A stretch of 64,000 bases of DNA from Planctopirus ephydatiae (GTDB taxonomy: Bacteria > Planctomycetota > Planctomycetia > Planctomycetales > Planctomycetaceae). Within the stretch, counting starts at the first letter, position 1; each line of letters starts with the position of its first letter. Made by a program: the position numbers and the translations under genes. This document shows positions 1 to 64,000 of this stretch, piece by piece. The notes under the pieces were generated by a model. It was not told the DNA's origin, did not search any database, and saw nothing but the letters and a program-made list of their open reading frames with translations. The DNA lies in NCBI RefSeq assembly GCF_007752345.1, contig NZ_CP036299.1:4870001-4934000 (forward strand), written 5' to 3'.

Positions 1-334
1 CTTCCTGAGCCATTGCCTCTTCGTACTGTAAAGCCTGCTGCTGGTTCAAGCCGCGATCAATTTCTTCTGGCTCTGCGGAGGTTCCTGCGAGGTGATCCCC
101 AGTTGATACGTTCGAAATACTCCACGCCACCAGAATCAACAGCCCAGCTACACACAGCAAAACGCCCCACAGCAATCCCCTCCCACCCTGATGGGCCGCA
201 GGCCGGCTGAGCATCTGGATTGTCATTCCCAGAAATGCCACCGCAAGACTGCTGACCTGCTCTGGAAATCTTCCAGCCAACCCGCGGGAAAGTCCCACAC
301 AGATCATGACCAGACCGGCACCTCCCATCAGCAT
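1..334 (-). CDS. Membrane protein, coupled to its upstream neighbour; C-terminus outside window
   Basis: This reading frame runs off the left edge, so only about 111 N-terminal residues are visible. It starts MLMGGAGLVMICVGLS and holds a hydrophobic stretch, then a glycine-rich loop, a second clear membrane segment (LLWGVLLCVAGLLILVAW) and an acidic, glutamine-rich tail. Its ATG lies inside the end of the gene upstream (shared bases ATGCTGA), so the two are probably translationally coupled. I do not recognise the family. The coupling suggests a shared membrane role, but this is inference. A second in-frame ATG two codons later is an alternative start. Confidence 0.6.
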   Translation of the reverse strand, partial: MLMGGAGLVMICVGLSRGLAGRFPEQVSSLAVAFLGMTIQMLSRPAAHQGGRGLLWGVLLCVAGLLILVAWSISNVSTGDHLAGTSAEPEEIDRGLNQQQALQYEEAMAQE

Positions 335-1062
335 GGCAACTCCTCCGCCTCTCCCATCCCTGGCGAAGATCGCCCGGACTTCCAGACAATGCCCACTCCA
401 ATCATCAGGAGTAACAGCCCGGCCGGCCATTCTTCATCCATGCGAAACCCGCTCTGCTCGATAGCGGGCAAATTTTCATGCATACGACCATCTGCCGAAA
501 TCATGATGGCCGAAAACAACAGGATCGCTGCCGCCAGAGCACTGATCGTCATACGAAATCGCACCAGAATCGCAGGAGATTTCACTAAGTTCATTGAGCC
601 TTGGGCAACTTCCGGTGGAACGTGCGATGCAACCGGAAAGAACTGCGGAGTATTAGCAGAGACGATGTACAGCACCATCGTACCTGCCAAAGCCATCACT
701 CCACTTTCCCAAACTTTTCCTTCCAGAAGTGTCCCTAAGGCGGCACAGATCATTCCCCCGGCCAGAAACAACAAACTGACAATTCTCGATGGACGGGATG
801 CACAGCGAAACGTCGCCCACGCACCCACCAGTGCCACGGTGGCGAACCAGCACAGATCGGCCGGGCGGGAAATCTCGAATGTGGAGCTTTGACCTTTCGT
901 CAGCTCCCAAAGTATGGCCATAAGTCCAACGACTACGACCACACATCCCAGAGAACTCACCATCAGCCGACGTGACCAACTGGCAGCGCCCCACGCCAGC
1001 CCGACGACGACTGGCCAGAAGAGCTCGACTTGTTCTGTGATGTTCATAGCCAACGAGACCAT
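328..1062 (-). CDS. Multi-pass membrane protein of unknown function
   Basis: The 244-residue product has about six hydrophobic segments, starting near residues 15-30 and 34-52 and ending with LLLLMIGVGIVW near residue 220. A soluble loop of about 45 residues (about 140-165) follows the fourth segment. No catalytic motif is visible and I do not recognise the family. The TGA stop overlaps the ATG of the next gene in the ATGCTGA arrangement, so the two form an operon. A GGCGGAG ribosome site sits almost against the chosen ATG; another ATG five codons in would have it far away. Confidence 0.65.
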   Translation of the reverse strand: MVSLAMNITEQVELFWPVVVGLAWGAASWSRRLMVSSLGCVVVVVGLMAILWELTKGQSSTFEISRPADLCWFATVALVGAWATFRCASRPSRIVSLLFLAGGMICAALGTLLEGKVWESGVMALAGTMVLYIVSANTPQFFPVASHVPPEVAQGSMNLVKSPAILVRFRMTISALAAAILLFSAIMISADGRMHENLPAIEQSGFRMDEEWPAGLLLLMIGVGIVWKSGRSSPGMGEAEELPC

Positions 1063-1203
1063 TTCTCCGCCCGGATATCTCTCGAAAGAACTTGATTCCG
1101 TTTAGCCAGTCTTTTCCAGACCGTGATCTCAATCTGAGAAGAAACCATCGCGCACTCTCTGCAATAAATTCACTCGATGAACAGATTCACCCTGTCAACA
1201 ACT

Positions 1204-2073
1204 TCATAGGGGCCCTTCAGGAGCAGGCCCACCCCGCCGCCAGGCTTCTGCTGCTTGAGCACAAGCTGCGATTCTTTGCCGGACGAGTTCAATCAGTTCA
1301 GCATCCTGTTGCTTGCTGTAAGCGGCAATCTCCTCGGGCAGGATAGGCTTCCCAAAGACGACGCGCACCCGCCGGGGACGCAGCATCAGTTTGCCTCGTG
1401 GCAGAGCCAGATGGGCTCCCGCAATCCCTGCAGGATAAACAGGGACTTTCCCGCGTCGCATCAGGGCCAGAAACCCTGGTTTCAGTGGCCCCATTTCTCC
1501 ATCGACCGATCGTGTCCCCTCAGGAAAAATCCCCACCAGAAACCCCTGTTCGAGACGGCGCTGCATTTCCCTCAGGCTTCCCGCACGAGCCGCATCCCGA
1601 TCAATCGGCACCACATAAACCTTCCTTAAGAAAGCTCCCAGAAACCGCTTTTCAAACAAGGTACTTCGTGCCAGATAAGTGACGGGCCGCCCAAATGCCA
1701 GTGGTAACAGCAAAGGATCGAGCATGCTCTGATGATTACTCAAGATCAGCCCACCCTCCGAGTTATTGAACTGCTCCGATCCACTCACCCGGTAACCCAT
1801 CCAGGGGTAGAACACCATCCGGAAGACCATCTGCCAGTAAAACCAGACCCAATTCCGCTGGACTCCAAGTGGCAACCCGGGAGGTGGAACAGGTTGTGGT
1901 TCAACAACTTGTTGGAATGGCTCGGAAATAGCCGCCGATACGTTCGTCCCCGCTGTTACAGAGGCGGCTGGCTCATGATTGACCACATCGTTGGGAGTGG
2001 TCGAGGGAAGCTCGGTAATATCCACGTTCACGTCTTTCTTCGTCGATTCTGGCAAACAAACTGGGATGGCCAT
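1204..2073 (-). CDS. plsC: 1-acyl-sn-glycerol-3-phosphate acyltransferase (PlsC family)
   Basis: The protein carries the acyltransferase HX4D motif (NHQSMLD), the substrate-binding FPEGTRS motif about 70 residues later and a following PVYPAGIAG block, all typical of PlsC/LPLAT enzymes that acylate lysophosphatidate during phospholipid synthesis at the membrane. A hydrophobic aromatic stretch (WFYWQMVFRMVFYPW) lies before the HX4D motif. The first 60 or so residues are Pro- and Thr-rich and look unconserved. The reading frame stays open upstream to a TTG at 2232 and has an ATG at 2169. I chose the ATG at 2073, which is not backed by a clear ribosome site. It is divergent from the ExbB-like operon. 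Confidence 0.85.
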   Translation of the reverse strand: MAIPVCLPESTKKDVNVDITELPSTTPNDVVNHEPAASVTAGTNVSAAISEPFQQVVEPQPVPPPGLPLGVQRNWVWFYWQMVFRMVFYPWMGYRVSGSEQFNNSEGGLILSNHQSMLDPLLLPLAFGRPVTYLARSTLFEKRFLGAFLRKVYVVPIDRDAARAGSLREMQRRLEQGFLVGIFPEGTRSVDGEMGPLKPGFLALMRRGKVPVYPAGIAGAHLALPRGKLMLRPRRVRVVFGKPILPEEIAAYSKQQDAELIELVRQRIAACAQAAEAWRRGGPAPEGPL

Positions 2074-2288
2074 CAAATTCAAGTGGAAAACATGCTGTCC
2101 AACCACCGCGAATCGATTCGCCAGAACAGTAACAGAACTCGGGTTGTGTCGAAATCCCTTTGGATTCATAGTCTCAGGACAACTGCATTCGTTTCTCGCA
2201 GGCAGAATTGGCAATTCCCACTGGCCCGGCAATCATGGTCTATTCACCCATCGAATCGCAGCCATCGAACTTCAAGAGGCAGACCGGT

Positions 2289-3098
2289 ATGTCTTCGTCG
2301 ATCACGTCTCACCTGCGGGTGTTGCTTGTTGTCTTCATCCTGGCAGGCGGCGGCTGGTTCCAACTCTTACCAGCCACGCTCGCACAATCGGGCGGAACCG
2401 TTGCCAGCGAAAATCAAGGTGAGAACAATCCCAGTTCCCTCGACCCGCAGGAAAATGGCCTTTCAGAAGGACGCTCGACGTTCTGGTGGTTGATCGAAAC
2501 ATCCGGCTGGATCGGTCTGGCGCTCTTGATTATTTCCCTCTATTTCGTCGCCAAAGTCACACAGTGCTTCCTCGAGTTGCGAGAGTCTGTCCTCATGCCA
2601 CCAAAGTTTGTGGCCAGATGCCACCAACTCATTGCGGAGCGGGAATTCACCACGCTGCTGGCCACAGCCAAGGCAGAAAATTCAGAGATTGGCCGCGTAC
2701 TGACCACCGCCTTCTCCGGTTTATCGATTGGCATTGCCGAAGCTCGCGAAGCGGTGGATCGTGGTGCCGACACTCTGGCCGTCAATCTGGAAACCAAAAT
2801 CAGCATGCTGGCCGTGATCGGTTCTTTAGGCCCGATGATTGGTCTTTTGGGCACTCTCAAAGGGATGATCTCCAGCTTTTCGGTCATTGCTCTTTCCGAT
2901 CAACAGATGAAAGCCAGTGCTGTCGCCGGCGGAATCTCGGAAGCACTGATTCTCACCTTCGAAGGAGTCGCCCTTTCAGTCCCAGCGATTTACTTCTTTG
3001 CGTTTTTTCGCAATCGAGTCGCCAACCTGACAGTCGCTGTCCAGAACACTGCCGATGAAATCGTCAAACGAGTTTATCTCGCTGCTAAGAATAACTGA
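2289..3098 (+). CDS. MotA/TolQ/ExbB-type proton channel protein
   Basis: The 269-residue product starts with a signal-like hydrophobic segment ending near LPATLAQ, then a membrane segment (WIGLALLIISLYFVAKV). The conserved family core follows: a cytoplasmic loop, the signature stretch MLAVIGSLGPMIGLLGTLKG and a last membrane segment (ALSVPAIYFFAFF). ExbB/TolQ proteins form the pentameric stator that uses proton motive force to energise outer-membrane processes. The ATG at 2289 is preceded by AGAGG; longer in-frame starts lack this. It heads an operon with two ExbD/TolR genes, 51 bp and then 4 bp overlap apart. The periplasmic N-terminal extension is common in the ExbB branch. Confidence 0.88.
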   Translation: MSSSITSHLRVLLVVFILAGGGWFQLLPATLAQSGGTVASENQGENNPSSLDPQENGLSEGRSTFWWLIETSGWIGLALLIISLYFVAKVTQCFLELRESVLMPPKFVARCHQLIAEREFTTLLATAKAENSEIGRVLTTAFSGLSIGIAEAREAVDRGADTLAVNLETKISMLAVIGSLGPMIGLLGTLKGMISSFSVIALSDQQMKASAVAGGISEALILTFEGVALSVPAIYFFAFFRNRVANLTVAVQNTADEIVKRVYLAAKNN

Positions 3099-3149
3099 TT
3101 CAGTCCCTGAGCATCCCTCGCACCCAGATTCTTCAGGAACAGATCCACC

Positions 3150-3671
3150 ATGCCCATTCAGCGCCATGCTCACGGCTCGGAAATGACTCTTGAGCCCAAT
3201 CTGACACCACTGCTTGATCTCGTGTTTCAACTCATCACGTTCTTCATGCTCGTGATTAACTTCAAAGGAGCATCTCTCGATTTAAGCCTGAAACTCCCCG
3301 TTCTGGGCTCAGCCAGGCCCATTGAATGGAAAAAAGGGACAGAGCCCATCGTGATCAATCTTCGCAGCGACGGGACTGCCCAGGTTTATGGCGAACCCAT
3401 CGATCCTGCCGAGTTTTTCGCAGCCATGGCTCGACAAGTCTCAACTCCTAAAAATTCCAATGCGGAAACCGAAAGCCGACCTGTCATTCTCCGTGCAGAC
3501 GAACGGGTTCCTTTCTCGCGGATCAACGAACTGATGACTCTCAGCCGTGAACATGGATTTGAGAATTTCGCCCTCAGTGCCATGGCACCTGCCACTCAGA
3601 CTGGCCCTCGAAGTCGTTCCACCGCTGATCGAACGATTCCCACAACCAGAGAGCCAGGAGGTTCACCATGA
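3150..3671 (+). CDS. ExbD/TolR biopolymer transport protein, copy 1
   Basis: The product has the ExbD/TolR layout: a short cytoplasmic N-terminus, one membrane helix introduced by LTPLLDLVFQLITFFMLV with the conserved aspartate of the proton path (LLDLVFQ), then a periplasmic domain of about 110 residues. The segment PVILRADERVPFSRINELM matches the usual C-terminal fold of TolR/ExbD. It acts with the ExbB-like channel encoded just upstream. The tail of about 25 residues is Arg/Thr/Pro-rich and probably disordered. Its stop overlaps the next start (ATGA), so the two ExbD proteins are likely made in matched amounts. Confidence 0.88.
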   Translation: MPIQRHAHGSEMTLEPNLTPLLDLVFQLITFFMLVINFKGASLDLSLKLPVLGSARPIEWKKGTEPIVINLRSDGTAQVYGEPIDPAEFFAAMARQVSTPKNSNAETESRPVILRADERVPFSRINELMTLSREHGFENFALSAMAPATQTGPRSRSTADRTIPTTREPGGSP

Positions 3672-4180
3672 GGCATCGAAATCGATTCTCTCACGGAAAT
3701 GTGGAACTCAACATGGCCGCCATGCTCGACATGGCGTTTCAACTCCTCGCATTCTTCATTCTCACCTTCACACCGTCGCCCATCGAGGGGCAGTTCGCTC
3801 TCAAGCTGCCACCCCCAGTAGCGCAAACGCAACCTGAGACTTTGACTCCCGCCAGCAATGATGCCGAAGCGATGCTCGACCTGCAGGCGATCCATCTCAC
3901 GTTACTGGCCAATCCCGAAGGGCGATTGAACGCAGTTCTGCTGGAAGATCAGCCGCTGTTCCAGGGCGACTGGACACCCCAGCATGCAACACTCCTGAAC
4001 AATCAATTGAAAGAGATCTTTCAAACACCAGATTCTCCCTTTCACCAGATTCAGATCATCTCGGACAAAACTCTGCACTACGGCGACATGATGAAAGTCG
4101 TGGAGGTCGTTTCCCGACAGAAACTGGCCAATGGCAAATATCTGCGGGAAATTGGATTTAGCGAACGAAACGCCAGATGA
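3668..4180 (+). CDS. ExbD/TolR biopolymer transport protein, copy 2
   Basis: This second ExbD/TolR protein (170 residues) overlaps the first by four bases. The membrane helix carries the expected aspartate (AAMLDMAFQLLAFFILTF). The periplasmic part is distinct from copy 1 and ends with a DKTLHYGDMMKVVEVVS segment that corresponds to the conserved DKxxxYxxxxxV region of ExbD. Two different ExbD proteins beside one ExbB are frequent in planctomycetes and suggest a heteromeric stator. No TonB, TolA, TolB or Pal gene lies nearby, so the process it powers cannot be read from this window. Confidence 0.87.
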   Translation: MRHRNRFSHGNVELNMAAMLDMAFQLLAFFILTFTPSPIEGQFALKLPPPVAQTQPETLTPASNDAEAMLDLQAIHLTLLANPEGRLNAVLLEDQPLFQGDWTPQHATLLNNQLKEIFQTPDSPFHQIQIISDKTLHYGDMMKVVEVVSRQKLANGKYLREIGFSERNAR

Positions 4181-4235
4181 TGATTTGGTTCCTCAATAGA
4201 CCAGCAGATCGATTCAGCGCTTGAGTGGATGGAAC

Positions 4236-5414
4236 ATGGCACGCCGAACAAGAGTCAGACCCTTTGGGGCCGGCATACCAGCGGGGCGAACCCTTTCGCT
4301 GGTGCTCCTCTTGTTCATTGTCGGTCTCTGCGTACTACGCGCCAGGCAGCCCGGGTTCTGGACATGGCTCGCCATCGATGATTCCCGCCAGTTAGTTCTC
4401 ACTGACGACGATCTTCCGCAAAACCAGCTTCACACCACGGTCAAAGCCCACAAAGCATCCGCTGAAACCGGTCCAGCTTCTCAGGTGATCAACAACACCC
4501 ATCCCGACGAATGGTCGAGTTTCTCAAACGAGGCTCAACCCATCGAAGATCGGCAGGCTCTGCAACAAGTCGATATGCCCGCCTATTGGCGATTGATGAG
4601 CTGGGCCAAAAGTGAATCATTTCTCGATCTGCTCCAGCGTGCCAATCCGCAGGTCCTCTTCGTGAATCTCTGGGAAGAACCACAGGTTCACCGTGGCCAG
4701 CCTGTCCGGCTCCGGCTCAATGTCCGCCGCGTCCTTTCCTATCAGGCGGGTGATAACAACCTGGGGATTACTCAACTCTATGAGGCCTGGGGTTGGACGA
4801 CAGACTCGAAATCATTTCCTTACGTCGTGGTCTTCCCCGAATTGCCTGCCGGCCTCCACTTAGGTGCGGATATCAACGCCGAGGTCGAGTTCGCTGGCTA
4901 TTTCCTGAAGGTCATGGCCTACGATGCCTATGAAACGCGCCGCGGAGCTCCTTTACTGATTGGGCAGCTTCGCCTGCTCCAACCCACAGCGACAAATTCT
5001 CCCACCTGGCCAAAGCCACGAGAACTGATTCTATGGGCAGGTGGCATACTTGCGGCTATCGGTCTTGCCATCGCATTCGGGATACGTCAGTACCGCCAGA
5101 GTCATCCGTCCATGGCCGCGATCATCACCAATACGAGCGAGACAGTTCGGCCCAGTCTCGTGGAGCAGACCGAGGTTCCAACAGCTTCAACTCCATCAAC
5201 GATCGAGAATCAGCTCACACAAATACCTCAAGAAACAACCTCATCCACGGAATCGAACAATACGCTTACAGTATTGGCAGACGCGGAGAAAACAACCTCT
5301 GCCTCAAACGATCAGCCGTGGTTTAATGTGTCCGATTCGACCGCTCAAACTTCCGGTGGAATTGACCTCTTCGCTCAGCCCTTCCGGCCCAAATCTCCAT
5401 CCGCTGAGAAGTAA
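4236..5414 (+). CDS. Two-helix membrane protein of the Exb operon, function unknown
   Basis: The 392-residue product has an N-terminal membrane anchor (LSLVLLLFIVGLCVL), a soluble domain of about 220 residues with a beta-rich look, a second membrane segment near residue 285 (ILWAGGILAAIGLAIAFGI) and a Ser/Thr/Gln-rich C-terminal tail of about 90 residues. I do not recognise a family. It follows the second ExbD gene by 55 bp on the same strand, so it may be a partner of the ExbB/ExbD stator; this is inference from position. An in-frame TTG lies five codons upstream, but the ATG is the more natural start. Confidence 0.7.
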   Translation: MARRTRVRPFGAGIPAGRTLSLVLLLFIVGLCVLRARQPGFWTWLAIDDSRQLVLTDDDLPQNQLHTTVKAHKASAETGPASQVINNTHPDEWSSFSNEAQPIEDRQALQQVDMPAYWRLMSWAKSESFLDLLQRANPQVLFVNLWEEPQVHRGQPVRLRLNVRRVLSYQAGDNNLGITQLYEAWGWTTDSKSFPYVVVFPELPAGLHLGADINAEVEFAGYFLKVMAYDAYETRRGAPLLIGQLRLLQPTATNSPTWPKPRELILWAGGILAAIGLAIAFGIRQYRQSHPSMAAIITNTSETVRPSLVEQTEVPTASTPSTIENQLTQIPQETTSSTESNNTLTVLADAEKTTSASNDQPWFNVSDSTAQTSGGIDLFAQPFRPKSPSAEK

Positions 5415-5480
5415 TCTGTCGCTCGCTGTCTATCGAAAGAGCGTCTGTGTGCCGAATCGAAATTCTTGCCAGGCATGTCG

Positions 5481-7235
5481 TCATGCCTCCGGCTGATCAT
5501 CATCCATCAGGTTGAAATCATCACCAAACAACAGCAGTTGAGACTCGGTTCTGGTCGATTTGGGTGCTTTGAGTTTTCGCCGGGTCACCAGAGGTGGTGA
5601 CTCTTCTCCCTGAGGATCGTCACGCAGCTTCATCGATCTCAACATCCGGCGGATCTCTTCCAACCGATCTGCCTGCAGTGGCGTTTTATCTCTTCGCCAG
5701 CGGAGCATGCGAGGAAATCGCACGGCAATCCCGGATTTATGTCGGGGTGACTCCTGAAGACTTTCAAAGCCAATTTCAAACACCAGCTCAGCCTTCACAC
5801 TGCAAACCGGGCCGAATTTCTCAACGGCATGCTCGCGGACAAACTTGTCCACTTCCCGCATTTCATCATCGGTCAAACCCGAATACGCCTTGGCAAACGG
5901 TACCAGCACATCCCCTTCCCATACAGCAAATGTATAATCGCTATAGAGACTGGCCCTTCGCCCATGACCCCGCTGGGCATAGACCAGCACGGCATCAATC
6001 GTCATCGGTTCGATCTTCCACTTCCACCAGTCACCACGCACTCGACCAGCCTGATAAGTCGAACTCTTTCGCTTGAGCATCAAGCCTTCGACACCTCGCT
6101 CCCGGCTCGTAGCCCGCACGTTCGCCATTGCTTCCCAGGTCGATTCGTAAATAAGTGGTGCCAACTGCAATCGAGCAGGCGGCAATCCCTCAAACAGTTT
6201 CTCCAGCAACTCCCTGCGGCGCACTAAAGGCTCATTTCTCAGGTCTTGCCCATCGTGTTCTAACAAGTCGAAAATCATCATTCCCGCAGGGACATCCTGC
6301 TGCAGTTTCTTCCCGACCGTTTTCCTGCCAATCCGTCTCTGCAGTTGTGAGAAGGGTTGAAGCTGTCCTTCTTTGATTATCAGAATCTCTCCATCCAGCA
6401 CCGTCCCCAGTGGCAACTGCTCAATCTCAGGAATCAACTCCGGGAAAGCCTCGGTAATCAACTCCTCGCCACGCGACCAGATGAAGACCTCACTACCGTT
6501 TAAGCCCATAACCTGTCGATGAATCACCTGTGCTCGAATTCCATCCCACTTCCATTCGGCTTGCCAATCCGAGGTTGCTCCCAGCGTTTGAATTTCGTCC
6601 TCTAAAGGGTAAGCCAGACAGAACGGATAGGGCTGGCTGATATTCCGTTCCTGCCCTCCCGGCTCGATCAAAGCTCGATAGTTCTCTGCTGTTGGCTGCC
6701 AGTTTCCCATCAAGCGATGAGATAAAATGGGGATAGCAATCCCTGTCACTAGAGAGATCGCCCGCACAATCAGTTGCTGCGAAACACCCACTCGAAAACC
6801 GCCCGTCATCAGCTTGTTCCAGACAAACCGTTCCGTCGTGCCCAGCGATCTCCAGGCGTGCTTGAGCATCAATTTCTGCTCAGCTTCACCGGCAATGCGC
6901 AGCTTGAGAAGTACTTGAGTAATCCACCACGAAAATGGTCGATCTTCACTCTCCTGAGGTGGCGGTAAAAGCAGCGCAATCGTTTCAGCCAGATCACCCA
7001 CCGCTTCATAACACTCAGCAAACAACCACTCAGGAAGTTGTGCGATTTCAGCTGCCCAGAGCCTCAGACGCTTCACCGGAACAGGCTGCGCCGGGCGATG
7101 GCCACTCAAAAACCAGACAGCCCAGGCGGCATCGACTGGCTCTGCCTGGGCAAAATATCTCTCCAGTGCCGCTAACTTCTCGCTGGTGCGGGTCGTCGCA
7201 TCCAGTTCTTTGTAAAGTTGAGAAAAGCGGCGCAT
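5481..7235 (-). CDS. ATP-dependent DNA ligase
   Basis: The 584-residue protein has the three-part layout of bacterial and archaeal ATP-dependent ligases: an N-terminal DNA-binding domain (about 1-200), the nucleotidyltransferase core with motif I EWKWDGIRAQ (adenylated lysine K229), motif III-like MIFDLLEHDG, motif IV EGLMLKR and motif V WWKWK, and a C-terminal OB domain with AELVFEIGFE and SGIAVRFPR. It seals nicks using ATP, in addition to the NAD-dependent LigA found elsewhere in bacteria. In many genomes this ligase type sits with a ligase-associated exonuclease and helicase, which are absent here. The last 40 residues are basic and low in complexity. It stands alone, convergent with the Exb operon. 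Confidence 0.92.
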   Translation of the reverse strand: MRRFSQLYKELDATTRTSEKLAALERYFAQAEPVDAAWAVWFLSGHRPAQPVPVKRLRLWAAEIAQLPEWLFAECYEAVGDLAETIALLLPPPQESEDRPFSWWITQVLLKLRIAGEAEQKLMLKHAWRSLGTTERFVWNKLMTGGFRVGVSQQLIVRAISLVTGIAIPILSHRLMGNWQPTAENYRALIEPGGQERNISQPYPFCLAYPLEDEIQTLGATSDWQAEWKWDGIRAQVIHRQVMGLNGSEVFIWSRGEELITEAFPELIPEIEQLPLGTVLDGEILIIKEGQLQPFSQLQRRIGRKTVGKKLQQDVPAGMMIFDLLEHDGQDLRNEPLVRRRELLEKLFEGLPPARLQLAPLIYESTWEAMANVRATSRERGVEGLMLKRKSSTYQAGRVRGDWWKWKIEPMTIDAVLVYAQRGHGRRASLYSDYTFAVWEGDVLVPFAKAYSGLTDDEMREVDKFVREHAVEKFGPVCSVKAELVFEIGFESLQESPRHKSGIAVRFPRMLRWRRDKTPLQADRLEEIRRMLRSMKLRDDPQGEESPPLVTRRKLKAPKSTRTESQLLLFGDDFNLMDDDQPEA

Positions 7236-7337
7236 CCCCTGTCCCTCACCAGATCAACATGGTTGCTCAATTCTAGCAGCACCACAGATCGAGAACAGAG
7301 TCATTGAAATCTGCCTGTGTTTTGCTCTGCATCTGCT

Positions 7338-8258
7338 TTACAGAGCGCCGCTCCCTGTCAGCACGACACGAACAGTTCGCAGGAGAATCTTGAAATCATT
7401 CCAGATCGAACAGTTCTGCAGGTACAACAGATCGAGATTCACCTTGCGTCGAAAGCTTTCGATATCATTGTCGTAACCGTTGATCACCTGCGCCAGACCA
7501 GTCAGTCCGGGTTTAAGCCCCAGTCGATTGATGTAATTGGGAATCTCAGCCGAGAGCTTTTCGATGAATTCCGGCCGCTCAGGACGTGGCCCGACCAGCG
7601 ACATTTCCCCCTTGAGTACATTCCATAATTGGGGCAGTTCATCGAGGCGGGTCTTCCGCATGAACCGTCCCGCCGGCGTCACTCGGGGATCACCCTGCAC
7701 GGCAAACTGGGCACCATTTTTCTCGGCGTCTGTGCGCATCGTGCGAAATTTATAGAGAGTAAACGGCTTGCCATAGCCATCTTCTTTCCGACGGTTATTC
7801 TCAGGATGACGTCGTTCAACACCTGGCGGAAGAACCGCTTGCCTTTGATTGCGGCGATCACGACGCCCCGACTTCCGCTGATTTAACCCCACGCGTGTCT
7901 GGCAGAAAATAATCGGCCCAGGTGAAGAGACTCGAACAAGGATGGCAGCCAGCACCATCAGCGGAGCGGTCGCAGCGATTAATACCAGTGCTCCCACAAT
8001 GTCCATGACCCGCTTGGCCAGGCGCGTCCCTTCGCTGAGACACCTGGTACTTCGCCGGGTCTTTTCCAGCTTCAGTTGTGTCAACCATTGCGGAGGAATT
8101 GTCGAATCATCCGCCACGTACTGATCGTACAAATCCGCGAAATCGCTTCCCGCAAGATCATCCCGCTCTCTCGCCGACGGATTCGGCAGAGTGGTCGAGA
8201 TCTGATCTTGAGGAGTCGCAATGGTGGAGTGTGGCTTCTCGAGAATTGTCGCGCTCAT
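7338..8258 (-). CDS. Sugar-phosphate transferase (WcaJ/WbaP-type initiating glycosyltransferase)
   Basis: The product (306 residues) contains the complete bacterial sugar transferase domain: a membrane segment (DIVGALVLIAATAPLMVLAA), the catalytic block TLYKFRTMRTDAE, the KTRLDELPQLWNVLKGEMS segment, and VGPRPERPEF followed by GLTGLAQVNG-like GLTGLAQVINGY. Such enzymes move a sugar phosphate from a nucleotide sugar to undecaprenyl phosphate and start polysaccharide synthesis at the inner membrane. The first 70 residues are soluble, and a basic insert (QRKSGRRDRRNQR) follows the first helix. No other polysaccharide genes are adjacent, so the polymer is unknown. Confidence 0.92.
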   Translation of the reverse strand: MSATILEKPHSTIATPQDQISTTLPNPSARERDDLAGSDFADLYDQYVADDSTIPPQWLTQLKLEKTRRSTRCLSEGTRLAKRVMDIVGALVLIAATAPLMVLAAILVRVSSPGPIIFCQTRVGLNQRKSGRRDRRNQRQAVLPPGVERRHPENNRRKEDGYGKPFTLYKFRTMRTDAEKNGAQFAVQGDPRVTPAGRFMRKTRLDELPQLWNVLKGEMSLVGPRPERPEFIEKLSAEIPNYINRLGLKPGLTGLAQVINGYDNDIESFRRKVNLDLLYLQNCSIWNDFKILLRTVRVVLTGSGAL

Positions 8259-8446
8259 GGCATCGGCACCTGGCCTTGATTTCTCATCAAGGCACCTGCT
8301 GAAACAAGGGATTATCAGCCATTCGAATCCAGTGCGAATGGGCCAAAGCTCTCTGGCAGAGCCTGTGTTTTCGTATCGAGCTTACGTCGCATGATCGCCG
8401 CAGGAGGCAATCTCCTTACCGATCTCCAGAGGCTGGTTGTGGTTCT

Positions 8447-8512
8447 ATGGCCACCTGGCGCGGTTGTACCAGCATGTAGCCATTTCGCCACATGCTGGTA
8501 CAGCGTGGCCAT
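8447..8512. repeat. Long nested palindrome
   Basis: A perfect 13-bp inverted repeat (TGTACCAGCATGT at 8465-8477 and its complement at 8490-8502, 12-nt loop) sits inside a second 8-bp inverted repeat (ATGGCCAC at 8447-8454 and complement at 8505-8512). The whole element could form one bulged hairpin of 66 nt. There is no T-run beside it, so it is not a classical terminator. A REP-like mobile palindrome or a regulatory RNA hairpin are both possible. Confidence 0.75.
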
Positions 8513-9081
8513 CAGACCCGCCGGTGAAGCAATCATTGATTTCAAAAAAGCTGGAAAACCACCCGGCACAGCCGTTCGTTCAGCAATCGATACAAAATGT
8601 AAAGAATCGCGATAAGCAGCAGAATCATTTTTTTCACTACAATCCTTACAATCAAACCTGCATCACTCTTGCAGATTCCCCATAACTACAATGAGGACTC
8701 AGTGTTACAGCACGAGGCCTGTTTGTAGCGATTGCAGCGATTATAGCAGTGGTACGGCCTGTGCTGTCTGTAGTGGCATCGGGGCTGATAACGCCCTGTC
8801 TGTGTGACGAGCGTGTGATGGAGACCTGAGACCTCCTGAATCACGCCTTGAGATGCATGCCTTCCGCGTCTGTGGCAAGCGTGGAAGGCTTCCGGCCGCC
8901 AGGAGTCTGGGGCGGCACAACGGGCTTTCATCACTTTCGTGAACTGTAGTGAAGAGAGCACGTGCCCCAGACCCTGCGGCGTGCTGGAACCAACCGCCAG
9001 CCCGACATCGCATCATCACTCTGAGACCGATCACCGCCACAACTTCGATCACCGACGACCAGTCAGCCCATAACGAATCTT

Positions 9082-9107
9082 TGCAAGTCAGGTCTGCCTG
9101 ACTTGCA
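9082..9107. repeat. Perfect 11-bp hairpin upstream of the pilin-like gene
   Basis: TGCAAGTCAGG at 9082-9092 pairs exactly with 9097-9107 around a four-base loop (TCTG). It lies about 90 bp upstream of the pilin-like gene start. No T-run follows on either strand, so an operator, an RNA leader hairpin or a REP-like element fits better than a terminator. Confidence 0.65.
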
Positions 9108-9198
9108 CCATACATCACTCACGACCTGCGGGCCGTGCTCTGCCCATGAACGAACTGAAGGATTGCGTTTTCCCCTATTTGCCACGAGAGGAATGGTT

Positions 9199-9753
9199 AT
9201 GTTGAGGTCATTATTTCGAGATGAAAGCGGTTTTATTGTCAGTGCCGAACTGGTACTCATTGGCACGTTGGTTGTTCTGGGAATGATCACAGGTCTTGTC
9301 TGTCTTCGTTCGGCTGTTGTCGATGAACTCGCTTCGCTGGGAGCCGCATTCCGTGGCATGAACCAAACCTATTACACGCCGGCATTTTTTGGTTGCCGCA
9401 AGTGGTGGGGACGCACCAGTTTCACCGCGGGTTCGTTCTATAGTGATGGTCGCTATTTCACATCGTATCCACTAGCGACCGAGATCCAGGGTGGCTGGGG
9501 AACGAGCGATTTGGTGCCAGCCGCACCACCTGTGATCAACAGTGCTCCTGGCGATAGTAAGACAGTAACACCCGCGCCTTTGACACCTCAGGCCGAAGAT
9601 TGCCCGCCACCCGCAGTCACACCTCCTTGCGACAGTTGTCCTCCTGAGGGCAACGTTCACGGCCCGGTGGCTCCGCAATTTCCTCAGTATGGGCCCGATG
9701 GTAAGCCGTTCATCCCCTTCGGACCATCACCACAAGTGTTACCACAGTTTTAA
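9199..9753 (+). CDS. Pilin-like exported protein with Pro/Cys-rich tail
   Basis: The 184-residue product starts MLRSLFRDESGFIVSAEL and continues with a single hydrophobic helix (LVLIGTLVVLGMITGLV). The pattern of a short charged leader, a glycine, and then a hydrophobic helix with an early glutamate (SAEL) is that of type IV/Flp pilins cut by a prepilin peptidase. As I recall, similar short proteins with SAELVL helices occur in many copies in planctomycetes without an assigned role. The rest is Pro-rich with CPP and CDSCPP motifs and a final FPQYGPDGKPFIPFGPSP. GAGAGGAA precedes the chosen ATG; the frame is open further upstream. No secretion ATPase or peptidase gene is close. Confidence 0.75.
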   Translation: MLRSLFRDESGFIVSAELVLIGTLVVLGMITGLVCLRSAVVDELASLGAAFRGMNQTYYTPAFFGCRKWWGRTSFTAGSFYSDGRYFTSYPLATEIQGGWGTSDLVPAAPPVINSAPGDSKTVTPAPLTPQAEDCPPPAVTPPCDSCPPEGNVHGPVAPQFPQYGPDGKPFIPFGPSPQVLPQF

Positions 9754-9803
9754 TAGTGCTCGTTCAACCATCTATTGACGATTGAGAGTCGCTATCAGCT
9801 TGC

Positions 9804-9853
9804 AAAATACAGACAGGCCATGAGGAATACACCTCATGGCCTGTCTGTATTTT
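9804..9853. terminator. Bidirectional terminator hairpin
   Basis: A perfect 22-bp stem (9804-9825 with 9832-9853) closes a six-base loop. Its outer ends are AAAA and TTTT, so it can end transcription from both sides. It lies between the convergent pilin-like gene and the BBP7 gene, where such an element is expected. Confidence 0.9.
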
Positions 9854-9896
9854 ATGTGAGTGATGTTGAGCTTCGTAGGAAGCTATCTATCATTCT

Positions 9897-11294
9897 TTAA
9901 TAGCGAACTTCACCACCGACCGTCAGTCCCTGCAGGAAGGCATCTGTAAATCGAGGGTTCAGTCTCAGATTTGTCTCGGGAGGGTTGGTCTGTGTGGTCG
10001 CGTTATAATCCACATTCATGTAAGGCCGACTGACCATGCCTGTCCACATCCCTTCCCAGCTGACGAAGATCGAGAAGTTCTGCGTGACATGAACCTTACC
10101 CGAGACTTGCAGATCGAGAATGGGACCGAAGGTTGTGTCTGTGACGGTCTGGCTGACAAGTCCTTCACCCTCAAGCACATTCTGATCGGACAATGTGGCT
10201 TTGTAAGAGTTCAAACCAATCAAAGCTTTAGGTTCCGCAGCCAGTGAGAATCGCTTGCCAACTAATTCGGCCCGCAAACCAATCTGTGGTCCGTAATAGT
10301 TGTTATTGACGCTGGAATCAATCGTCGTCGTGTAGGTCGTCGCTGCAGGATCCGAAGGGTCTTCACCCGCCGATGTATTCACACCGACCTGTGAAAATGT
10401 TTCCCGGAAATTCATGTAGCGAAAGCCGATCATCGGTCGCACTTGAAAGAAAGCATTTGGATCGGGGGCATCGACCACATAATTCGCTTCAGTCCCCCAG
10501 ATGCCAGTTCGCAAAGTTGCCTGGTAGGAACGGTTGAAACTGAGCAGTGCGTTAGTGCCATCAACATCCAGTGGAATCAGCGGGAAGATCCCGTCCAAAG
10601 CACCCGTAGTGGACGGCAATTGCACGCCACCAACAATACTTGATGTATTGGTCTGCAAACTGAAGACACTGGTTTCCAATGTCCCTTCAAAAATTGGCAA
10701 GCCCCATGTCCCACGAATGCCGTTGTTATCTTTTAACGAAATCGTGTCCAGGTTCTGTACCACACCCTGACCAATGAGCGCACCAGTCACCAGATCAGTT
10801 GCTGGGACTAAAGCCCCAGGATTGTTGCGGAAGCCCGAAAGATCGGTACCCACCACCGTATTGCCGGGGTCTTCAACATCCCAGAGCAGATATTCGAGAC
10901 GGAAGAATCCGTGCCGGAAGGTGTTCTTCAAGGCCTTCTCGATCGGCGAATCGGCATACAGCCAGCCACCGTCATCCGGATACTGGGTGTAAGTCGTATT
11001 CGGCATGTTTCCATCGATAAAGCCATTCCCCTGATAGCCATAAGCTGGTGGAAATGGTGCAGAGTACCCTTGCGGGCCATATCCGCTCTGATATCCGCCA
11101 TGCGGGCCTTGAGGCATCATCCCCTGCCCATATTGACCCTGCCCTTGGGGGCCGGGACCAAATGATGGCTGGGCATACCCCCCAGAGCCGTAAACGCTGT
11201 CAGCCTGAGGAAACGATCCATCCTGCGCGAAAGCATTCGAGCTCAGCGCGAGTGGTAGCAGGCATAATGTGGTGAAAAGGTACCGCACCGGCAT
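9897..11294 (-). CDS. BBP7 family outer-membrane beta-barrel protein
   Basis: The 465-residue product has a signal peptide (LCLLPLALSSNAFA, cut before QDGSF), then about 90 residues rich in Gly, Gln, Pro and Tyr (repeats like QGQYGQG), then the planctomycete BBP7-type region starting at FRLEYLLWDVEDPGN. The remaining 340 residues alternate in beta-strand style (FQVRPMIGFRYMNF, YGPQIGLRAELVG, LDLQVSGKVHVTQNFSIF) and end VGGEVRY with a C-terminal aromatic, as in outer-membrane barrels. BBP7 is named from planctomycete porin-like proteins; its substrate is not known. GGAAGGTG sits in front of the ATG at 11294, which favours it over a start nine codons upstream. Confidence 0.85.
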   Translation of the reverse strand: MPVRYLFTTLCLLPLALSSNAFAQDGSFPQADSVYGSGGYAQPSFGPGPQGQGQYGQGMMPQGPHGGYQSGYGPQGYSAPFPPAYGYQGNGFIDGNMPNTTYTQYPDDGGWLYADSPIEKALKNTFRHGFFRLEYLLWDVEDPGNTVVGTDLSGFRNNPGALVPATDLVTGALIGQGVVQNLDTISLKDNNGIRGTWGLPIFEGTLETSVFSLQTNTSSIVGGVQLPSTTGALDGIFPLIPLDVDGTNALLSFNRSYQATLRTGIWGTEANYVVDAPDPNAFFQVRPMIGFRYMNFRETFSQVGVNTSAGEDPSDPAATTYTTTIDSSVNNNYYGPQIGLRAELVGKRFSLAAEPKALIGLNSYKATLSDQNVLEGEGLVSQTVTDTTFGPILDLQVSGKVHVTQNFSIFVSWEGMWTGMVSRPYMNVDYNATTQTNPPETNLRLNPRFTDAFLQGLTVGGEVRY

Positions 11295-11696
11295 GTTCAC
11301 CTTCCCAGGTCGAGTGTCCACAGTAGGGGCATCCTGCTGGCGACAAGACTATGTGTGCTCGACTGGACTCACCAGGGAGACCCTGGTCCCAAAGCACACG
11401 ACAATTCCGAATGTGTCGTATGTATCGGTTGTAAGAGCCAATCGACTTGCCGCTTTCCCGTGCCGGTCTGTTAAAAAACTCCGGCAATACCGTCTATAGC
11501 GAATCTAACGGCGAAACATGCCTTTCCTGAATCGGCAAAATCTGCCATTCACCGCGGATGAGGCTGTTTTTGATAGCGCGCTCGCCATCTCACAGATACC
11601 AGGGAATCTCGAACCAGGCAGATGGATCAGGCGAAGTGGCGGGGTATATTCAATGATCATCAGCGAATGTCTGTCAGGCCATTGAGAGAGTTCTGC

Positions 11697-13040
11697 ATGC
11701 CTTCCACCACAATTCTTACCTGTAGCAGCTGGAATTTTTGTCGACTCCGACACGGATTCCTGACTTTCACTCTCTTGATGAGCTCGGCTTTGACATCGAT
11801 CACAGCTCTCGCAGATGAACTGAAAGTCGACGAAGTGCAGCGGTTGATTGATGCTTATACCCGCAAGCATCCCTCTGCCGTTGTCGCAGCCAAAATCATC
11901 CGGCCAGCCGGTGACCTCTTTGTGACTTCGGGAGAGTTTATTCCTGATGAAGTCGTTTCGCCTGACAAGTCCGGTACCGAAAGATCCGACACGCAAAAAC
12001 CCAATGACAAACCAGCACGTTCCGCTGATGAACATTCCCTCTTTGCCCTGGCCTCGGTGACCAAGACTTTCACTGGGGTACTTCTGGCACTTCTTGCCGA
12101 AAAGCAGGTTCTCTCCCTCGGGGATCCTGCCGTCGATTATCTGCCGCAAGCCTGGAAGCTCCCGAGCGAACATCAGGCGGGTATCGAGCGAAAAATCTCA
12201 CTATTGGAACTGGCCACACACTCATCCGGCCTTCCTGTCCAACCGCCAGATATTGTGAGTTTTGCCAGGCAACACCAGACCGAAAACAATCCCTATTCTC
12301 AGTATGACCGCAAGGCTCTCGAACAGTCTCTTCCCGGAGTCAAGCTCAGCCATCCGATGGGCGAAAAGTACCTCTACTCGAATCTGGGCATGGGCCTCTT
12401 AGGACACGCACTGGCAAATGCGACCAAAGCCTCGAACTTTGAATCTGCCTTGCAGACTCATCTGCTGGACCCTCTCGAGCTTCACGAGACAAGATTCCAC
12501 TTGACGCCAGAAATGCAAACGCGACGAGTACCGACCTTCAATCAACAGGGGATCGCTGCACCCACCTGGTCGTTTGCAACTTTAGAAGCCTGTGGTGGGC
12601 TCCACTCCTCTATCCATGATCTTACTCGCTGGGTCAAAGCCCACTGGCCACTACCAAACGATGCTGAGAAACCCCTCGCTGGCCACCAATTGCAGACACA
12701 ACGACACGCTTCCTTAGAGATTTCTGCTGCATTCGCCAACAGCTTAAAGACCCATTTCCCTAAACATCCCGACCCGCTGTCGAAAAAGCTTCAAATGGGA
12801 CTGGGATGGCACTTAATAACCATTCCTCTGCCGAAAAACACGACTCCCGACAACCAGAAAAATGAACATCGCCCCCGCATGAAAAGGATTGCTTTCCACG
12901 CTGGGGCGACGACCGCCTCAAGAAGTTTTGTTGCTCTCGATGCCGAACATCGTGTCGGTGTGATTCTGCTGGCCAATGTCCCACATTCGCTGGACGAAAT
13001 CGGCATCCAACTGATGCAGCAATTACTGACCCACGAATGA
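11697..13040 (+). CDS. Exported serine hydrolase, class C beta-lactamase/DD-peptidase fold
   Basis: The 447-residue protein starts with a basic leader and a hydrophobic segment ending ALTSITALA, so it is probably exported. It carries the SXXK motif of serine beta-lactamase-fold enzymes (SVTK, S120 and K123) in the context FALASVTKTFTGVLLALL, and the second-site tyrosine motif YSN (Y227). The third motif region is near HAGATTASRSFVALD, where HAG replaces the KTG box, as in class C-like esterases and peptidases. Length and layout fit the broad Beta-lactamase (Pfam) family rather than a true resistance enzyme; an esterase or D-amino-acid peptidase role is likely. GAGAG lies in front of the ATG. 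It is convergent with the DUF1571 gene. Confidence 0.85.
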   Translation: MPSTTILTCSSWNFCRLRHGFLTFTLLMSSALTSITALADELKVDEVQRLIDAYTRKHPSAVVAAKIIRPAGDLFVTSGEFIPDEVVSPDKSGTERSDTQKPNDKPARSADEHSLFALASVTKTFTGVLLALLAEKQVLSLGDPAVDYLPQAWKLPSEHQAGIERKISLLELATHSSGLPVQPPDIVSFARQHQTENNPYSQYDRKALEQSLPGVKLSHPMGEKYLYSNLGMGLLGHALANATKASNFESALQTHLLDPLELHETRFHLTPEMQTRRVPTFNQQGIAAPTWSFATLEACGGLHSSIHDLTRWVKAHWPLPNDAEKPLAGHQLQTQRHASLEISAAFANSLKTHFPKHPDPLSKKLQMGLGWHLITIPLPKNTTPDNQKNEHRPRMKRIAFHAGATTASRSFVALDAEHRVGVILLANVPHSLDEIGIQLMQQLLTHE

Positions 13041-13062
13041 GCCCATTCCAGAAGTCATCCAA

Positions 13063-14121
13063 CTATTGCCGACGGAATCGATACTCTTCATTCTTCGAAT
13101 CAAAATCCGCTTCGGCTAACTGCTGGCCAAAAGAAATCTCTGTGTAGCTGTAGGCTTCCAGTAGGGTCTCCTCATCGACAGTTTCTGCATCGGCAGCACT
13201 ATTCGATGGCCAGGAAAAGTTCCGAATACAAACGGGAACTTTCCACTCGTTATCAATGATTGTGATCGTCTTGCGATAATCCGGAGAAACCTCTTTCGAG
13301 CGGTATTCCACCTGGAATGCGGTACAAGGACGATCCCCAAACGATTCGCCTTCCAGCACATCGCAAGTGGCAAAATTGGCCGCTTGTAAATCCAGAGTGT
13401 GATAGTGAAGCATCAGTTTCGTCAGCTCCAGCATCCCCGCCTTTGTCACAGGATACCGCGATTCGGCCATTGCCAGTGAACTTTCAGGTTCAATCGAAAT
13501 CGCTGGCAAACGTGCCTTCCAGCCACCGGCATGCACAATCATCTTGTCTGCATTTTCACCGGCGACATACAGCACTTCTCGACCTGCATCACCAGTCAGC
13601 CATTTCAAATAAATACTGAATGGCTGATGACGAATCTTGACATAAATCGACTGCTCTTCGGTCAATTCGCCAGCCACCAGTTCCTGCTTTGTGAACTGGG
13701 CGGTGTAATCCGGTGTCTGCTGCAGAAAAGCCAACCCTTCACGCAGCATGCTCACTTTCCGCCGCAGATTCGCAGCTGCAGGAGTCTCCGCCGTCACTGG
13801 CACGGGATTCTCGATGGAGCTTCGTACTATCGAATCGGCAGTGGTCGCTGTCGCCATGGCCACTTCAGCCGACACATCTGCTGATGTATCGGGCGAGATC
13901 TCGGGAGTGATGTCATTTTTGACCTCAGGGGTCGCTTTGGCAAACGACATCTTGAGTGGCTGAGATTTTTTGACCACGATCTGGCGATAGTCAGCACCGG
14001 CAATCGAGGGATCAAATTCGAGACGAAGCCCGATCAAGGTCACAAGAGCCAGCGCCACGGCTGTTCCATTAGCACGATGAACAGTCGGCAGACTCCAGTA
14101 AAGACGAATCATTCGACGCAT
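13063..14121 (-). CDS. DUF1571 family protein
   Basis: The 352-residue product has an N-terminal hydrophobic segment (GTAVALALVTLIGLRLEF) that may anchor or export it, a Thr/Ala/Ser/Glu-rich linker (about 65-115), and a domain from about residue 120 to 340 with features of DUF1571: FLQQTPDYTAQFTKQE, PFSIYLKWL, GREVLYV and MIVHAGGW. This resembles outer-membrane lipoprotein carrier-type folds that handle lipid or polysaccharide, but no function is proven. CAGGAAA is well placed before the ATG. The gene stands alone, with a long upstream spacer. Confidence 0.8.
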   Translation of the reverse strand: MRRMIRLYWSLPTVHRANGTAVALALVTLIGLRLEFDPSIAGADYRQIVVKKSQPLKMSFAKATPEVKNDITPEISPDTSADVSAEVAMATATTADSIVRSSIENPVPVTAETPAAANLRRKVSMLREGLAFLQQTPDYTAQFTKQELVAGELTEEQSIYVKIRHQPFSIYLKWLTGDAGREVLYVAGENADKMIVHAGGWKARLPAISIEPESSLAMAESRYPVTKAGMLELTKLMLHYHTLDLQAANFATCDVLEGESFGDRPCTAFQVEYRSKEVSPDYRKTITIIDNEWKVPVCIRNFSWPSNSAADAETVDEETLLEAYSYTEISFGQQLAEADFDSKNEEYRFRRQ

Positions 14122-14899
14122 ACATGGGGTTTCCTGGTTGGGGAGCCACAGTCGATCACTGAAGAAACGAACGGCAATTTGCGTCGGGGGCAGATTCCAC
14201 TAGACACGATGCGCACTCACAGCTTCGACCCAAACCAGGATGCGACCAGGATGGCCCAAGCCAAGCCTTGCCCAGATCTCACCGAAGTCATCATCGGCAA
14301 TTGAGCAAGCTGGTTATGAGGCACGAGTCGATGACATCCGCAGGATTTGCCAGATGAACTGCCGATCAGCGAGAAAGAATTGCCAGGAAAGAGCCCACCA
14401 CAAAGAGAATCGGCGAACCTTGCAGAACTTCCGCACCCCGTTTCTCTCTGACTGATCGACCAGACTCCTCGGGACACATGCCCCAGCCGTCAGAGTCTCG
14501 CATCGCAGAATGACGAAAGAATCATCTGGCATCCCACTTGTTCAGGATTGATTTTCTCACCTCAGCCAGCAAATGAAGCTGGCACAAGATTCAAGCGACT
14601 GTAGAAACGTCTGCAACACGGGTTGAATTTGCAGTGAGCAAGGTGTTGGATTTGCCGCGAAACTGAGACATTGGTTGAAAACCTGCCACATCGGGCGAAT
14701 TTCACGAGGTAGACTATTCACACGAGGACGATGGTTTGTGGAATTCTCTCAGCAGACGCCGTTGTTAACCCTGATCTTGACCAGATGATCTGGTCACGTT
14801 GTATCACGATTAACAATCAATACGAAGTTAATGATTATCCGAGCGGGGCCGGGCTTTTCTCTTGAGAGGAGGTTCTGCCGCGAAGACCATTGGCAACTT
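14122..14899. other. Intergenic stretch upstream of the ABC operon
   Basis: Nearly 780 bp lie between the divergent DUF1571 and ABC genes. No frame here looks like a gene. At 14779-14795 a 7-bp inverted repeat (GACCAGA, TGA loop, TCTGGTC) overlaps a TTGACC box at 14777-14782, which could be a weak -35 element with a regulatory site. The -10 match is poor, so this is tentative. Confidence 0.45.
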
Positions 14900-15724
14900 A
14901 TGATTCAACTGGATCGACTGACGAAAAAGTTCTCAGACTTCAAGACGGGTGAACGTCTGGCACTTGATCATGTCAGCTTCGATGTCAAACCCGGCGAAAT
15001 CTTTGGACTACTGGGCCCCAATGGCGCAGGAAAAACCACCTGCCTGAGAATTCTCAGTACCGTCCTTAAACCAAGTTCCGGTTCCGCCATCATCGCCGGC
15101 TACGACGTCGCCACTCATCCCGCTCAAGTTCGCGCCCGCATCGGCTTCATGTCGAATAATACTGGCATCTACGACCGCATGACCGCCTGGGAACTTGTCG
15201 AATACTATGGTCGGCTCTATGGCATTCCGCAGGCACAACTCACTCAGCGACTCGAAACGATCTTCAGCACATTGCAGATGAACGAAATTCGTGAAGTGCT
15301 CGGCTCCAAAATGTCGACCGGCATGAAACAGAAGGTTTCCATCGCCCGAGCCATTGTGCACGATCCACCCGTCATGATCTTCGACGAACCGACCAGTGGA
15401 CTCGATGTGCTAGTCGCCCGCAGAGTGATTCATGCTGTCGAATCACTCCGAGATCAGGGCAAGTGCATCATCTTCTCAACACACATCATGCGTGAAGTCG
15501 AGAAACTGTGTGACCGCATTGCGATCATTTATCGCGGTCGAATCCTGGCTCAGGGTTCCATTGAAGAACTGCGCGATACACATCATCAGCGGGATATCGA
15601 AGAACTCTTTTTTGAACTGATTTCCGCCTGCGATGCCGAAGAAGCTGAGCGTCTGCGTGCCAATGAAGACTCCATCAATCCAGGCCTCGACGACACCAGC
15701 GTTAACGTCGAGGTGAGACCATGA
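14900..15724 (+). CDS. ABC transporter ATP-binding protein (NatA type)
   Basis: The 274-residue product is a complete ABC ATPase: Walker [10 protein letters not shown], a degenerate signature STGMKQK in place of LSGGQ, Walker [13 protein letters not shown] and a switch histidine in [12 protein letters not shown]. The layout and STGMKQK signature match the NatA/sodium-export or ABC-2 branch. I start it at the ATG giving [11 protein letters not shown], since this is where the family begins; the frame is open further up. Its stop overlaps the start of the permease (ATGA), so the pair forms one exporter. Substrate is unknown. Confidence 0.9.
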
Positions 15725-18213
15725 ACTGGCGCAACGTCTGGCTGATATTCCGCCGTGAAGTTCTCGATCAATTGCGCGATCGCCGTACCTTATTTATGGT
15801 GGCTGTTTTACCGTTACTGCTGTATCCCGCACTGGGGATCGGAATGATGCAGTTGACCGTACTCTTCAGCGAGCAGCCGCGCACGGTCGTGATACTCGGA
15901 GCCGCTGATCTTCCTCCGCCTCAACTGCTCGATGGTCATCGCTTTGCTCAAGCCTGGTTCGAGACCAACACCGAGAGCCAGAATAAGCTCGAAGTCATTA
16001 CCGATCTGCCAGCAGAAAATACAGACACAGAAAACTCCAAACCTTTATCCGCCGATGCTGAGCAGCCGTCGAATACCACAAAAAAGTCAACCGCTTCACC
16101 TGCCGATCTGGCTCGCCGACAAAGAATCCTCAACCAGGCTAAAGAACTTCAGGTTCTCATTGAACAGCTTAAACTGCTCAATCCCGCTGCGGTCGAAAGA
16201 GGTCGCCCTGCAGCTTTACTTTCCCCCGAACTGGAAGCCACTCAGGTTCAGCTTCGCAAAACGATGAGTGAGCTCTTTAAGCAAAGTGGCATTCAAGTTC
16301 TCATTATTATCCCGCCCGATTTTGACCAGAGTATCGAAGCCGTCAAGCAGCAACTCGCCAGTCAACGCAGCCAGCACGGCGAAGACGGCGCAAAAGATGC
16401 CACCTCACCACTGGCACCCACAATACCACTGGCACCTGCGAGCAATTTTGACTACCCCAGACCACTCATTATCCGCAATCGTGCAGATGACAAATCGGTC
16501 ATTGCCTACACACGCGTTGTCGAAGTGATGGAATCGTGGGAAAGGCAGATCCTTCGCGATCAACTTAAAGCCGGTGGTCTTCCCGAACAATTGCCCACAC
16601 CCATCCGCGCCCACGTCGTCGAACTGGCCGATTCTCAACAGGTGGCGAATAACGTCTGGAGCAAGCTCTTCCCAGCCATGCTCATTATCATGGCTGTCAC
16701 GGGCGCGTTTTACCCCGCCATTGATCTGGCTGCGGGTGAGAAAGAACGCGGCACCATGGAAACCCTTCTCATCTGCCCGGCCAGCCGCACCGAAATCGTC
16801 CTTGGAAAATTCTTTACGGTCATGGGCTTCAGTATGGCCACTGCAGTGCTGAATCTCTTAAGCCTCAGCTTCACAGGCAAGTATGTCTCATCGCTAGCAG
16901 CATCCAATCTCTCTCGCAATGTCGATCTGACACTCCCGGCATTTTCATCGCTTGTGTGGGTTGCAGTTCTTCTCATCCCTATCGCAGCTCTCTTTAGCGC
17001 ACTTTGCCTTGCGCTCGCGACATTCGCGCGAAGTTCTAAAGAAGGTCAATACTACCTCACCCCACTTTTGATGGTGACGTTAGGACTCACGGTCTTCTGC
17101 CTCTCACCCGCTGTCGAAATGCAGCCGTTCTATAGCATTCTGCCAGTCGTTGGCCCGGCTCTACTGCTAAAAGAGAGACTCCTCGGGACTGCCGATTCAT
17201 ATCTTCTGTGGCTCTATTCCATACCGGTACTGATCACGTCGGCAGGATACAGCCTGCTGGCTCTCTGGTGGGCGATTGATCAGTTCAGTCGAGAAGAAGT
17301 CCTCTTCCGCGAATCGGAACGCTTCGAACTCAAACTCTGGCTCAAGCAACTCCTTCGCGACAAAACGCCGACACCTTCCTTTGCAGAAGCCGGCGTTTGC
17401 TTTGTCGTGATCATGCTCCTGCAGTTTGCAGCTCTCAAAATGTTCCAGCAACCACTCAGTCGGGCCAAGCCCAATGAACTGGGTGGGATCATGCTCAAAC
17501 TGATGATTGTTCAACAGGTCGCCATCATTGCCACGCCCGCCCTGATGATGGGAATCATCCTCACAACGAGCGTACGGCAAACCTTTCAATTCCGCTTGCC
17601 GAAGCTGCGCTATCTGGCAGCCTCAATCATATTGGCACTAAGTGTCTTCCCCCTGTCGCTTGAACTCTCCCATCGACTGGCCTGGTTCTTCCCGCCATTA
17701 CCAGAGAGCATGAAGCAGGTCGGCGAACTCCTCTCGAAAAATGAGCAACCTCTGTGGTTACTCCTGGTCGCCTTTGCGATCGCACCAGCGATCTGCGAAG
17801 AACTGGCTTTCCGAGGATTTATCCTGAGTGGCCTCAGGCAGGGCGGCCGACATGGCCTCGCCATCGTCATCTCGGCCATCAGCTTTGGCATCATTCACAT
17901 GGTTTCACAGCAGGTCTTTAATGCCGCCTTATTAGGACTGATTATCGGCCTTCTCGCCGTTCAAAGCCGGAGCATTTATCCGGGAATGCTCTATCACTTC
18001 CTGCATAACGGGATGCAGGTGGGCCTGAGTCAAATACAAACTCAACTGACGAAACCCGGCTTCCATCAGACTTTCATCACGGTCACTGAAGGCGAACTTG
18101 TCTTCCGCCCGCTGCTGCTCCTCCTTTGTGCATTGATTGCCATGGCGGCACTCACCTGGCTCGTCAGCCAGCCTTATCCACCTCGTGAAGAATCTCCCGC
18201 ACCAGCGAACTGA
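15721..18213 (+). CDS. ABC-2 permease fused to CPBP intramembrane protease
   Basis: The 830-residue protein joins two families. The first 540 residues are a NatB-type ABC-2 permease: an N-terminal helix after [13 protein letters not shown], a soluble region of about 270 residues with a Ser/Thr-rich insert (about 95-125), and six helices after [15 protein letters not shown]. The last 290 residues form a CPBP (CAAX-like) protease with EELAFRG near residues 693-699 and a [14 protein letters not shown] segment giving the later active-site histidine. The permease probably exports with the coupled ATPase; the protease part may process a peptide or protein. Fusions of this type are known in planctomycetes as I recall, but the substrate is not known. 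Confidence 0.9.
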
Positions 18214-18451
18214 GCTGGCACATACAGCCCAACCCATCTGTACATTCGTCACGACAGACATAGGTTGACCACCTGGCTGGTTAATGTCATCTCCAACACG
18301 CCAGTTCTATCTCTGCCTCTGTGAGCCGGGGATCTCGAAGGAATTTCGAGATTCAGGAATTGGTCTCCTCAGCCATCATCATGATTACATGTTGCAGACA
18401 TCCCCAGAGGTGATGTTTTGTACAAATCGTGGAGTTTATGGAGATATCAAG

Positions 18452-19123
18452 ATGACGCGTCGCGATCTCACACACATTACGTTCGTGCTCGATCGATCGG
18501 GTTCCATGACGGCGATCAAATCAGCGACCATCGAAAGTTTCAATGCCTTTCTCAACTCCCAAAAGGCATTACCGGGCTGCGCCACGATGACTCTGGTGCA
18601 GTTCGACTATGCGTACGAACTCCTGGCCAATATGCAACCACTCGAGGCGATACCTGAACTCGACATTAAGACATTCATCCCCCGCGGTTCGACCGCATTA
18701 CTAGATGCCATGGGCCGGGCGATTGCTGAAACTGGGGAAGCACTTTCCCGGCCGCCCGAAGCCGATCGCCCGGGAACCGTAATCTTCGTGACGCTGACCG
18801 ATGGTGAAGAGAACTCGAGTCTGCAGTTCGACATGGCCACCATCAATCAGCAGATCAGCCATCAGCGGTCGGTCTATCAATGGCAGTTTGTTTTCCTCGC
18901 AGCCAATCAGGATGCGATTGCCACGGCAGCAAACCTCGGGATCGGTGCCGGCCAGGCACTCCGTTTTGCCACCAATCCCGAAAAAGTCGCTGCCACTTTT
19001 GACATCATGAGCGCACAAATGCAGAAAGTTCGCGCTGCGAAAATGGCAGATGACGACGCGGACAACCCGCTCCTCAGGGAAATCGAATTCACCGACGCGA
19101 TGCGAATTCTGGCAGACGAATAA
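18452..19123 (+). CDS. von Willebrand factor A domain protein
   Basis: The 223-residue product is nearly all one VWA domain. The metal-binding MIDAS motif is intact: FVLDRSGSM (DxSxS), a threonine/serine in PRGSTALLDAMG and the later aspartate in VTLTDGEENSS. No signal peptide or membrane segment is visible, so it is probably cytoplasmic. The C-terminal part has KVAATFDIMSAQMQKVRAAK, likely helical. I took the ATG preceded by GGAG; the frame is open for 56 codons upstream without family features. Target proteins are unknown. It lies 119 bp upstream of the WYL regulator. Confidence 0.87.
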   Translation: MTRRDLTHITFVLDRSGSMTAIKSATIESFNAFLNSQKALPGCATMTLVQFDYAYELLANMQPLEAIPELDIKTFIPRGSTALLDAMGRAIAETGEALSRPPEADRPGTVIFVTLTDGEENSSLQFDMATINQQISHQRSVYQWQFVFLAANQDAIATAANLGIGAGQALRFATNPEKVAATFDIMSAQMQKVRAAKMADDDADNPLLREIEFTDAMRILADE

Positions 19124-19241
19124 CTCTTCACTCAGACAAAAGTTCGCATTACAAACCACTTGTGCGCGAGTGTTCACTCAGGCACGATCTTCGACACAGT
19201 TGTCTTCACCCGCTCACCGGTGCGTTAAGGGCCACATACGC

Positions 19242-20297
19242 ATGTCGGATACGACTCAAATCCTGCGCCAATGGATGCTGTTGCGGATCCTCTCTGCCCG
19301 TCGGCAAGGCGTTTCTCTCAAGGCTTTGGCCGAAGAACTCAAGGCCTCGACCAAAACCATTCAGCGCGATCTCGCACTCCTCCAGCAACTCGCCTTCCCC
19401 ATTGAACAGGAGGTCTCTTCGCACGGACGCAAACTCTGGAAAATGACCGATACCACCGGCATCCCGGCCCTCACATTCACGCTCGAAGAAGCCGCCGCCC
19501 TTTATTGGGGAAGTCAGTTCCTTGAAGGACTGGCTGGCACTTACTTCTGGCAAGGCTCACGCACGGCTCTCAAGAAAATCCGCACAGCATTAGGAGCACC
19601 TGCACTCAAACACCTCCAAAAGCTGGCCACTGGCATTCATCTCACACATGCTAAAGTTGTGGATTATGAATCCCGGGCCAAGATGATCGACGATCTGATG
19701 GTCGCGATGGAAGAACGCCGACTTACGGTGATTACTTATCAATCACTTCGAGCGACAGAACCAGTCACCTTACTCGATATTCATCCTTATGCACTCGTCC
19801 ATCACAAACATGCTCTCTATGTGATTGCCTGGTCGAAGGATCACGAATCGATCCGTACTTTTAAGGTCGATCGCATTACCCATGTCGAGTTGCATCAATG
19901 GATCTTTGACCGCCCCGAAGATTTCGACCCGGCGGTACACCTCGAACATTCGTTCGGCATCTTCTCAAGTAGTAAAGCCCCGGAAACTGTGAAAGTCCGC
20001 TTTGCCGCCAACGTCAGCAGGATCCTCGAAGAGAAAAAGTTCCACCCCAGCCAGAAACTCACGACTCAGTGGGATGGGAGCATTCTCGCGGAATATCAGC
20101 TCGGCCCCTTAGAAGAACTCACCTCCTGGCTCCTCAGCTTCGGCCCCCAAGTCGAAGTCTTGGAACCCGAACACCTGAGAAAACGAGTCATCGACTCACT
20201 CAGGCAGACACTCCATTACTACGAAAAGCCCGACTTACCACCATCTTCGACACTGGCACCTACATATTCATTACCTACAAAGCGCAAAGCGAAATAG
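19242..20297 (+). CDS. WYL domain transcriptional regulator
   Basis: The 351-residue protein has an N-terminal helix-turn-helix of the DeoR-like type (RILSARRQGVSLKALAEEL then TKTIQRDLALLQQLAFPIEQE), followed by the WYL domain from about residue 140 with PYALVHHKHALYVIAW and TFKVDRIT, then the WCX-like C-terminal extension (about 240-320). WYL regulators bind small ligands or nucleic acids and control DNA-damage or defence genes in many bacteria. None of those genes is adjacent here, so the target may be its own gene or the VWA gene. The chosen ATG directly precedes the HTH domain. Confidence 0.9.
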   Translation: MSDTTQILRQWMLLRILSARRQGVSLKALAEELKASTKTIQRDLALLQQLAFPIEQEVSSHGRKLWKMTDTTGIPALTFTLEEAAALYWGSQFLEGLAGTYFWQGSRTALKKIRTALGAPALKHLQKLATGIHLTHAKVVDYESRAKMIDDLMVAMEERRLTVITYQSLRATEPVTLLDIHPYALVHHKHALYVIAWSKDHESIRTFKVDRITHVELHQWIFDRPEDFDPAVHLEHSFGIFSSSKAPETVKVRFAANVSRILEEKKFHPSQKLTTQWDGSILAEYQLGPLEELTSWLLSFGPQVEVLEPEHLRKRVIDSLRQTLHYYEKPDLPPSSTLAPTYSLPTKRKAK

Positions 20298-20410
20298 CGA
20301 CCATTACGTGACTTAAAGTCGTGGCTTATTAAATCAACAAAGCTGGTGGTTGGTTCGTCAAAACATGGGAATGGTCCAGTAGCTGTATCTATTGATACTT
20401 GGGAGATCGA

Positions 20411-21085
20411 ATGTTTCGAAATGGAAACTTAATGAAACAGGTGTTTGAATTAATTACTAAACTCTGCATCGTTATTTCTGCAGTTTCAATGGTCAAAGTG
20501 GAATTGTCAAGCCCAGAGTTTGCCACTAAGTTTGCTATTGTCATGCTTACCTTAAGTTTTTTGAGAGATTGGTATATTCGTCGGCATAAAATCCTACGCT
20601 TATTGCCAGGTTTTGGCTTTTGGTGGATCACCACATACCTGATATTGCTACCACTGATGCCACTTTCAAAGACCCCGACAGGCCAATATTTTTTCACTCC
20701 TTGGGAAACAGTTTTTGCAACCTCTGTGTACGCTTGCGCATTTAGGGTATTCTTGATTGTTAATGAGAATGCTTCACGTGCATTAATGGCTTTACTTGGT
20801 TTTGACAATCAAAGACTAGACAAGGCGCAGAGAACAATGGCACACAGAATGTATAATAATTTGATGAACAGAGATAATAGTTACGTTGTCGATGACTCTT
20901 GTAGTGTCAATGATTCTGTTCTGTCCGAGCAAAGTTTTTTCGTGTATCAATCGCGTGGAGAAGAAGGTTGCTGTACCAGATGTGGAGCGGTGGAAGTAAA
21001 CACTTTTGAACCTTGCTGGAACTGTGCCCTTGCCAGACAGCAAGTTGTAGCTTCAAGACTTAAGTGCAAATACTGCAAGCCATAA
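20411..21085 (+). CDS. Membrane protein with C-terminal zinc-ribbon-like cysteines
   Basis: The 224-residue product has three or four hydrophobic segments (about residues 8-25, 35-50, 62-82 and 100-115) and a soluble C-terminus. The tail holds three cysteine pairs: GCCTRCGA, PCWNCALA and LKCKYCKP, which could bind one or two zinc ions. I do not recognise the family. The gene is clearly richer in A and T than its neighbours (ATTAATTACTAAACTC-like stretches) and has isolated codon use, which hints at recent transfer. GGGAGA lies close before the ATG; a TTG four codons upstream is less likely. Confidence 0.6.
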   Translation: MFRNGNLMKQVFELITKLCIVISAVSMVKVELSSPEFATKFAIVMLTLSFLRDWYIRRHKILRLLPGFGFWWITTYLILLPLMPLSKTPTGQYFFTPWETVFATSVYACAFRVFLIVNENASRALMALLGFDNQRLDKAQRTMAHRMYNNLMNRDNSYVVDDSCSVNDSVLSEQSFFVYQSRGEEGCCTRCGAVEVNTFEPCWNCALARQQVVASRLKCKYCKP

Positions 21086-22017
21086 TATTCAGATGTTAGG
21101 AATATACATGTTCACACAATAGCGTAGTAACGTATTTAAACGAGTACCTGATATCAGGCAGGGCATGTGAGTAATTGATTAATGAGTTGTACATAAATTC
21201 TTTTCTCCACCGGAATATTCCGCTGTTTGTTTTAAAAGGTAATCGGAGTTATTACGGAATAAATGTATAGACATTACTTATTCTTTTGATATGCGTTCGG
21301 CATACGCGCATTTCCAGTATTGTATTTAAGCAGCCAATATGAATAACTGACAAAAAGGTCCATCTATTCGCGGCAGGCAGGTCCTTACGAGAGAATCACG
21401 ACTTGCCGGAGAGTCGATGTTCGTCCCAGTTTCGGGTGACCAAACACTTCGAAGCATATCCTCGACAATACGTACAACAGAAATGGCCGCCATTACGGAC
21501 TGGGGTTGTTTGCTGCGGAGAGTGTGGGTGCGTGAGGTTGTTCGGGGGGAGAGTCTGGTTGTGAATTGCTTCATTATTCGTAACAACGCGCAACGATTCC
21601 GATTTCCTCTCTGCGAGAGGAAGTTCATAGCCTGAGTGAAGGGAGACCTGATTCGACTCTTCCCTGCTCGATGCGATGAAGATGGCCTATTCAATTCATC
21701 GCTTGGTCACCACAAGTTCCTCTTCAGCCCTTTGCAAACCAGATCTCTTTTCTTGATTCGATCTTGCTCCCGATCGCGAGATCATTGATGCGAATTCTCG
21801 TCTGAGAATGCCCGTCGCTGACGCTTCCGGCTCGTCCCGTCGTTGTCGGTTCGTTGTTATTCGAAGGCAACGATCGTGGGACTCGGGCAGGGCGCGGAGG
21901 GCAGACCTCATCAGCACTGCGTCTTCACCAATTCGACAGAGATCAGATTCTTCAACCAACCCTATCCTTGATATGACGTTATCCAGAAGTGCAAAACCAC
22001 TCCAAAATGTCCTGTGC
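21086..22017. other. AT-rich spacer and repeat-like DNA
   Basis: The first 250 bp are AT-rich with no gene. Open frames on the minus strand at 21326-21694 and 21696-22028 read as basic low-complexity peptides and I do not call them. Around 21808-21842 the plus strand reads GCCCGTCGCTGACGCTTCCG, which in one frame translates as EPEASATG; as I recall this string recurs between genes in many planctomycetes. I take it for an intergenic repeat rather than coding DNA. Confidence 0.5.
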
Positions 22018-22956
22018 CTACCTCTCACTGTCTTCTAAATCCTCTTGCAGCTTGAGAATAGCCTGGTCTAGAGGCAAGAGGTCTCTACCGTCGTGTATCA
22101 CGTCAACATCTTCAAGACCAAGGTGAACTGTCATTCTCTGAATAGATCTTAACCACTCCAGAGACGAAAGGTTTGATCGCTTAACGGCAGCAATTGTCAC
22201 ATACTTGATTCCATTCAATGACTCATTCCCATCGATTACATCCTCTAATTGTATCTCGTCAAGCGTCAGTGATTTGACTCGCCCATTAATACTTGTACGA
22301 ATCAACCGGCCACGGCAAGGCGTGTAGGAGATGTCCAGGTACTGACACGAGGATATCCATTTAAATGCCTGCTGCAGGTCTTTATCGTTGATTTTACTAC
22401 CCCTCAAATCAAAGTATTTAATGTCAGTGCTGTTTTTCACAACCCGCCATAGATCTTCGCCGCAACTTGTATGGCAGAGGAGAACATGCTCCATATTCGC
22501 TGGTTCGGCAAATGAAAGTCCTTTAGCGGTTAAGTGTTTACAATTCGACACATCTATACAGTTTAAACGTTTCTGCAATGGAATTGGCGATAAGTCCACA
22601 TCGTCTAGCGAGACGTTCTCACAATAAAAACGATTCAATGTGTCTATAGAAGAGAACATTTCTATCACATCTTTGCCGGTTTCTTCACCTATAGTCAAGG
22701 ACTCGATGCGACCAACAATTGGGAATGGAGACTCAATTAAACCTAATTCCCAAATTCTGCACAGATCGACGTATGTTATGTTTTGTGCGGGTATTCCGCA
22801 GCGGTTCCAGTAAACTAGATTGTCGCGGTAGCGATTGAAAACTGTCGTGAATTCAGCTCTTCCACCACCTTTTTCGATATGACTTGCAATATGTTCATTA
22901 GAGTTGGCAAGTTGCCAAGATGAAGCTGCTACAAATAGTACTGCCATCCATTCCAT
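22018..22956 (-). CDS. Leucine-rich-repeat-like exported protein
   Basis: The 312-residue product starts with a short hydrophobic segment (AVLFVAASSWQLANS) that may act as a weak signal. Between residues 95 and 270 irregular repeats of about 22-25 residues appear, with a central LxxLxI/C spacing: LNCIDVSNCKHLTAKGL, IKYFDLRGSKINDKDLQQA, CQYLDISYTPCRGRLI and VKSLTLDEIQLEDVI. This fits degenerate leucine-rich repeats that bind other proteins. It is AT-richer than its neighbours and sits in the same odd island as the zinc-ribbon membrane protein. No operon partner is visible. Its stop codon marks the right end of the repeat-like spacer. Confidence 0.65.
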   Translation of the reverse strand: MEWMAVLFVAASSWQLANSNEHIASHIEKGGGRAEFTTVFNRYRDNLVYWNRCGIPAQNITYVDLCRIWELGLIESPFPIVGRIESLTIGEETGKDVIEMFSSIDTLNRFYCENVSLDDVDLSPIPLQKRLNCIDVSNCKHLTAKGLSFAEPANMEHVLLCHTSCGEDLWRVVKNSTDIKYFDLRGSKINDKDLQQAFKWISSCQYLDISYTPCRGRLIRTSINGRVKSLTLDEIQLEDVIDGNESLNGIKYVTIAAVKRSNLSSLEWLRSIQRMTVHLGLEDVDVIHDGRDLLPLDQAILKLQEDLEDSER

Positions 22957-23001
22957 CAGGGATCACTCGCTTTTTGATGTCGTCTCAAAGCAATCAAAGA
23001 G

Positions 23002-26000
23002 TTACCGGTTCGAAGGGGATTCCTTCAGTAGTTGTTTCATTCCTTCGCCGAGTGCTTCACCAATGAGGAAGTAGCTTTCGGCATTGCCGAACCAGTGGTG
23101 TCCGTGGGTGGTGTTGGGGGACAGTTCCGCTGGGCGTGCGAAATCCGTTGTCTTTACAAAGAGGGCATTCTTGATTTGCCCGGTCCCCTGTTCCTGCGCT
23201 TTTCGGAACTCGAACATATCGCCGCTGGTGACAGGGCCCCCGTTGCCCAGTTGGCCTACGACGACCGGAAGGTTTGGCGAATCGAACTCCTTGCGGAGAT
23301 CTTTGACGAGGTTGACGAGATTCTGTGCGTACTCGGCAATCGCGGGTTTTTCACACATATCGTTCCAACCCTGTTGCCAGACAAATCCGGCGATTTCGTA
23401 CTTCTGATCGCCCAGTTCAGCGAGAGCAGCACGGACTTCTTCGACCATCTTTGTGTAATAAGGCCCGACCTGGCCGCCGGAACTGGGCGGCCTGAAATCG
23501 ACGAAGAGGCTTTTGCCTCCCCAGGCGGTTTTGATCAGCAGGACGGGTTCGTCGAGGTAGTCGCCCATGACTAAACCGAACCCCAGCTCGGGCCCGATGT
23601 GGCTGCTGCCGCCGTAGCCGGTATAGCCCACTGTCAGCCCGCCCTTACGGACCTTGTCTTCGACCTTGAACGAAATTTGCACATCATCGCGGACGACCCA
23701 TTCGCCCTTTTCGTTTTTCAGGCGTTTGAGTTTTTCGGCGCTCTGGGAGTGTTTCATCGACCAGACGAGGTTTCCTTTGCCGCCGTTGTAGTCTCTCTTT
23801 CCATCCATCGAGACGACGCCCTGGCCCTCCATGTTGGATTGACCGGCGAGGATGAAGACCTTGAGAGGCTTTGCTTCGGAGTTGGCGACAATGCGGACAA
23901 GTTGCGGGGATGCCTGGGAGGCTTTAATCGCAGAGATCGTTTCTCGGACACACTTGGCCTTCATACGCATAAGATGCTTAGGGAAGTCTTTTTCGTCCTT
24001 CTCGAAGTAGTTCGCGATTTGAGTCAGTTCGGGAATGACGGCTTTGGCATGGGAACCATAGGTGAGGAGGATCTCCATGAGTTCGGGAGTGCGTTGTTCA
24101 CTGGCCCAGGGATTTTGATCACGAGTATAGGTGACGAGAGCGTGCATGCCTTCTTCGATGTGGTGCTGCGAGAGGAGGCGCAGACCTTCGACGCGAATTC
24201 CATCGGCGAACATTTCGCCGCTGGGGGCGGGCTGAATGATGGCCTCGTAGATGGCGGGGAGCAGCGGCTTGATTTCATCAATTGAGAGGTGTCGATAGAC
24301 AGAACCAATGCTGCCGCGAGCGCGACCATCCTCGTTCTTGAGGCCTGCACGCACGGCTTTGTAGAGTGCCGGGCGATCGACACCTTCCAGTGAGCGGCCG
24401 AGCATGCCGTCATTATCAAACAGAGCAAACGAGAGATAACGCTGCTGCATGCCGCGAGGGTCGTTGATTCGATCGACCTGAGCGAGCAGTTCGAGGAGTT
24501 GAGGGACAGCTTTTGTGGCAGGGGCACCGATGGCAGCCAGTGCTTCAGCCGCTTTGATGCGGAGCCAGAGATCAGGATGCTGCAAGGTCTTCTGAAGGGT
24601 ATCGACGGCAGGTGCTCCGCGTTTGCGGAGGAAGATCAATGCCTGGCAGGCACCATAGCGAGTATCGAGACTTGGAGAGTCGAGCATCTCGATCAAGCGC
24701 GTGACGGGAGGATTCTTGCGGCGTCCCAGAGCCATGGCAGCGCGCTCGCGCACGACGGGCGACCAACTTTCCAGACGCTCAATCAGTTGTTCATCGCTCA
24801 GAGAATCGTAGAAACTTTTGCGATCTTTGTTATCCCAGCCACGCCCATCGACAATCAGCGATTGGGCGGCGGTGGCGTCGAGTTCGGTCACTGTACCCGG
24901 CCTTTTGCCAGTGAGATGTATTTTCTTCAGCGGCATGGCGTAGGCGAGCAAATAGCTTCCACTGCTATCCCAACCTGCGTAGCTATCGCTTCCCGGTTCG
25001 GGCGGGCCTTGATGCAGGTAGCTATGATCCCAGCGGCGTGCGAGATCGAAGTACCAGCTTCCGTACTCTTTCATCCAGGCACCAGTCGCGTTTGGTCCGG
25101 CTTGAGCAACGCCGGGCATGGCCCAGAGGATGTTGAAGAAGTTGCCCGTGTGTCCGCAATCACGCTCCGGTCCGTGGGAGGCAAGGCTCATGTGCGAGAA
25201 GAACTCGGCCCCTTTGGATTCCCCCAGTGTGTTAAATAAGACGGCGGCCATGCCGCATTTGCCGTTATCCTCGTGAGTCTCAATCCAGGGATGATGGTCG
25301 CCATAGGGAATGGCCCCTTTGCCGACATAAAAGCGGAGCAGTTTCATACTGCGCTCAATCGCGAGATCGAGAGCAGGATCTTTGACGCCTGCCTCGCGAG
25401 CCAAGACCAGTGAGATTGTGAGAGGCAGACCGGGAGAGTTCATCATGCCATAACCGCCGAGACGACCATCGGGCTTCGCAAAGCCGTGGCCCCACGAGCC
25501 AACTGCGCTTTGCCCCTGAGCGGCTTCGAGTGCGAGTCGTGTTAATCCGGGCATCACAGAATCATCGCCCGTGGCGATCTTGTATTCGGCTAGGAACATC
25601 GTGACGTAGCCGAAATACCATGTGGCCATGCCTTCGTTGCGGTAGCTGGCGGCCCACTGGGCTTCTTTTTGAATGAGTGGCAGAAAGCTCGGGTCTCCGC
25701 TGGCCAACAGAGCGAGGGCATTGAGTGATCGGGGAATGGGATCGAGATGCTGGGCGTAATCGGGAGTGGCTATCCGCCGGGCGAGCTCGCTGCACCCTTG
25801 TTCGAATATGAGCTTCGATTTCGGGCAATTGTAGGGAGCGGTCGCGCTGTAGGTGCCGATGATGGGGAGCTGGACCACAACCTCGCCCGTGCGACCATCG
25901 CGTGAACGGGTGAGATTCAGTTGGCCCCGGCCGGCTTCAGATTCTGCCAGAGTGAGCGCCAGGCCCATTTCGGTGCGGGGATCATGGGAAAAAGGCTTGC

Positions 26001-26235
26001 CTCCCACCCCGAGAATCACGTCGCCAACTTTGAGAACACCTTCAGCGGGAGACCCCTTCTCCACCTTGGTGATTCTGATCTCGCGGGCATCGGATGTGAC
26101 CAGCTTGTCACAACGCATCCAGCCGCGGAGGCCCGTGGCACCGAGATTCCAGTCATGTTTCTGGTCGGCAGCGAAGCACGAACCAGCCACTGCGAATAAG
26201 ACCGTGAGCACGAGGACATTAAGTCTGATTTGCAT
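23002..26235 (-). CDS. DUF6288-like PDZ/HEAT protein fused to SGNH sialate O-acetylesterase domain
   Basis: The 1077-residue product has a signal peptide (NVLVLTVLFAVAGSCFA), a PDZ-like domain (about 45-120; ITKVEKGSPAEGVLKVGD), a long alpha/alpha-barrel-like region in DUF6288 style (about 135-480), HEAT repeats (about 490-780; KTLQHPDLWLRIKAAEALAA) and a C-terminal SASA esterase domain from 790. The esterase has block I FILAGQSNMEG with nucleophile Ser800, a VWQQGWND block and a final histidine block THGHHWFG. It probably acts outside the cytoplasmic membrane on acetylated glycans or related esters. Five parts in one chain are unusual. RBS and start look ordinary. Confidence 0.85.
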   Translation of the reverse strand: MQIRLNVLVLTVLFAVAGSCFAADQKHDWNLGATGLRGWMRCDKLVTSDAREIRITKVEKGSPAEGVLKVGDVILGVGGKPFSHDPRTEMGLALTLAESEAGRGQLNLTRSRDGRTGEVVVQLPIIGTYSATAPYNCPKSKLIFEQGCSELARRIATPDYAQHLDPIPRSLNALALLASGDPSFLPLIQKEAQWAASYRNEGMATWYFGYVTMFLAEYKIATGDDSVMPGLTRLALEAAQGQSAVGSWGHGFAKPDGRLGGYGMMNSPGLPLTISLVLAREAGVKDPALDLAIERSMKLLRFYVGKGAIPYGDHHPWIETHEDNGKCGMAAVLFNTLGESKGAEFFSHMSLASHGPERDCGHTGNFFNILWAMPGVAQAGPNATGAWMKEYGSWYFDLARRWDHSYLHQGPPEPGSDSYAGWDSSGSYLLAYAMPLKKIHLTGKRPGTVTELDATAAQSLIVDGRGWDNKDRKSFYDSLSDEQLIERLESWSPVVRERAAMALGRRKNPPVTRLIEMLDSPSLDTRYGACQALIFLRKRGAPAVDTLQKTLQHPDLWLRIKAAEALAAIGAPATKAVPQLLELLAQVDRINDPRGMQQRYLSFALFDNDGMLGRSLEGVDRPALYKAVRAGLKNEDGRARGSIGSVYRHLSIDEIKPLLPAIYEAIIQPAPSGEMFADGIRVEGLRLLSQHHIEEGMHALVTYTRDQNPWASEQRTPELMEILLTYGSHAKAVIPELTQIANYFEKDEKDFPKHLMRMKAKCVRETISAIKASQASPQLVRIVANSEAKPLKVFILAGQSNMEGQGVVSMDGKRDYNGGKGNLVWSMKHSQSAEKLKRLKNEKGEWVVRDDVQISFKVEDKVRKGGLTVGYTGYGGSSHIGPELGFGLVMGDYLDEPVLLIKTAWGGKSLFVDFRPPSSGGQVGPYYTKMVEEVRAALAELGDQKYEIAGFVWQQGWNDMCEKPAIAEYAQNLVNLVKDLRKEFDSPNLPVVVGQLGNGGPVTSGDMFEFRKAQEQGTGQIKNALFVKTTDFARPAELSPNTTHGHHWFGNAESYFLIGEALGEGMKQLLKESPSNR

Positions 26236-26633
26236 GCTGATGACTTTTTAGTAAGTGGGGAAAGTCGATTCTGGCTGCCAATTCAACGAAGCCCGCAGGG
26301 GCCGGGATTCAATCGATCATGCCGCAGTTTGACGAACTGACTTGCAGCACAGGCTGTAATTGTACGCAACAACAGGATTGGTTACGCGAGAAATCAGGGA
26401 AATCTGCAACAGCTTGGCCTGTGGAACAATTTCGACGAGTGAGTTGGTGGCAGTCGTTTCAAGCGACATGGCGATGCCTGCGGTCGCATTCGAGTCGACA
26501 CGATAAGGCTGGCGAAGAGAACCGACAATTATTCAACACCGGATTACGATGAAATTGTCACTTCTACCGAGGTGATGAGAATGCTCAAAGTCTTTGAGGT
26601 TAAGCCGCCTTTTCGCGATATCGAATTGGGACA
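26236..26633. other. Spacer without recognised gene
   Basis: About 400 bp lie upstream of the DUF6288-like gene and downstream of the aldolase gene. One short plus-strand frame (26319-26552) has no family features or usable ribosome site. It probably holds the promoter for the long gene to its left, but I see no strong boxes. Confidence 0.5.
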
Positions 26634-27428
26634 TTAATACCGGGCGAGGTCGCCGGCGGCTTGGAGGCCGAGGTTGGCGACAACTTCCTGGGCGCCAGTC
26701 ACCATGAATTTCAGTTCGCTGCCCACCGCAATGAATTGCCAGCCCGCATCAATCCGCTTCTGAGCCTGCTCGACCGATTGAGTGTGAATGCCCACGGGGA
26801 GGCCATGCTTTTTACCAGCCGCCAGAATCCGGCCGAGCATGGCTTCAAACTCTTCGTGAGTCGCCTCGTTGCCATCGGGAGCACGCATCTGCGCAGCGAG
26901 ATCATTGGGGCCGACGAAAATGGCATCGACTCCCGGCAGCGAATAGATCGCATCAGCATTAGCCACACCTTCGGGTGATTCTGTCTGCAGCACGACAAGA
27001 ATTTCGTCGTTGGCGTGCTGGTAGTAGTCGCCAGCACTGGTGCCGAAGTTCAGTGCATGCATCGAACCACCCACCGAACGATTTCCGGCCGGGGGATATT
27101 TGGCCGCAGCAATGGCAATCTTCGCTTCTTCGACGGTGTTGATCATGGGGACAACAATGCCATGTGCCCCCGCATCGAGCACGCGTTTGATGTAATCGTG
27201 ATCACCACGGGGAACACGGGCCAGGCAGACGCCACCGGCATCGGCAATCGCCCCAAACAAAAGCCCGGCACTATCCCACCCGATGGGCGAATGCTCCAGA
27301 TCGACCGTCAACCAGTGAAAGCCACTGCGGGCCATTAAACGCGCAGCGAAGACATTCCCTAAAGAAAGCCATGTGCCAATTTGTGGCTCGCCATTGGCCA
27401 AAGCTCGTTTGACAGGGTTCTTCCACAT
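26634..27428 (-). CDS. HpcH/HpaI family aldolase
   Basis: The 264-residue product is a full-length class II pyruvate-dependent aldolase: GTWLSLGN at the start, the catalytic histidine in VDLEHSPIG, the [16 protein letters not shown] segment, the acidic metal ligand in [13 protein letters not shown], and [10 protein letters not shown]. Enzymes such as 2-dehydro-3-deoxyglucarate aldolase or 4-hydroxy-2-oxoheptanedioate aldolase split oxo-acids to pyruvate and an aldehyde. The exact substrate cannot be fixed from sequence alone. I took the ATG preceded by AAAGG; an in-frame start nine codons upstream exists. It is divergent from the Rieske gene, with about 150 bp between. Confidence 0.92.
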
Positions 27429-27577
27429 CTGGTTACCTTTGTGGCACGGGGTCAATGATGAACGTCACAATGAGATTCGTGAGCCTGCAGGATACATTGA
27501 CGACAGGGATGATCAAAGCCGCTAGGCGAGCTATCATCGAGAAGAGACACGCGATCCTCCAGCATGATGGATGGGAA

Positions 27578-27991
27578 ATGACGGAAGCCAGTGGTTTGCC
27601 TTTTGAAGAAACTCCACCACCTTCCGCTGATTCGGGAGTTGCAAGCCGCTTTGTGGCCGTTGCCAAAGTGGGGACGATTCCGGAGGGCCAGGGGTGTTCG
27701 TTTGTGGTTTCTGGCCGGCAGATTGCCATTTTCTGCCGGGGTGGCGAGTACTTCGCCACCAGCGACTTTTGCCCTCACATGGGGGCACCGATTGCCGATG
27801 GCTATGTCGATGTCGATGGCGGTGTGGTTTGCCCGTGGCATGCCTGGAAGTTCCGCCTGAGCGATGGCTGTTGGCTGGATAATCCCAAATCCAAAACCCG
27901 GCTCGAATGCTTTGCCGTGCGGATTAATGGTGAGACGATTGAAGTGGCGTTGCCCGAGAATCAGGGGGCAGCTACGTCAGTTGATCAATGA
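27578..27991 (+). CDS. Rieske 2Fe-2S protein (NirD/ferredoxin type)
   Basis: The 137-residue product is a single Rieske domain. The cluster ligands are complete: C65 and H67 in DFCPHMGAP, C85 and H88 in VCPWHAWKF. The order of strands and the short length match NirD-like or dioxygenase ferredoxin subunits that carry electrons in the cytoplasm. No oxygenase or reductase partner is next to it, so its partner is unknown. The first 30 residues before VAVAKVGTIPEGQG are variable. Longer in-frame starts exist back to 27455; GATGGGA favours the chosen ATG. The 3' end overlaps that of the phosphatase gene by 20 bp. Confidence 0.9.
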   Translation: MTEASGLPFEETPPPSADSGVASRFVAVAKVGTIPEGQGCSFVVSGRQIAIFCRGGEYFATSDFCPHMGAPIADGYVDVDGGVVCPWHAWKFRLSDGCWLDNPKSKTRLECFAVRINGETIEVALPENQGAATSVDQ

Positions 27992-29294
27992 CGAGTAGTG
28001 TACGGTCATCAGAAGCAGGAGCGTGATGCGTGAACACATCGACTGCTGTCAGGATGGCATTGCGCAGTTCTTCGGGGGTGCCCTGCACCTGACGAATCAG
28101 ATCGTCCAGTCGCTCGATGCCGAACAGTTCAAAGTGAGAGTCAGCGGCTTCGACAATGCCATCGGTATAGATGACAAGTCGATCTCCTTCCTGGAGTTCT
28201 AAACTGGCATTGGGCCAGGTTAGTTCGGAAGCAATTCCGAGTGGTAGCGAAGTCGCGTTTTCGAGTGAGATGATCTCGTTGGTGCGAGCCCGCCAGAGCC
28301 GGGGCGGATTGTGCCCTGCCGATGAATATTCGATGCACCTCGTACGTGGATGATAGATGCCGAAGAAAGCGGTGATGAAGTGATTGGATTCGAGTGTGTA
28401 CCGGCGCGTCAGGTGGTCATTGAGATGAGCCAGAAGTTCACTGGGTTCGGTGGGTGGGCCGGCGAGCATGTGGGCAATGCAATGGGTTAAGGCCATCATC
28501 ACCGCAGAGGGTGTCCCGTGACCACTGACATCGGCCACAAGGATGCCCATCGAGTCATCGGGATAATTGAAGAAATCATAGTAATCCCCCCCAGCCTGAC
28601 GGGATGTCTGGTAGTGAGCCGAGACTTCGAGACCGGCCCTACGCGGAAGCTCTTTGGGGAGCATGGATCGTTGAATGTCGGCGACAACCTGCAGTTCGCG
28701 TTCGACCTGCTGATAGGCCGCCTCAAGTTGCTCGGCTAAGACCAGATTTTGTGTCGCCTGCCCGAAGAGATTGGCCATCCAGACACGTTCGGGGAGTTCA
28801 TCGGGAGAGAAGCCATGGGGTTCGCCATTCGAGAGCACCACCATATTCTGGGCGGTTCCTTTATCGAACAGGGGAATCGCCATGATGCTGCGCTGGCCAC
28901 TCAGAAATTCATAAGAGGGGTCATCCGGTGAGACATGGCAATCATTGAGAATTTGAGGTTCATCGGCCCAGATGAGTTCAGCCAGGAGACCGCCTTTCAA
29001 ATGTGGCAGCTTTTCGGGTTGTTTCCACGGATTGACTTCGTGCTGCCATCCACTGTAGCGAGTGACGCGCACCTGGCCCGGGGGCAGATCTCGTCTCGAA
29101 AGAGAAATACGCCGCATGCTGGGCATGAGTTCGACCATCCGGCGACCGTAGGCGCGCACCATGGCCTGAGGATCGTGTTGCAGACTCATCTCGCGCATCA
29201 TGTCGACGATCGTGCGCAAACGTTCCTGCCACTCCTGAGGAGCACCGGGGAAAATCTGATTCAAAGGAGTCGCCACAATACGCCTTTCCCGCAA
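27972..29294 (-). CDS. RsbU-type PP2C serine phosphatase with N-terminal sensor domain
   Basis: The 440-residue protein has a GAF-like sensor part (about 20-190), a linker coiled coil (AEQLEAAYQQVERELQVVAD), and the SpoIIE/PP2C phosphatase domain (about 205-435). The linker-to-catalytic junction IQRSMLPKELP and motifs AGGDYYDFF, LVADVSGHG, SSAGHNPPRLW and LVIYTDGIVEA with metal-binding aspartates are intact. Such enzymes dephosphorylate anti-sigma antagonists (RsbV/SpoIIAA-like) in stress signalling. No partner-switch genes are adjacent. It is convergent with the Rieske gene, overlapping by 20 bp. Confidence 0.92.
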   Translation of the reverse strand: MRERRIVATPLNQIFPGAPQEWQERLRTIVDMMREMSLQHDPQAMVRAYGRRMVELMPSMRRISLSRRDLPPGQVRVTRYSGWQHEVNPWKQPEKLPHLKGGLLAELIWADEPQILNDCHVSPDDPSYEFLSGQRSIMAIPLFDKGTAQNMVVLSNGEPHGFSPDELPERVWMANLFGQATQNLVLAEQLEAAYQQVERELQVVADIQRSMLPKELPRRAGLEVSAHYQTSRQAGGDYYDFFNYPDDSMGILVADVSGHGTPSAVMMALTHCIAHMLAGPPTEPSELLAHLNDHLTRRYTLESNHFITAFFGIYHPRTRCIEYSSAGHNPPRLWRARTNEIISLENATSLPLGIASELTWPNASLELQEGDRLVIYTDGIVEAADSHFELFGIERLDDLIRQVQGTPEELRNAILTAVDVFTHHAPASDDRTLLVIDQLT

Positions 29295-29459
29295 GCCGGC
29301 CAGTCATTACTGAGTGTCCAGCAGTGATCCATCACATTTCATCCTGCCGAATAGATAGCATGCGCAATTTTGTGACGAACGTCATGGGATCGACGCCAGA
29401 AATGTCTGAAAGGGCAGATGAGCCGGTGATGAGCGGGTATCAACAGATGGCCTTGAAAA

Positions 29460-31175
29460 TCAAGGTTTGGCGACTTTGTTGGGAGTGATCAGCGCCTCCG
29501 GCTGAAGCAGATGGAAGTAATGCCCATGGTCGGCGGTGACGATCACCAGCGACTCTTCCCAGTTACTATGTTTTTCCACCCAGTCAGTAATGACGCGGAC
29601 TGCGTTATCGCCACTTTCGATGGCTCCGATCGAGTTGTCGATGTTGTTGTCGTGATTAGCCCAATCAACATCTCCCGCTTCGACCATTAACCAGAAAGGT
29701 TTCTTCTTCGCTTCAAGCACTACGAGAGCGGCTTCTGTCATTTGTGCGAGCGTGGGGTTCTCGGAGAGATCGGCCCGTGTGTACTTTTCTGCCGAGCCGG
29801 AACGTCCCGGGGCAGGTTTGAAATCCCCATTGGCTGTGGCAAAGGGGAGGTGTCCTTTGTAAGCACCCACACCATAGAAACCGAACAGGCGTTCGTTCTT
29901 TACTGCCGCCAGTCGCGCCATTTCCATCAGGTGGCTGGCACCATTCATACCAGGTAAACGCTCTGCAATTCGGTACTTTCCACCATGAGTAACATCGATG
30001 GTTTGTTTGTCGGCACCAGTTAGATAGAGGTTCCCGGGAACAAAGTTCTTCCCCTGTGCAGAAGCTTCTTTGGCATCTGTCCCGGCTCCACCTCCAATGA
30101 CGACATCCATCCCGGGTAATGGTGCCTGAGGATGTGCAATCGAAGGCAAGCCGACCAGATCGCGCGTGAGATCCTGATAGTCGTCGCGGTCAACATTATG
30201 TGCATAAGCGCAAGCGGGTGTGGCGTGAGGAACGGGAACACTGGTAACGACACCGACACTCCAGTCTTGCCGCTGTTGCTGATGGGCGATCGTTTCAAAT
30301 TGACTGCCATCAGGATAAACGTTGACGGCGTTGTTATAGGTCTTTTTACCGGCCGTCATGCTGGATGCTGAGCTGGAGGAATCGGTGTAGGCATGTTTGA
30401 CTCGTTTATCAGAAGCACTGGCCACGAGATATTTGGGATCAGCAGGGATCGACCACGGAAATTCACCACCACGAGTGACGTCGTAACCTCCCAGCATTTT
30501 TCCGCCGGGGTTTTTGACCGTTTGCAGATCGACATCGACCTGAGTCCCCTCGTTATGAGGGCTGGTGACCATGTATCCGAATTCGGTTGTTCCTCCGGCT
30601 GTGTAATCTTGAAAGTGAAAGCCTGTTCCGCGGCCTTCTTTGTAGGCCACCTTTTGTTTGCGATCGATGGACGCATTCCACGTCGATTGCCAATCCATGC
30701 CATCGAAGACCACGAGAAAGATATACTTTTTCCCGGCTTGTGCGGCGGCCTTCTGGAGGTCGCACAGATTGGTCTGATCGCAATAGCCGGCCTGAGGACT
30801 CACCGTGGCCTCGGGAAGGAAACCATAGATCTTCCGCAAAGCGTCGGCTGATCGATAAGGGCTGTTCTTCCCTGTGTAGGCAGCGAGTTCTGTAAGGGCT
30901 GGCTTCTGCTCAGCCTGCGTTTGAAGTGGACGAGTGCCGAACGTGTAGATCGGGATTAACCGATTCGAGTGGCTGCCCCACTGCGTGTATTCTTCAGGCT
31001 TGTAGCCCCAATGACCGAAGTCGGCCTGATTGCGGCCAATCGCCATGGTCTGCAGTTCGCGAATATGATCTGTAGGGGCTGGTTCATCACCGACTGCCCA
31101 TGGACAGGCTCCCGTCATCAGCAGCATCGACAGGCACAGCTTGGAAAGATTATGGATCGAATTCGGTCTGGTCAT
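29460..31175 (-). CDS. Exported alkaline phosphatase
   Basis: The 571-residue product has a signal peptide (LSMLLMTGACPWAVG) and the alkaline phosphatase fold: a first metal aspartate in VVFDGMDWQ, the nucleophile pair D265-S266 in TDSSSSASSMTAGKKTY, a metal site EAGDVDWANHDN and the last site VTADHGHYFHL. It would release phosphate from organic esters outside the inner membrane. The region around residues 100-150 (residues such as GYCDQTNLCDLQ) is an insert not found in short enzymes. The mature C-terminus ends shortly after the last metal site. It stands alone; no Pho box could be seen with confidence. Confidence 0.92.
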   Translation of the reverse strand: MTRPNSIHNLSKLCLSMLLMTGACPWAVGDEPAPTDHIRELQTMAIGRNQADFGHWGYKPEEYTQWGSHSNRLIPIYTFGTRPLQTQAEQKPALTELAAYTGKNSPYRSADALRKIYGFLPEATVSPQAGYCDQTNLCDLQKAAAQAGKKYIFLVVFDGMDWQSTWNASIDRKQKVAYKEGRGTGFHFQDYTAGGTTEFGYMVTSPHNEGTQVDVDLQTVKNPGGKMLGGYDVTRGGEFPWSIPADPKYLVASASDKRVKHAYTDSSSSASSMTAGKKTYNNAVNVYPDGSQFETIAHQQQRQDWSVGVVTSVPVPHATPACAYAHNVDRDDYQDLTRDLVGLPSIAHPQAPLPGMDVVIGGGAGTDAKEASAQGKNFVPGNLYLTGADKQTIDVTHGGKYRIAERLPGMNGASHLMEMARLAAVKNERLFGFYGVGAYKGHLPFATANGDFKPAPGRSGSAEKYTRADLSENPTLAQMTEAALVVLEAKKKPFWLMVEAGDVDWANHDNNIDNSIGAIESGDNAVRVITDWVEKHSNWEESLVIVTADHGHYFHLLQPEALITPNKVAKP

Positions 31176-31505
31176 GAGGCTCTTCCAACTTCTTCCAGAG
31201 ATCGCTGTGCTTCGAGAAATCGCCGTGCTTCCAAAAAATCACAGTGCGAATGGTCGCAACTGCCCTTTGTCGAAAATGTCCGTTACCACCACTCCCCCTT
31301 ACCTGCCACGAAGCGGGAACCTGCAGGATCAAGTACGCTGGTTTTATCTCTGGGCAAACCATTGATAGATTTGATCGTTTGCGACAAATCCTGGGGAACT
31401 ATTGAGAGTGACAAGGTCTCTGGCAGGTCGCAAGTCAAAGGGCTGGAACAGACCTGGCGACATCAAAATTTCGCTGAGTCAGCGTTTCGTCAATCAGCCC
31501 GAAAA
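31176..31505. other. Spacer upstream of alkaline phosphatase
   Basis: This stretch of about 330 bp is downstream of the small membrane-protein gene and upstream of the phosphatase gene. Overlapping short frames on both strands have no family features. Some GAAATCGC-type near-repeats occur at 31200-31245 (GAGATCGCTGT, GAAATCGCCGT). I see no clear promoter. Confidence 0.45.
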
Positions 31506-31697
31506 CTACAGCTTGTACGACAGGATCCACAGGACAGCAAAAGCCAGGAGCATGGCTGTCAGAATGGTCACGCACAAACGAAAAGCCCGACGAAGAATGA
31601 CATCAGGGAGCTCATAACGGCTCGCGCTATAAACGAGGCTGATGACCATCGCGAGGGGGAGCAGATACCAGGTGGGAACAATTTCGGCGAGCAGCAT
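31506..31697 (-). CDS. Small two-helix membrane protein
   Basis: The 63-residue product starts MLLAEIVPTWYLLPLAMVIS and has two hydrophobic helices (about 7-20 and 40-60) joined by a charged loop (SRYELPDVILRRAF). As I recall, small proteins of this look are conserved in planctomycetes next to larger membrane proteins, but no function is known. It lies 135 bp downstream of the DUF6677-like gene on the same strand, so the two may form an operon. The frame begins nine codons earlier, but the chosen ATG gives a typical start. Confidence 0.65.
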   Translation of the reverse strand: MLLAEIVPTWYLLPLAMVISLVYSASRYELPDVILRRAFRLCVTILTAMLLAFAVLWILSYKL

Positions 31698-31832
31698 GAG
31701 TCTACCTCGTTCAACCGTCAGCATGACAAAGCAGTCAAAGATTTCCTACCAGACGAACAATCGAAACATTCCAGAGCTTCACGTCGAAATCACATCTCGT
31801 CTGGTCTTCCTGAGAACCAGCTGGCAGGCCAG

Positions 31833-32804
31833 TCAGGTCTTGAGAACTGCTTGAGGTGGTTTGGCAGCTCGACTTTCAGAAGTTGTCGCTGAGTTCGCAC
31901 TGGTCGCTGCAGTCGCAATTGTCGCTGCTGCATTCTCTGCCGATGGAGCAGGTCGTGGCTGTTCATCACCAAAGCCATAAGCGGGCCCTTCGACACAATC
32001 CCAGATCGCGAAGAGATTGAGTAAACCGGCGATCAAAGTGAAAACAACTGCCATATCGTATCTCGCACCCAGACGCCGATAGACATCGTTCAGACTTTGT
32101 TGATCAGGTGGTGCTTCAAACGAATCCATGAATGATCTGGGAGTGCTGCCGATCAGAAGCCTCTGCAGGTCGGGATGATCGTTCGGATTGCGACCAATGC
32201 TGACTTCAATCGCTCTGCCAGAACCTCCTCCAATCTGGGGAGCCAATAGAAACCTGCTGCCACCCAGAGGCAGATCGACCTGGCGATCTCCCACCGTTCC
32301 CACAAAGCGGCCACCCAGTTCATAGCTGAAGGCCGTTCGCTCGGACGTAATGGTTAAAGTTCCCTTGGCAGGGCCACCCACACCTTCTCTGCCTGGGCCA
32401 ATGGCTTTTAGCTCACCTTCAAAAGGGAGCGTGAGTGTGCCTGAAATCGATGAAAGTTCGAGTGGTCGATTGGCGGGCTGTGCAGCACGCAGCCCCTGAA
32501 AGTATGCGGGAAGAGCCACGGCACCTGTCAGCAGTTGCGTGGCATACCAGACTGTCGGGAGACGGGTGTCGGCTTTGTGGTACACGACCATACCGTCGCC
32601 GAGCTTCATGCCACCCAGAAATGTGCCCAGAATACAGAAAAAGTAAATCGTCCCCTTGAACCATCGCCCCTGATAGAAATGACCAGCTCCGGGGATGAGA
32701 AAGGCCAGCACACCGGCAATCCACGGGTTGGCCTCTAACCAGAGCGCGCGATGCGGCTCCATGGCCAATTCTGGAGATGTGGCATTTGTTTTCGATTCGG
32801 TCAT
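31833..32804 (-). CDS. DUF6677-like membrane protein
   Basis: The 323-residue product has an N-terminal block with two to three helices (WIAGVLAFLIPGAGHFYQG, TIYFFCILGTFLGGMKLG and an amphipathic third one), then a soluble beta-rich region (about 120-215), then a helix near residue 255 (VVFTLIAGLLNLFAIWD) and an Ala/Thr/Ser-rich tail. The GAGHFYQG motif is shared with TM2-like and DUF6677 proteins. The function is unknown; the soluble part suggests a periplasmic or cytoplasmic sensing domain. AGGGAAG precedes the ATG at 32804, which favours it over the start 12 codons upstream. Confidence 0.75.
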   Translation of the reverse strand: MTESKTNATSPELAMEPHRALWLEANPWIAGVLAFLIPGAGHFYQGRWFKGTIYFFCILGTFLGGMKLGDGMVVYHKADTRLPTVWYATQLLTGAVALPAYFQGLRAAQPANRPLELSSISGTLTLPFEGELKAIGPGREGVGGPAKGTLTITSERTAFSYELGGRFVGTVGDRQVDLPLGGSRFLLAPQIGGGSGRAIEVSIGRNPNDHPDLQRLLIGSTPRSFMDSFEAPPDQQSLNDVYRRLGARYDMAVVFTLIAGLLNLFAIWDCVEGPAYGFGDEQPRPAPSAENAAATIATAATSANSATTSESRAAKPPQAVLKT

Positions 32805-33168
32805 CTCTTCCCTGCCAGCAGAACAGCGGAACATGAGCACAGTTTGAACACAGGCGAAGCCCGGGCTCGTGCCAATGGCAGTTTAAACATCCACTGACGA
32901 TCTGACCAGCAGAGTCTGAAACTTGGCTCGACTGTCAGGCCAACCTCGCTTTCGTTCAAGGCCATTTCCCTGAAGGATCACCGCGGATAAGGAACATCCA
33001 TCAAGGTTCAATTTCCAATTTCCCGATTGTCGGTTTCCCCTGCGTGTATTAGCTTTTTCGAGAAACGTCTCGTCACGGGACTTCGACCATTTCTGTACCC
33101 TCTGGATTGAACTGATGTGGATGGGCCACTTCGGTGTCAGGCCTTCACCCACCAGAAAGACCTTGATC
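32805..33168. other. Divergent promoter region
   Basis: About 360 bp lie between the divergent DUF6677-like and DUF6263-like genes, so it must hold both promoters. Minus-strand frames that cross it are shadows. I could not find boxes close enough to consensus to mark. Confidence 0.45.
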
Positions 33169-34140
33169 ATGCTCCAGCTCTTGAGAACTCTCTGCTCAGG
33201 TAATGCCTGCATCTCGACAGATCTGAGACATTCCCGACTTGTGACAGGGTGCCTGACTTCGTTACTGGCGTGCTGTCTCAGCTTCATGACCAGCAATGCG
33301 GCCATCGCTGAAACAGAATTGATCCTGAAGTTCAAGGCCGGTGATGTGTATCAGCAGAAGGTGACAACGAGCACAATCACTGGCGGAGTAGTAGCCGAAA
33401 AGCCGGTGAAGACGACGCTTCAACAGGAAATGCTGATCACGACAAAAGTCGAGTCTGTTACGGAAAGCGGAGCTGGAAAGCTGACTCAGGTGATTGACCA
33501 GATCACCTTGGACATCGAACTTCCGAATGGAAAATCGGTCGCTTACGATTCGAACCAGAAAGAGTTTTCTGATCCACTTTTGACTGCATTACATAAGACG
33601 CTGGGATTACTGGATGGCGCCAAGTTCCAGTTTACAGTCTCACCTCGGGGAGAATTCAGCGAGTTTGTCATCCCGCCCGAGTTAGCTCAAATTGCCAAGG
33701 CTCAACCGCAGGGGTTGATGGGCGACAGCCTGTCGGAAGCGAGTCTACGCCGAATCTTTGAAGATACAAGTGTCTCCCTTCCCCAGGGGCCCATTTCCAA
33801 GGGGGCCAAATGGAATCGCAAAACAAACGTAAAACTTCCGATTGGCGAGATTGTCAGTCATCTCACATTCACTTACGAAGGGCCGGAAACCGAGACTTTG
33901 GAGCGAATTGCCGTCGGTGGCGATATCGAGATGACACCGGCAGAAAAGTCACCTTTGGCAGTGACATTGAACTCGAAAAAGCTTTCGGGAGTGGTGCTGT
34001 TCGACAAAGTGGCGGGGCGGGTTGAGTCGAATCAGATCAAACAAGTGCTGGAAGTGACTGTCGCCGCCGGTGGTCAGACAAATGACATTACGATCGAGAG
34101 TGAAGTAAAAACCAAGCTGCTCCCGGCCGCCAAAGAGTAG
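33169..34140 (+). CDS. Exported DUF6263-like protein
   Basis: The 323-residue product has a long signal region with a hydrophobic core (LTSLLACCLSFMTSNAAIA, cut before ETE). The mature protein begins ILKFKAGDVYQQKVTT and continues in beta-strand style through FQFTVSPRGEFSEF, PISKGAKWNRKT and TFTYEGPETETLE. This matches the DUF6263 type as I know it: an exported all-beta protein of unknown function. I see no catalytic motif. An ATG 18 codons upstream is open, but the chosen one gives a more usual leader. It is monocistronic. Confidence 0.75.
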   Translation: MLQLLRTLCSGNACISTDLRHSRLVTGCLTSLLACCLSFMTSNAAIAETELILKFKAGDVYQQKVTTSTITGGVVAEKPVKTTLQQEMLITTKVESVTESGAGKLTQVIDQITLDIELPNGKSVAYDSNQKEFSDPLLTALHKTLGLLDGAKFQFTVSPRGEFSEFVIPPELAQIAKAQPQGLMGDSLSEASLRRIFEDTSVSLPQGPISKGAKWNRKTNVKLPIGEIVSHLTFTYEGPETETLERIAVGGDIEMTPAEKSPLAVTLNSKKLSGVVLFDKVAGRVESNQIKQVLEVTVAAGGQTNDITIESEVKTKLLPAAKE

Positions 34141-34252
34141 TTTCTGGCGGGTCGTTTTGGGATGACACGTTTCGATCGGTTAGCGACGAGCCATTTGATA
34201 CGCCGTTCACGGTGTTGATGTGCCTGGTTGACGCCTCTACTGGTTGAAGCCT

Positions 34253-34471
34253 CTAATAGTGAGGCGGCTTCTCGTCGATAGGTGAGTCTGCATCGGGGAA
34301 TTCCAGAGCACGGACTTTGCCTTCGAGCAGAGTGACCTGCCGATGAGCCGCTTTGAGTTCCCGCTGCATGGCAATGAGGACTTCGTGCATCTGTTCGACA
34401 TCATGTTGCAGATGGGCCAGTGCCATTTCGACAGCCATGAGTCGATCTTCGGGGGATGGTCCATCGGCCAT
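34253..34471 (-). CDS. slyX: SlyX-like coiled-coil protein
   Basis: The 72-residue product is a heptad-patterned coiled coil (LMAVEMALAHLQHDVEQMHE, then LKAAHRQVTLLEGKVRAL) that ends in EKPPHY. The C-terminal PPHY ending and the length are those of SlyX, a small cytoplasmic protein of unclear role found in many bacteria. It is the last gene on the same strand as the ABC exporter genes, about 60 bp after the second permease, so it may be co-transcribed by chance. A TTG ten codons upstream is open; the ATG gives a typical SlyX length. Confidence 0.82.
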   Translation of the reverse strand: MADGPSPEDRLMAVEMALAHLQHDVEQMHEVLIAMQRELKAAHRQVTLLEGKVRALEFPDADSPIDEKPPHY

Positions 34472-34562
34472 AAAGTGATCTCGCGTCGAGGGCAGGCTCA
34501 AGAGTTTCTCAGTCAGGCAGCCTCATGCATGCCGCTTTGAGAAATGAACTCTACAGTAAACT

Positions 34563-35927
34563 TTAGCGGAGAGCATCGAGTGCCCGAAGCCTCAGTGCTG
34601 AAATCGCAGGAAGAAACCCGCCAATGAGGCCCATCACCATGGCCAGCATCAGTCCTGAAATCAGCGTAGCACCATCGACAGTCAGTTCCAGAACGACCGA
34701 TTTTCCACCGCCACCGCTCCCTGAGACGACACTGTTGGCTGTCCAGCCATCGGCGAACAAGCCAATCAAACAACCCAGCAGTCCTCCGAACAGTGCCAGG
34801 AGCAGCGATTCCAGCACAAACGAGACAAGGATGTGTCTACGTTTGAAGCCCATGAGTTGCAGGACACCGATGTCTTTGATTCGCTGAGAGACAGCCGCAT
34901 ACATGGTGTTCATCACGCCAAAGCTGCCACCAATCGCCATGATGCACGCCACAATAATAATGGCATACAGAAACTGCTCGTTTGTCTGCGATAGCTTCTT
35001 GTAATACTCGGATTCCACTTCGGCACTTAATTGTGCTTTGGTATATTCGGTATTAAAAAACTCCTTGAGCTTCTGAGCACTGGCGTTGTCAGCCGTCCGC
35101 GCGACCATGGTCGTGTAGCGTTCTTTACCGAACATCGGGCCGACGACACTCTGTTTACTCCAGATCTCTGAATCGAATGATGAACCAGTCCGCTTAAGAA
35201 TCCCGGTGACATACCACACGCGGTTATTCAGTTCAAAACGGTCGCCGACAACGAATTCTTTGCGGGAACGGCCATCAATCGTGCCTCGATCTCGCCCCAT
35301 TTCTGTCGCCATACCGGCTCCCATCACCACCTCGACGAGTGGAGCTGCATTTACATCATCAGGTTCAGGGCGAATCCCGGCTTCCGAAAACCATTCACCA
35401 GAATCGAGAGTCATGCCATGCACTCGACCAGCCATGACAGGATCGACGAGGCCACGGATCTGTAGAAAGCGGCGTTTCGTTTTCCCTTCAGGTTGCGGAA
35501 CACTCTGGGCGGCGAGGAGATATGTTTCGCAACTGACCAGGGGCTGTTCGCCATCCTTCAAGATCCCCGGTTGATTGGCAATATCGTTGGAATCCGCCAT
35601 GGCGAGACTGCTGAATGCCTCATCCAAGGCACCTTCAGCCAGAATAAGCACGTTGCCGGGCTGACCACTGGTCTCTGTCAGGCGGTACATACCATTCACA
35701 AAAGCCTGCATGACCGTCAACAGGCCAATGACCATAGTAAAGGCCATGGCCGAGAGGAGCGTATTTCTCCAGCGTACGACCATATTCAACACGTTGTACA
35801 TCACCGGAACGCGATTGATCACCAGCAGAATTGCCAGGAATGAACCCATGCCCCAGACAGTAAAGGCCAGCCAGGCTGGCAGCCTCCAGGAATCGACGAT
35901 TGCGAATGTCAGTCCAGTATTAATCAT
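34563..35927 (-). CDS. ABC transporter permease, MacB/FtsX type (second of two)
   Basis: The 454-residue protein has an unusual extra helix pair at the N-terminus (WLAFTVWGMGSFLAILLVIN), then a membrane helix (LLSAMAFTMVIGLLTVMQAF), a large periplasmic domain (about 85-305) and three C-terminal helices (AIIIVACIMAIGGSFGVMN, LLLALFGGLLGCLIGLFAD, LMLAMVMGLIGGFLPAISAL). This is the MacB/LolCE layout used for mechanotransmission or lipoprotein release, not for pumping through the membrane. It lies 72 bp after the first permease and 1.5 kb after the ATPase in the same operon. No HlyD-type adaptor is adjacent, so LolCDE-like function is as likely as MacB-like. Confidence 0.88.
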   Translation of the reverse strand: MINTGLTFAIVDSWRLPAWLAFTVWGMGSFLAILLVINRVPVMYNVLNMVVRWRNTLLSAMAFTMVIGLLTVMQAFVNGMYRLTETSGQPGNVLILAEGALDEAFSSLAMADSNDIANQPGILKDGEQPLVSCETYLLAAQSVPQPEGKTKRRFLQIRGLVDPVMAGRVHGMTLDSGEWFSEAGIRPEPDDVNAAPLVEVVMGAGMATEMGRDRGTIDGRSRKEFVVGDRFELNNRVWYVTGILKRTGSSFDSEIWSKQSVVGPMFGKERYTTMVARTADNASAQKLKEFFNTEYTKAQLSAEVESEYYKKLSQTNEQFLYAIIIVACIMAIGGSFGVMNTMYAAVSQRIKDIGVLQLMGFKRRHILVSFVLESLLLALFGGLLGCLIGLFADGWTANSVVSGSGGGGKSVVLELTVDGATLISGLMLAMVMGLIGGFLPAISALRLRALDALR

Positions 35928-35999
35928 GATGATCCGCAGGCAATCACTTCTTTATTGAACAGTCTCTTCAATAGCCACTATGTCAATTAATAGATTTTA

Positions 36000-37268
36000 T
36001 TAAGTGACGCGACTGAAGATTTCCGAAACTTTGACACTGCAGGCTGACCAGGCAGGAATCAGACTCCCCAGGAGGGCTGTGCCAGCACCCATTAAAGTCC
36101 CAACGAAAATCGCACTGACAGGGACATCAAAGGTGGGTAGAAATCCAATCTTGAAGGGCAAACCACCCAGCCCGTAATTCACAAAGGCGTAGGTTGCGGT
36201 GGCACTGAAGAAGCCGGCCACGACACCTACAAATAAAGCCTCACCCAGCACCAGCAGGAGAATCTGATAAGGTTGAAAACCGAGCACTTTCATGACAGCG
36301 AACTCCTGTTGCCGCTCGCGCACGCTGATGCTGATTGAGTTCGCGATGACTAACGCCAGGGTCGCCATACAGGCCGGTGCCAGGAGATAGCGGGCCCCCC
36401 ATAACAGATCGCGATAGCCTTCGAGAAAGTTGCCGATGCCGGAAGAGGCGGTCTCGACTTTGACTGCTGGTGCAGAAAATTCAGGAGCCTCGGCAATTTG
36501 ATTAGCGACCTCATTGAAGGCATCGCGAGTCGGGACACGCAGCCAGACGAGGTTTAACGACTTATCTGCCAGAGGATGAGCCTTACCTTTATCCCGCTGA
36601 TACTGATCGAGTGCCGAGTTCAGGTAATCACGCCGGAAGGTGGTCGATTCATCATATCGGCCTTGAGGGAAAGTTCCTACGATTTCAAATTCGAGAGAAA
36701 TATCTTTATAATTACGGCTATAGAGTTTAAAGCGGTCGCCGACCTTTTTATTCAGCTTCTTCATCCGGCTCTGGCCGAGAATGATCCCCTGCTTATTCTG
36801 CTTGAGTTTCTCGACGGCCGCCGCGAGATTTTTATAGTCACTGGAATCGGGCGAAAGCTCATCGAGTTCATCCATCATGGTGAGAACTTTTTCAGGTTCC
36901 ATCACGAAGGCAAAGATGAAAGAGTTGAAATCGCGACTCGATTGATCCGCTTCGAGTGAACCGAGAAAAAAGGCCCAGGACATATAATCGGTCGGTCGAG
37001 TATCTGTCTCATTTTTGGCAGCACCCTGGGCCAGACCAGCGACATATCGGTATGGCAACTGGCTGGGAATCTGCCACTTCTCGGTCGCAATCAGCTTGAG
37101 ATTCGCACTTTTTTCCGTCGTGATTCGGTCAAGGTTATCGAGGACGGTGTAGACGAGCGTGACAACCAGTACGAGGGCGACGGTTCCCAGTGCGGTTAAT
37201 AAAGTGCGCAAGGGATTCCGGAACGTATTGTCCAGCACCAGCCATGCCAGCCGTAATGTTAAACCCAT
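36000..37268 (-). CDS. ABC transporter permease, MacB/FtsX type (first of two)
   Basis: The 422-residue protein has one N-terminal helix (TLLTALGTVALVLVVTLVYTVL), a periplasmic domain with MacB-like features (SRMKKLNKKVGDRFKLYSR, EIVGTFPQGR), and three C-terminal helices (LLAPACMATLALVIANSISI, LGEALFVGVVAGFFSATATY and GTLMGAGTALLGSLIPAWSA). It forms a heterodimer with the next permease, powered by the ATPase upstream. The gene starts with an ATG 152 bp after the ATPase gene. Two distinct permeases fit the LolC/LolE arrangement. Confidence 0.88.
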   Translation of the reverse strand: MGLTLRLAWLVLDNTFRNPLRTLLTALGTVALVLVVTLVYTVLDNLDRITTEKSANLKLIATEKWQIPSQLPYRYVAGLAQGAAKNETDTRPTDYMSWAFFLGSLEADQSSRDFNSFIFAFVMEPEKVLTMMDELDELSPDSSDYKNLAAAVEKLKQNKQGIILGQSRMKKLNKKVGDRFKLYSRNYKDISLEFEIVGTFPQGRYDESTTFRRDYLNSALDQYQRDKGKAHPLADKSLNLVWLRVPTRDAFNEVANQIAEAPEFSAPAVKVETASSGIGNFLEGYRDLLWGARYLLAPACMATLALVIANSISISVRERQQEFAVMKVLGFQPYQILLLVLGEALFVGVVAGFFSATATYAFVNYGLGGLPFKIGFLPTFDVPVSAIFVGTLMGAGTALLGSLIPAWSACSVKVSEIFSRVT

Positions 37269-37420
37269 ATTATTATTCGCTTGATCCGTTCATTTTCATC
37301 AGCATCATCGGGAGCAAGTTTCAAACCTCAGCGATGAAAACACGATCGTTTGTTTTTCTAGTTATCTACCGAGCAGCTTACAAAAGTTCTTATTCTGAAG
37401 CCTGAAATGATCCACAGGGC

Positions 37421-38143
37421 TTAATGAACACCAGAAAAGGTGTGGGCTCCATAAACTTCATCGACGAGTTTCCCCTTCTCGAGATGTAAAGTGCGATCGG
37501 CCCGGGCAGCAGCTTTCGGGTCGTGTGTCACCATGACAATTGTTTTGTTAAGCGAGCTTTTTAAAGCGACGAGTAAGGCGAGAATTTCATCGGCAGCTTT
37601 ACTGTCGAGATCGCCCGTCGGTTCGTCCGCGACAATCAGGGCGGGATCGGTAACGAGCGCCCGGGCAATCCCCACGCGCTGCTGTTGACCGCCGGAAAGT
37701 TGACCGGGGCGATGATGCATACGATCCGAGAGATTCACAATGTTCAGCGCCATTTCGACCTGCTGCCGGCGCTGGGCGGCTGTCATCGGGAGCAGTAAAA
37801 GTGGCAACTCCACATTCCGATACGCGGAGAGGACAGGGAGCAGGTGATAGAACTGGAACACGAAGCCGATGTTCCGTGTGCGCCACTGGGCGAGCTTGCC
37901 TTCTGAGAGCCGGGAGATCGGTTCACCACGCACTGTCACTTCGCCTGATGTGGGTCGATCCAGACCGGCAATCAGGTTGAGAAGTGTGGTTTTGCCTGAG
38001 CCTGAAGGGCCCATTAAGGCCAGAAACTCGCCTTCCGGGACACGCAAAGAGAGTTCATCCAGCACATGAACTTCTTCACTTCCGCGACGAAACGATTTGG
38101 CGACATGATCAACGATGACACAATCTGTCGGGGAAGCCACCAC
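37421..38143 (-). CDS. ABC transporter ATP-binding protein, MacB/LolD type
   Basis: The 240-residue protein has Walker [10 protein letters not shown], the LolD/MacB-type stretch [20 protein letters not shown], signature [15 protein letters not shown], Walker [13 protein letters not shown] and the switch histidine VTHDPKAA. It energises the two permeases downstream. GTG is the first codon, with AGGAA in front. The operon is ATPase, permease, permease, SlyX. The whole operon lacks an obvious regulator; upstream is a 470-bp spacer. Confidence 0.92.
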
Positions 38144-38617
38144 GCGTATGTTCCTGCAGCAGAATCTGTTTTAATATCCGGGTGATTTTAGGACGCTTTG
38201 ATTCGCGGCGTTCTCTGTCAGAAAGCTCTCAATGACAAGCAAAGTCATCACTAAGCTCGTTTAAAGACAGAGTACCGTTCGGACATCATGGGTTACGAGA
38301 ATTCTCCGAAAATTGATACCAAATCAAAGGGAGAAGTTCTGCGGTGCCATTGAAAGTCATCACGAAGACGTTTGGGTATTTGCGATACTGATGGACATTT
38401 GTGTTGGTTTTTGGATTTTTCTTGCGAAATTGATGACCATACGCCCAGCGCAAGTAATTCCCGGAACTTTTTCCACGAAATGGTCTTCCCTATGGAATCA
38501 GTGGTTGAGACAGATGGGCAGAATCAGGTTTATTCGGACAATCAAGTCCCGGCCTGCCTCAGGTTCGGGGCACATGTCATATCAATTACTCTCGATTTGT
38601 ACCGCAAAAGGTGTTTC
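38144..38617. other. Divergent spacer
   Basis: About 470 bp lie between the divergent ABC operon and the 1000-residue lipoprotein gene. Several frames are open across it, including one continuous with the lipoprotein, but no family features or signal peptide appear before the chosen ATG. I see no promoter strong enough to mark. Confidence 0.5.
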
Positions 38618-41600
38618 ATGAGATTCTGGATCAGACCTCGCGGTTCGAACCATCCAGGCCCCGTCGGCCACAAGCTAGGCATGGGCATCCACTGGATGAT
38701 CCTGTGCTCTTTAACGCTCTCGATCCTTTCGGGATGTGGGCAAAGCCCATCGACCAGCCAGACTCCCGAACAGGTGATATCGAAGGCAAGCACTGCTGCA
38801 ACTGAACCCGCCGCGAATACCTCCACAACCACACAGCCTCAGATCGCCGCCAACTGGCTCGAAAATCCTCAGGCCATCGACTTGTCTGGGCGGTATGGGC
38901 GCCGATTGCAGATCGCCTGGAAAGACGCCACTCGCGATCCCATAGAGGCCGATGATGACGACGACTCGATGGCAGATCGCGATGTGACTTCCACGAGTGA
39001 TCCAGCAGACGCGAACGATCCCCTGATGGCCGAGAATCTTCCAGCGGGCTCGTCACAGGTCAGCACAGCCAAAGACGAGACTGCTGGTGAAACCAACGCA
39101 GAGAAACCTGACGATGCCAGCGTGAGCCAATCGTCTCAGGCCGATTGGTATGTGCTGATTGACGGTGAGCCCGTGCGAGACGAGACCGGGATCCTGTTGT
39201 CGATCCCTTGTGAAGTGCGTGTCCCTCCTGGTCCTCATGAAGTGACTTTGGCTCAGCCGGGAATGGTTGATCTATCGAAAAAAGTGGAGATCCGGCAGGA
39301 TCGCAAAGTCAGTTTCGAACGACCCGAGAAGCCGGTGCGTGGAGCCTCTTCGCTTTCTGGGCCACTCTTTGACCTGGCAAGAGGCGAGTTCCTTCCACTC
39401 GATGAACTCAACACTGCCGGGAAAGAGTACGACCCCTGGCTTTCTGCTGATGGACTCACGCTGGTCTTTGCCGGTGATCGAGCGGAAGGCCGAGGCGTTT
39501 ACCTGGCGACACGTCCCACAAGGTACCATGCCTTCTCGCCTGCCGAGTTAATTGAAATTACACGGTCGGGCGAATTCGTGGCCACACCCGTCCTCTCACC
39601 GGATGGGTTGAGTTTGATCTATGTGCACCCCGCCCGCACGCGGATCTGGCTGCTGGAACGCAATTCCGTCGATGAACCCTTTGTCAAACGGACGGCCCTA
39701 AGAAGCATCGATCAGCAAGGGTTCGAATGGATCGGGGCCCAACTGATGTTCCCAGAGGCCATTTCACAGACACCGCAATTCAAAGCTTCCGCAAACTTTC
39801 AGTTAGCCTGGATCGAACGCAACGCCGCAGGTCAACAGCAGATCTTTGTCGCCGAAGGGCCGAGTCTGGGGAGTTTGTCCAAAGCTCAGAGCAAAGCGGT
39901 CATTTTACCCGGAGACCGGCCCTGGTTCACAGCTTCGACGGATCGGCAATTCAATCTCGATGGTCATGTTCTGCAGAGATGGATTCGTGAACAATCTCTT
40001 GGGCCGGTCGCCTCAGCGCTTTATGGAAATCCATCGCCTATCGGAGAGTTTCCCGCTGGATTTCCTCCTCCACTCGCCAACGAACGATCGCTGTATATTA
40101 CCGATGATGAGCAGTGGGCTGTCGCTGCCGTCACATCCGCAGCCAGTGAAGCCACACTACAACAACAGCCGGGCGATCTCATGCTGCTTCGTCTCTCTGA
40201 TGGCCCGCAATGGGGTTGGAAATTCCAGGGGCGCAGTCTGAAGCCAATCCCGTCCACCGAGACCACACCGCCGACATTAGTCGCTGATCAGTCAGCCACG
40301 AAAGTCATTGATGCAGAAGACCGTTCATCACCAGCCACGACGAATCCATCAACCCCCGTTCGTGAGGAGATGGATCCCTCCACGAGGACGAACGCCAATC
40401 CCGCGGGGACCGTAGTGAACCAGCCTGCACAACCGGTGGAAACTCAAACAGCTTATTCGACCTATGAAAAATCGCTGGCTGAGTTTCGCAAGGCTGTGGA
40501 AGCACGCGATTATGAACAGGCGGCACAAATCCTCCAGCAGCGGCGAGAAACTTCGTTTGCGACCGCTTTGGATCCACTGACAGAACTCGACCTCGCCTGG
40601 CTGAAAACACTCAATGAGTTTCGGGCCATGGTGAACGATGGTGTTCGCCAGTTGGAGCCCGGCACCACAGTGCGCGTTGGTTCAGCAAAACTGGAGTTGA
40701 TTGGTCTCAAAGAGAGTGTCCTGAGTTTGAAGTCGCGACTGAAGACCATTGAAAAACCTTTGTGGGAAATGTCGACGGGCGATCTACTGGCACTGGCCGA
40801 ATCTTTTCCGGGAGGGACGAATCAGGCATCCGCGCTTAAGACGCTCGCTTTTGTAAAGGCAGATCCTCTTCTACCAGCCCGAGTGATCGAATTGTGGCTG
40901 GGCCGCGCAGGCCCCGGCGGACAGGATTTTCTCGAAGGCTTCAGCACTCGCGAACTTGAAGAAGGCCGCCTGGCACTAGCAGAAAATCGGTTAAGCAGTG
41001 CTATCGAGCATTTTGGCAAGGCGATTGCCGCCGGGCCGGAAAGACCTGCCGCACAAGCAGCCGAAAAGGAAAAAGCCCAGCTCTATGATCGCACTCGCTG
41101 GAAAATTGTTGGCAGGCGTGACTGGGCTCGCGGCCCTGATGGAGAATGGATTGCTGATGCCAAGCGGATCGACGGGGCTTATCTCGTTTCCGAAAGTGAT
41201 TACGAGAACTTCGTGTGTGAGTTTGAATGGAAAGCCGATCAACCCGGTGCACAGGGTGGCCTTTACTTCCATTATGCCGGTGAAGGAAACCCCTTTGAAT
41301 TTGGCTATAAAATCCATCTTGCTGGCGACATGGATCAGCAGGGAATGGATCAATATTCGACGGGTGCCCTCTTTGGATCGGATGCGCCAAAAAAGAAGGT
41401 CGCCAAAAAGAATGCGTGGAATCGCTTCCGTTTGACGGTCGTCGGCCCTAAGACGACTGTTCAGATCAACGATGAAGTGGTGCTCGAAACCGATGTGCCT
41501 GTTTCTAAAAGCGAACCGCGTGGTTATCTGGCAATCGACGGGGTGGGTGGCGCCTTCCGCTACCGCAAGATTCTGGTTTATGAACCGAGTCCCACTCCAG

Positions 41601-41620
41601 CCACCAAGGCTCAAAACTAG
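38618..41620 (+). CDS. Lipoprotein with TolB-like and DUF1080 (3-keto-disaccharide hydrolase-type) domains
   Basis: The 1000-residue product has a lipoprotein signal ending LSILSGC (acylated C40), a Ser/Thr/Asp-rich linker, a short PEGA-like part (VPPGPHEVTLAQPGMVDLSK), a region with beta-propeller repeats of the TolB/PD40 kind (YDPWLSADGLTLVFAGD; TPVLSPDGLSLIYVHP, about 270-470), a second linker (about 550-610), a helical region (about 615-830) and a C-terminal DUF1080 lectin-like domain (about 830-990; GGLYFHYAGEGNPFEFGYK). The domain order suggests carbohydrate binding or hydrolysis at the cell surface. AAAGG stands before the chosen ATG. Other planctomycete surface proteins share the C-terminal domain. 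Confidence 0.85.
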   Translation: MRFWIRPRGSNHPGPVGHKLGMGIHWMILCSLTLSILSGCGQSPSTSQTPEQVISKASTAATEPAANTSTTTQPQIAANWLENPQAIDLSGRYGRRLQIAWKDATRDPIEADDDDDSMADRDVTSTSDPADANDPLMAENLPAGSSQVSTAKDETAGETNAEKPDDASVSQSSQADWYVLIDGEPVRDETGILLSIPCEVRVPPGPHEVTLAQPGMVDLSKKVEIRQDRKVSFERPEKPVRGASSLSGPLFDLARGEFLPLDELNTAGKEYDPWLSADGLTLVFAGDRAEGRGVYLATRPTRYHAFSPAELIEITRSGEFVATPVLSPDGLSLIYVHPARTRIWLLERNSVDEPFVKRTALRSIDQQGFEWIGAQLMFPEAISQTPQFKASANFQLAWIERNAAGQQQIFVAEGPSLGSLSKAQSKAVILPGDRPWFTASTDRQFNLDGHVLQRWIREQSLGPVASALYGNPSPIGEFPAGFPPPLANERSLYITDDEQWAVAAVTSAASEATLQQQPGDLMLLRLSDGPQWGWKFQGRSLKPIPSTETTPPTLVADQSATKVIDAEDRSSPATTNPSTPVREEMDPSTRTNANPAGTVVNQPAQPVETQTAYSTYEKSLAEFRKAVEARDYEQAAQILQQRRETSFATALDPLTELDLAWLKTLNEFRAMVNDGVRQLEPGTTVRVGSAKLELIGLKESVLSLKSRLKTIEKPLWEMSTGDLLALAESFPGGTNQASALKTLAFVKADPLLPARVIELWLGRAGPGGQDFLEGFSTRELEEGRLALAENRLSSAIEHFGKAIAAGPERPAAQAAEKEKAQLYDRTRWKIVGRRDWARGPDGEWIADAKRIDGAYLVSESDYENFVCEFEWKADQPGAQGGLYFHYAGEGNPFEFGYKIHLAGDMDQQGMDQYSTGALFGSDAPKKKVAKKNAWNRFRLTVVGPKTTVQINDEVVLETDVPVSKSEPRGYLAIDGVGGAFRYRKILVYEPSPTPATKAQN

Positions 41621-41903
41621 TTCCGTTTTGAAGTCCAGCACTGGCTGAGGTGCACTGGCAACTTTTGGCCCTATTCTGCAGCCCATATAGAGGAAACCCT
41701 GACGACGCTCTCCTCGCACTCAAAGTACCCGCAGCGGCGATCGCTTCATCGTCCATTCAGGTTCTTGTGATACACCTTGCCGAGAGACCTGTTACCTGCC
41801 GAGCCTGAGCATCCACAGGAAAGATGCTCGGTGCCTGATCAGTAGCCGGTTTCAGCGTGAGTCGAGAGCCAATCCTCCGGGAAGATGAATAGCGGGGTGT
41901 GAG

Positions 41904-43883
41904 ATGCGGACGTTGCTTGTGGGAAGCGTGCTATTGCTGGTGATTGCGGTCGCCATTGAATCGGTCTGGCCACAGACGGGTGATCGCCCTCCGGAAAATG
42001 GGCCGCGAGAAAATGGCCCTCCCCAAAATGCCCCAGGTGGCGGCTTTCCACCCTTTGGCCCTCCCGGTGGATTCCCTGGGTTTGGCGGGCCACCGGGCTT
42101 CGGCGGCCCCCCCGGTGGTGGAAAGGAACGCAAGCTGCTCTCGAAATTCGATGCTGACAAAGACGGCAAACTGAATCTCGAAGAGCGACAACTGGCTCGA
42201 AAAGAATCCACTCAGGGAGGTGCTGGCTTCGGCGGACCTAGAGGGCCTCGCGGCGGTATGGGTGGCATGGGAACCAATCGTACTCAACAAGCAGGGAAGA
42301 AAATCCTGCCCGAGAATGTGACTTCAGCCGGTGAGGCTGATCTTTACGATCCGTCGATCGTCCGGACAATTTTCTTGAACTTTGAAAGCAAAGACTGGGA
42401 ACGAGAACTGTCCGACTTTCACAATACAGATGTCGAAGTTCCCGCCATAATGCAGGTTGATGGCAAAGACTATCCCGATGTCGGCGTCAGCTTCCGCGGC
42501 ATGTCATCCTACGATATGGTGCCAGCTGGCTTTAAGCGGTCATTCAATGTTTCCATCGATGCCTTTAACGACCAGCAAAAGCTCGGCGGCTACAAAACGC
42601 TGAATTTACTTAACTGCAATGGTGACACTTCATTTTTGAGAGGTTTTGTCTACTCTCAGATCGCCACGGAGATGATCCCCGTCCCTCGCGTGAACTTTGT
42701 TCGTGTCGTTGTGAATCACGAAGACTGGGGTGTATTCGCCAACGTTGAGCAATTCAACAAAGACTACATCAAAAGGCACTTTGAGAGTAGCAATGGCTAT
42801 CGGTGGAAGGTTCCAGGAAGTCCTATGGGACGCGGTGGTCTGGAATATTTAGGGGATGATACCAATGCCTACAAGCGAATTTACGAGATCAAAAGTAAAG
42901 ACACTCCTGAGGCCTGGGAGCGATTGATCTCTTTGTGCCGTATTCTGAATGAGACACCTGCGGAGCAGCTGGTCGAAAAACTGGAGCCAGTACTCGATAT
43001 TGATGAGACACTGAAATTTCTGGCGCTTGATGTCGCGCTCTGTAATAGTGATGGCTATTGGACTCGCGCGAGTGATTACAGTCTCTACTGCACCCCTGAA
43101 GGGAAATTTACACTGGTTCCGCACGACTTCAATGAGATCTTTCAATCGGGTGGCCCCGGCGGCCCGCCAGGTGGCGGACCGCCGGGTGGATTTGGGCCCC
43201 CACCATTTGGTTTTCCTCCATTTGGTCCACCATCCGAAGTCCAACCCCCATTCGGGCCGCCGGGTGGTGCACCCAATGGATTCGGGCCACCTCCCAATGG
43301 AAATAGCACTCCTCCTGAGGGACGAGTTGCCGGTAATCCCAATGGCCCTCCTCAAGGGCCGGGTGGCGGGCAAAATCCGCGGGGTGGCCCAAGACGTGGC
43401 CCCGGGGGCGGTGGTCCCGGTGGCGGTGGGCCAGGTCATGGTGGACCGACACTCGATCCACTGGTCGGGCTCAACGATTCGACAAAGCCGCTGCGCAGTA
43501 AACTCCTTGCTGTTCCAGAACTCAAGGCTCGCTATCTGAAGTATGTCGGACAGATTGCCGATCAGTACCTGGCAGCCGAATTCCTCAAGCCTCGGATGCA
43601 GCAGGAGTTTGAACTGATTTCACCACTGGTGGCTCAGGATCAGAAGAAGCTCTTCACCACAGCTGACTTTGTGCGCGAATCCAAGTTTATTGTGGTGCAG
43701 AATTCCTCAGAGAATGCTCGCTCGACGCTGTGGGATCAGATGCAGAAACGACGGGAATTTCTGCTCAAACATGCGGAAGTGCGAGCCGCCCTTGGCAAAC
43801 AGGAAGCCGAGGGGCGAACATCGGCCATCAAAAATCAGCGACACCAGAACCGACAACAGGCTCCCTTGTCGTCAGCTCGCTAA
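41904..43883 (+). CDS. CotH kinase family protein with EF-hand and Gly/Pro-rich inserts
   Basis: The 659-residue product has a short signal segment (LLVGSVLLLVIAVAI), a Pro/Gly/Phe repeat region (about 28-72), an EF-hand with calcium-ligand spacing DADKDGKLNLEE (D83 to E94), a short Gly/Arg-rich part, and a CotH domain (about 140-415) with VSFRGMSSYDM, NLLNCNGDTSFLRG and PHDFNEIFQ blocks. A second Gly/Pro-rich insert of about 100 residues (about 415-515) follows, then a helical C-terminus. CotH proteins are atypical secreted kinases that phosphorylate spore-coat proteins. The VTC and DUF4956 genes directly follow, so the three likely work together. Confidence 0.87.
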   Translation: MRTLLVGSVLLLVIAVAIESVWPQTGDRPPENGPRENGPPQNAPGGGFPPFGPPGGFPGFGGPPGFGGPPGGGKERKLLSKFDADKDGKLNLEERQLARKESTQGGAGFGGPRGPRGGMGGMGTNRTQQAGKKILPENVTSAGEADLYDPSIVRTIFLNFESKDWERELSDFHNTDVEVPAIMQVDGKDYPDVGVSFRGMSSYDMVPAGFKRSFNVSIDAFNDQQKLGGYKTLNLLNCNGDTSFLRGFVYSQIATEMIPVPRVNFVRVVVNHEDWGVFANVEQFNKDYIKRHFESSNGYRWKVPGSPMGRGGLEYLGDDTNAYKRIYEIKSKDTPEAWERLISLCRILNETPAEQLVEKLEPVLDIDETLKFLALDVALCNSDGYWTRASDYSLYCTPEGKFTLVPHDFNEIFQSGGPGGPPGGGPPGGFGPPPFGFPPFGPPSEVQPPFGPPGGAPNGFGPPPNGNSTPPEGRVAGNPNGPPQGPGGGQNPRGGPRRGPGGGGPGGGGPGHGGPTLDPLVGLNDSTKPLRSKLLAVPELKARYLKYVGQIADQYLAAEFLKPRMQQEFELISPLVAQDQKKLFTTADFVRESKFIVVQNSSENARSTLWDQMQKRREFLLKHAEVRAALGKQEAEGRTSAIKNQRHQNRQQAPLSSAR

Positions 43884-43991
43884 ATGCCCGTGGCAGTCTA
43901 TGGGAATGGAGTGTGATCAGCATCTACTCTCACTTCTCGAATTGCTTGCCTATGTAGCACCTTGCCACCGATTAATAGCAAAGGACGCCCT

Positions 43992-44822
43992 ATGTATCTT
44001 GCGATGAACCCGAGTAACGATACTGACTGCGACGCCGTATCGATACCTGGGGAAAGATTACTGCCACCGCATGATTTCCAGCAGAAACTCAAGTTTTCGT
44101 TTCGTGAATTGACACAAAAACTGTTAACCTCTCCCATCTCAGAAACGAAGTATCTCATTTCAAGATCGGTCGCTGATCTTGTTTCTGGATGGGCACAAGT
44201 TTATATGCAGCCCGACCAGCATGCTGATCCTGCATTAGGAGATGGCTACTGGGTGCGTACTTTATATCTCGATACGCCGGGGGCTGACATTTATCACCGC
44301 CGAGGGGTTGGTCGCAGCAGGAAATTTCGCGTTCGCGGGTATGGCAGTTCTCCTGAACTCTGGCTGGAAATGAAGTGGAAGCGGAGAGAAAAAGTCCGCA
44401 AGCGTCGTACCGTGATTCATCAGGATCGGCTTCCGCTGATCATGGCAAATTCATCTCAGGAACATGAGTGGTTTTCCAATCGAGTTCATCGCTACCAGCT
44501 ACAACCCGCCTGCCAGATCACATATCGACGTCAGGCTTATCTATGTCGGACATCACATGGGGTCTATCGACTCACGCTTGATCGCGAGGCATTTTCACAG
44601 CCGCATGATGGATGGAGGGTACCTCTCGAAACTGGAAACTGTCGGATTCTGAATGCGGAGAACGCTATTCTGGAATTAAAGTATCAGGGCGATTTCCCGA
44701 TCTTTTTCCGGTCGTTAGTGGAGTTGATTCCTCAAGTTCCGTGCTCGTATTCCAAGTATCGACGGGCGATTTCCACTTTGATGGATCAATCCATGGGGGA
44801 TTCTGCATGCCCGACTGGTTGA
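43992..44822 (+). CDS. VTC domain protein (polyphosphate polymerase-type)
   Basis: The 276-residue product matches the VTC domain, a tunnel fold of the triphosphate tunnel metalloenzyme superfamily. Early on stands SETKYLISRSVAD, with the basic residues of the tunnel (KFRVRGYG, WLEMKWKRREKVRKRR), and NAILELKYQGDFP gives an acidic metal-binding strand near the end. In yeast, VTC4 makes polyphosphate from ATP. Bacterial relatives may do so or bind phosphate chains; the reaction here is inferred. AAAGGACG sits before the ATG. It overlaps the DUF4956 gene by 16 bp and follows the CotH gene by about 110 bp. Confidence 0.85.
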   Translation: MYLAMNPSNDTDCDAVSIPGERLLPPHDFQQKLKFSFRELTQKLLTSPISETKYLISRSVADLVSGWAQVYMQPDQHADPALGDGYWVRTLYLDTPGADIYHRRGVGRSRKFRVRGYGSSPELWLEMKWKRREKVRKRRTVIHQDRLPLIMANSSQEHEWFSNRVHRYQLQPACQITYRRQAYLCRTSHGVYRLTLDREAFSQPHDGWRVPLETGNCRILNAENAILELKYQGDFPIFFRSLVELIPQVPCSYSKYRRAISTLMDQSMGDSACPTG

Positions 44823-45496
44823 CCGCTTTTTCGCTACCGTCGGCACCTCCTCAGGACTGGAAGACTATCGTAGCCTCGATGGTGCTATCGGTTCTCTTAG
44901 GGATGACGATTGGCCAGATCCACCGCTGGACACGTCCGCTTCACTCCGGGAGTGCCTCATTTCACGCGACTTTGGTCTTGATGACGATCCTGATTACGCT
45001 GGTCACACAAGTGATTGGCGATAATGTCGCGCGGGCTTTCAGTCTGGTGGGTGCGTTGTCGATTGTTCGCTTTCGCACCGTGGTTCGCGATACGAAGGAT
45101 ACAGCGTTTGTCATCTTTGCTGTCGTGATTGGTATGTGTGCCGGTGCTGAACGCGGCTGGCTGGCGATAGGAGGGACCATCCTCGTCGGACTGGTCGCGG
45201 CCATCTATCGAGATCGTCCCTATAACCCTTCGACTTCGCTGATCCGTTACCGGTTAATCCTGCGGATGGGGCTGGCACAAGAAGTGGAAACACAGGTGCA
45301 TGCCCTGCTTCAACAGGTCACCCGGAGCTATGACCTCGAAAGTCTCAGTACAGTTCGTCAAGGGAGTGCGATGGAAATGACCTACTCCCTACAATTGAAC
45401 CGTGCGATCTCGCCGCGTGAGTTGCATGCACAATTGAGTCGCATCGAAGGGATCCAGAGTGTCGAACTGACGGCATCCATTGACGATGATCGTTGA
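44807..45496 (+). CDS. DUF4956 membrane protein
   Basis: The 229-residue product has four hydrophobic helices in its first 140 residues (VASMVLSVLLGMTIGQI, ATLVLMTILITLVTQVIGD, TAFVIFAVVIGMCAGA, WLAIGGTILVGLVAAIY). The strongly conserved DUF4956 block FSLVGALSIVRFRTVVRDTKD lies between helices two and three, and a soluble alpha/beta domain of about 85 residues (about 145-229) ends the chain. This is usual for DUF4956. Its start, preceded by GGGGGA, lies inside the VTC gene, so the two are coupled. In other bacteria DUF4956 genes are often found beside VTC and CotH genes. Its function is not established; a channel or scaffold for the polymerase is a guess. Confidence 0.88.
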   Translation: MPDWLTAFSLPSAPPQDWKTIVASMVLSVLLGMTIGQIHRWTRPLHSGSASFHATLVLMTILITLVTQVIGDNVARAFSLVGALSIVRFRTVVRDTKDTAFVIFAVVIGMCAGAERGWLAIGGTILVGLVAAIYRDRPYNPSTSLIRYRLILRMGLAQEVETQVHALLQQVTRSYDLESLSTVRQGSAMEMTYSLQLNRAISPRELHAQLSRIEGIQSVELTASIDDDR

Positions 45497-45651
45497 AAAG
45501 TTGGCACCTTCATTCACGGCTGCCGTTCATGGCCGTTGTTCAATTGGGAAGAACTGAAAAGCAATTTCCTGCTTGAACCCTATCCTGCCTGAGGGTTAGT
45601 CTGCGCAGCAGTGATGATCCTCTTTGAGAACCCACTGGCAGGAACCTTGCG

Positions 45652-46743
45652 ATGAACTTTTCACCAGCAGTACTTCAGCGACGTGTGACGTATACCGCCC
45701 TGCTCTCCCTCGCTCTGGCAGCCGGGCCTCTGGCTCTCGCCCAGGAGCCGGCAGCCGCTGGCAAACTGGAGCAACCAGCCGTTGCCAAACCTGCAGCCAA
45801 GGCCGCAGCGAAAGCAGCTCAGGCCAAGCCGGCGGCACAGGCGGCGAACAATCCCATTGTCCCCTACAAAATCACGCCAACGGCCAAAGATCTGCCTTAC
45901 GGCACTCATCCTCGACAAGTCCTCGATTTCTGGCAGGCCAAGTCGACCACTCCCACACCTGTCGTGTTCTTCATTCATGGCGGTGGCTGGAACAATGGCG
46001 ATAAATCGTCGGCAGTCCGCACTCTCGATCTTCCCAAACTGCTCGACAGCGGGATCTCCGTGGTGACGATCAATTACCGGCTGGTTCCTCAGGCGTATGA
46101 CGCCGGCATCGAACCACCTGTGAAATGGCCGCTTTCGGATGCCGCACGAGCCCTTCAATTTGTGCGATCCAAGGCCACTGAGTGGAATCTCGACAAGGCC
46201 CGGATTGGTGCCTGCGGTGGTTCTGCCGGAGCCTGCTCGTCACTCTGGCTGGCGATGCATGACGATATGGCGACACCTGACAGCAAAGATCCCATCGAAC
46301 GCGAATCGACCCGCCTGTGGTGTGCCGTCGTGAGCGGGGCACAGACTTCGCTCGATCCGGCGGAAACCAGTGCCTGGATCCCCAATATGGAATATGGCGG
46401 CCATGCATATGGGTTCCGTGAAGCAGGTCAGGCCCGGCCAGCCGAGTTCAAAAAGTTTCTGGCTGGCCGCGAAAAGGTGCTGCCCTGGCTCAAGGAGTAT
46501 TCACCCGCTTCCCATGCCTCCAAGGACGATCCCACGATCGTCTTGTTCTACGGCCAGAAAGAACCTGCCCAGAAGGGGGACACGCAGAAAGACCCCACGC
46601 ACTCGATTCTGCTGGGTAAACTGCTCAAGGAAAAACTTGATCCACTGGGTGTAAAGTGCGTCGTCACATCCCCCGGCGAACCCGATCCTTCGTTTACCTC
46701 GATCACCGATTCGCTGATCACCGAACTCAAAGCTGCTAAATAG
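45652..46743 (+). CDS. Exported alpha/beta hydrolase (BD-FAE/esterase-like)
   Basis: The 363-residue protein has a signal peptide (ALLSLALAAGPLALAQ), an Ala/Lys-rich linker of about 40 residues (repeats of the KPAAKAAAKAA kind) and an alpha/beta hydrolase fold. The oxyanion strand is VVFFIHGGGWNNGD and the nucleophile elbow GGSAG has Ser191. SRL such as TINYRLVPQA and a late aspartate region follow, in the style of carboxylesterases and feruloyl or xylan esterases. It may act on plant or algal polymers at the cell surface. CAGGAACC is well placed before the ATG. The lysine-rich linker is also seen in planctomycete surface proteins and may bind polyanions. Confidence 0.9.
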   Translation: MNFSPAVLQRRVTYTALLSLALAAGPLALAQEPAAAGKLEQPAVAKPAAKAAAKAAQAKPAAQAANNPIVPYKITPTAKDLPYGTHPRQVLDFWQAKSTTPTPVVFFIHGGGWNNGDKSSAVRTLDLPKLLDSGISVVTINYRLVPQAYDAGIEPPVKWPLSDAARALQFVRSKATEWNLDKARIGACGGSAGACSSLWLAMHDDMATPDSKDPIERESTRLWCAVVSGAQTSLDPAETSAWIPNMEYGGHAYGFREAGQARPAEFKKFLAGREKVLPWLKEYSPASHASKDDPTIVLFYGQKEPAQKGDTQKDPTHSILLGKLLKEKLDPLGVKCVVTSPGEPDPSFTSITDSLITELKAAK

Positions 46744-46835
46744 TTCATCATCCCTATCTAACAGCTCCAGTTATTGAAACGAGTGGCGCGCCCTGAGGTC
46801 TTGCGCAGGGCGTGGCTCTTCTATACGCCGCATTT

Positions 46836-46914
46836 TGTAGGGTGCATGCCAATGCACCAATTTGATTTGGGGCACCAAAGGCTGGTGCATTCCGAAGACT
46901 CCATGCACCCTACA
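46836..46914. repeat. Palindromic repeat, copy 1 (upstream of metallo-hydrolase gene)
   Basis: Outer arms TGTAGGGTGCATG (46836-46848) and its exact complement (46902-46914) enclose inner arms AATGCACCA (46851-46859) and TGGTGCATT (46883-46891). The element could form one long hairpin or cruciform. Its right part (46884-46913) recurs at 47746-47775 with one change in 30. Further decayed relatives lie near 53871 and 55938. The structure suggests a MITE- or REP-like element; no transposase is in the window. Confidence 0.8.
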
Positions 46915-46935
46915 TAATGACATAAATACGATCCT

Positions 46936-47691
46936 ATGACCCGTATCCATGACATTAACTGCGGCACTCTCCTCGTCCCGGGGTATCCCACGGTCGTCTG
47001 CCATTGCCTGTTGCTGGAAGACCCGCAGGGCGTGGCACTGGTCGATAGCGGGATTGGCCTGCTGGATATTCAAAACCCGCTGGTACGTGTGGGGCAGCCG
47101 CTGATTGATCTGGCGGGCTTTCAGTTCCATGAGCACGATACCGCCATCCGCCGGATCGAAGCGCTCGGGCTTAAGCCGCAGGATGTCCGGCATATTGTGC
47201 TCACCCATGCTGATCCCGATCATGCAGGGGGCCTCGCCGATTTCCCCGCGGCGAAAGTCCATCTGGCAGCTGAAGAGCGGGCCGCCTTGGAAGTCGGCCA
47301 CTGGCGATATCTCCCCATTCAATTTGCACATGGCCCTCAGTGGGAGACCTACAGTTCATCCCCGCAAACGTGGTTCGGCCTCGAAGCCCGTGAAGTTGCT
47401 CTGGGCTTTGAAGCTCAGGTCCTGCTGATTCCACTTTTCGGCCACACTCGTGGACATTGCGGCGTTGCTATTTCCCAGGGAAACCGCTGGCTACTCCATG
47501 TCGGCGATGCCTACTACCTTAAGGCAGAACTCACAGTCGAGAATCACCCCGTGGATGCCATGGCCACTCAACGCGCCGATGACGATCGTCTCCGCCGGGC
47601 GAGTCTTGAGCACCTCCGCCGCCTGTCCCGCGATCACGCCGACGAAATCGACCTGATCGGCTATCACGATCTAACAGAGTTGCCCCGTTAA
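46936..47691 (+). CDS. MBL-fold metallo-hydrolase
   Basis: The 251-residue product is a compact metallo-beta-lactamase-fold enzyme. The zinc site THADPDHAGG provides H91, D93, D95 and H96, and further ligands fit GHTRGHCGV, HVGDAYY and the C-terminal IGYHDL. Layout and length match glyoxalase II-like or AHL-lactonase-like hydrolases; AHL-lactonases share the HxDxDH form. The substrate cannot be decided here. There is no signal peptide. It stands alone between two copies of the palindromic repeat, with a strong terminator shortly behind. Confidence 0.88.
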   Translation: MTRIHDINCGTLLVPGYPTVVCHCLLLEDPQGVALVDSGIGLLDIQNPLVRVGQPLIDLAGFQFHEHDTAIRRIEALGLKPQDVRHIVLTHADPDHAGGLADFPAAKVHLAAEERAALEVGHWRYLPIQFAHGPQWETYSSSPQTWFGLEAREVALGFEAQVLLIPLFGHTRGHCGVAISQGNRWLLHVGDAYYLKAELTVENHPVDAMATQRADDDRLRRASLEHLRRLSRDHADEIDLIGYHDLTELPR

Positions 47692-47775
47692 GGTGTATCC
47701 CAATGCACAAGTTCGGCGTAACAGGTCAATGTGGTCGTCAATTCCGGTGCATTCCAAAGACTCCATGCACCCTAC
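47691..47775. repeat. Palindromic repeat, copy 2 (downstream of metallo-hydrolase gene)
   Basis: The right part at 47746-47775 (GGTGCATTCCAAAGACTCCA then TGCACCCTAC) is the same as in copy 1 but for one base. The left part is worn (AGGTGTATCC, CAATGCACAA) yet still recognisable as the partner arm. Both copies have the same orientation, so together they bracket the metallo-hydrolase gene. The element ends 20 bp before the terminator hairpin. Confidence 0.75.
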
Positions 47776-47794
47776 CTCAATCTGGATACGAAAA

Positions 47795-47821
47795 AAGGCC
47801 CCGACTTTTGGTCGGGGCCTT
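47795..47821. terminator. Bidirectional rho-independent terminator
   Basis: An 11-bp perfect GC-rich stem (AAGGCCCCGAC with GTCGGGGCCTT, 47795-47805 and 47811-47821) closes a five-base loop. An A-run precedes it on the plus strand, which becomes a U-run on the minus strand transcript. It lies between the convergent metallo-hydrolase gene and nrdJ, and serves nrdJ best. Confidence 0.92.
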
Positions 47822-47836
47822 CTCGTTAGCATCGTG

Positions 47837-50800
47837 TTAACTGCAGCCGAGGCTGGTGCCGCAGTTGTGGCAGAGGTAGCAGGCTCCGTTTCTTACGGTG
47901 ATTGAGCCGCAATTGCTACAGGCGGGGGCGTCGGTCTGGAAGCGGCTGAACTGCTGGCTCCGGGATTGATCCAGAACATGGAGTTCAGCGTGCGTGCTTC
48001 CATTCGTCTTGCCATGGCTGGCGTGGCCATTGGACGTGTGCCCGTTGGTGGTGTGGCTGCCGTTTGTCCCGGAGGTTGGCAGGGGTGCGTGAATTCGCTT
48101 TTCCAGTGAAGCTGGCAGCTTGTCACTCCCCTTGATCTCCGGCTTTAGGCTGCCGTTCAAGCCGTGTGCTGCTTTGCCGGCCGGAGTCGCAGGTGCGGCT
48201 CCGGCCACGCGATGACTTTCGGCACTCTCGCCTTCTTCACCAGAGGCCGATTCAGCTCGCCGCGGGACGTTGGCCTCGCGGAAGCCGGGCATGAACTGGA
48301 TTGCCATCCAGCGGAAGATGTAATCGACTACACTCTTCGCGTTGGGGATATCCGGGTTCTGTGTCCAGCCCGAAGGTTCGAACCGGCTGTGCGAGAATTT
48401 CTCGACCAGAACTTCGAGCGGTACGCCGTACTGGAGGCACATCGAGGTTTCGGTCCCGATGACATCCATCAGGCCACCGATGGTTGAACCTTCTTTAGCC
48501 ATACTGATGAAGAGTTCGCCCGGTGTGGCATCTTCAAACAGACCGACAGTGATATAGCCTTCGTGCCCGCCCACCGAGAACTTATGCGTGAGCGAGTGGC
48601 GGGTCGTGGGCAACCGGCGACGGACAGGCTGGCCTGGAGCCACTTCCTTATTGCCATCGCCTCCCTTTTTCACGTTGAGTGGCTGGCTTTGCTTGGAACC
48701 GTCGCGATAGACAGCCAGTGCCTTCAGGCCCAGTCGCCAGCCTTCGGCATAAGCCTTTTCGATATCTTCGACTGTCGAATCAGCAGGCATGTTGACCGTC
48801 TTGGAAATCGCACCTGAGAGGAACGGCTGAGCGGCTGCCATCATCTTGATGTGAGCACGCCACTGAATGCTGCGTGTTCCACTGGCAGGCTTGAAGGCAC
48901 AGTCGAAGACTGCGAGATGATCTGGTGAAAGATCGGTCGCCGCTTCGATGGTGTCGTGCTCTTCGATGGCCTTGACGATTCGTTCGACTTCGGGGGAATC
49001 GTAGCCGAGGGTCTTCAGAGCGAGTGGCACAGTGCGATTGACGATCTTCATCAGGCCGCCACCAGCCAATTGCTTGTACTTCACGAGAGCGATATCGGGC
49101 TCAATGCCCGTGGTATCGCAATCCATCATGAAGGCAATGGTTCCTGTCGGTGCAAGGACTGTGGCCTGGCTGTTGCGGAAGCCGAAACGGCGACCACTAT
49201 CGACCACATCATCCCACACTTCTTCGGCTGCCTTGCGAAGTTCTTCGGGGCAGGACGAATCGATGCGATCGACGGCGTCGCGATGCATACGCATCACGCG
49301 GAGCATTGGGTCGGCATTGTTGCGGTAGCCCTCGAATGGACCGGCGAAAGCTGCAATTCGCGAAGAAGTGAGGTAAGCCTGACCGGTGAGCAGAGAGGTC
49401 AATGCCCCGCAAATCCCGCGACCAGCCGCACTATCGTAAGGAATGCCCATCGACATGAGGAGGCTGCCCAGGTTGGCATAGCCCAGACCAAGCGGACGGT
49501 ACTTGTGGCTGTTGGCAGCGATCTGTGGAGTCGGATAGCTGGCGTGATCGACCAGAATTTCCTGAGCTGTCAGGAAGATATTGATCGCGGAACGATAGCG
49601 TTCGACATCAAAGCGACCATCATCCCGCTGGAACTTCCGCAGGTTCAGGCTGGCAAGGTTACAGGCGGTATCATCGAGGAACATGTATTCCGAGCAGGGG
49701 TTCGACGCATTGATGCGACCATCGTTCGGGCAGGTGTGCCAGCGATTGATAATCGTATCGAACTGCACACCAGGGTCACCGCAATGCCAGGCACCTTCGG
49801 CCATTTGCCGCATCACGTAGCGAGCTTCGTAGGCAGGGCCGGGCTTGGTGGCGTCTGTGACCCAATGAGTGACCCATTTCTTGTTTTCTTCGTAAGCCCG
49901 CATGAACTCATCGCTCAGGCGAACGGAGAGATTGGCGTTCTGATACATGATCGAGCCGTAGGCTTCGCCATTGAAGTTCGAATCGTACTCACCCGATTCG
50001 ATCAGGACGCGAGCCTTTTTCTCTTCCTTGAGCTTGCACTGGATGAACTCGAGGATGTCTGGATGCCAGTCCTTGAGCGACTGCATTTTAGCTGCCCGGC
50101 GTGTCTTGCCGCCTGATTTCACAACAGCCGCAATCTGGTCGTAAACTCTCATGAACGAGAGTGGGCCGGAAGGTGTCCCACCGCCCGAAAGTTTTTCTTT
50201 CGCACTGCGGATGGAGGAGAGATCTGTTCCGGTGCCGGAGCCGAACTTGAAGAGCATGGCTTCGCTGGTGGCGAGGCGCATGATGTCTTCCATGTTGTCA
50301 TCGACTGACTGAATGAAGCAGGCACTGGCCTGAGGATATTCATAGGAAGTTTCCGCACGGACGACCTCTTGAGTTTTGAGATCGAAGCGGTAGTTCCCCT
50401 TAGAACCAGCCACACCGTACTGATGGTAGAGCCCGACGTTAAACCACACGGGCGAGTTGAAGCTGCCGTACTGATGGAGACAGAGCCAGGCGAGATCGTT
50501 GTAGAAGTTTTCGCCATCTTCCCGGCTGGCGAAGTAGCCATCGGCAATGCCCCAATCGGCAATCGTGCGGGCCACGCGATTGATCACCTGGCGGACACTG
50601 GTTTCACGCTCCGAGGTACCGTGCTCACCATAAAAGTACTTGCTGACGACGACGTTGGTGGCCAGTGGGCTCCAGTGAGCAGGAATTTCGCAATCCTTCT
50701 GCTCGAACAGCACCTTGCCATTTTCGTCCTTGATGAAGGCGGAACGAAGTTCCCATTCGCTGGTCGAAAACGGATCGACACCTTCGGGGCAAAACTCCGG

Positions 50801-50938
50801 ACGAATCCGCATTGGTGCAGCTTCCGGAAGTGGTCGCGATGTTCCCATCGGAAAACCAGGCCGGGTGCTGGGGGCATTTGTCGGACGGAGGCCGACGGGG
50901 GAAAGTTCAGACGTCGCAAGTCCTTTTTGTTCGTGCAT
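47837..50938 (-). CDS. nrdJ: Adenosylcobalamin-dependent ribonucleoside-diphosphate reductase (class II)
   Basis: The 1033-residue product is a class II ribonucleotide reductase. Typical blocks are YPQASACFIQSVDDNMEDIM, KFGSGTGTDLSSIRSAKEKL (inside the first barrel half), NPCSEYMFLDDTACNLASLN and the C-terminal barrel signature GTIAFMMDCDTTGIEP. It turns ribonucleotides into deoxyribonucleotides by a cobalamin-made thiyl radical, so the cell can make DNA with or without oxygen. The C-terminus ends in a zinc-ribbon-like tail (CSNCGS, CYLCHNCGTSLGCS, last 30 residues) after a long linker rich in Gly, Ser, Thr and Asn. The ATG with GGAG seven bases ahead is chosen. No cobalamin riboswitch is visible in the short leader. 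Confidence 0.95.
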   Translation of the reverse strand: MHEQKGLATSELSPVGLRPTNAPSTRPGFPMGTSRPLPEAAPMRIRPEFCPEGVDPFSTSEWELRSAFIKDENGKVLFEQKDCEIPAHWSPLATNVVVSKYFYGEHGTSERETSVRQVINRVARTIADWGIADGYFASREDGENFYNDLAWLCLHQYGSFNSPVWFNVGLYHQYGVAGSKGNYRFDLKTQEVVRAETSYEYPQASACFIQSVDDNMEDIMRLATSEAMLFKFGSGTGTDLSSIRSAKEKLSGGGTPSGPLSFMRVYDQIAAVVKSGGKTRRAAKMQSLKDWHPDILEFIQCKLKEEKKARVLIESGEYDSNFNGEAYGSIMYQNANLSVRLSDEFMRAYEENKKWVTHWVTDATKPGPAYEARYVMRQMAEGAWHCGDPGVQFDTIINRWHTCPNDGRINASNPCSEYMFLDDTACNLASLNLRKFQRDDGRFDVERYRSAINIFLTAQEILVDHASYPTPQIAANSHKYRPLGLGYANLGSLLMSMGIPYDSAAGRGICGALTSLLTGQAYLTSSRIAAFAGPFEGYRNNADPMLRVMRMHRDAVDRIDSSCPEELRKAAEEVWDDVVDSGRRFGFRNSQATVLAPTGTIAFMMDCDTTGIEPDIALVKYKQLAGGGLMKIVNRTVPLALKTLGYDSPEVERIVKAIEEHDTIEAATDLSPDHLAVFDCAFKPASGTRSIQWRAHIKMMAAAQPFLSGAISKTVNMPADSTVEDIEKAYAEGWRLGLKALAVYRDGSKQSQPLNVKKGGDGNKEVAPGQPVRRRLPTTRHSLTHKFSVGGHEGYITVGLFEDATPGELFISMAKEGSTIGGLMDVIGTETSMCLQYGVPLEVLVEKFSHSRFEPSGWTQNPDIPNAKSVVDYIFRWMAIQFMPGFREANVPRRAESASGEEGESAESHRVAGAAPATPAGKAAHGLNGSLKPEIKGSDKLPASLEKRIHAPLPTSGTNGSHTTNGHTSNGHASHGKTNGSTHAELHVLDQSRSQQFSRFQTDAPACSNCGSITVRNGACYLCHNCGTSLGCS

Positions 50939-51928
50939 CGTGCACTCCATATCCATGGGTTAGGGGTTGGAAATCAGCCTGCCATACCAGCAGACTATAC
51001 ATTATATCACTGCGCACAAACAGACACATCTATCGGCCAGTGCCTGCTTTTTAGTACAGTGGAAACTCACAAATCCGGCGTCGCATCACTGCTTGACCGC
51101 AAAATCACGAAGTGACAACTTTTCAGTTGCCACAGCACTACTGTTGCACCACGACTTTCATAGTTCTGGGGCACTGAAGCGTAATTGGGTGAAAGTTCCA
51201 TACCGGTACAGAACGCAGTCCTTGCTCCGGCATCAGGGCAGATCGCCCATAGAGATCTTTTCGACAGAAAACCACTACTACTTGTGTGAATCAATGATAG
51301 CGGCAACAAGATGTTGACTGCTGTCATGATCCCCACGATACCCCGCCAGAAAAGATTGTCAAGCTCTCTTCGCACTCAATCTTGTGGGTCAAGTGGTTCA
51401 ATCAACCACAAGTGATGGTGGATTTTGGATTTACCAGCCGTGAGAGAATTTCTGGCCGTGAAGATCACTTCACAAACACTCCCTGAGAAGGATTGCGCAG
51501 TTTTCCCAGGTTCTCGAAAGATGACTTGCAAGCGATCTCGTAAACTCGCTGCATTGGCCCAAAACCGTCTGCCAAATCAAGTGAATGACTATCGAGAACA
51601 CCTTGATTTTCAGGTGTTTTCGACAGTTCTGGACGGCCATGCGAACTTTGCGAAGACTCACATCGGCTCTTCAAAACCATTGAACTGCCATCTTTAGCGT
51701 GAGCCAGGCCGCAAAAACTGCCGCTCCTTCTGGGGTGGGTTCACCTTGCTGCCCCAAGGCATTGTCTCGTAACCTGCCAAGGAGATTTCTCATGATGCGA
51801 CCGCTCGTGAGCGATTGTCATCGGACCATCCTGACGATGTCATCCCGCCTTTCACCTTCACTGTCTGCTGCTCTTCCCGCCTGCCGCTCTTCTTCTACGC
51901 TTTCGCCCCGCTCTGCGGAAAACTTTCC
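50939..51928. other. Divergent spacer upstream of nrdJ and the zinc-ribbon gene
   Basis: Nearly 1 kb lies between the divergent nrdJ and the zinc-ribbon membrane gene. Open frames at 51067-51375 (minus) and 51425-51697 (plus) have no family features. A likely nrdJ promoter and a short open frame with a strong ribosome site are listed separately. I see no NrdR box pair close to consensus and no riboswitch fold. Confidence 0.5.
51001..51009 (-). promoter_or_regulatory. Extended -10 promoter element of nrdJ
   Basis: Read on the minus strand the bases are TGATATAAT, a consensus -10 box (TATAAT) with the TGn extension that can replace a -35 box. The best -35 match upstream is poor. Transcription would start near 50993, giving a leader of about 55 nt before the nrdJ ATG. 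This is inferred from sequence only. Confidence 0.55.
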
Positions 51929-51971
51929 ATGTGGTGCCCTCAGTGCCAAGCCGATGTTGCTGCTGTGTTGA
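51792..51971 (+). CDS. Possible short leader ORF overlapping the zinc-ribbon gene
   Basis: An ATG-ATG pair follows an excellent ribosome site (AAGGAG, eight bases ahead). The frame encodes 59 residues, Ser/Leu/Ala-rich, with no family features, and ends 40 bp inside the next gene in another frame. It could be a leader peptide coupled to the zinc-ribbon protein, or the ribosome site may be chance. The strong site contrasts with the weak one of the next gene. Confidence 0.3.
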   Translation: MMRPLVSDCHRTILTMSSRLSPSLSAALPACRSSSTLSPRSAENFPCGALSAKPMLLLC

Positions 51972-53011
51972 TGCCGGATCACCGGCATTCACGATGCACG
52001 CATTGCGGAATGACATTGGCCGCCCGGCTCTCGACTCCCACGATACCGCAGGAACAAGAAACCAATCCGATCGGGACTTTGCCTGCACCAGCGAGCTTAA
52101 ATCTCCTTCGTGACGAAACATCAACGCGTAATGTACGCGACGTTCTGGCCCGCTGGTCGACGCCACAGGCATTAGAATCTTTGGATCGTCCCTTTCTCCC
52201 GGATCTCTCTGCCAGCCCTTTGCGAGCCAGCAAGACGCCAGCACCTCATGCCAGCACTCGCGAGCCAGTCACAGAGCCGCCTACGAAGACTTCCACCACT
52301 GCATCGAACTTCCCGAAAAACGATGCTCCAACTCCTCCTTATGCGGCAGAGACGCTTCCCGTTCATCCACAGGCTGCTCGCCGGGTCGATCTTTCGCATG
52401 GTGACGGAGCACCACCCAAGCCGAAACATCGTCCCAAGAGGCGAACCGAAGCCAAGGCGGTTCAGCGTCGCTTTGATCAACAGCAATCGCGAATGGCCGG
52501 AAGAGGTCCGCATTTTGATGTGCGACTTCTGAGGGAACTTGAGCAGGGACAGTACTCTTCCCACGCTATGCACGCATCGCCCACTCAGGCTCATCTACAG
52601 AAAGAATTGGCCAGTCTGCAACAAGCGAAAACCGAAAAGCCATTTAACTGGGGGATTGTCTCTGGTCAGGTCTGCGCCTATCTGGGTGTCGCTCTGCTGA
52701 CCTGTGGAACGTCGCTTGTGCTCTGGAGTCATTTCGGTGGCCCTGTCGAGCATGCACCGACAGGCTGGCTCATGACCACAGCAGGTCAGATGCTGCTCTT
52801 TCTGGGGGTTGTGACATTAGTTTCTTCCGGGATGGAACAGACCACAGACGAAGTGGCCACTCGCATTCAAACACTTGGTGAAAAGATCCTGCGACTGGAA
52901 ATCGCACAGAGAGAGTCGCATCTGCAGGCTCCTCATTATGCCCGCAGTCGGCTGCGTACGAAGACCAAGTCGAGTGCTGGGCGGCCTGTTCGCCGCCGCG
53001 AAGAAGAGTAA
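51929..53011 (+). CDS. Membrane protein with N-terminal zinc ribbon
   Basis: The 360-residue product opens with a zinc ribbon (MWCPQCQADVA and SRCTHCGMTL), then a long Pro/Thr/Ser-rich linker (about 30-205) with a basic patch (KPKHRPKRRTEAK), a helical stretch, and two membrane helices (about 265-285 VCAYLGVALLTCGTSLVLW and 297-315 GQMLLFLGVVTLVSSG). A charged tail ends RRREEE. I do not recognise a known family; this layout (ribbon, linker, helices) resembles uncharacterised planctomycete proteins. The frame is open further upstream without an ATG. A similar CxxC-starting membrane protein is encoded at 53949-54623. Confidence 0.7.
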   Translation: MWCPQCQADVAAVLMPDHRHSRCTHCGMTLAARLSTPTIPQEQETNPIGTLPAPASLNLLRDETSTRNVRDVLARWSTPQALESLDRPFLPDLSASPLRASKTPAPHASTREPVTEPPTKTSTTASNFPKNDAPTPPYAAETLPVHPQAARRVDLSHGDGAPPKPKHRPKRRTEAKAVQRRFDQQQSRMAGRGPHFDVRLLRELEQGQYSSHAMHASPTQAHLQKELASLQQAKTEKPFNWGIVSGQVCAYLGVALLTCGTSLVLWSHFGGPVEHAPTGWLMTTAGQMLLFLGVVTLVSSGMEQTTDEVATRIQTLGEKILRLEIAQRESHLQAPHYARSRLRTKTKSSAGRPVRRREEE

Positions 53012-53111
53012 ACCTCTCATTTCAAATCCTCAAACACCTCTACTTATTAATACAGACTCTGCAGACATGCATCTGGCGTTCACCTGTGATTCAAGGTGAA
53101 ACAGGAATAAC

Positions 53112-53846
53112 ATGATGAAAACACAGACGATATTGAACTGGGCACTCTGTTGTGGTCTCGTTGTAACACCATTGGCTTGTACATCGACAAAGACAACGAA
53201 TACGGCACGTACGGCACGTGAGCAGCTCTTGATTTCCAATGCAATTGATCATGCTCTCGAAAAGGTCGATTTGTCGACAATCCAAGGAACGAACCTCTAT
53301 ATCGAGGAAAAATATCTGGAAGGGGTCGATAAAGCCTATCTCGTGGGTTCGCTACGTCACCGGGCCATGCTGGCGGGAGCGAATATCGTCACGAAAGCTG
53401 AAGACGCTGATATTGTCCTCGAACTGCGGTCGGGTTCGATCGGTACTGATTCAGCAGATTCGTTTATCGGTTCACCCGAGATTACACTCCCCGGGATGCT
53501 GACACTTCCTGAAGTGCGACTTGTCAGCCGGTCACGTCAAACCGCGACCGCCAAACTGGGTTTACTGGCTTACGATCCCAAAAGTAAACAGCTTCTGGGA
53601 CAGGGTGGCGTTTCATCAGCACAATCCGATGATAATAATGTCTTTGTCTTCGGTGTCGGGCCTTATCATTACGGCACCGTCAAAGAGGAAGTGGAGCGAA
53701 CTGCCACACCACCTGCAACAACGGCTCAACAACTACCCTCGCAAGTCGCGTTTCGTGGTACACGGCCTATGGGATCGGCAATTGCCCGAGATGTTAACGA
53801 GGAAGGCTCAGTCCAACTCACCGGCGACCAGCGGCCGGCCGACTAA
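53112..53846 (+). CDS. DUF6655-like exported protein
   Basis: The 244-residue product has a hydrophobic leader (NWALCCGLVVTPLACTST) with a cysteine where a lipoprotein would be cut; the lipobox is weak because proline is at -3. The mature part begins with TNTARTAREQLLISNAIDHAL and continues as one alpha/beta domain, with GANIVTKAEDADIVLELRSG and SRQTATAKLGLLAYDPKSKQL. I recall DUF6655 for proteins of this look: small planctomycete envelope proteins of unknown function. It follows the zinc-ribbon gene by 100 bp on the same strand and may share its transcript. Confidence 0.7.
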   Translation: MMKTQTILNWALCCGLVVTPLACTSTKTTNTARTAREQLLISNAIDHALEKVDLSTIQGTNLYIEEKYLEGVDKAYLVGSLRHRAMLAGANIVTKAEDADIVLELRSGSIGTDSADSFIGSPEITLPGMLTLPEVRLVSRSRQTATAKLGLLAYDPKSKQLLGQGGVSSAQSDDNNVFVFGVGPYHYGTVKEEVERTATPPATTAQQLPSQVAFRGTRPMGSAIARDVNEEGSVQLTGDQRPAD

Positions 53847-53870
53847 TAGTCAAATAGCATACCTCTCGTC

Positions 53871-53935
53871 GGGTGCAGGCCCATGCACCAGTTCACGCTC
53901 ATAATGGTGCATTAGCATGCGCCATACATTGTTAA
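53871..53935. repeat. Decayed copy of the palindromic repeat
   Basis: The stretch GGGTGCAGGCCCATGCACCA followed by AATGGTGCATTAGCATGCGCC shares the alternating TGCACC/GGTGCAT arms of the repeat around the metallo-hydrolase gene. It lies between the two convergent genes here. Arms are less perfect than in copy 1. Confidence 0.5.
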
Positions 53936-53948
53936 CTAACAGTACTGC

Positions 53949-54623
53949 TCAATACGAGCTGCTCAGGCTGTCTTTGAACCAGTTCTCAAAATGTGTTGGC
54001 CACATCGTTGTCGGCCGCCCAAGTTGATAAAAGCTGACCTTGCTATTGGGTTGGATCACCAGCGACATCCTGCGACCCTGAATTTTTGAACTCACGATCC
54101 TGGTGCGAGGTAACCACAAGGCTGTCGGACGTTCCATCCAGCGGGTCGCGAGTTCAATAGGTGTGATGGTTCCTGGAAGAGTCGTCAATGTACTTTTTGC
54201 GGGAGAGGAGTCGAGCGTTTGTGGCTGCGGATCATTCGTGAACGATGTTTGACCTGCAGGATGAAACGCTTGTTCTGGTGATATTCGCTGTGGTAAAGAA
54301 TCCTGTTGCCTCCAGCAGAAACCAAGACTCCACCAGGTTCGATGCGACGCTGTTTTGAAACTGATTCTGTGCGTCTCAAGCCATTCAATTTCTGGCAGCC
54401 AGGCCAAACCAATCGATGTCAGGACCAATGACCCATGTACCAACGACTGCCTGCGTTGAATGGCGATCGATGGTTGTTCGAGTAGTACAGCACCAAATCG
54501 GTCAGCAAGCTCACTGGCTGTCAGGTCAGGTTCAGCGAGATTCAAAACGCTTGTGCAGAAGGGGCACCGTCCATATTGCGGTGACTCCCAGTTCAGACAT
54601 TGGCGGCAAAGCATCAGCGTCAC
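53949..54623 (-). CDS. Protein with N-terminal zinc ribbon, possible membrane segment
   Basis: The 224-residue product begins MTLMLCRQCLNWESPQYGRC and PFC, two CxxC pairs that form a zinc ribbon of the rubredoxin-like type. A moderately hydrophobic stretch follows (SLVHGSLVLTSIGLAWLPEIEWL, about 64-86 of the chain), then a polar Pro/Thr/Ser-rich region and a C-terminal part with RWMERPTALWLPRTRIVSSK. I do not recognise the family. GTG is the start, with a GGGAGA site before it; an ATG three codons on is the alternative. It is convergent with the DUF6655-like gene. Confidence 0.6.
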   Translation of the reverse strand: MTLMLCRQCLNWESPQYGRCPFCTSVLNLAEPDLTASELADRFGAVLLEQPSIAIQRRQSLVHGSLVLTSIGLAWLPEIEWLETHRISFKTASHRTWWSLGFCWRQQDSLPQRISPEQAFHPAGQTSFTNDPQPQTLDSSPAKSTLTTLPGTITPIELATRWMERPTALWLPRTRIVSSKIQGRRMSLVIQPNSKVSFYQLGRPTTMWPTHFENWFKDSLSSSY

Positions 54624-54736
54624 AGCCGTCTCCCGCCTGTAATTTACTCACAAGTCAAGATATAAGAATTATCAATCAGACAAAGCACAATCAATAGACA
54701 GTCGTAGTGACTGTCCCTGTTGACAATTTGAGAGAA

Positions 54737-55519
54737 CTATTGCTGGCCAGACTCCCGATTTGACCACCAGGGCAGGCTGACACCACCATCGATCAAGAGT
54801 GTACTACCCGTCATATAGGCCGCATCATCGCTGAGTGCAAAGGCCACAGCTTTTCCAATCTCTTCGGGTTGTCCCAACCGACCGAAGGGCAGCTTTTTGG
54901 CTCCTTCTGCCAATTGCTCTTCGGTAAAAAACTTACGTTCGCCGGGTGTATCAATCCAGCCGGGATGAATGATATTGATGCGAATGCGATGAGGTGCCAG
55001 TTCGATAGCCGCAGTGCGGGCCATGTGGTCGATCGCCGCCTTCGCCATGTTATAGGCCATGGCTGTCGGGATGGCGATGACGGCATGTGGCGAACTGATG
55101 ACTGCCATCGCTCCGCCTTGACCTTGAGCGACCATTTTCAGAGCCGCTGCGCGCACGCCGTAAAACGCGCCCCACATGCAGACATCAATCGTGCGGCGGA
55201 ACCCATCGAGATTAGCTTTGAGCATTGGCTCGCGATCACTATAGACCGCATTCGAGACAAACAGATCCAGACTGCCCAGCGCCTGGGCGGTCTCGTCGAT
55301 CATTCGTTCAATCACCTCCTGCTGTGAGACATCGCCCTGAAAGATCACTGCCTTCCGGCCCAGTGCTTCAATCTCCCGAGCGAGCGATTCGGCTTCGTCC
55401 CGATTGCTGAAATAATTGATCGCCACGTTGGCTCCAGCCCGTGCCAACTCAATCGCACAGCCTCGACCAATCCCGCGAGACGAACCAGTGACCAATGCAT
55501 TCTTGCCAAGAAGTTTCAT
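54737..55519 (-). CDS. Short-chain dehydrogenase/reductase (SDR)
   Basis: The 260-residue product is a classical SDR. The cofactor motif TGSSRGIGRG (TGxxxGxG) is at residues 12-21, the FQGDVS aspartate region near 63, FVSNAVYS in place of NNAG near 90, the catalytic serine in VISSPHAV and the YxxxK pair in YNMAKAAIDH, followed by HPGWIDTPGE. The change of NNAG to SNAV is uncommon but tolerated in some members. It acts on an alcohol or keto substrate with NAD(P); the closest types are glucose 1-dehydrogenase-like and FabG-like enzymes. I take the ATG at the family start; an upstream in-frame ATG adds eight residues. Confidence 0.9.
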   Translation of the reverse strand: MKLLGKNALVTGSSRGIGRGCAIELARAGANVAINYFSNRDEAESLAREIEALGRKAVIFQGDVSQQEVIERMIDETAQALGSLDLFVSNAVYSDREPMLKANLDGFRRTIDVCMWGAFYGVRAAALKMVAQGQGGAMAVISSPHAVIAIPTAMAYNMAKAAIDHMARTAAIELAPHRIRINIIHPGWIDTPGERKFFTEEQLAEGAKKLPFGRLGQPEEIGKAVAFALSDDAAYMTGSTLLIDGGVSLPWWSNRESGQQ

Positions 55520-55653
55520 ACTGTGTCTTTTCAGTGCCAACACAAGATCGGTCTAATAGGCAGGCTGTTTTGTAAAGCTCTGCTCCGAATTAACTTAACA
55601 ATTCTACAGAGAGCAGGCGAGTGGCTGAACTCCCTTCTCGAGAGGAACGCATC

Positions 55654-55929
55654 ATGGAATCGAAAAGTGCGGCTGTTCTGGGGATCACTTTTGGGCTGAC
55701 TTTGGGCGGGGCGGTGGTTTTGGCTTCCTATGCGGCCGCCAGGGCTCAACCGTTGGCTGTGCCGCGTATCGGGACAGGTGATTCCTCAGTCGTGGGCCGG
55801 TATCAGATCGCAGGGATCCCCGGCCATGCGTATGTGCTCGACACCGCCACTGGCCAGGTGTGGGAAGACTTTGCTTCATCCAGTGAAGGAGCCCGCGACT
55901 CCGAGTTTAAGCGAGTCAAACTCAAATAG
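55654..55929 (+). CDS. Small exported protein of unknown function
   Basis: The 91-residue product has a signal segment (VLGITFGLTLGGAVVLASYA) cut near ARAQP and a short domain GRYQIAGIPGHAYVLDTATG followed by QVWEDF. The YVLDTATGQVW run resembles a single beta-propeller blade or a beta-hairpin unit seen in small planctomycete proteins. No function is known to me. GAGAGGAA stands before the ATG. It is divergent from the SDR gene and ends next to a decayed repeat. Confidence 0.65.
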   Translation: MESKSAAVLGITFGLTLGGAVVLASYAAARAQPLAVPRIGTGDSSVVGRYQIAGIPGHAYVLDTATGQVWEDFASSSEGARDSEFKRVKLK

Positions 55930-55937
55930 CTCAAGAT

Positions 55938-55970
55938 GGTGCAATCCGTAAGCACTTCTTGCACCCTACT
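55938..55970. repeat. Decayed half of the palindromic repeat
   Basis: The order GGTGCAATCCGTAAGCAC, then TTGCACCCTACT, follows the right half of copies 1 and 2 (GGTGCATTCC..TGCACCCTAC) with small changes. It lies directly behind the small exported protein gene, as copy 2 lies behind the metallo-hydrolase gene. Confidence 0.5.
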
Positions 55971-55988
55971 CAAAGAAATGCGGAGACG

Positions 55989-56036
55989 ACCCTCACCCTG
56001 CTCTCTCCCGGATGACCGGGCGAGGGTTCCTGAGGG
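55989..56036. terminator. Possible terminator or REP-like hairpin
   Basis: The arms ACCCTC (55989-55994) and GAGGGT (56022-56027) enclose an inner stem CCCGG/CCGGG (56007-56011, 56016-56020). Strings like CCCTCACCCTGCTCTCTCCC are widespread between genes in many bacteria. It lies between the convergent small exported protein gene and cysA, fitting a terminator role, but no T-run follows directly. Confidence 0.45.
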
Positions 56037-56094
56037 CACTTTACCACAAAAATTTTCGCTGCAAACAGATCGCTATTTTTTTATGGAATGCGTA

Positions 56095-57156
56095 TCAGAT
56101 CGAGTAATCTTCCTTAGGCGAGAAGATCCGGGCATGGCGTGGTGAGGCGAACAATTCCTCGCCAGCCACGGGTCTCAGTGCCAGATAGCGATCTCGGCTC
56201 AAGTCGATTTGCAGAGTGATGCCAAACTCTTCCGAATAGCAGCGGACACGGGCAACGGCTCCCGCAGGGTTAATCTGCAGAATTTTCACGCGGATTGATT
56301 CGGTACTTTCAGGAATCCGCGTGAGATCGACATCATGAGGTCGGACGTAGGCAGTCGCGTTGGGAGCGTTGGCGGAGTTTTCCGGAGCATTAAACTCAAT
56401 TCCACCCGCGACCATTTTGCCATCGTGAACTCGTCCATGGAACACGTTCACATGTCCCAGAAAATCCATCACGAACGGATTGGCCGGATGATCGAATACT
56501 TCCTGCGGGGAGCCGACCTGCTCGATCCTTCCTGATTTCATGACCACCACCCGGTCGGCAACTTCAAACGCCTCTTCCTGGTCGTGAGTCACGAAAATCG
56601 TGGTGATCGGTACTTCATCGTGCAATTGGCGGAGCCATTGCCGCAATTCCTGACGAACCTTGGCATCGAGAGCGCCAAAGGGTTCATCGAGTAAGAGCAC
56701 TTTCGGCTGCACGGCGAGCGCTCTGGCGAGAGCCACACGTTGCTTTTGTCCGCCCGAAAGCTGTGCCGGGAAGCGATTCTCGAGCCCTTCCAGCCTCACC
56801 AGATGCAGCAGTTCGCGGACACGCTGTGTAATGACCTGCTTGGATCCTTTACGAATCCGCATACCAAAGCCAATGTTGTCGAAGACAGTCATGTGACGGA
56901 ACAGGGCGTAGTGCTGAAAGACAAAGCCCACCCCGCGCTGACGGGGATGGGTGCCCGTCACATCTTCTTCTTCGTAGCGGACCACACCTTCATCAGCATG
57001 CTCGAGACCGGCAATGATTCTCAGCAGCGTGGTTTTCCCAGAGCCACTGGGACCCAGGAGCGCCAGCAGTTCGCCACCTTTGGCTTCTACGGTCAAGCGG
57101 TCGAGTGCCGTAAAAGCACCGAATCGTTTTGTGACCTGTTCAACACGAATGGACAT
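56095..57156 (-). CDS. cysA: Sulfate/thiosulfate ABC transporter ATP-binding protein
   Basis: The 353-residue protein has Walker [10 protein letters not shown], signature [15 protein letters not shown], Walker [17 protein letters not shown] and switch histidine [12 protein letters not shown]. The TOBE-like C-terminal domain (about 240-350) contains [16 protein letters not shown], typical of CysA. It powers uptake of sulfate for cysteine synthesis through CysT and CysW, using the binding lipoprotein. It is the last gene of the operon, 74 bp after cysW. Confidence 0.95.
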
Positions 57157-57230
57157 ACGCTATTCCAGATATTCAAACTGCTGTTAGCAGTTACAGTTTG
57201 TCTGTATTCCAGTGATCAGATTCTTTGCAG

Positions 57231-58100
57231 TTACAACTCGTCGGCATCAGGTTTTTTGATCGAGGCCAGCACCCAGTGCTCGAGTGCTGCTTTCGCAATG
57301 AGTGTCATCAGAGCAAACAATGTCAGAATCGAGGCGACCGCAAAGGCACCGGGTTCATCATGTTCATGAAAGAGCTTGTCAACTCGCAGTGGCATCGTCT
57401 CGGTCGAGCCGGCGATCTTCCCGGAAAGCACCGAAACAGCGCCGAATTCGCCCATCGCTCGGGCCGTACAAAGAATCACACCATAGAGCAGCGCCCAGCG
57501 AATGTTCGGGATAGTCACCAGCCAGAACATTTGCCAGCCGGATGCTCCCAACGTAATCGCCGCCAGCTCTTCATCCGGCCCAATGGCCTCCATCACAGGG
57601 ATGAGTTCACGGGCAATAAATGGCAAGGTCACAAACGTCGTCGCCAGAATCAGCCCCGGGGTCGAAAAAACAATTTCAATTCCCCACTCTTCCAGAGTAC
57701 TCCCAAAAAACCCCTGGCGACCAAACAGGAGCATGAACATCAGGCCTACCGCGACTGGCGAAATCGCAAATGGCAAATCGACCATCGAAATCAAAAGTGT
57801 CCGGCCCGGGAATTGAAACCTGGCCACTGCCCAAGCCAAAGCCACTCCAAAAAAGATGTTGATCGTTACCGAAATCGAGCTGACCACAAACGTCATCCAC
57901 ATCGCGTGCAGCGAATCGGGATCGACCAGTGCTTTCTGCACGAAAGCCTCCCAGCCGGCCGAAAGGGCGATCGAGAAGACCTGCAGCAGCGGCACAATAA
58001 TCAGCACCACAACAATCAGGTACACAATCCCGATCAGCAGCCATTTCAACCAGGCGGGTTCTCGTGAGCGGCTGAAGCCGCGGCGGGCGGGTTCAGTCAT
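57231..58100 (-). CDS. cysW: Sulfate ABC transporter permease CysW
   Basis: The 289-residue protein has six hydrophobic helices, with the EAA-type loop MEAIGPDEELAAITLGASGWQ that docks to the ATPase, and CysW landmarks such as CTARAMGEFGAVSVLSGKIAG. It forms the membrane channel with CysT. Its start overlaps the end of cysT by eight bases (ATGACTGA), which couples their translation. The N-terminus is short and basic, as expected for the inside-positive side. Confidence 0.94.
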   Translation of the reverse strand: MTEPARRGFSRSREPAWLKWLLIGIVYLIVVVLIIVPLLQVFSIALSAGWEAFVQKALVDPDSLHAMWMTFVVSSISVTINIFFGVALAWAVARFQFPGRTLLISMVDLPFAISPVAVGLMFMLLFGRQGFFGSTLEEWGIEIVFSTPGLILATTFVTLPFIARELIPVMEAIGPDEELAAITLGASGWQMFWLVTIPNIRWALLYGVILCTARAMGEFGAVSVLSGKIAGSTETMPLRVDKLFHEHDEPGAFAVASILTLFALMTLIAKAALEHWVLASIKKPDADEL

Positions 58101-58947
58101 AGCGGCGGTTCCAGCGTTCGAGTCCGTTAATGATCACCAGCAGGATCAGTGAGATCACAATCAGCACGACGGCAACAGCCGTCGCTTCGGCATAGGCATA
58201 TTCTTCCAACCGGGAAACAATCAGATACGGAGCGATTTCTGTTTTGTACTGCAGGTTACCAGAGATAAAGATCACCGAGCCGAACTCGCCAATGGCCCGG
58301 GCAAAGGTCAATGCAAAACCTGTCAGCAAAGCCGGCTGTATGGCCGGGAAGATCACCATCGAAAGTGTCTGCCAGCGCGTGGCGCCCAATAACTCGGCGG
58401 CGTCTTCAAGATCGTCATCGAGAGTCTCCAGCAAAGGCTGAACTGTTCGCACGACGAATGGCAGGCCCACGAAGACCAGCACCAGTATGATCCCGAGCTT
58501 CGTGAAAGCCACATGGATGCCCCAGGGAACCAACCACTGACCGAACCATCCGTGCTCGGCATACATGTTCGCATAGACCAGACCGGCAACGGCCGTCGGT
58601 AAGGCAAACGGCAGGTCGATGAGCGAATCGATAAATCGTTTCCCGAAAAACTGATATCGCACCAGCACCCACGCCAGTATGACACCGATAATCGAATCGA
58701 TGATCGCGGCAATCAGCGAGCAGAAAAACGTCACAAAGTATGCTGACTGGGCTCGTTCACTCCAGGCTGCAGCCCAGAACTGTGAGGGTGTGAGTGTGGC
58801 GGCTTTCGCAAAACAGGCAGCCAGTGGAATAAAGAGCAGCAGAGTCAAAACCGTGATGGAATAACCCAGGCTTAACCCCAGTCCGGGAAGGACACGGCGT
58901 TTCTTGAGACTCCCTGTCGGAGGAGATAAAGTGGCAGAAGACATCAA
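58093..58947 (-). CDS. cysT: Sulfate ABC transporter permease CysT (CysU)
   Basis: The 284-residue protein has six helices starting with LGYSITVLTLLLFIPLAACF, the docking loop LETLDDDLEDAAELLGATRW and the CysT landmark TFARAIGEFGSVIFISGNLQ. It pairs with CysW. The overlap with cysW and the shared strand show one operon: regulator, binding protein, cysT, cysW, cysA. The gene starts 127 bp after the binding-protein gene. Confidence 0.94.
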   Translation of the reverse strand: MMSSATLSPPTGSLKKRRVLPGLGLSLGYSITVLTLLLFIPLAACFAKAATLTPSQFWAAAWSERAQSAYFVTFFCSLIAAIIDSIIGVILAWVLVRYQFFGKRFIDSLIDLPFALPTAVAGLVYANMYAEHGWFGQWLVPWGIHVAFTKLGIILVLVFVGLPFVVRTVQPLLETLDDDLEDAAELLGATRWQTLSMVIFPAIQPALLTGFALTFARAIGEFGSVIFISGNLQYKTEIAPYLIVSRLEEYAYAEATAVAVVLIVISLILLVIINGLERWNRRYD

Positions 58948-59074
58948 CTTATTGGCCTCAAGTCAACCGGTTGCATTCAACCGTTCCTTCGTTGTCAAAC
59001 CCTGGATGATTCTCTCTTCCAACTCTCAAGCTGGCTGATCGTCTTCGACAGATCCATAGCACTCCCATCGAGAT

Positions 59075-60133
59075 CTATCGTTTCGCTGCCAGTTTCGAGA
59101 TCTGATCAAATAAGGCCCCTTCACTGAAGAACCTCGTTTGTGCGTCATCCCAGCCCTTCGAAATATCTGTCACGCGAAACATGGTCAGTGGTGGGAACTT
59201 CTCCTGAAACTCTTCCGCAACCTGGGGATCACTGGGCCGGAAGAAATTCTCGGCAATCAGTTTCTGCACCTCAGGTTCAAAGTAGAACTTCAGATAGGCT
59301 TCAGCCGTCTCTGTGGTTCCTTTCCTTTTAGCGTTCGATGTCACTACGGCTGTTACAGGTTCAGCTCGAATACTTACTGGCGGATAAACAATTTCGACCT
59401 CGCCTTTGCTCTCTTTGACTGCCAGATATCCTTCGTTTTCCCAGGCCAGTTGCACATCGCCGATGCGCTTATTTAAGAAAGTCGTCGTCGCACCACGACC
59501 TCCCGATTCCAGCACAGGGACATGCCGATACAGATCGGTCAGATACTTCATGGCCTCTTCTTCACTCCCGCCGCGTGTAGTTACACTTCCCCAGGCCGCC
59601 AGGAAACTCAGTTTACCATTTCCCGAGGACTTGGGATTGGGAGTAATCACTTCCACCCCTTCGCGAACAAGGTCGGGCCAATCCTTGATGTTCTTCGGGT
59701 TCCCTTTGCGAACGACGAACACGACCGTTGAAAAGTAAGGAATCGACTCGTTGGGCAATCGATTCTCCCAGCCGGTTTCAATCAATCCCGACTTGGCGAT
59801 GGCATTAATGTCGATCCACAATGCCAGTGAAACCACATCTGCCTTCAAGCCATCGATCACCGAGCGCGCCTGGCTCGAAGAACCGCCATGCGATTGTTTA
59901 ATCGTCAGCTTCTTGCCTGTCTCGGCTTCATAACGTTTGATGAACTTTTCGTTTACTGCAGTACAGATTTCGCGAGTCACGTCATAAGAAACGTGCAGGA
60001 GTTCTTGGCTGTTCGAAGATTTTTTCGTGCACCCGGAAATGGCCAGGCTCACACCAATGGCTGCCAACGTCATCAGCGCTGCCAGCCCGCGGAAAGTCAT
60101 CGCAGAGCCTGTCTTGAACGAGTGGATTGTCAT
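59075..60133 (-). CDS. Sulfate-binding lipoprotein of the Cys ABC transporter
   Basis: The 352-residue product has a lipoprotein signal (LAAIGVSLAISGC, acylated C35). The mature part matches sulfate-binding proteins: LLHVSYDVTRE near the start, SHGGSSSQARSVIDGL (ligand-binding Ser/Gly/Arg loop), ADVVSLALWIDI, and TPNPKSSGNGKLSFLAAWG, then GRGATTTFLNKRIGDVQLAWENE. In enteric bacteria this protein is soluble (Sbp or CysP); here it is anchored by lipid. It delivers sulfate or thiosulfate to CysT/CysW. Codon and base use match the operon. It lies 66 bp after the Rrf2 gene. Confidence 0.93.
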   Translation of the reverse strand: MTIHSFKTGSAMTFRGLAALMTLAAIGVSLAISGCTKKSSNSQELLHVSYDVTREICTAVNEKFIKRYEAETGKKLTIKQSHGGSSSQARSVIDGLKADVVSLALWIDINAIAKSGLIETGWENRLPNESIPYFSTVVFVVRKGNPKNIKDWPDLVREGVEVITPNPKSSGNGKLSFLAAWGSVTTRGGSEEEAMKYLTDLYRHVPVLESGGRGATTTFLNKRIGDVQLAWENEGYLAVKESKGEVEIVYPPVSIRAEPVTAVVTSNAKRKGTTETAEAYLKFYFEPEVQKLIAENFFRPSDPQVAEEFQEKFPPLTMFRVTDISKGWDDAQTRFFSEGALFDQISKLAAKR

Positions 60134-60199
60134 CTCTTCTATGGCCTCTTGTTTATGGCAGTTCGTAGGTCGTTCTGAGTGAAAAGTCAGATAAAAACG

Positions 60200-60670
60200 T
60201 CAGATTCCATCGCCACCAGAAAACCCGACTGCGAAGATCTCTTCCCTCATCACAGGTTGTGAATCGACGACTGCCTTCAGTGTGGCCTGATCCATCCGCC
60301 GGGCGGTGTAATTGCGAATATCCAGGAGCACACGACGAAATCGACAGGATGTTTCCTGTGAACAAACCTCGTGGTGTGTGACTGAAACACAAGGCAGAGG
60401 TGCCAGAGTGCCATCAAACAAGCGCACCACCTGCCCCATCGACAATTGCTCAGGCGGAACTGCCAGATGAAACCCGCCAATCCGGCCAGCCACACTCGTC
60501 ACCCAGCCGGCCGCTTTCAGCTCGAGCATGATCATTTCGAGAAACCGCCGTGGAATATCATTAATCTTGGCAAGCTCGCGCACCGGTGTGGGGGGAGAAC
60601 CCTCCTGCTGACGAATCGCCAGTGTGACCAAGGCCCGTAAGGCATAATCAGTTTTCCGCGAAAGCTTCAT
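60200..60670 (-). CDS. Rrf2 family transcriptional regulator
   Basis: The 156-residue product has the Rrf2 winged helix (KLSRKTDYALRALVTLAI, VRELAKINDIPRRFLEMIML, RIGGFHLAVPPEQLSMGQVV). Three cysteines follow in a cluster-like spacing: C94 (LPCVS), C103 and C109 (VCSQETSC, five between). IscR-type regulators use such cysteines to hold an iron-sulfur cluster; CymR-type ones sense sulfur without one. Because it heads the sulfate operon, it probably adjusts sulfate uptake to cysteine or cluster supply, which is inference. AGGAGA lies about ten bases before the ATG. Confidence 0.9.
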   Translation of the reverse strand: MKLSRKTDYALRALVTLAIRQQEGSPPTPVRELAKINDIPRRFLEMIMLELKAAGWVTSVAGRIGGFHLAVPPEQLSMGQVVRLFDGTLAPLPCVSVTHHEVCSQETSCRFRRVLLDIRNYTARRMDQATLKAVVDSQPVMREEIFAVGFSGGDGI

Positions 60671-60745
60671 CGCGTATCTCTTCTCCTACCAGACACTTCG
60701 AAACAATGACATGCCCGACACAATAATCATCACCTACGAAGTGGG

Positions 60746-60775
60746 AATTTATCGCCATCCGAGCAAAAATGTCAA
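60746..60775 (-). promoter_or_regulatory. Sigma70-like promoter of the Rrf2-cys operon
   Basis: On the minus strand a perfect -35 box TTGACA (60770-60775) is followed after 18 bases by a -10-like TAAATT (60746-60751). The expected start near 60739 leaves about 70 nt before the Rrf2 ATG. The -35 box lies in one arm of an inverted repeat. Sequence-based prediction. Confidence 0.65.
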
Positions 60776-60794
60776 TGTTCAGTGACGTTTTTGC
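60763..60794. promoter_or_regulatory. Inverted-repeat operator candidate overlapping the -35 box
   Basis: GCAAAAATGTCA (60763-60774) and TGACGTTTTTGC (60783-60794) pair at 11 of 12 positions across an 8-base gap. A third GCAAAAATG stands at 60816-60824. The repeat covers the -35 box of the Rrf2-cys promoter, as expected for a self-regulated repressor. It could also serve as a weak terminator hairpin for the amidohydrolase gene, which ends 57 bp upstream. Confidence 0.6.
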
Positions 60795-60850
60795 CCGCAA
60801 AGTCATTGCTGCCCCGCAAAAATGCACCCCCGATGGCTCGCGAGGATCGA

Positions 60851-62656
60851 TCACCCCGAAGAGATGATCTGCGCTTTGTGAAGTACCTGCGGACTCAGTG
60901 GAGAAGATTGCTCCCCCTGGATCAAAGTCCACGCAGGAAGGCTGCCCATCGGAGCCGGGATGAGACATTCTGAAGAGGTCTCCAGATCGTATCCGAGAGC
61001 CATAAATCCATTCACAGTTGCAAGTTCCAGCAATTGCAGACTCGACATCTCCGGGAATATCCTGCCAATGAACTGAATCTCTTTCCACAGGCTCAAATCA
61101 GGATTGGACGCTCTGCTATCAGTTCCGAGAGCCACATTGATGCCGCGACTCATCAATTCCTGCAGTGGATAGGGTTGATGCCCAAAAGCCGCATGGGTTC
61201 GCGGGCACCACACCACCGATAGCTGCGGCTGATTCTGGAGCCGATCCATCTGGGCCGAAGTCAGATAGTTTCCATGAATGATCAATCCGCAAGCAACTGA
61301 CTGCAGTCGATCGAGATAATCATCGATCGAGCGTCCGCCAAAGACTCCAGATGGCCACAGTCCGAAATCTTGCAGCATGGTGGCCAGGGGGCCGGACCCA
61401 TGTTCCAGAAGCTCAATCTCCTCCAGACTTTCGGCCAAATGCATTGCCACAGGGACATTTCCCATCGACCGACTCAAATCGACCACCCGCTCCAGCAGAT
61501 CCAAAGGGACGGTGTAAGGCGCATGAGGACTTAGAGCGAACCTGACTGTCTTTTCGTCGGCCGGCCTTAATCCCGCAGCCAGCTTTCGTGCCCGATCCAA
61601 GGTCTGCTCTTGCCTCTCTTGGGAAAAACCCAGCACTTCGGCAAACAGCACAAACTGCAGATCCCTGGCATTCGTGACCATCTGCGGAGAATTCGCAGCG
61701 CTTCCGAAGGCATTCCACGATGCACTATTTGTCTCTCCCAGTATTTCCAGCCAGCCATCGGTCGCAATCTCTCCAATGACTCCCACGCCAGCTTGTCGCG
61801 ATTCTTCGATCCCCCGCCGAATCGATACAGCCGGCAGAACGCTTTGCTGCTGCCGACTTGCCACCACCTGGCGGATCCAGCCCGCAAACTCTCCCTGGGC
61901 AGGAAATGGCTCTTCCAGCGTGGAAAACTCCAGATGGGTATGGGCATTGACCAGCCGGGGCAACATGGCTCGACCATTTTTAGGTGCCCCTTTCGGCTGA
62001 GTGGTCACTTCCACCACCACGCCATCTTCCACAATCACCCGACACCCCTCGACCACCTTCCAATCACGAATTCGAAAGCGACTTGCGGCAGCTTTACTTC
62101 CCGTGCTGACATCAGGTTCAAAGAGCCAGTCGACATCGATGACCTGCCGCTCTTGTTGAGGCTGGGGCGCCAGGCTGGCAGGCTTTACTTCCACGCGATC
62201 TGGCTGATTCCCAGTCTCAGGTCGAACTGGCCCAGCTACAGGTCGAATTGGTGTCTCACCCGTGCCTACAGGTAAACGCACGGGTAAACTCACTGGGGGC
62301 GGTGCCTGAGGCCCCACCGGGCAAGCCTTCAGAATCGCCTCAAGGTCACTCGTGACGACTTCAATCGACTGCACTGCCATCTTGAAGTTCGTATGATCAC
62401 TGATCCGGGTCGCATCCTCTCGAAACTGTCTGACACTCGCCTTGAACTTCGACAGCTTGCGTCGCAGCATCAGCAGATATTTTTCCGGGTTCTCAATCTG
62501 AGTCTCGAGGGCGCGAGACAGATCAAACACACTGCGGACGATCCCCATCAGTTCTGGAAAGTCTTCGCACTCGGGCGAGTGCTTGATAAATGTGCGCACC
62601 ATCCACGCGTGGGACATCAGTTGCTGACAGCGGTTCATGGCTTCGTGTGGCGTCAT
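60851..62656 (-). CDS. Amidohydrolase (deaminase/chlorohydrolase type) with extra N-terminal region
   Basis: The 601-residue product has two parts. Residues 1-115 form an all-helical region (DFPELMGIVRSVFDLSRALE, KYLLMLRRKLSKFKASVRQF) of unknown function; residues 115-185 are a Pro/Val-rich linker. The amidohydrolase from about 185 has the metal motif NAHTH (H239, H241), the SPHAPYTVP block, HLAESLEE, the CPRTHAAFG block and the late metal aspartate D513 in GTDSRASNPDLSLW. Relatives include SAH/MTA deaminases and aminofutalosine deaminases. Substrate and role of the N-terminus are unknown. The start follows a short open frame by a few bases. Confidence 0.85.
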   Translation of the reverse strand: MTPHEAMNRCQQLMSHAWMVRTFIKHSPECEDFPELMGIVRSVFDLSRALETQIENPEKYLLMLRRKLSKFKASVRQFREDATRISDHTNFKMAVQSIEVVTSDLEAILKACPVGPQAPPPVSLPVRLPVGTGETPIRPVAGPVRPETGNQPDRVEVKPASLAPQPQQERQVIDVDWLFEPDVSTGSKAAASRFRIRDWKVVEGCRVIVEDGVVVEVTTQPKGAPKNGRAMLPRLVNAHTHLEFSTLEEPFPAQGEFAGWIRQVVASRQQQSVLPAVSIRRGIEESRQAGVGVIGEIATDGWLEILGETNSASWNAFGSAANSPQMVTNARDLQFVLFAEVLGFSQERQEQTLDRARKLAAGLRPADEKTVRFALSPHAPYTVPLDLLERVVDLSRSMGNVPVAMHLAESLEEIELLEHGSGPLATMLQDFGLWPSGVFGGRSIDDYLDRLQSVACGLIIHGNYLTSAQMDRLQNQPQLSVVWCPRTHAAFGHQPYPLQELMSRGINVALGTDSRASNPDLSLWKEIQFIGRIFPEMSSLQLLELATVNGFMALGYDLETSSECLIPAPMGSLPAWTLIQGEQSSPLSPQVLHKAQIISSG

Positions 62657-62663
62657 ACAGCCA

Positions 62664-62876
62664 TCATAACAACCGCATCACCCCCTCCGCGACCCGCCAC
62701 TGCTCGTGTGCAAACTCAAGATCCATTTCGAAGCCCATGTTCCGCGTGCTCATAGTCGCGACGTCCGCAAAGTATGAAGACTCCGACGACGCATCGCAAA
62801 GAGCCATGACTCCATGGAGGAATGTTGTGCCTGCCAGATGAATTTGATCACTTATATAATGCCGGCTATTTATCAT
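62664..62876 (-). CDS. Possible small protein between phosphatase and amidohydrolase genes
   Basis: A 70-codon frame starts inside the end of the phosphatase gene (ATGATAAATAG overlap) and stops seven bases before the amidohydrolase ATG. The close fit of both ends suggests translational coupling in one operon. The peptide (ending EQWRVAEGVMRLL) has no family features, and no clear ribosome site is seen. It may be only open spacer. Confidence 0.3.
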   Translation of the reverse strand: MINSRHYISDQIHLAGTTFLHGVMALCDASSESSYFADVATMSTRNMGFEMDLEFAHEQWRVAEGVMRLL

Positions 62877-63531
62877 CCCGCAAAGCGTTCAGGACTGCGA
62901 TTTGTTGACGATTCAGTCGCACCATGGGACGTCTGGAAATGACGTACCGCAGAGCATCATCAGGTGATTTTGAATGCCCACTCACCAGAAGGAGCGCGGC
63001 AGAAAACAGCCCCGTTCGGCCACGCCCCTCGGCGCAGTGAATGTAAATGTTTCCAGACAGCTTGGCCACGGTCATCGCCCACTCTCTCAATTGATCGACT
63101 GCTGGAACAGAACCGTCAAGGATTGGGAATGCGTGATAAGCAGCGGAGCGTGAGATACCCGGCTCGTTGAATTCACATGTAAGATCTATGACGTGATTGA
63201 TATTGCTCGGAAACTCGTGCAAAAGCAGGCGACGCCCGATAAATATTCCCTCCGTGAGCTGGTGAAAAGCTGGCTCTCTTTTTACGAGACGTAGTGAGTG
63301 CCATAAGAACCAGACAGAAAGGAGATAGGGTAAGAGAAACAAATGGGCGGACGGAGAGAGAACTCCTCGCGAGGATTTGCCGAAGACCGCTGGGCCAACA
63401 TGGAGATATCCTGCGGCGACAATACCGAGGCTAATTGCTTGCCACAATAAGATCCACCGCCAGCCTCCGTGAAGTACAGCCGACGCAACGAGCGATGTGG
63501 CGACAATCGCAAGCAGAACTCCGTATTTCAT
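62866..63531 (-). CDS. Membrane-anchored dual-specificity protein phosphatase
   Basis: The 221-residue product has three hydrophobic segments at the N-terminus (VLLAIVATSLVASAVLHG, LLWQAISLGIVAAGYLHV and LFLLPYLLSVWFLWHSL), then a cytoplasmic phosphatase domain from about 100. The P-loop HCAEGRGRTG has the CX5R motif (C166, R172), with the general-acid aspartate probably in PILDGSVP. It removes phosphate from tyrosine or serine/threonine, or from lipids, as related PTPMT-like enzymes do. In planctomycetes, such anchored phosphatases are common. It heads an operon with the amidohydrolase. Confidence 0.87.
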   Translation of the reverse strand: MKYGVLLAIVATSLVASAVLHGGWRWILLWQAISLGIVAAGYLHVGPAVFGKSSRGVLSPSAHLFLLPYLLSVWFLWHSLRLVKREPAFHQLTEGIFIGRRLLLHEFPSNINHVIDLTCEFNEPGISRSAAYHAFPILDGSVPAVDQLREWAMTVAKLSGNIYIHCAEGRGRTGLFSAALLLVSGHSKSPDDALRYVISRRPMVRLNRQQIAVLNALRDDK

Positions 63532-63821
63532 TGATCGTCCAGTTCTGCCTGATTAACTCTGATATCAATAGAACAATACGATGATTCCTACTGCTGAAAA
63601 TCACTCACCGTGAAAATGGGACAACTGAATTTTCTTTACTTCTTCGCCCCAACGAACAATTCCACGAGTCTCAGAAAACGCTTTAAAAGTTTGCACCACG
63701 AAGGACACGAAGAGCACGAAGGAAATTAGAGGAAAATTCCACAGGAGAATGTGCAGCGGCAGGCGGGAACCTGCCCTACTTCAGAATCGGTAGAGAGCAG
63801 CTGGCAGTTTATAAATAGACT
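63532..63821. repeat. Spacer with short tandem repeat and hairpin
   Basis: Three tandem 9-bp units CACGAAGGA, CACGAAGAG, CACGAAGGA run from 63697 to 63723. Similar strings occur widely in spacers of environmental bacteria, as I recall. A small hairpin GGCAGG/CCTGCC at 63758-63775 follows, before a CCTACTTC. No gene is seen. The tandem unit lies between trpA and the phosphatase gene, both read to the left. Confidence 0.6.
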
Positions 63822-64000
63822 TCACGAGTGATGAGCGGCGGCGGCGAGTTGCTCGGCGAACTGTTGGATCGAAGTCAATGACTTTTCAAAGCCTGCGGGA
63901 GTTTCGGCACCGTCCAGATGCCTCACAATGGCAGAACCTACAATCGCACCGTCGGCTTTCCCGCGAAGGGCTTCAATCTGGGCCGCCTGGCTGACACCAA
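63822..64000 (-). CDS. trpA: Tryptophan synthase alpha chain, C-terminal part (N-terminus outside window)
   Basis: The last 59 codons of a minus-strand gene are visible. They read GVSQAAQIEALRGKADGAIV then GSAIVRHL, the end of the TIM barrel of TrpA with the phosphate-binding GSAIV loop, and a variable tail ending AAAAHHS. TrpA splits indole-3-glycerol phosphate to indole for TrpB. The start and most of the gene lie beyond the right edge, so partners cannot be seen. Confidence 0.9.
   Translation of the reverse strand, partial: GVSQAAQIEALRGKADGAIVGSAIVRHLDGAETPAGFEKSLTSIQQFAEQLAAAAHHS

Follow-up and report, generated by a model that had tools for sequence, protein, structure and literature searches.

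A CotH-VTC-DUF4956 gene trio in Planctopirus ephydatiae, a probable bacterial gene set for polyphosphate synthesis and export

The window analysed here, a 64,000-nucleotide stretch of the Planctopirus ephydatiae genome, contains three neighbouring genes coding for a secreted CotH kinase-like protein, a VTC-type polyphosphate polymerase and a DUF4956 membrane protein. Judging from sequence comparisons, these probably constitute a bacterial polyphosphate synthesis and export gene set, and a survey of related loci suggests that the polymer is exported to the cell envelope. The trio is not new as a gene set, being known from the Pel loci of Gram-positive bacteria.

Organization of the locus

The genes and the features within them are as follows, in window coordinates:

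41904..43883, + strand: CotH-family secreted kinase-like protein, 659 aa (Pfam CotH, E=1.3e-39)
41904..41972, + strand: N-terminal hydrophobic signal-type segment MRTLLVGSVLLLVIAVAIESVWP of CotH (hydrophobicity only)
42150..42185, + strand: EF-hand loop DADKDGKLNLEE, CotH residues 83-94 (sub-threshold Pfam EF-hand match, recurrent pattern)
43050..43052, + strand: CotH Asp383, equivalent of B. subtilis CotH catalytic D228 (alignment)
43125..43127, + strand: CotH Asp408, equivalent of catalytic D251 (alignment)
43149..43475 (about), + strand: Gly/Pro-rich low-complexity insert splitting the CotH domain (Pfam match boundaries)
43992..44822, + strand: VTC-type polyphosphate polymerase (TTM tunnel protein), 276 aa (Pfam VTC, E=5.4e-28)
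44807..45496, + strand: DUF4956 membrane protein, 229 aa (Pfam DUF4956, E=1.4e-12)
45068..45079, + strand: DUF4956 RFRT motif with R88 and R90 (family alignment)
45239..45481, + strand: DUF4956 ACT/ferredoxin-like domain, residues 145-225 (VIA, Foldseek)

A check of open reading frames places all three genes on the + strand at these coordinates, and all three Pfam matches exceed the curated cut-offs, in agreement with the preliminary description of three genes on one strand. Each is single-copy in the 5.21 Mb genome by whole-genome search. The CotH and VTC genes are separated by 108 nt, and VTC likely starts at the ATG at 43992. DUF4956 likely starts at the ATG at 44807, so that it overlaps VTC by 16 nt (44807-44822) and not by the ~210 nt that a longest-ORF call would give; the overlap reported earlier is thus retained, but its longest-ORF size is not. 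A promoter and terminator scan gave nothing above chance. The direct flanking genes code for a PEGA/3-keto-disaccharide hydrolase protein and a BD-FAE esterase (Pfam).

Recurrence of the trio

The trio had been said to recur in other bacteria, and the neighbourhood survey proposed at that stage finds it conserved in relatives and in other phyla, far above chance. Among 199 Planctomycetota genomes 58 have VTC and 60 have DUF4956; 56 have both, against 17.5 expected (phi 0.93, p 5e-42); phi is 0.86 for CotH with DUF4956, and the pairwise values of the three families span 0.81-0.93. VTC and DUF4956 lie no more than 200 nt apart on the same strand at 47 of the 65 planctomycete VTC loci and at 53/57 outside loci, and all three families are found at 51 of 80 DUF4956 loci in a collection outside the Planctomycetota survey. 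Across phyla the trio stays adjacent and mostly co-directional while gene order shuffles. The 108 nt between CotH and VTC is all that speaks for a chance neighbourhood, a reading to which the phi values over 199 genomes and an adjacency kept despite shuffled order leave a negligible probability. Loss of the neighbourhood in relatives, or of key residues, had been named as telling against the preliminary description; neither was seen, since the trio is conserved in relatives and both VTC and CotH keep their key residues.

CotH and DUF4956 also occur without VTC, at 17/80 outside loci and in four planctomycete genomes that lack VTC altogether, so DUF4956 cannot serve the VTC product alone. A low-threshold profile search for a divergent VTC hidden at the VTC-less loci found none, and a candidate VTC-DUF4956 fusion (L122, 543 aa) has an N-terminal extension without a VTC match.

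The VTC protein

The VTC domain scores 98.6 bits against a cut-off of 23 (PF09359), the family profile matches yeast Vtc4 (3g3q, E=7e-28), and the best 13 Foldseek matches of an AF2 model (pLDDT 85) are all yeast VTC subunits, above the hydrolase TTMs. Vtc4 residues K200, R264, R266, K281, K294, R361, R373, E426, K428 and K458 recur as identical residues at the equivalent positions of all or almost all of the 28 family sequences. The corresponding set in the window is K53, R113, R115, K128, K137, R180, R193, E228, K230 and K255, identical in 28/28 with the exception of R115 (26 R, 2 K). The invariant last position is equivalent to the polymerase-specific catalytic lysine K458 of Vtc4 (PMC4641920). 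By its sequence the protein is of the polyphosphate polymerase type, having the basic tunnel, the metal-binding glutamate and the K458-type lysine.

It is very improbable that this protein is instead a hydrolase of the TTM superfamily, such as a tunnel-type tripolyphosphatase, with no polymerase activity. Metal site 2 of the hydrolases consists of three glutamates (PMC4641920), and two of these three positions carry mostly or always a basic residue in VTC proteins (R in 22/28 and K in 28/28). In the window protein I49 and K230 are non-acidic, with Ile49 standing where most relatives carry Arg, while E51, at a position acidic (E/D) in 28/28, retains one glutamate of the acidic patch as a hydrolase would; the invariant K458 equivalent and the yeast VTC structures nearest to the model argue further for a polymerase.

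PPK1 is also present in this genome, and its distribution over the 199 genomes is independent of VTC (phi 0.02), which argues against VTC as a PPK1 replacement and for a VTC role separate from storage. PPK1 can already serve cytoplasmic storage.

Among the closest known systems is the yeast VTC complex (Vtc1/Vtc3/Vtc4), which makes the polymer and moves it through a basic channel in one coupled process (PMC9911596). Both have a Vtc4-type polymerase in which all the main tunnel residues are present, and a membrane partner carrying conserved basic residues. Unlike the yeast complex, the bacterial set has neither an SPX domain nor a VTC transmembrane domain: Pfam finds only the VTC domain in the VTC protein (P0001), and in the membrane partner, which here is DUF4956 from a separate gene, no VTC-type membrane domain but weak MgtC/CNNM matches.

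DUF4956 and its export-type neighbours

DUF4956 scores 48.1 bits against a cut-off of 30.6 (PF16316). Its AF2 model (pLDDT 88) has five predicted transmembrane helices (residues 18-136) followed by a C-terminal ACT-like domain, and R88 and R90 are invariant in 31/31 sequences. The C-terminus matches ACT/ferredoxin-like domains with VIA Z of about 10-11 and, by Foldseek, the MgtC C-terminal domain (2lqj); these fold searches mainly spanned the ACT domain, and the solved-structure match is to that part alone. A sequence search among solved membrane proteins gave no match. Like MgtC/SapB proteins, DUF4956 is modelled with an ACT-like domain after its membrane helices, and weak Pfam MgtC matches are repeated in the family (14/31 members at E up to 0.05). 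Unlike them, it has the invariant RFRT arginines and a steady VTC partner, and it falls below the MgtC family threshold (16.5 bits against 31.4). MgtC is not known as an established polyanion channel, which counts against translocation by DUF4956. DUF4956 probably anchors VTC or releases the phosphate chain, and the tight pairing of the two genes fits the earlier idea that they work together.

At 13 of the 65 planctomycete VTC loci, from 8 families, an HlyD-type adaptor gene directly follows DUF4956, with spacings from a small overlap to 44 nt. These adaptors form one coherent subfamily, and L082, L093, L200 and L213 have an adjoining OEP (TolC-like) gene. The neighbouring genes examined on the same strand included no ABC, MFS or RND pump. 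Such placement directly after DUF4956 implies a transported substrate and, together with the polymerase-type tunnel residues, strengthens the earlier proposal that the proteins make or pass a phosphate polymer. The HlyD link was found in Planctomycetota only; the window's operon lacks both adaptor and outer-membrane channel, the best HlyD match in the genome scoring 46 bits.

The CotH protein

This protein is, by sequence, a CotH family member, with a domain above the cut-off (137 bits against 23.8; PF08757) and both catalytic aspartates. A profile built from 23 relatives hits CotH of B. cereus (5jd9, E=1.2e-47). Asp383 aligns with the NFDG of 5jd9 and is Asp in 19/19 ungapped sequences, and the Asp408 position is Asp in 22/23; in B. 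subtilis CotH both D228Q and D251A are inactive (PMC7821199). Hydrophobicity peaks at a mean of 2.55 at residue 5 and is at most 1.16 beyond residue 40, with no second strong stretch. The calcium-binding motif remarked on earlier is better founded than its Pfam match implies (E=0.014, under the cut-off), the loop pattern being present in 68/142 CotH proteins of related loci against 0.6 expected from shuffles, and in only 2 of 787 other neighbouring ORFs. Pfam CotH matches stop at 43148 and start again at 43476; the intervening Gly/Pro insert is of variable length among relatives and short or missing in some close ones. The suggested biomineral setting is without support: there is no sign of biomineral formation, and the inserts are variable and sometimes missing.

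The planctomycete protein shares its kinase domain and D228 and D251 equivalents with the Bacillus spore-coat kinase (5jd9/5jda; PMC7821199). It differs in its signal-type N-terminus, EF-hand and Gly/Pro insert, in substitutions close to the metal site (D391, N410), and in having no identified CotB/CotG-like substrate.

Pel loci and alternative functions

The same three families lie side by side among the accessory genes CotH-polyphosphate polymerase-DUF4956(-DUF4832) of Pel exopolysaccharide loci in streptococci, clostridia and bifidobacteria (PMC7112168). Unlike those loci, the planctomycete trio has no directly adjoining Pel genes (no pel biosynthetic gene is among its direct flanking genes), the order CotH-VTC-DUF4956, no DUF4832 among the flanking genes scanned, an EF-hand in CotH and a Gram-negative type cell envelope. 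As has been proposed for CotH beside Pel, the trio might govern or modify a secreted polysaccharide or a layer of surface protein, with polyphosphate as counter-ion or regulator and not the main product. Besides the Gram-positive Pel association (PMC7112168), such a role is favoured by a Planococcus plasmid on which the trio sits with a GT2 glycosyltransferase and a HEAT protein, in an order resembling C. perfringens NELoc-2 (PMC2879425). Polysaccharide synthesis genes are absent directly beside the window's trio and from the recurrent neighbour clusters scanned, and we regard this reading as fairly unlikely.

DUF4956 could alternatively be a sensor of MgtC type in the membrane, binding a small ligand through its ACT domain and controlling VTC. 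Polyphosphate would then remain intracellular, a signal of its own would switch CotH, and nothing would be exported. The ACT-like domain and MgtC resemblance (NCBIfam MgtC/SapB, E=2.8e-6) would suit such a sensor, as would the loci with DUF4956 and CotH and no VTC. The HlyD/OEP genes after DUF4956 in 13 planctomycete loci, a secreted CotH partner and a PPK1 already able to serve cytoplasmic storage would not, and the sensor reading seems unlikely, if still credible.

Proposed mechanism

From the observed linkage of the genes, the catalytic residues kept, the folds assigned and the HlyD/OEP operons, we tentatively propose, at somewhat under an even chance, that VTC and DUF4956 together are a reduced bacterial equivalent of the yeast VTC complex and export polyphosphate, with CotH as an envelope kinase. 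The cytoplasmic VTC tunnel enzyme would make inorganic polyphosphate from ATP and hand the chain to DUF4956 in the inner membrane, which, with its invariant arginines on the likely cytoplasmic face and its ACT-like regulatory domain, would carry or gate it across. In some planctomycetes the dedicated HlyD adaptor and TolC-like channel would see it across the outer membrane. No such genes belong to the window's operon, and its product would therefore reach the periplasm. The secreted, EF-hand-bearing CotH would act as a protein kinase in the polyphosphate- and calcium-rich envelope compartment so made. Polymerase activity of VTC, translocation via DUF4956 and dependence of CotH on the polymer are what we infer.

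In eukaryotes the VTC complex is known to couple polyphosphate synthesis to export across a membrane. A bacterial version made of two genes, with another membrane partner, would, if correct, indicate how bacteria deliver polyphosphate to the envelope and give functions to DUF4956 and many CotH-like proteins, for whose testing the trio offers a simple heterologous system. It is conceivable, if improbable, that CotH takes phosphate from the exported polyphosphate, which would make the trio a self-sufficient system for protein phosphorylation outside the cytoplasm, where ATP is in short supply.

Hanks-type kinases lie near 18 of the surveyed loci and are taken as incidental, since their position is variable and they are common in these phyla.

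Genomic context and conservation of the trio

The CotH, VTC and DUF4956 open reading frames lie where the preliminary description placed them, and all three score above the Pfam cut-off (E-values 1.3e-39, 5.4e-28 and 1.4e-12 respectively). Each is present in a single copy in the whole 5.21 Mb genome. The region is organized as follows:

38495-41620, + strand: long protein with PEGA, PD40 and 3-keto-disaccharide hydrolase domains (Pfam)
41904-43883, + strand: CotH
43992-44822, + strand: VTC
44807-45496, + strand: DUF4956
Downstream of the trio: BD-FAE-type esterase (Pfam)
47837-50956, - strand: large open reading frame that by eye resembles a class II (B12-dependent) ribonucleotide reductase

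The most likely translation starts are 43992 for VTC and 44807 for DUF4956, so that these genes overlap by 16 nt; CotH and VTC are 108 nt apart.

Among 199 Planctomycetota genomes, VTC, DUF4956 and CotH are found in 58, 60 and 64 respectively. VTC and DUF4956 occur jointly in 56 genomes, where 17.5 would be expected (phi 0.93, Fisher p 5e-42; phi is 0.86 for DUF4956/CotH and 0.81 for VTC/CotH), and the matches span dozens of families, although such p values overstate independence because the genomes are related. The neighbourhood survey proposed in the preliminary description bears out the linkage: of the 65 planctomycete VTC loci, 47 carry a same-strand DUF4956 gene no more than 200 nt away and 46 a CotH gene no more than 3 kb away, and some loci that miss a partner sit at contig ends. 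An independent collection of genomes yielded 80 DUF4956 loci (Acidobacteria, Verrucomicrobia, Actinobacteria, Myxococcales, Armatimonadota and Planctomycetes), of which 51 contain all three families; as the top hits of a planctomycete query, these 80 are a biased sample. The gene order shuffles between loci while adjacency stays, as expected from selection on linkage.

The trio is thus real and conserved; it has been noticed earlier in other phyla and is uncharacterised. Genes for CotH, polyphosphate polymerase, DUF4956 and DUF4832 adjoin pel genes, with CotH suggested as a possible Pel regulator (PMC7112168), and a C. perfringens cluster contains VTC, 'tubulin', CotH, HEAT and glycosyltransferase genes (PMC2879425). 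A Planococcus plasmid has the order VTC-DUF4956-CotH-hypothetical-HEAT-glycosyltransferase, which suggests that the 'tubulin' is DUF4956; by their order, size and predicted location, in a comparison with L226, the NELoc-2 'tubulin/FtsZ GTPase' genes CP4_0461 and CP4_0464 beside VTC (PMC2879425) are probably DUF4956 membrane proteins. Within a few kb of the trio, the plasmid also bears a Qat anti-phage system (L227:5020-9769). A full-text literature search, covering few subscription journals, located DUF4956 in three papers and returned no functional study of the trio. New here are the polymerase-type VTC residues, the MgtC-like DUF4956 architecture, the conserved EF-hand and the VTC-DUF4956-HlyD-OEP operons.

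VTC has polymerase-type residues

A profile built from 28 VTC proteins of planctomycetes matches yeast Vtc4 (3g3q) at E=7e-28. In the profile alignment K53, R113, R115, K128, K137, R180, R193, E228, K230 and K255 of the window protein correspond to Vtc4 K200, R264, R266, K281, K294, R361, R373, E426, K428 and K458. The chain offset of 185 was verified at K200 and K294 and is assumed to hold for the numbers beyond K294, in keeping with what is known of Vtc4. Nine of the ten residues are the same in 28/28 sequences and the tenth, R115, is R in 26 and K in 2; the key VTC residues on which the preliminary description depended are therefore kept.

Hydrolytic TTM enzymes have glutamates where Vtc4 has chain-guiding basic residues, and K458 has a catalytic role in Vtc4, whereas its counterpart in the plant hydrolase is nearly dispensable (PMC4641920). 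Three of these glutamate positions were mapped in the VTC family: Glu-2 is replaced by Arg in 22/28 sequences (by Ile in the window protein) and Glu-171 by Lys in 28/28, and Glu-4 keeps an acidic residue in 28/28. The 13 best Foldseek matches of an AF2 model (pLDDT 85) are yeast VTC subunits, with tripolyphosphatases and class IV cyclases ranking below. The balance of these comparisons favours a polymerase rather than a hydrolase, if not conclusively.

DUF4956 and a possible route of export

The AF2 model of DUF4956 (pLDDT 88, pTM 0.71) has helices at residues 18-42, 49-70, 74-89, 96-113 and 117-136 and, C-terminal to them, a beta-alpha-beta-beta-alpha-beta domain. This domain resembles ACT/ferredoxin-like folds (VIA Z about 10-11), which are common and by themselves no indicator of function; the MgtC C-terminal domain (2lqj) is among its Foldseek matches. 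Pfam MgtC is matched by 14/31 family members, mostly weakly, and by a Planococcus DUF4956 at 2.2e-5. All 31 sequences have R88 and R90 in the RFRT motif. By the positive-inside rule the arginine-rich loops near 40-44, 88-97 and 136-140 are predicted to be cytoplasmic, so that the motif and the ACT domain would face the VTC side.

In 13 loci (L082, L092, L093, L094, L095, L108, L199, L200, L201, L213, L214, L216 and L218) an HlyD-type adaptor, checked against Pfam in six, lies 3' of DUF4956 on the same strand, with anything between a slight overlap and a gap of 44 nt. Twelve aligned adaptors form one subfamily, the first six scoring 460-524 bits with their own profile versus 51 for the next neighbour ORF. 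An OEP (TolC-like) gene adjoins in L082, L093 and L200, and on the opposite strand in L213; at L199 pilus-type T2SSE genes come next. HlyD adaptors usually work with an inner-membrane transporter, and a scan of adjacent genes on the same strand revealed no ABC, MFS or RND transporter. DUF4956 is the sole candidate membrane gene directly at these loci, which constitutes the main new evidence for export, and VTC-DUF4956-HlyD(-OEP) is possibly a dedicated polyphosphate exporter. A search of the window genome found no HlyD of this subfamily (best 46 bits), and its own system would therefore stop in the periplasm or take another route.

The best reading is that VTC and DUF4956 would couple polyphosphate synthesis to translocation, and that CotH would act in the compartment to which the polymer is delivered; yeast VTC couples the same two steps via a different membrane part (PMC9911596). 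PPK1 is present in 113/199 genomes, including the window genome, independently of VTC (phi 0.02), so VTC is not just a replacement enzyme for storage. The strongest counter-evidence to coupled export is CotH with DUF4956 and no VTC, in 17/80 outside loci and, adjoining, in four genomes that lack VTC: L074 (G137), L075 (G194), L076 (G147) and L223 (G162). The first three carry a DUF4956 closer to the typical Pfam form, and all four genomes encode PPK1, which could be their polymer source.

CotH

The CotH family profile matches B. cereus CotH (5jd9) across almost its full length (E=1.2e-47), and a hydrophobic segment of the signal type opens the window protein. D383 and D408 are the counterparts of D228 and D251 of B. 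subtilis CotH, assigned from the alignment and the 23-residue spacing in 5jd9; mutation of either inactivates that kinase (PMC7821199). Asp is retained at these positions in 19/19 ungapped and 22/23 sequences, so the key CotH residues also persist. In these relatives, Asn following the second Asp (N410) and Asp instead of Asn at D391 are common. The EF-hand noted in the preliminary description is a conserved pattern, found in 68/142 CotH proteins, mostly near the N-terminus, versus 0.6 in shuffles and 2/787 neighbour ORFs. The Gly/Pro insert (43149-43475) is variable in length and short or absent in some relatives, and is accordingly read as a putative linker.

L091, L096, L109 and L113 hold large CotH relatives that have additional repeats at the C-terminus; their D228 position is gapped or lost, and they are possibly pseudokinases. 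In L086, L087 and L088, four tandem CotH genes adjoin the VTC/DUF4956 pair.
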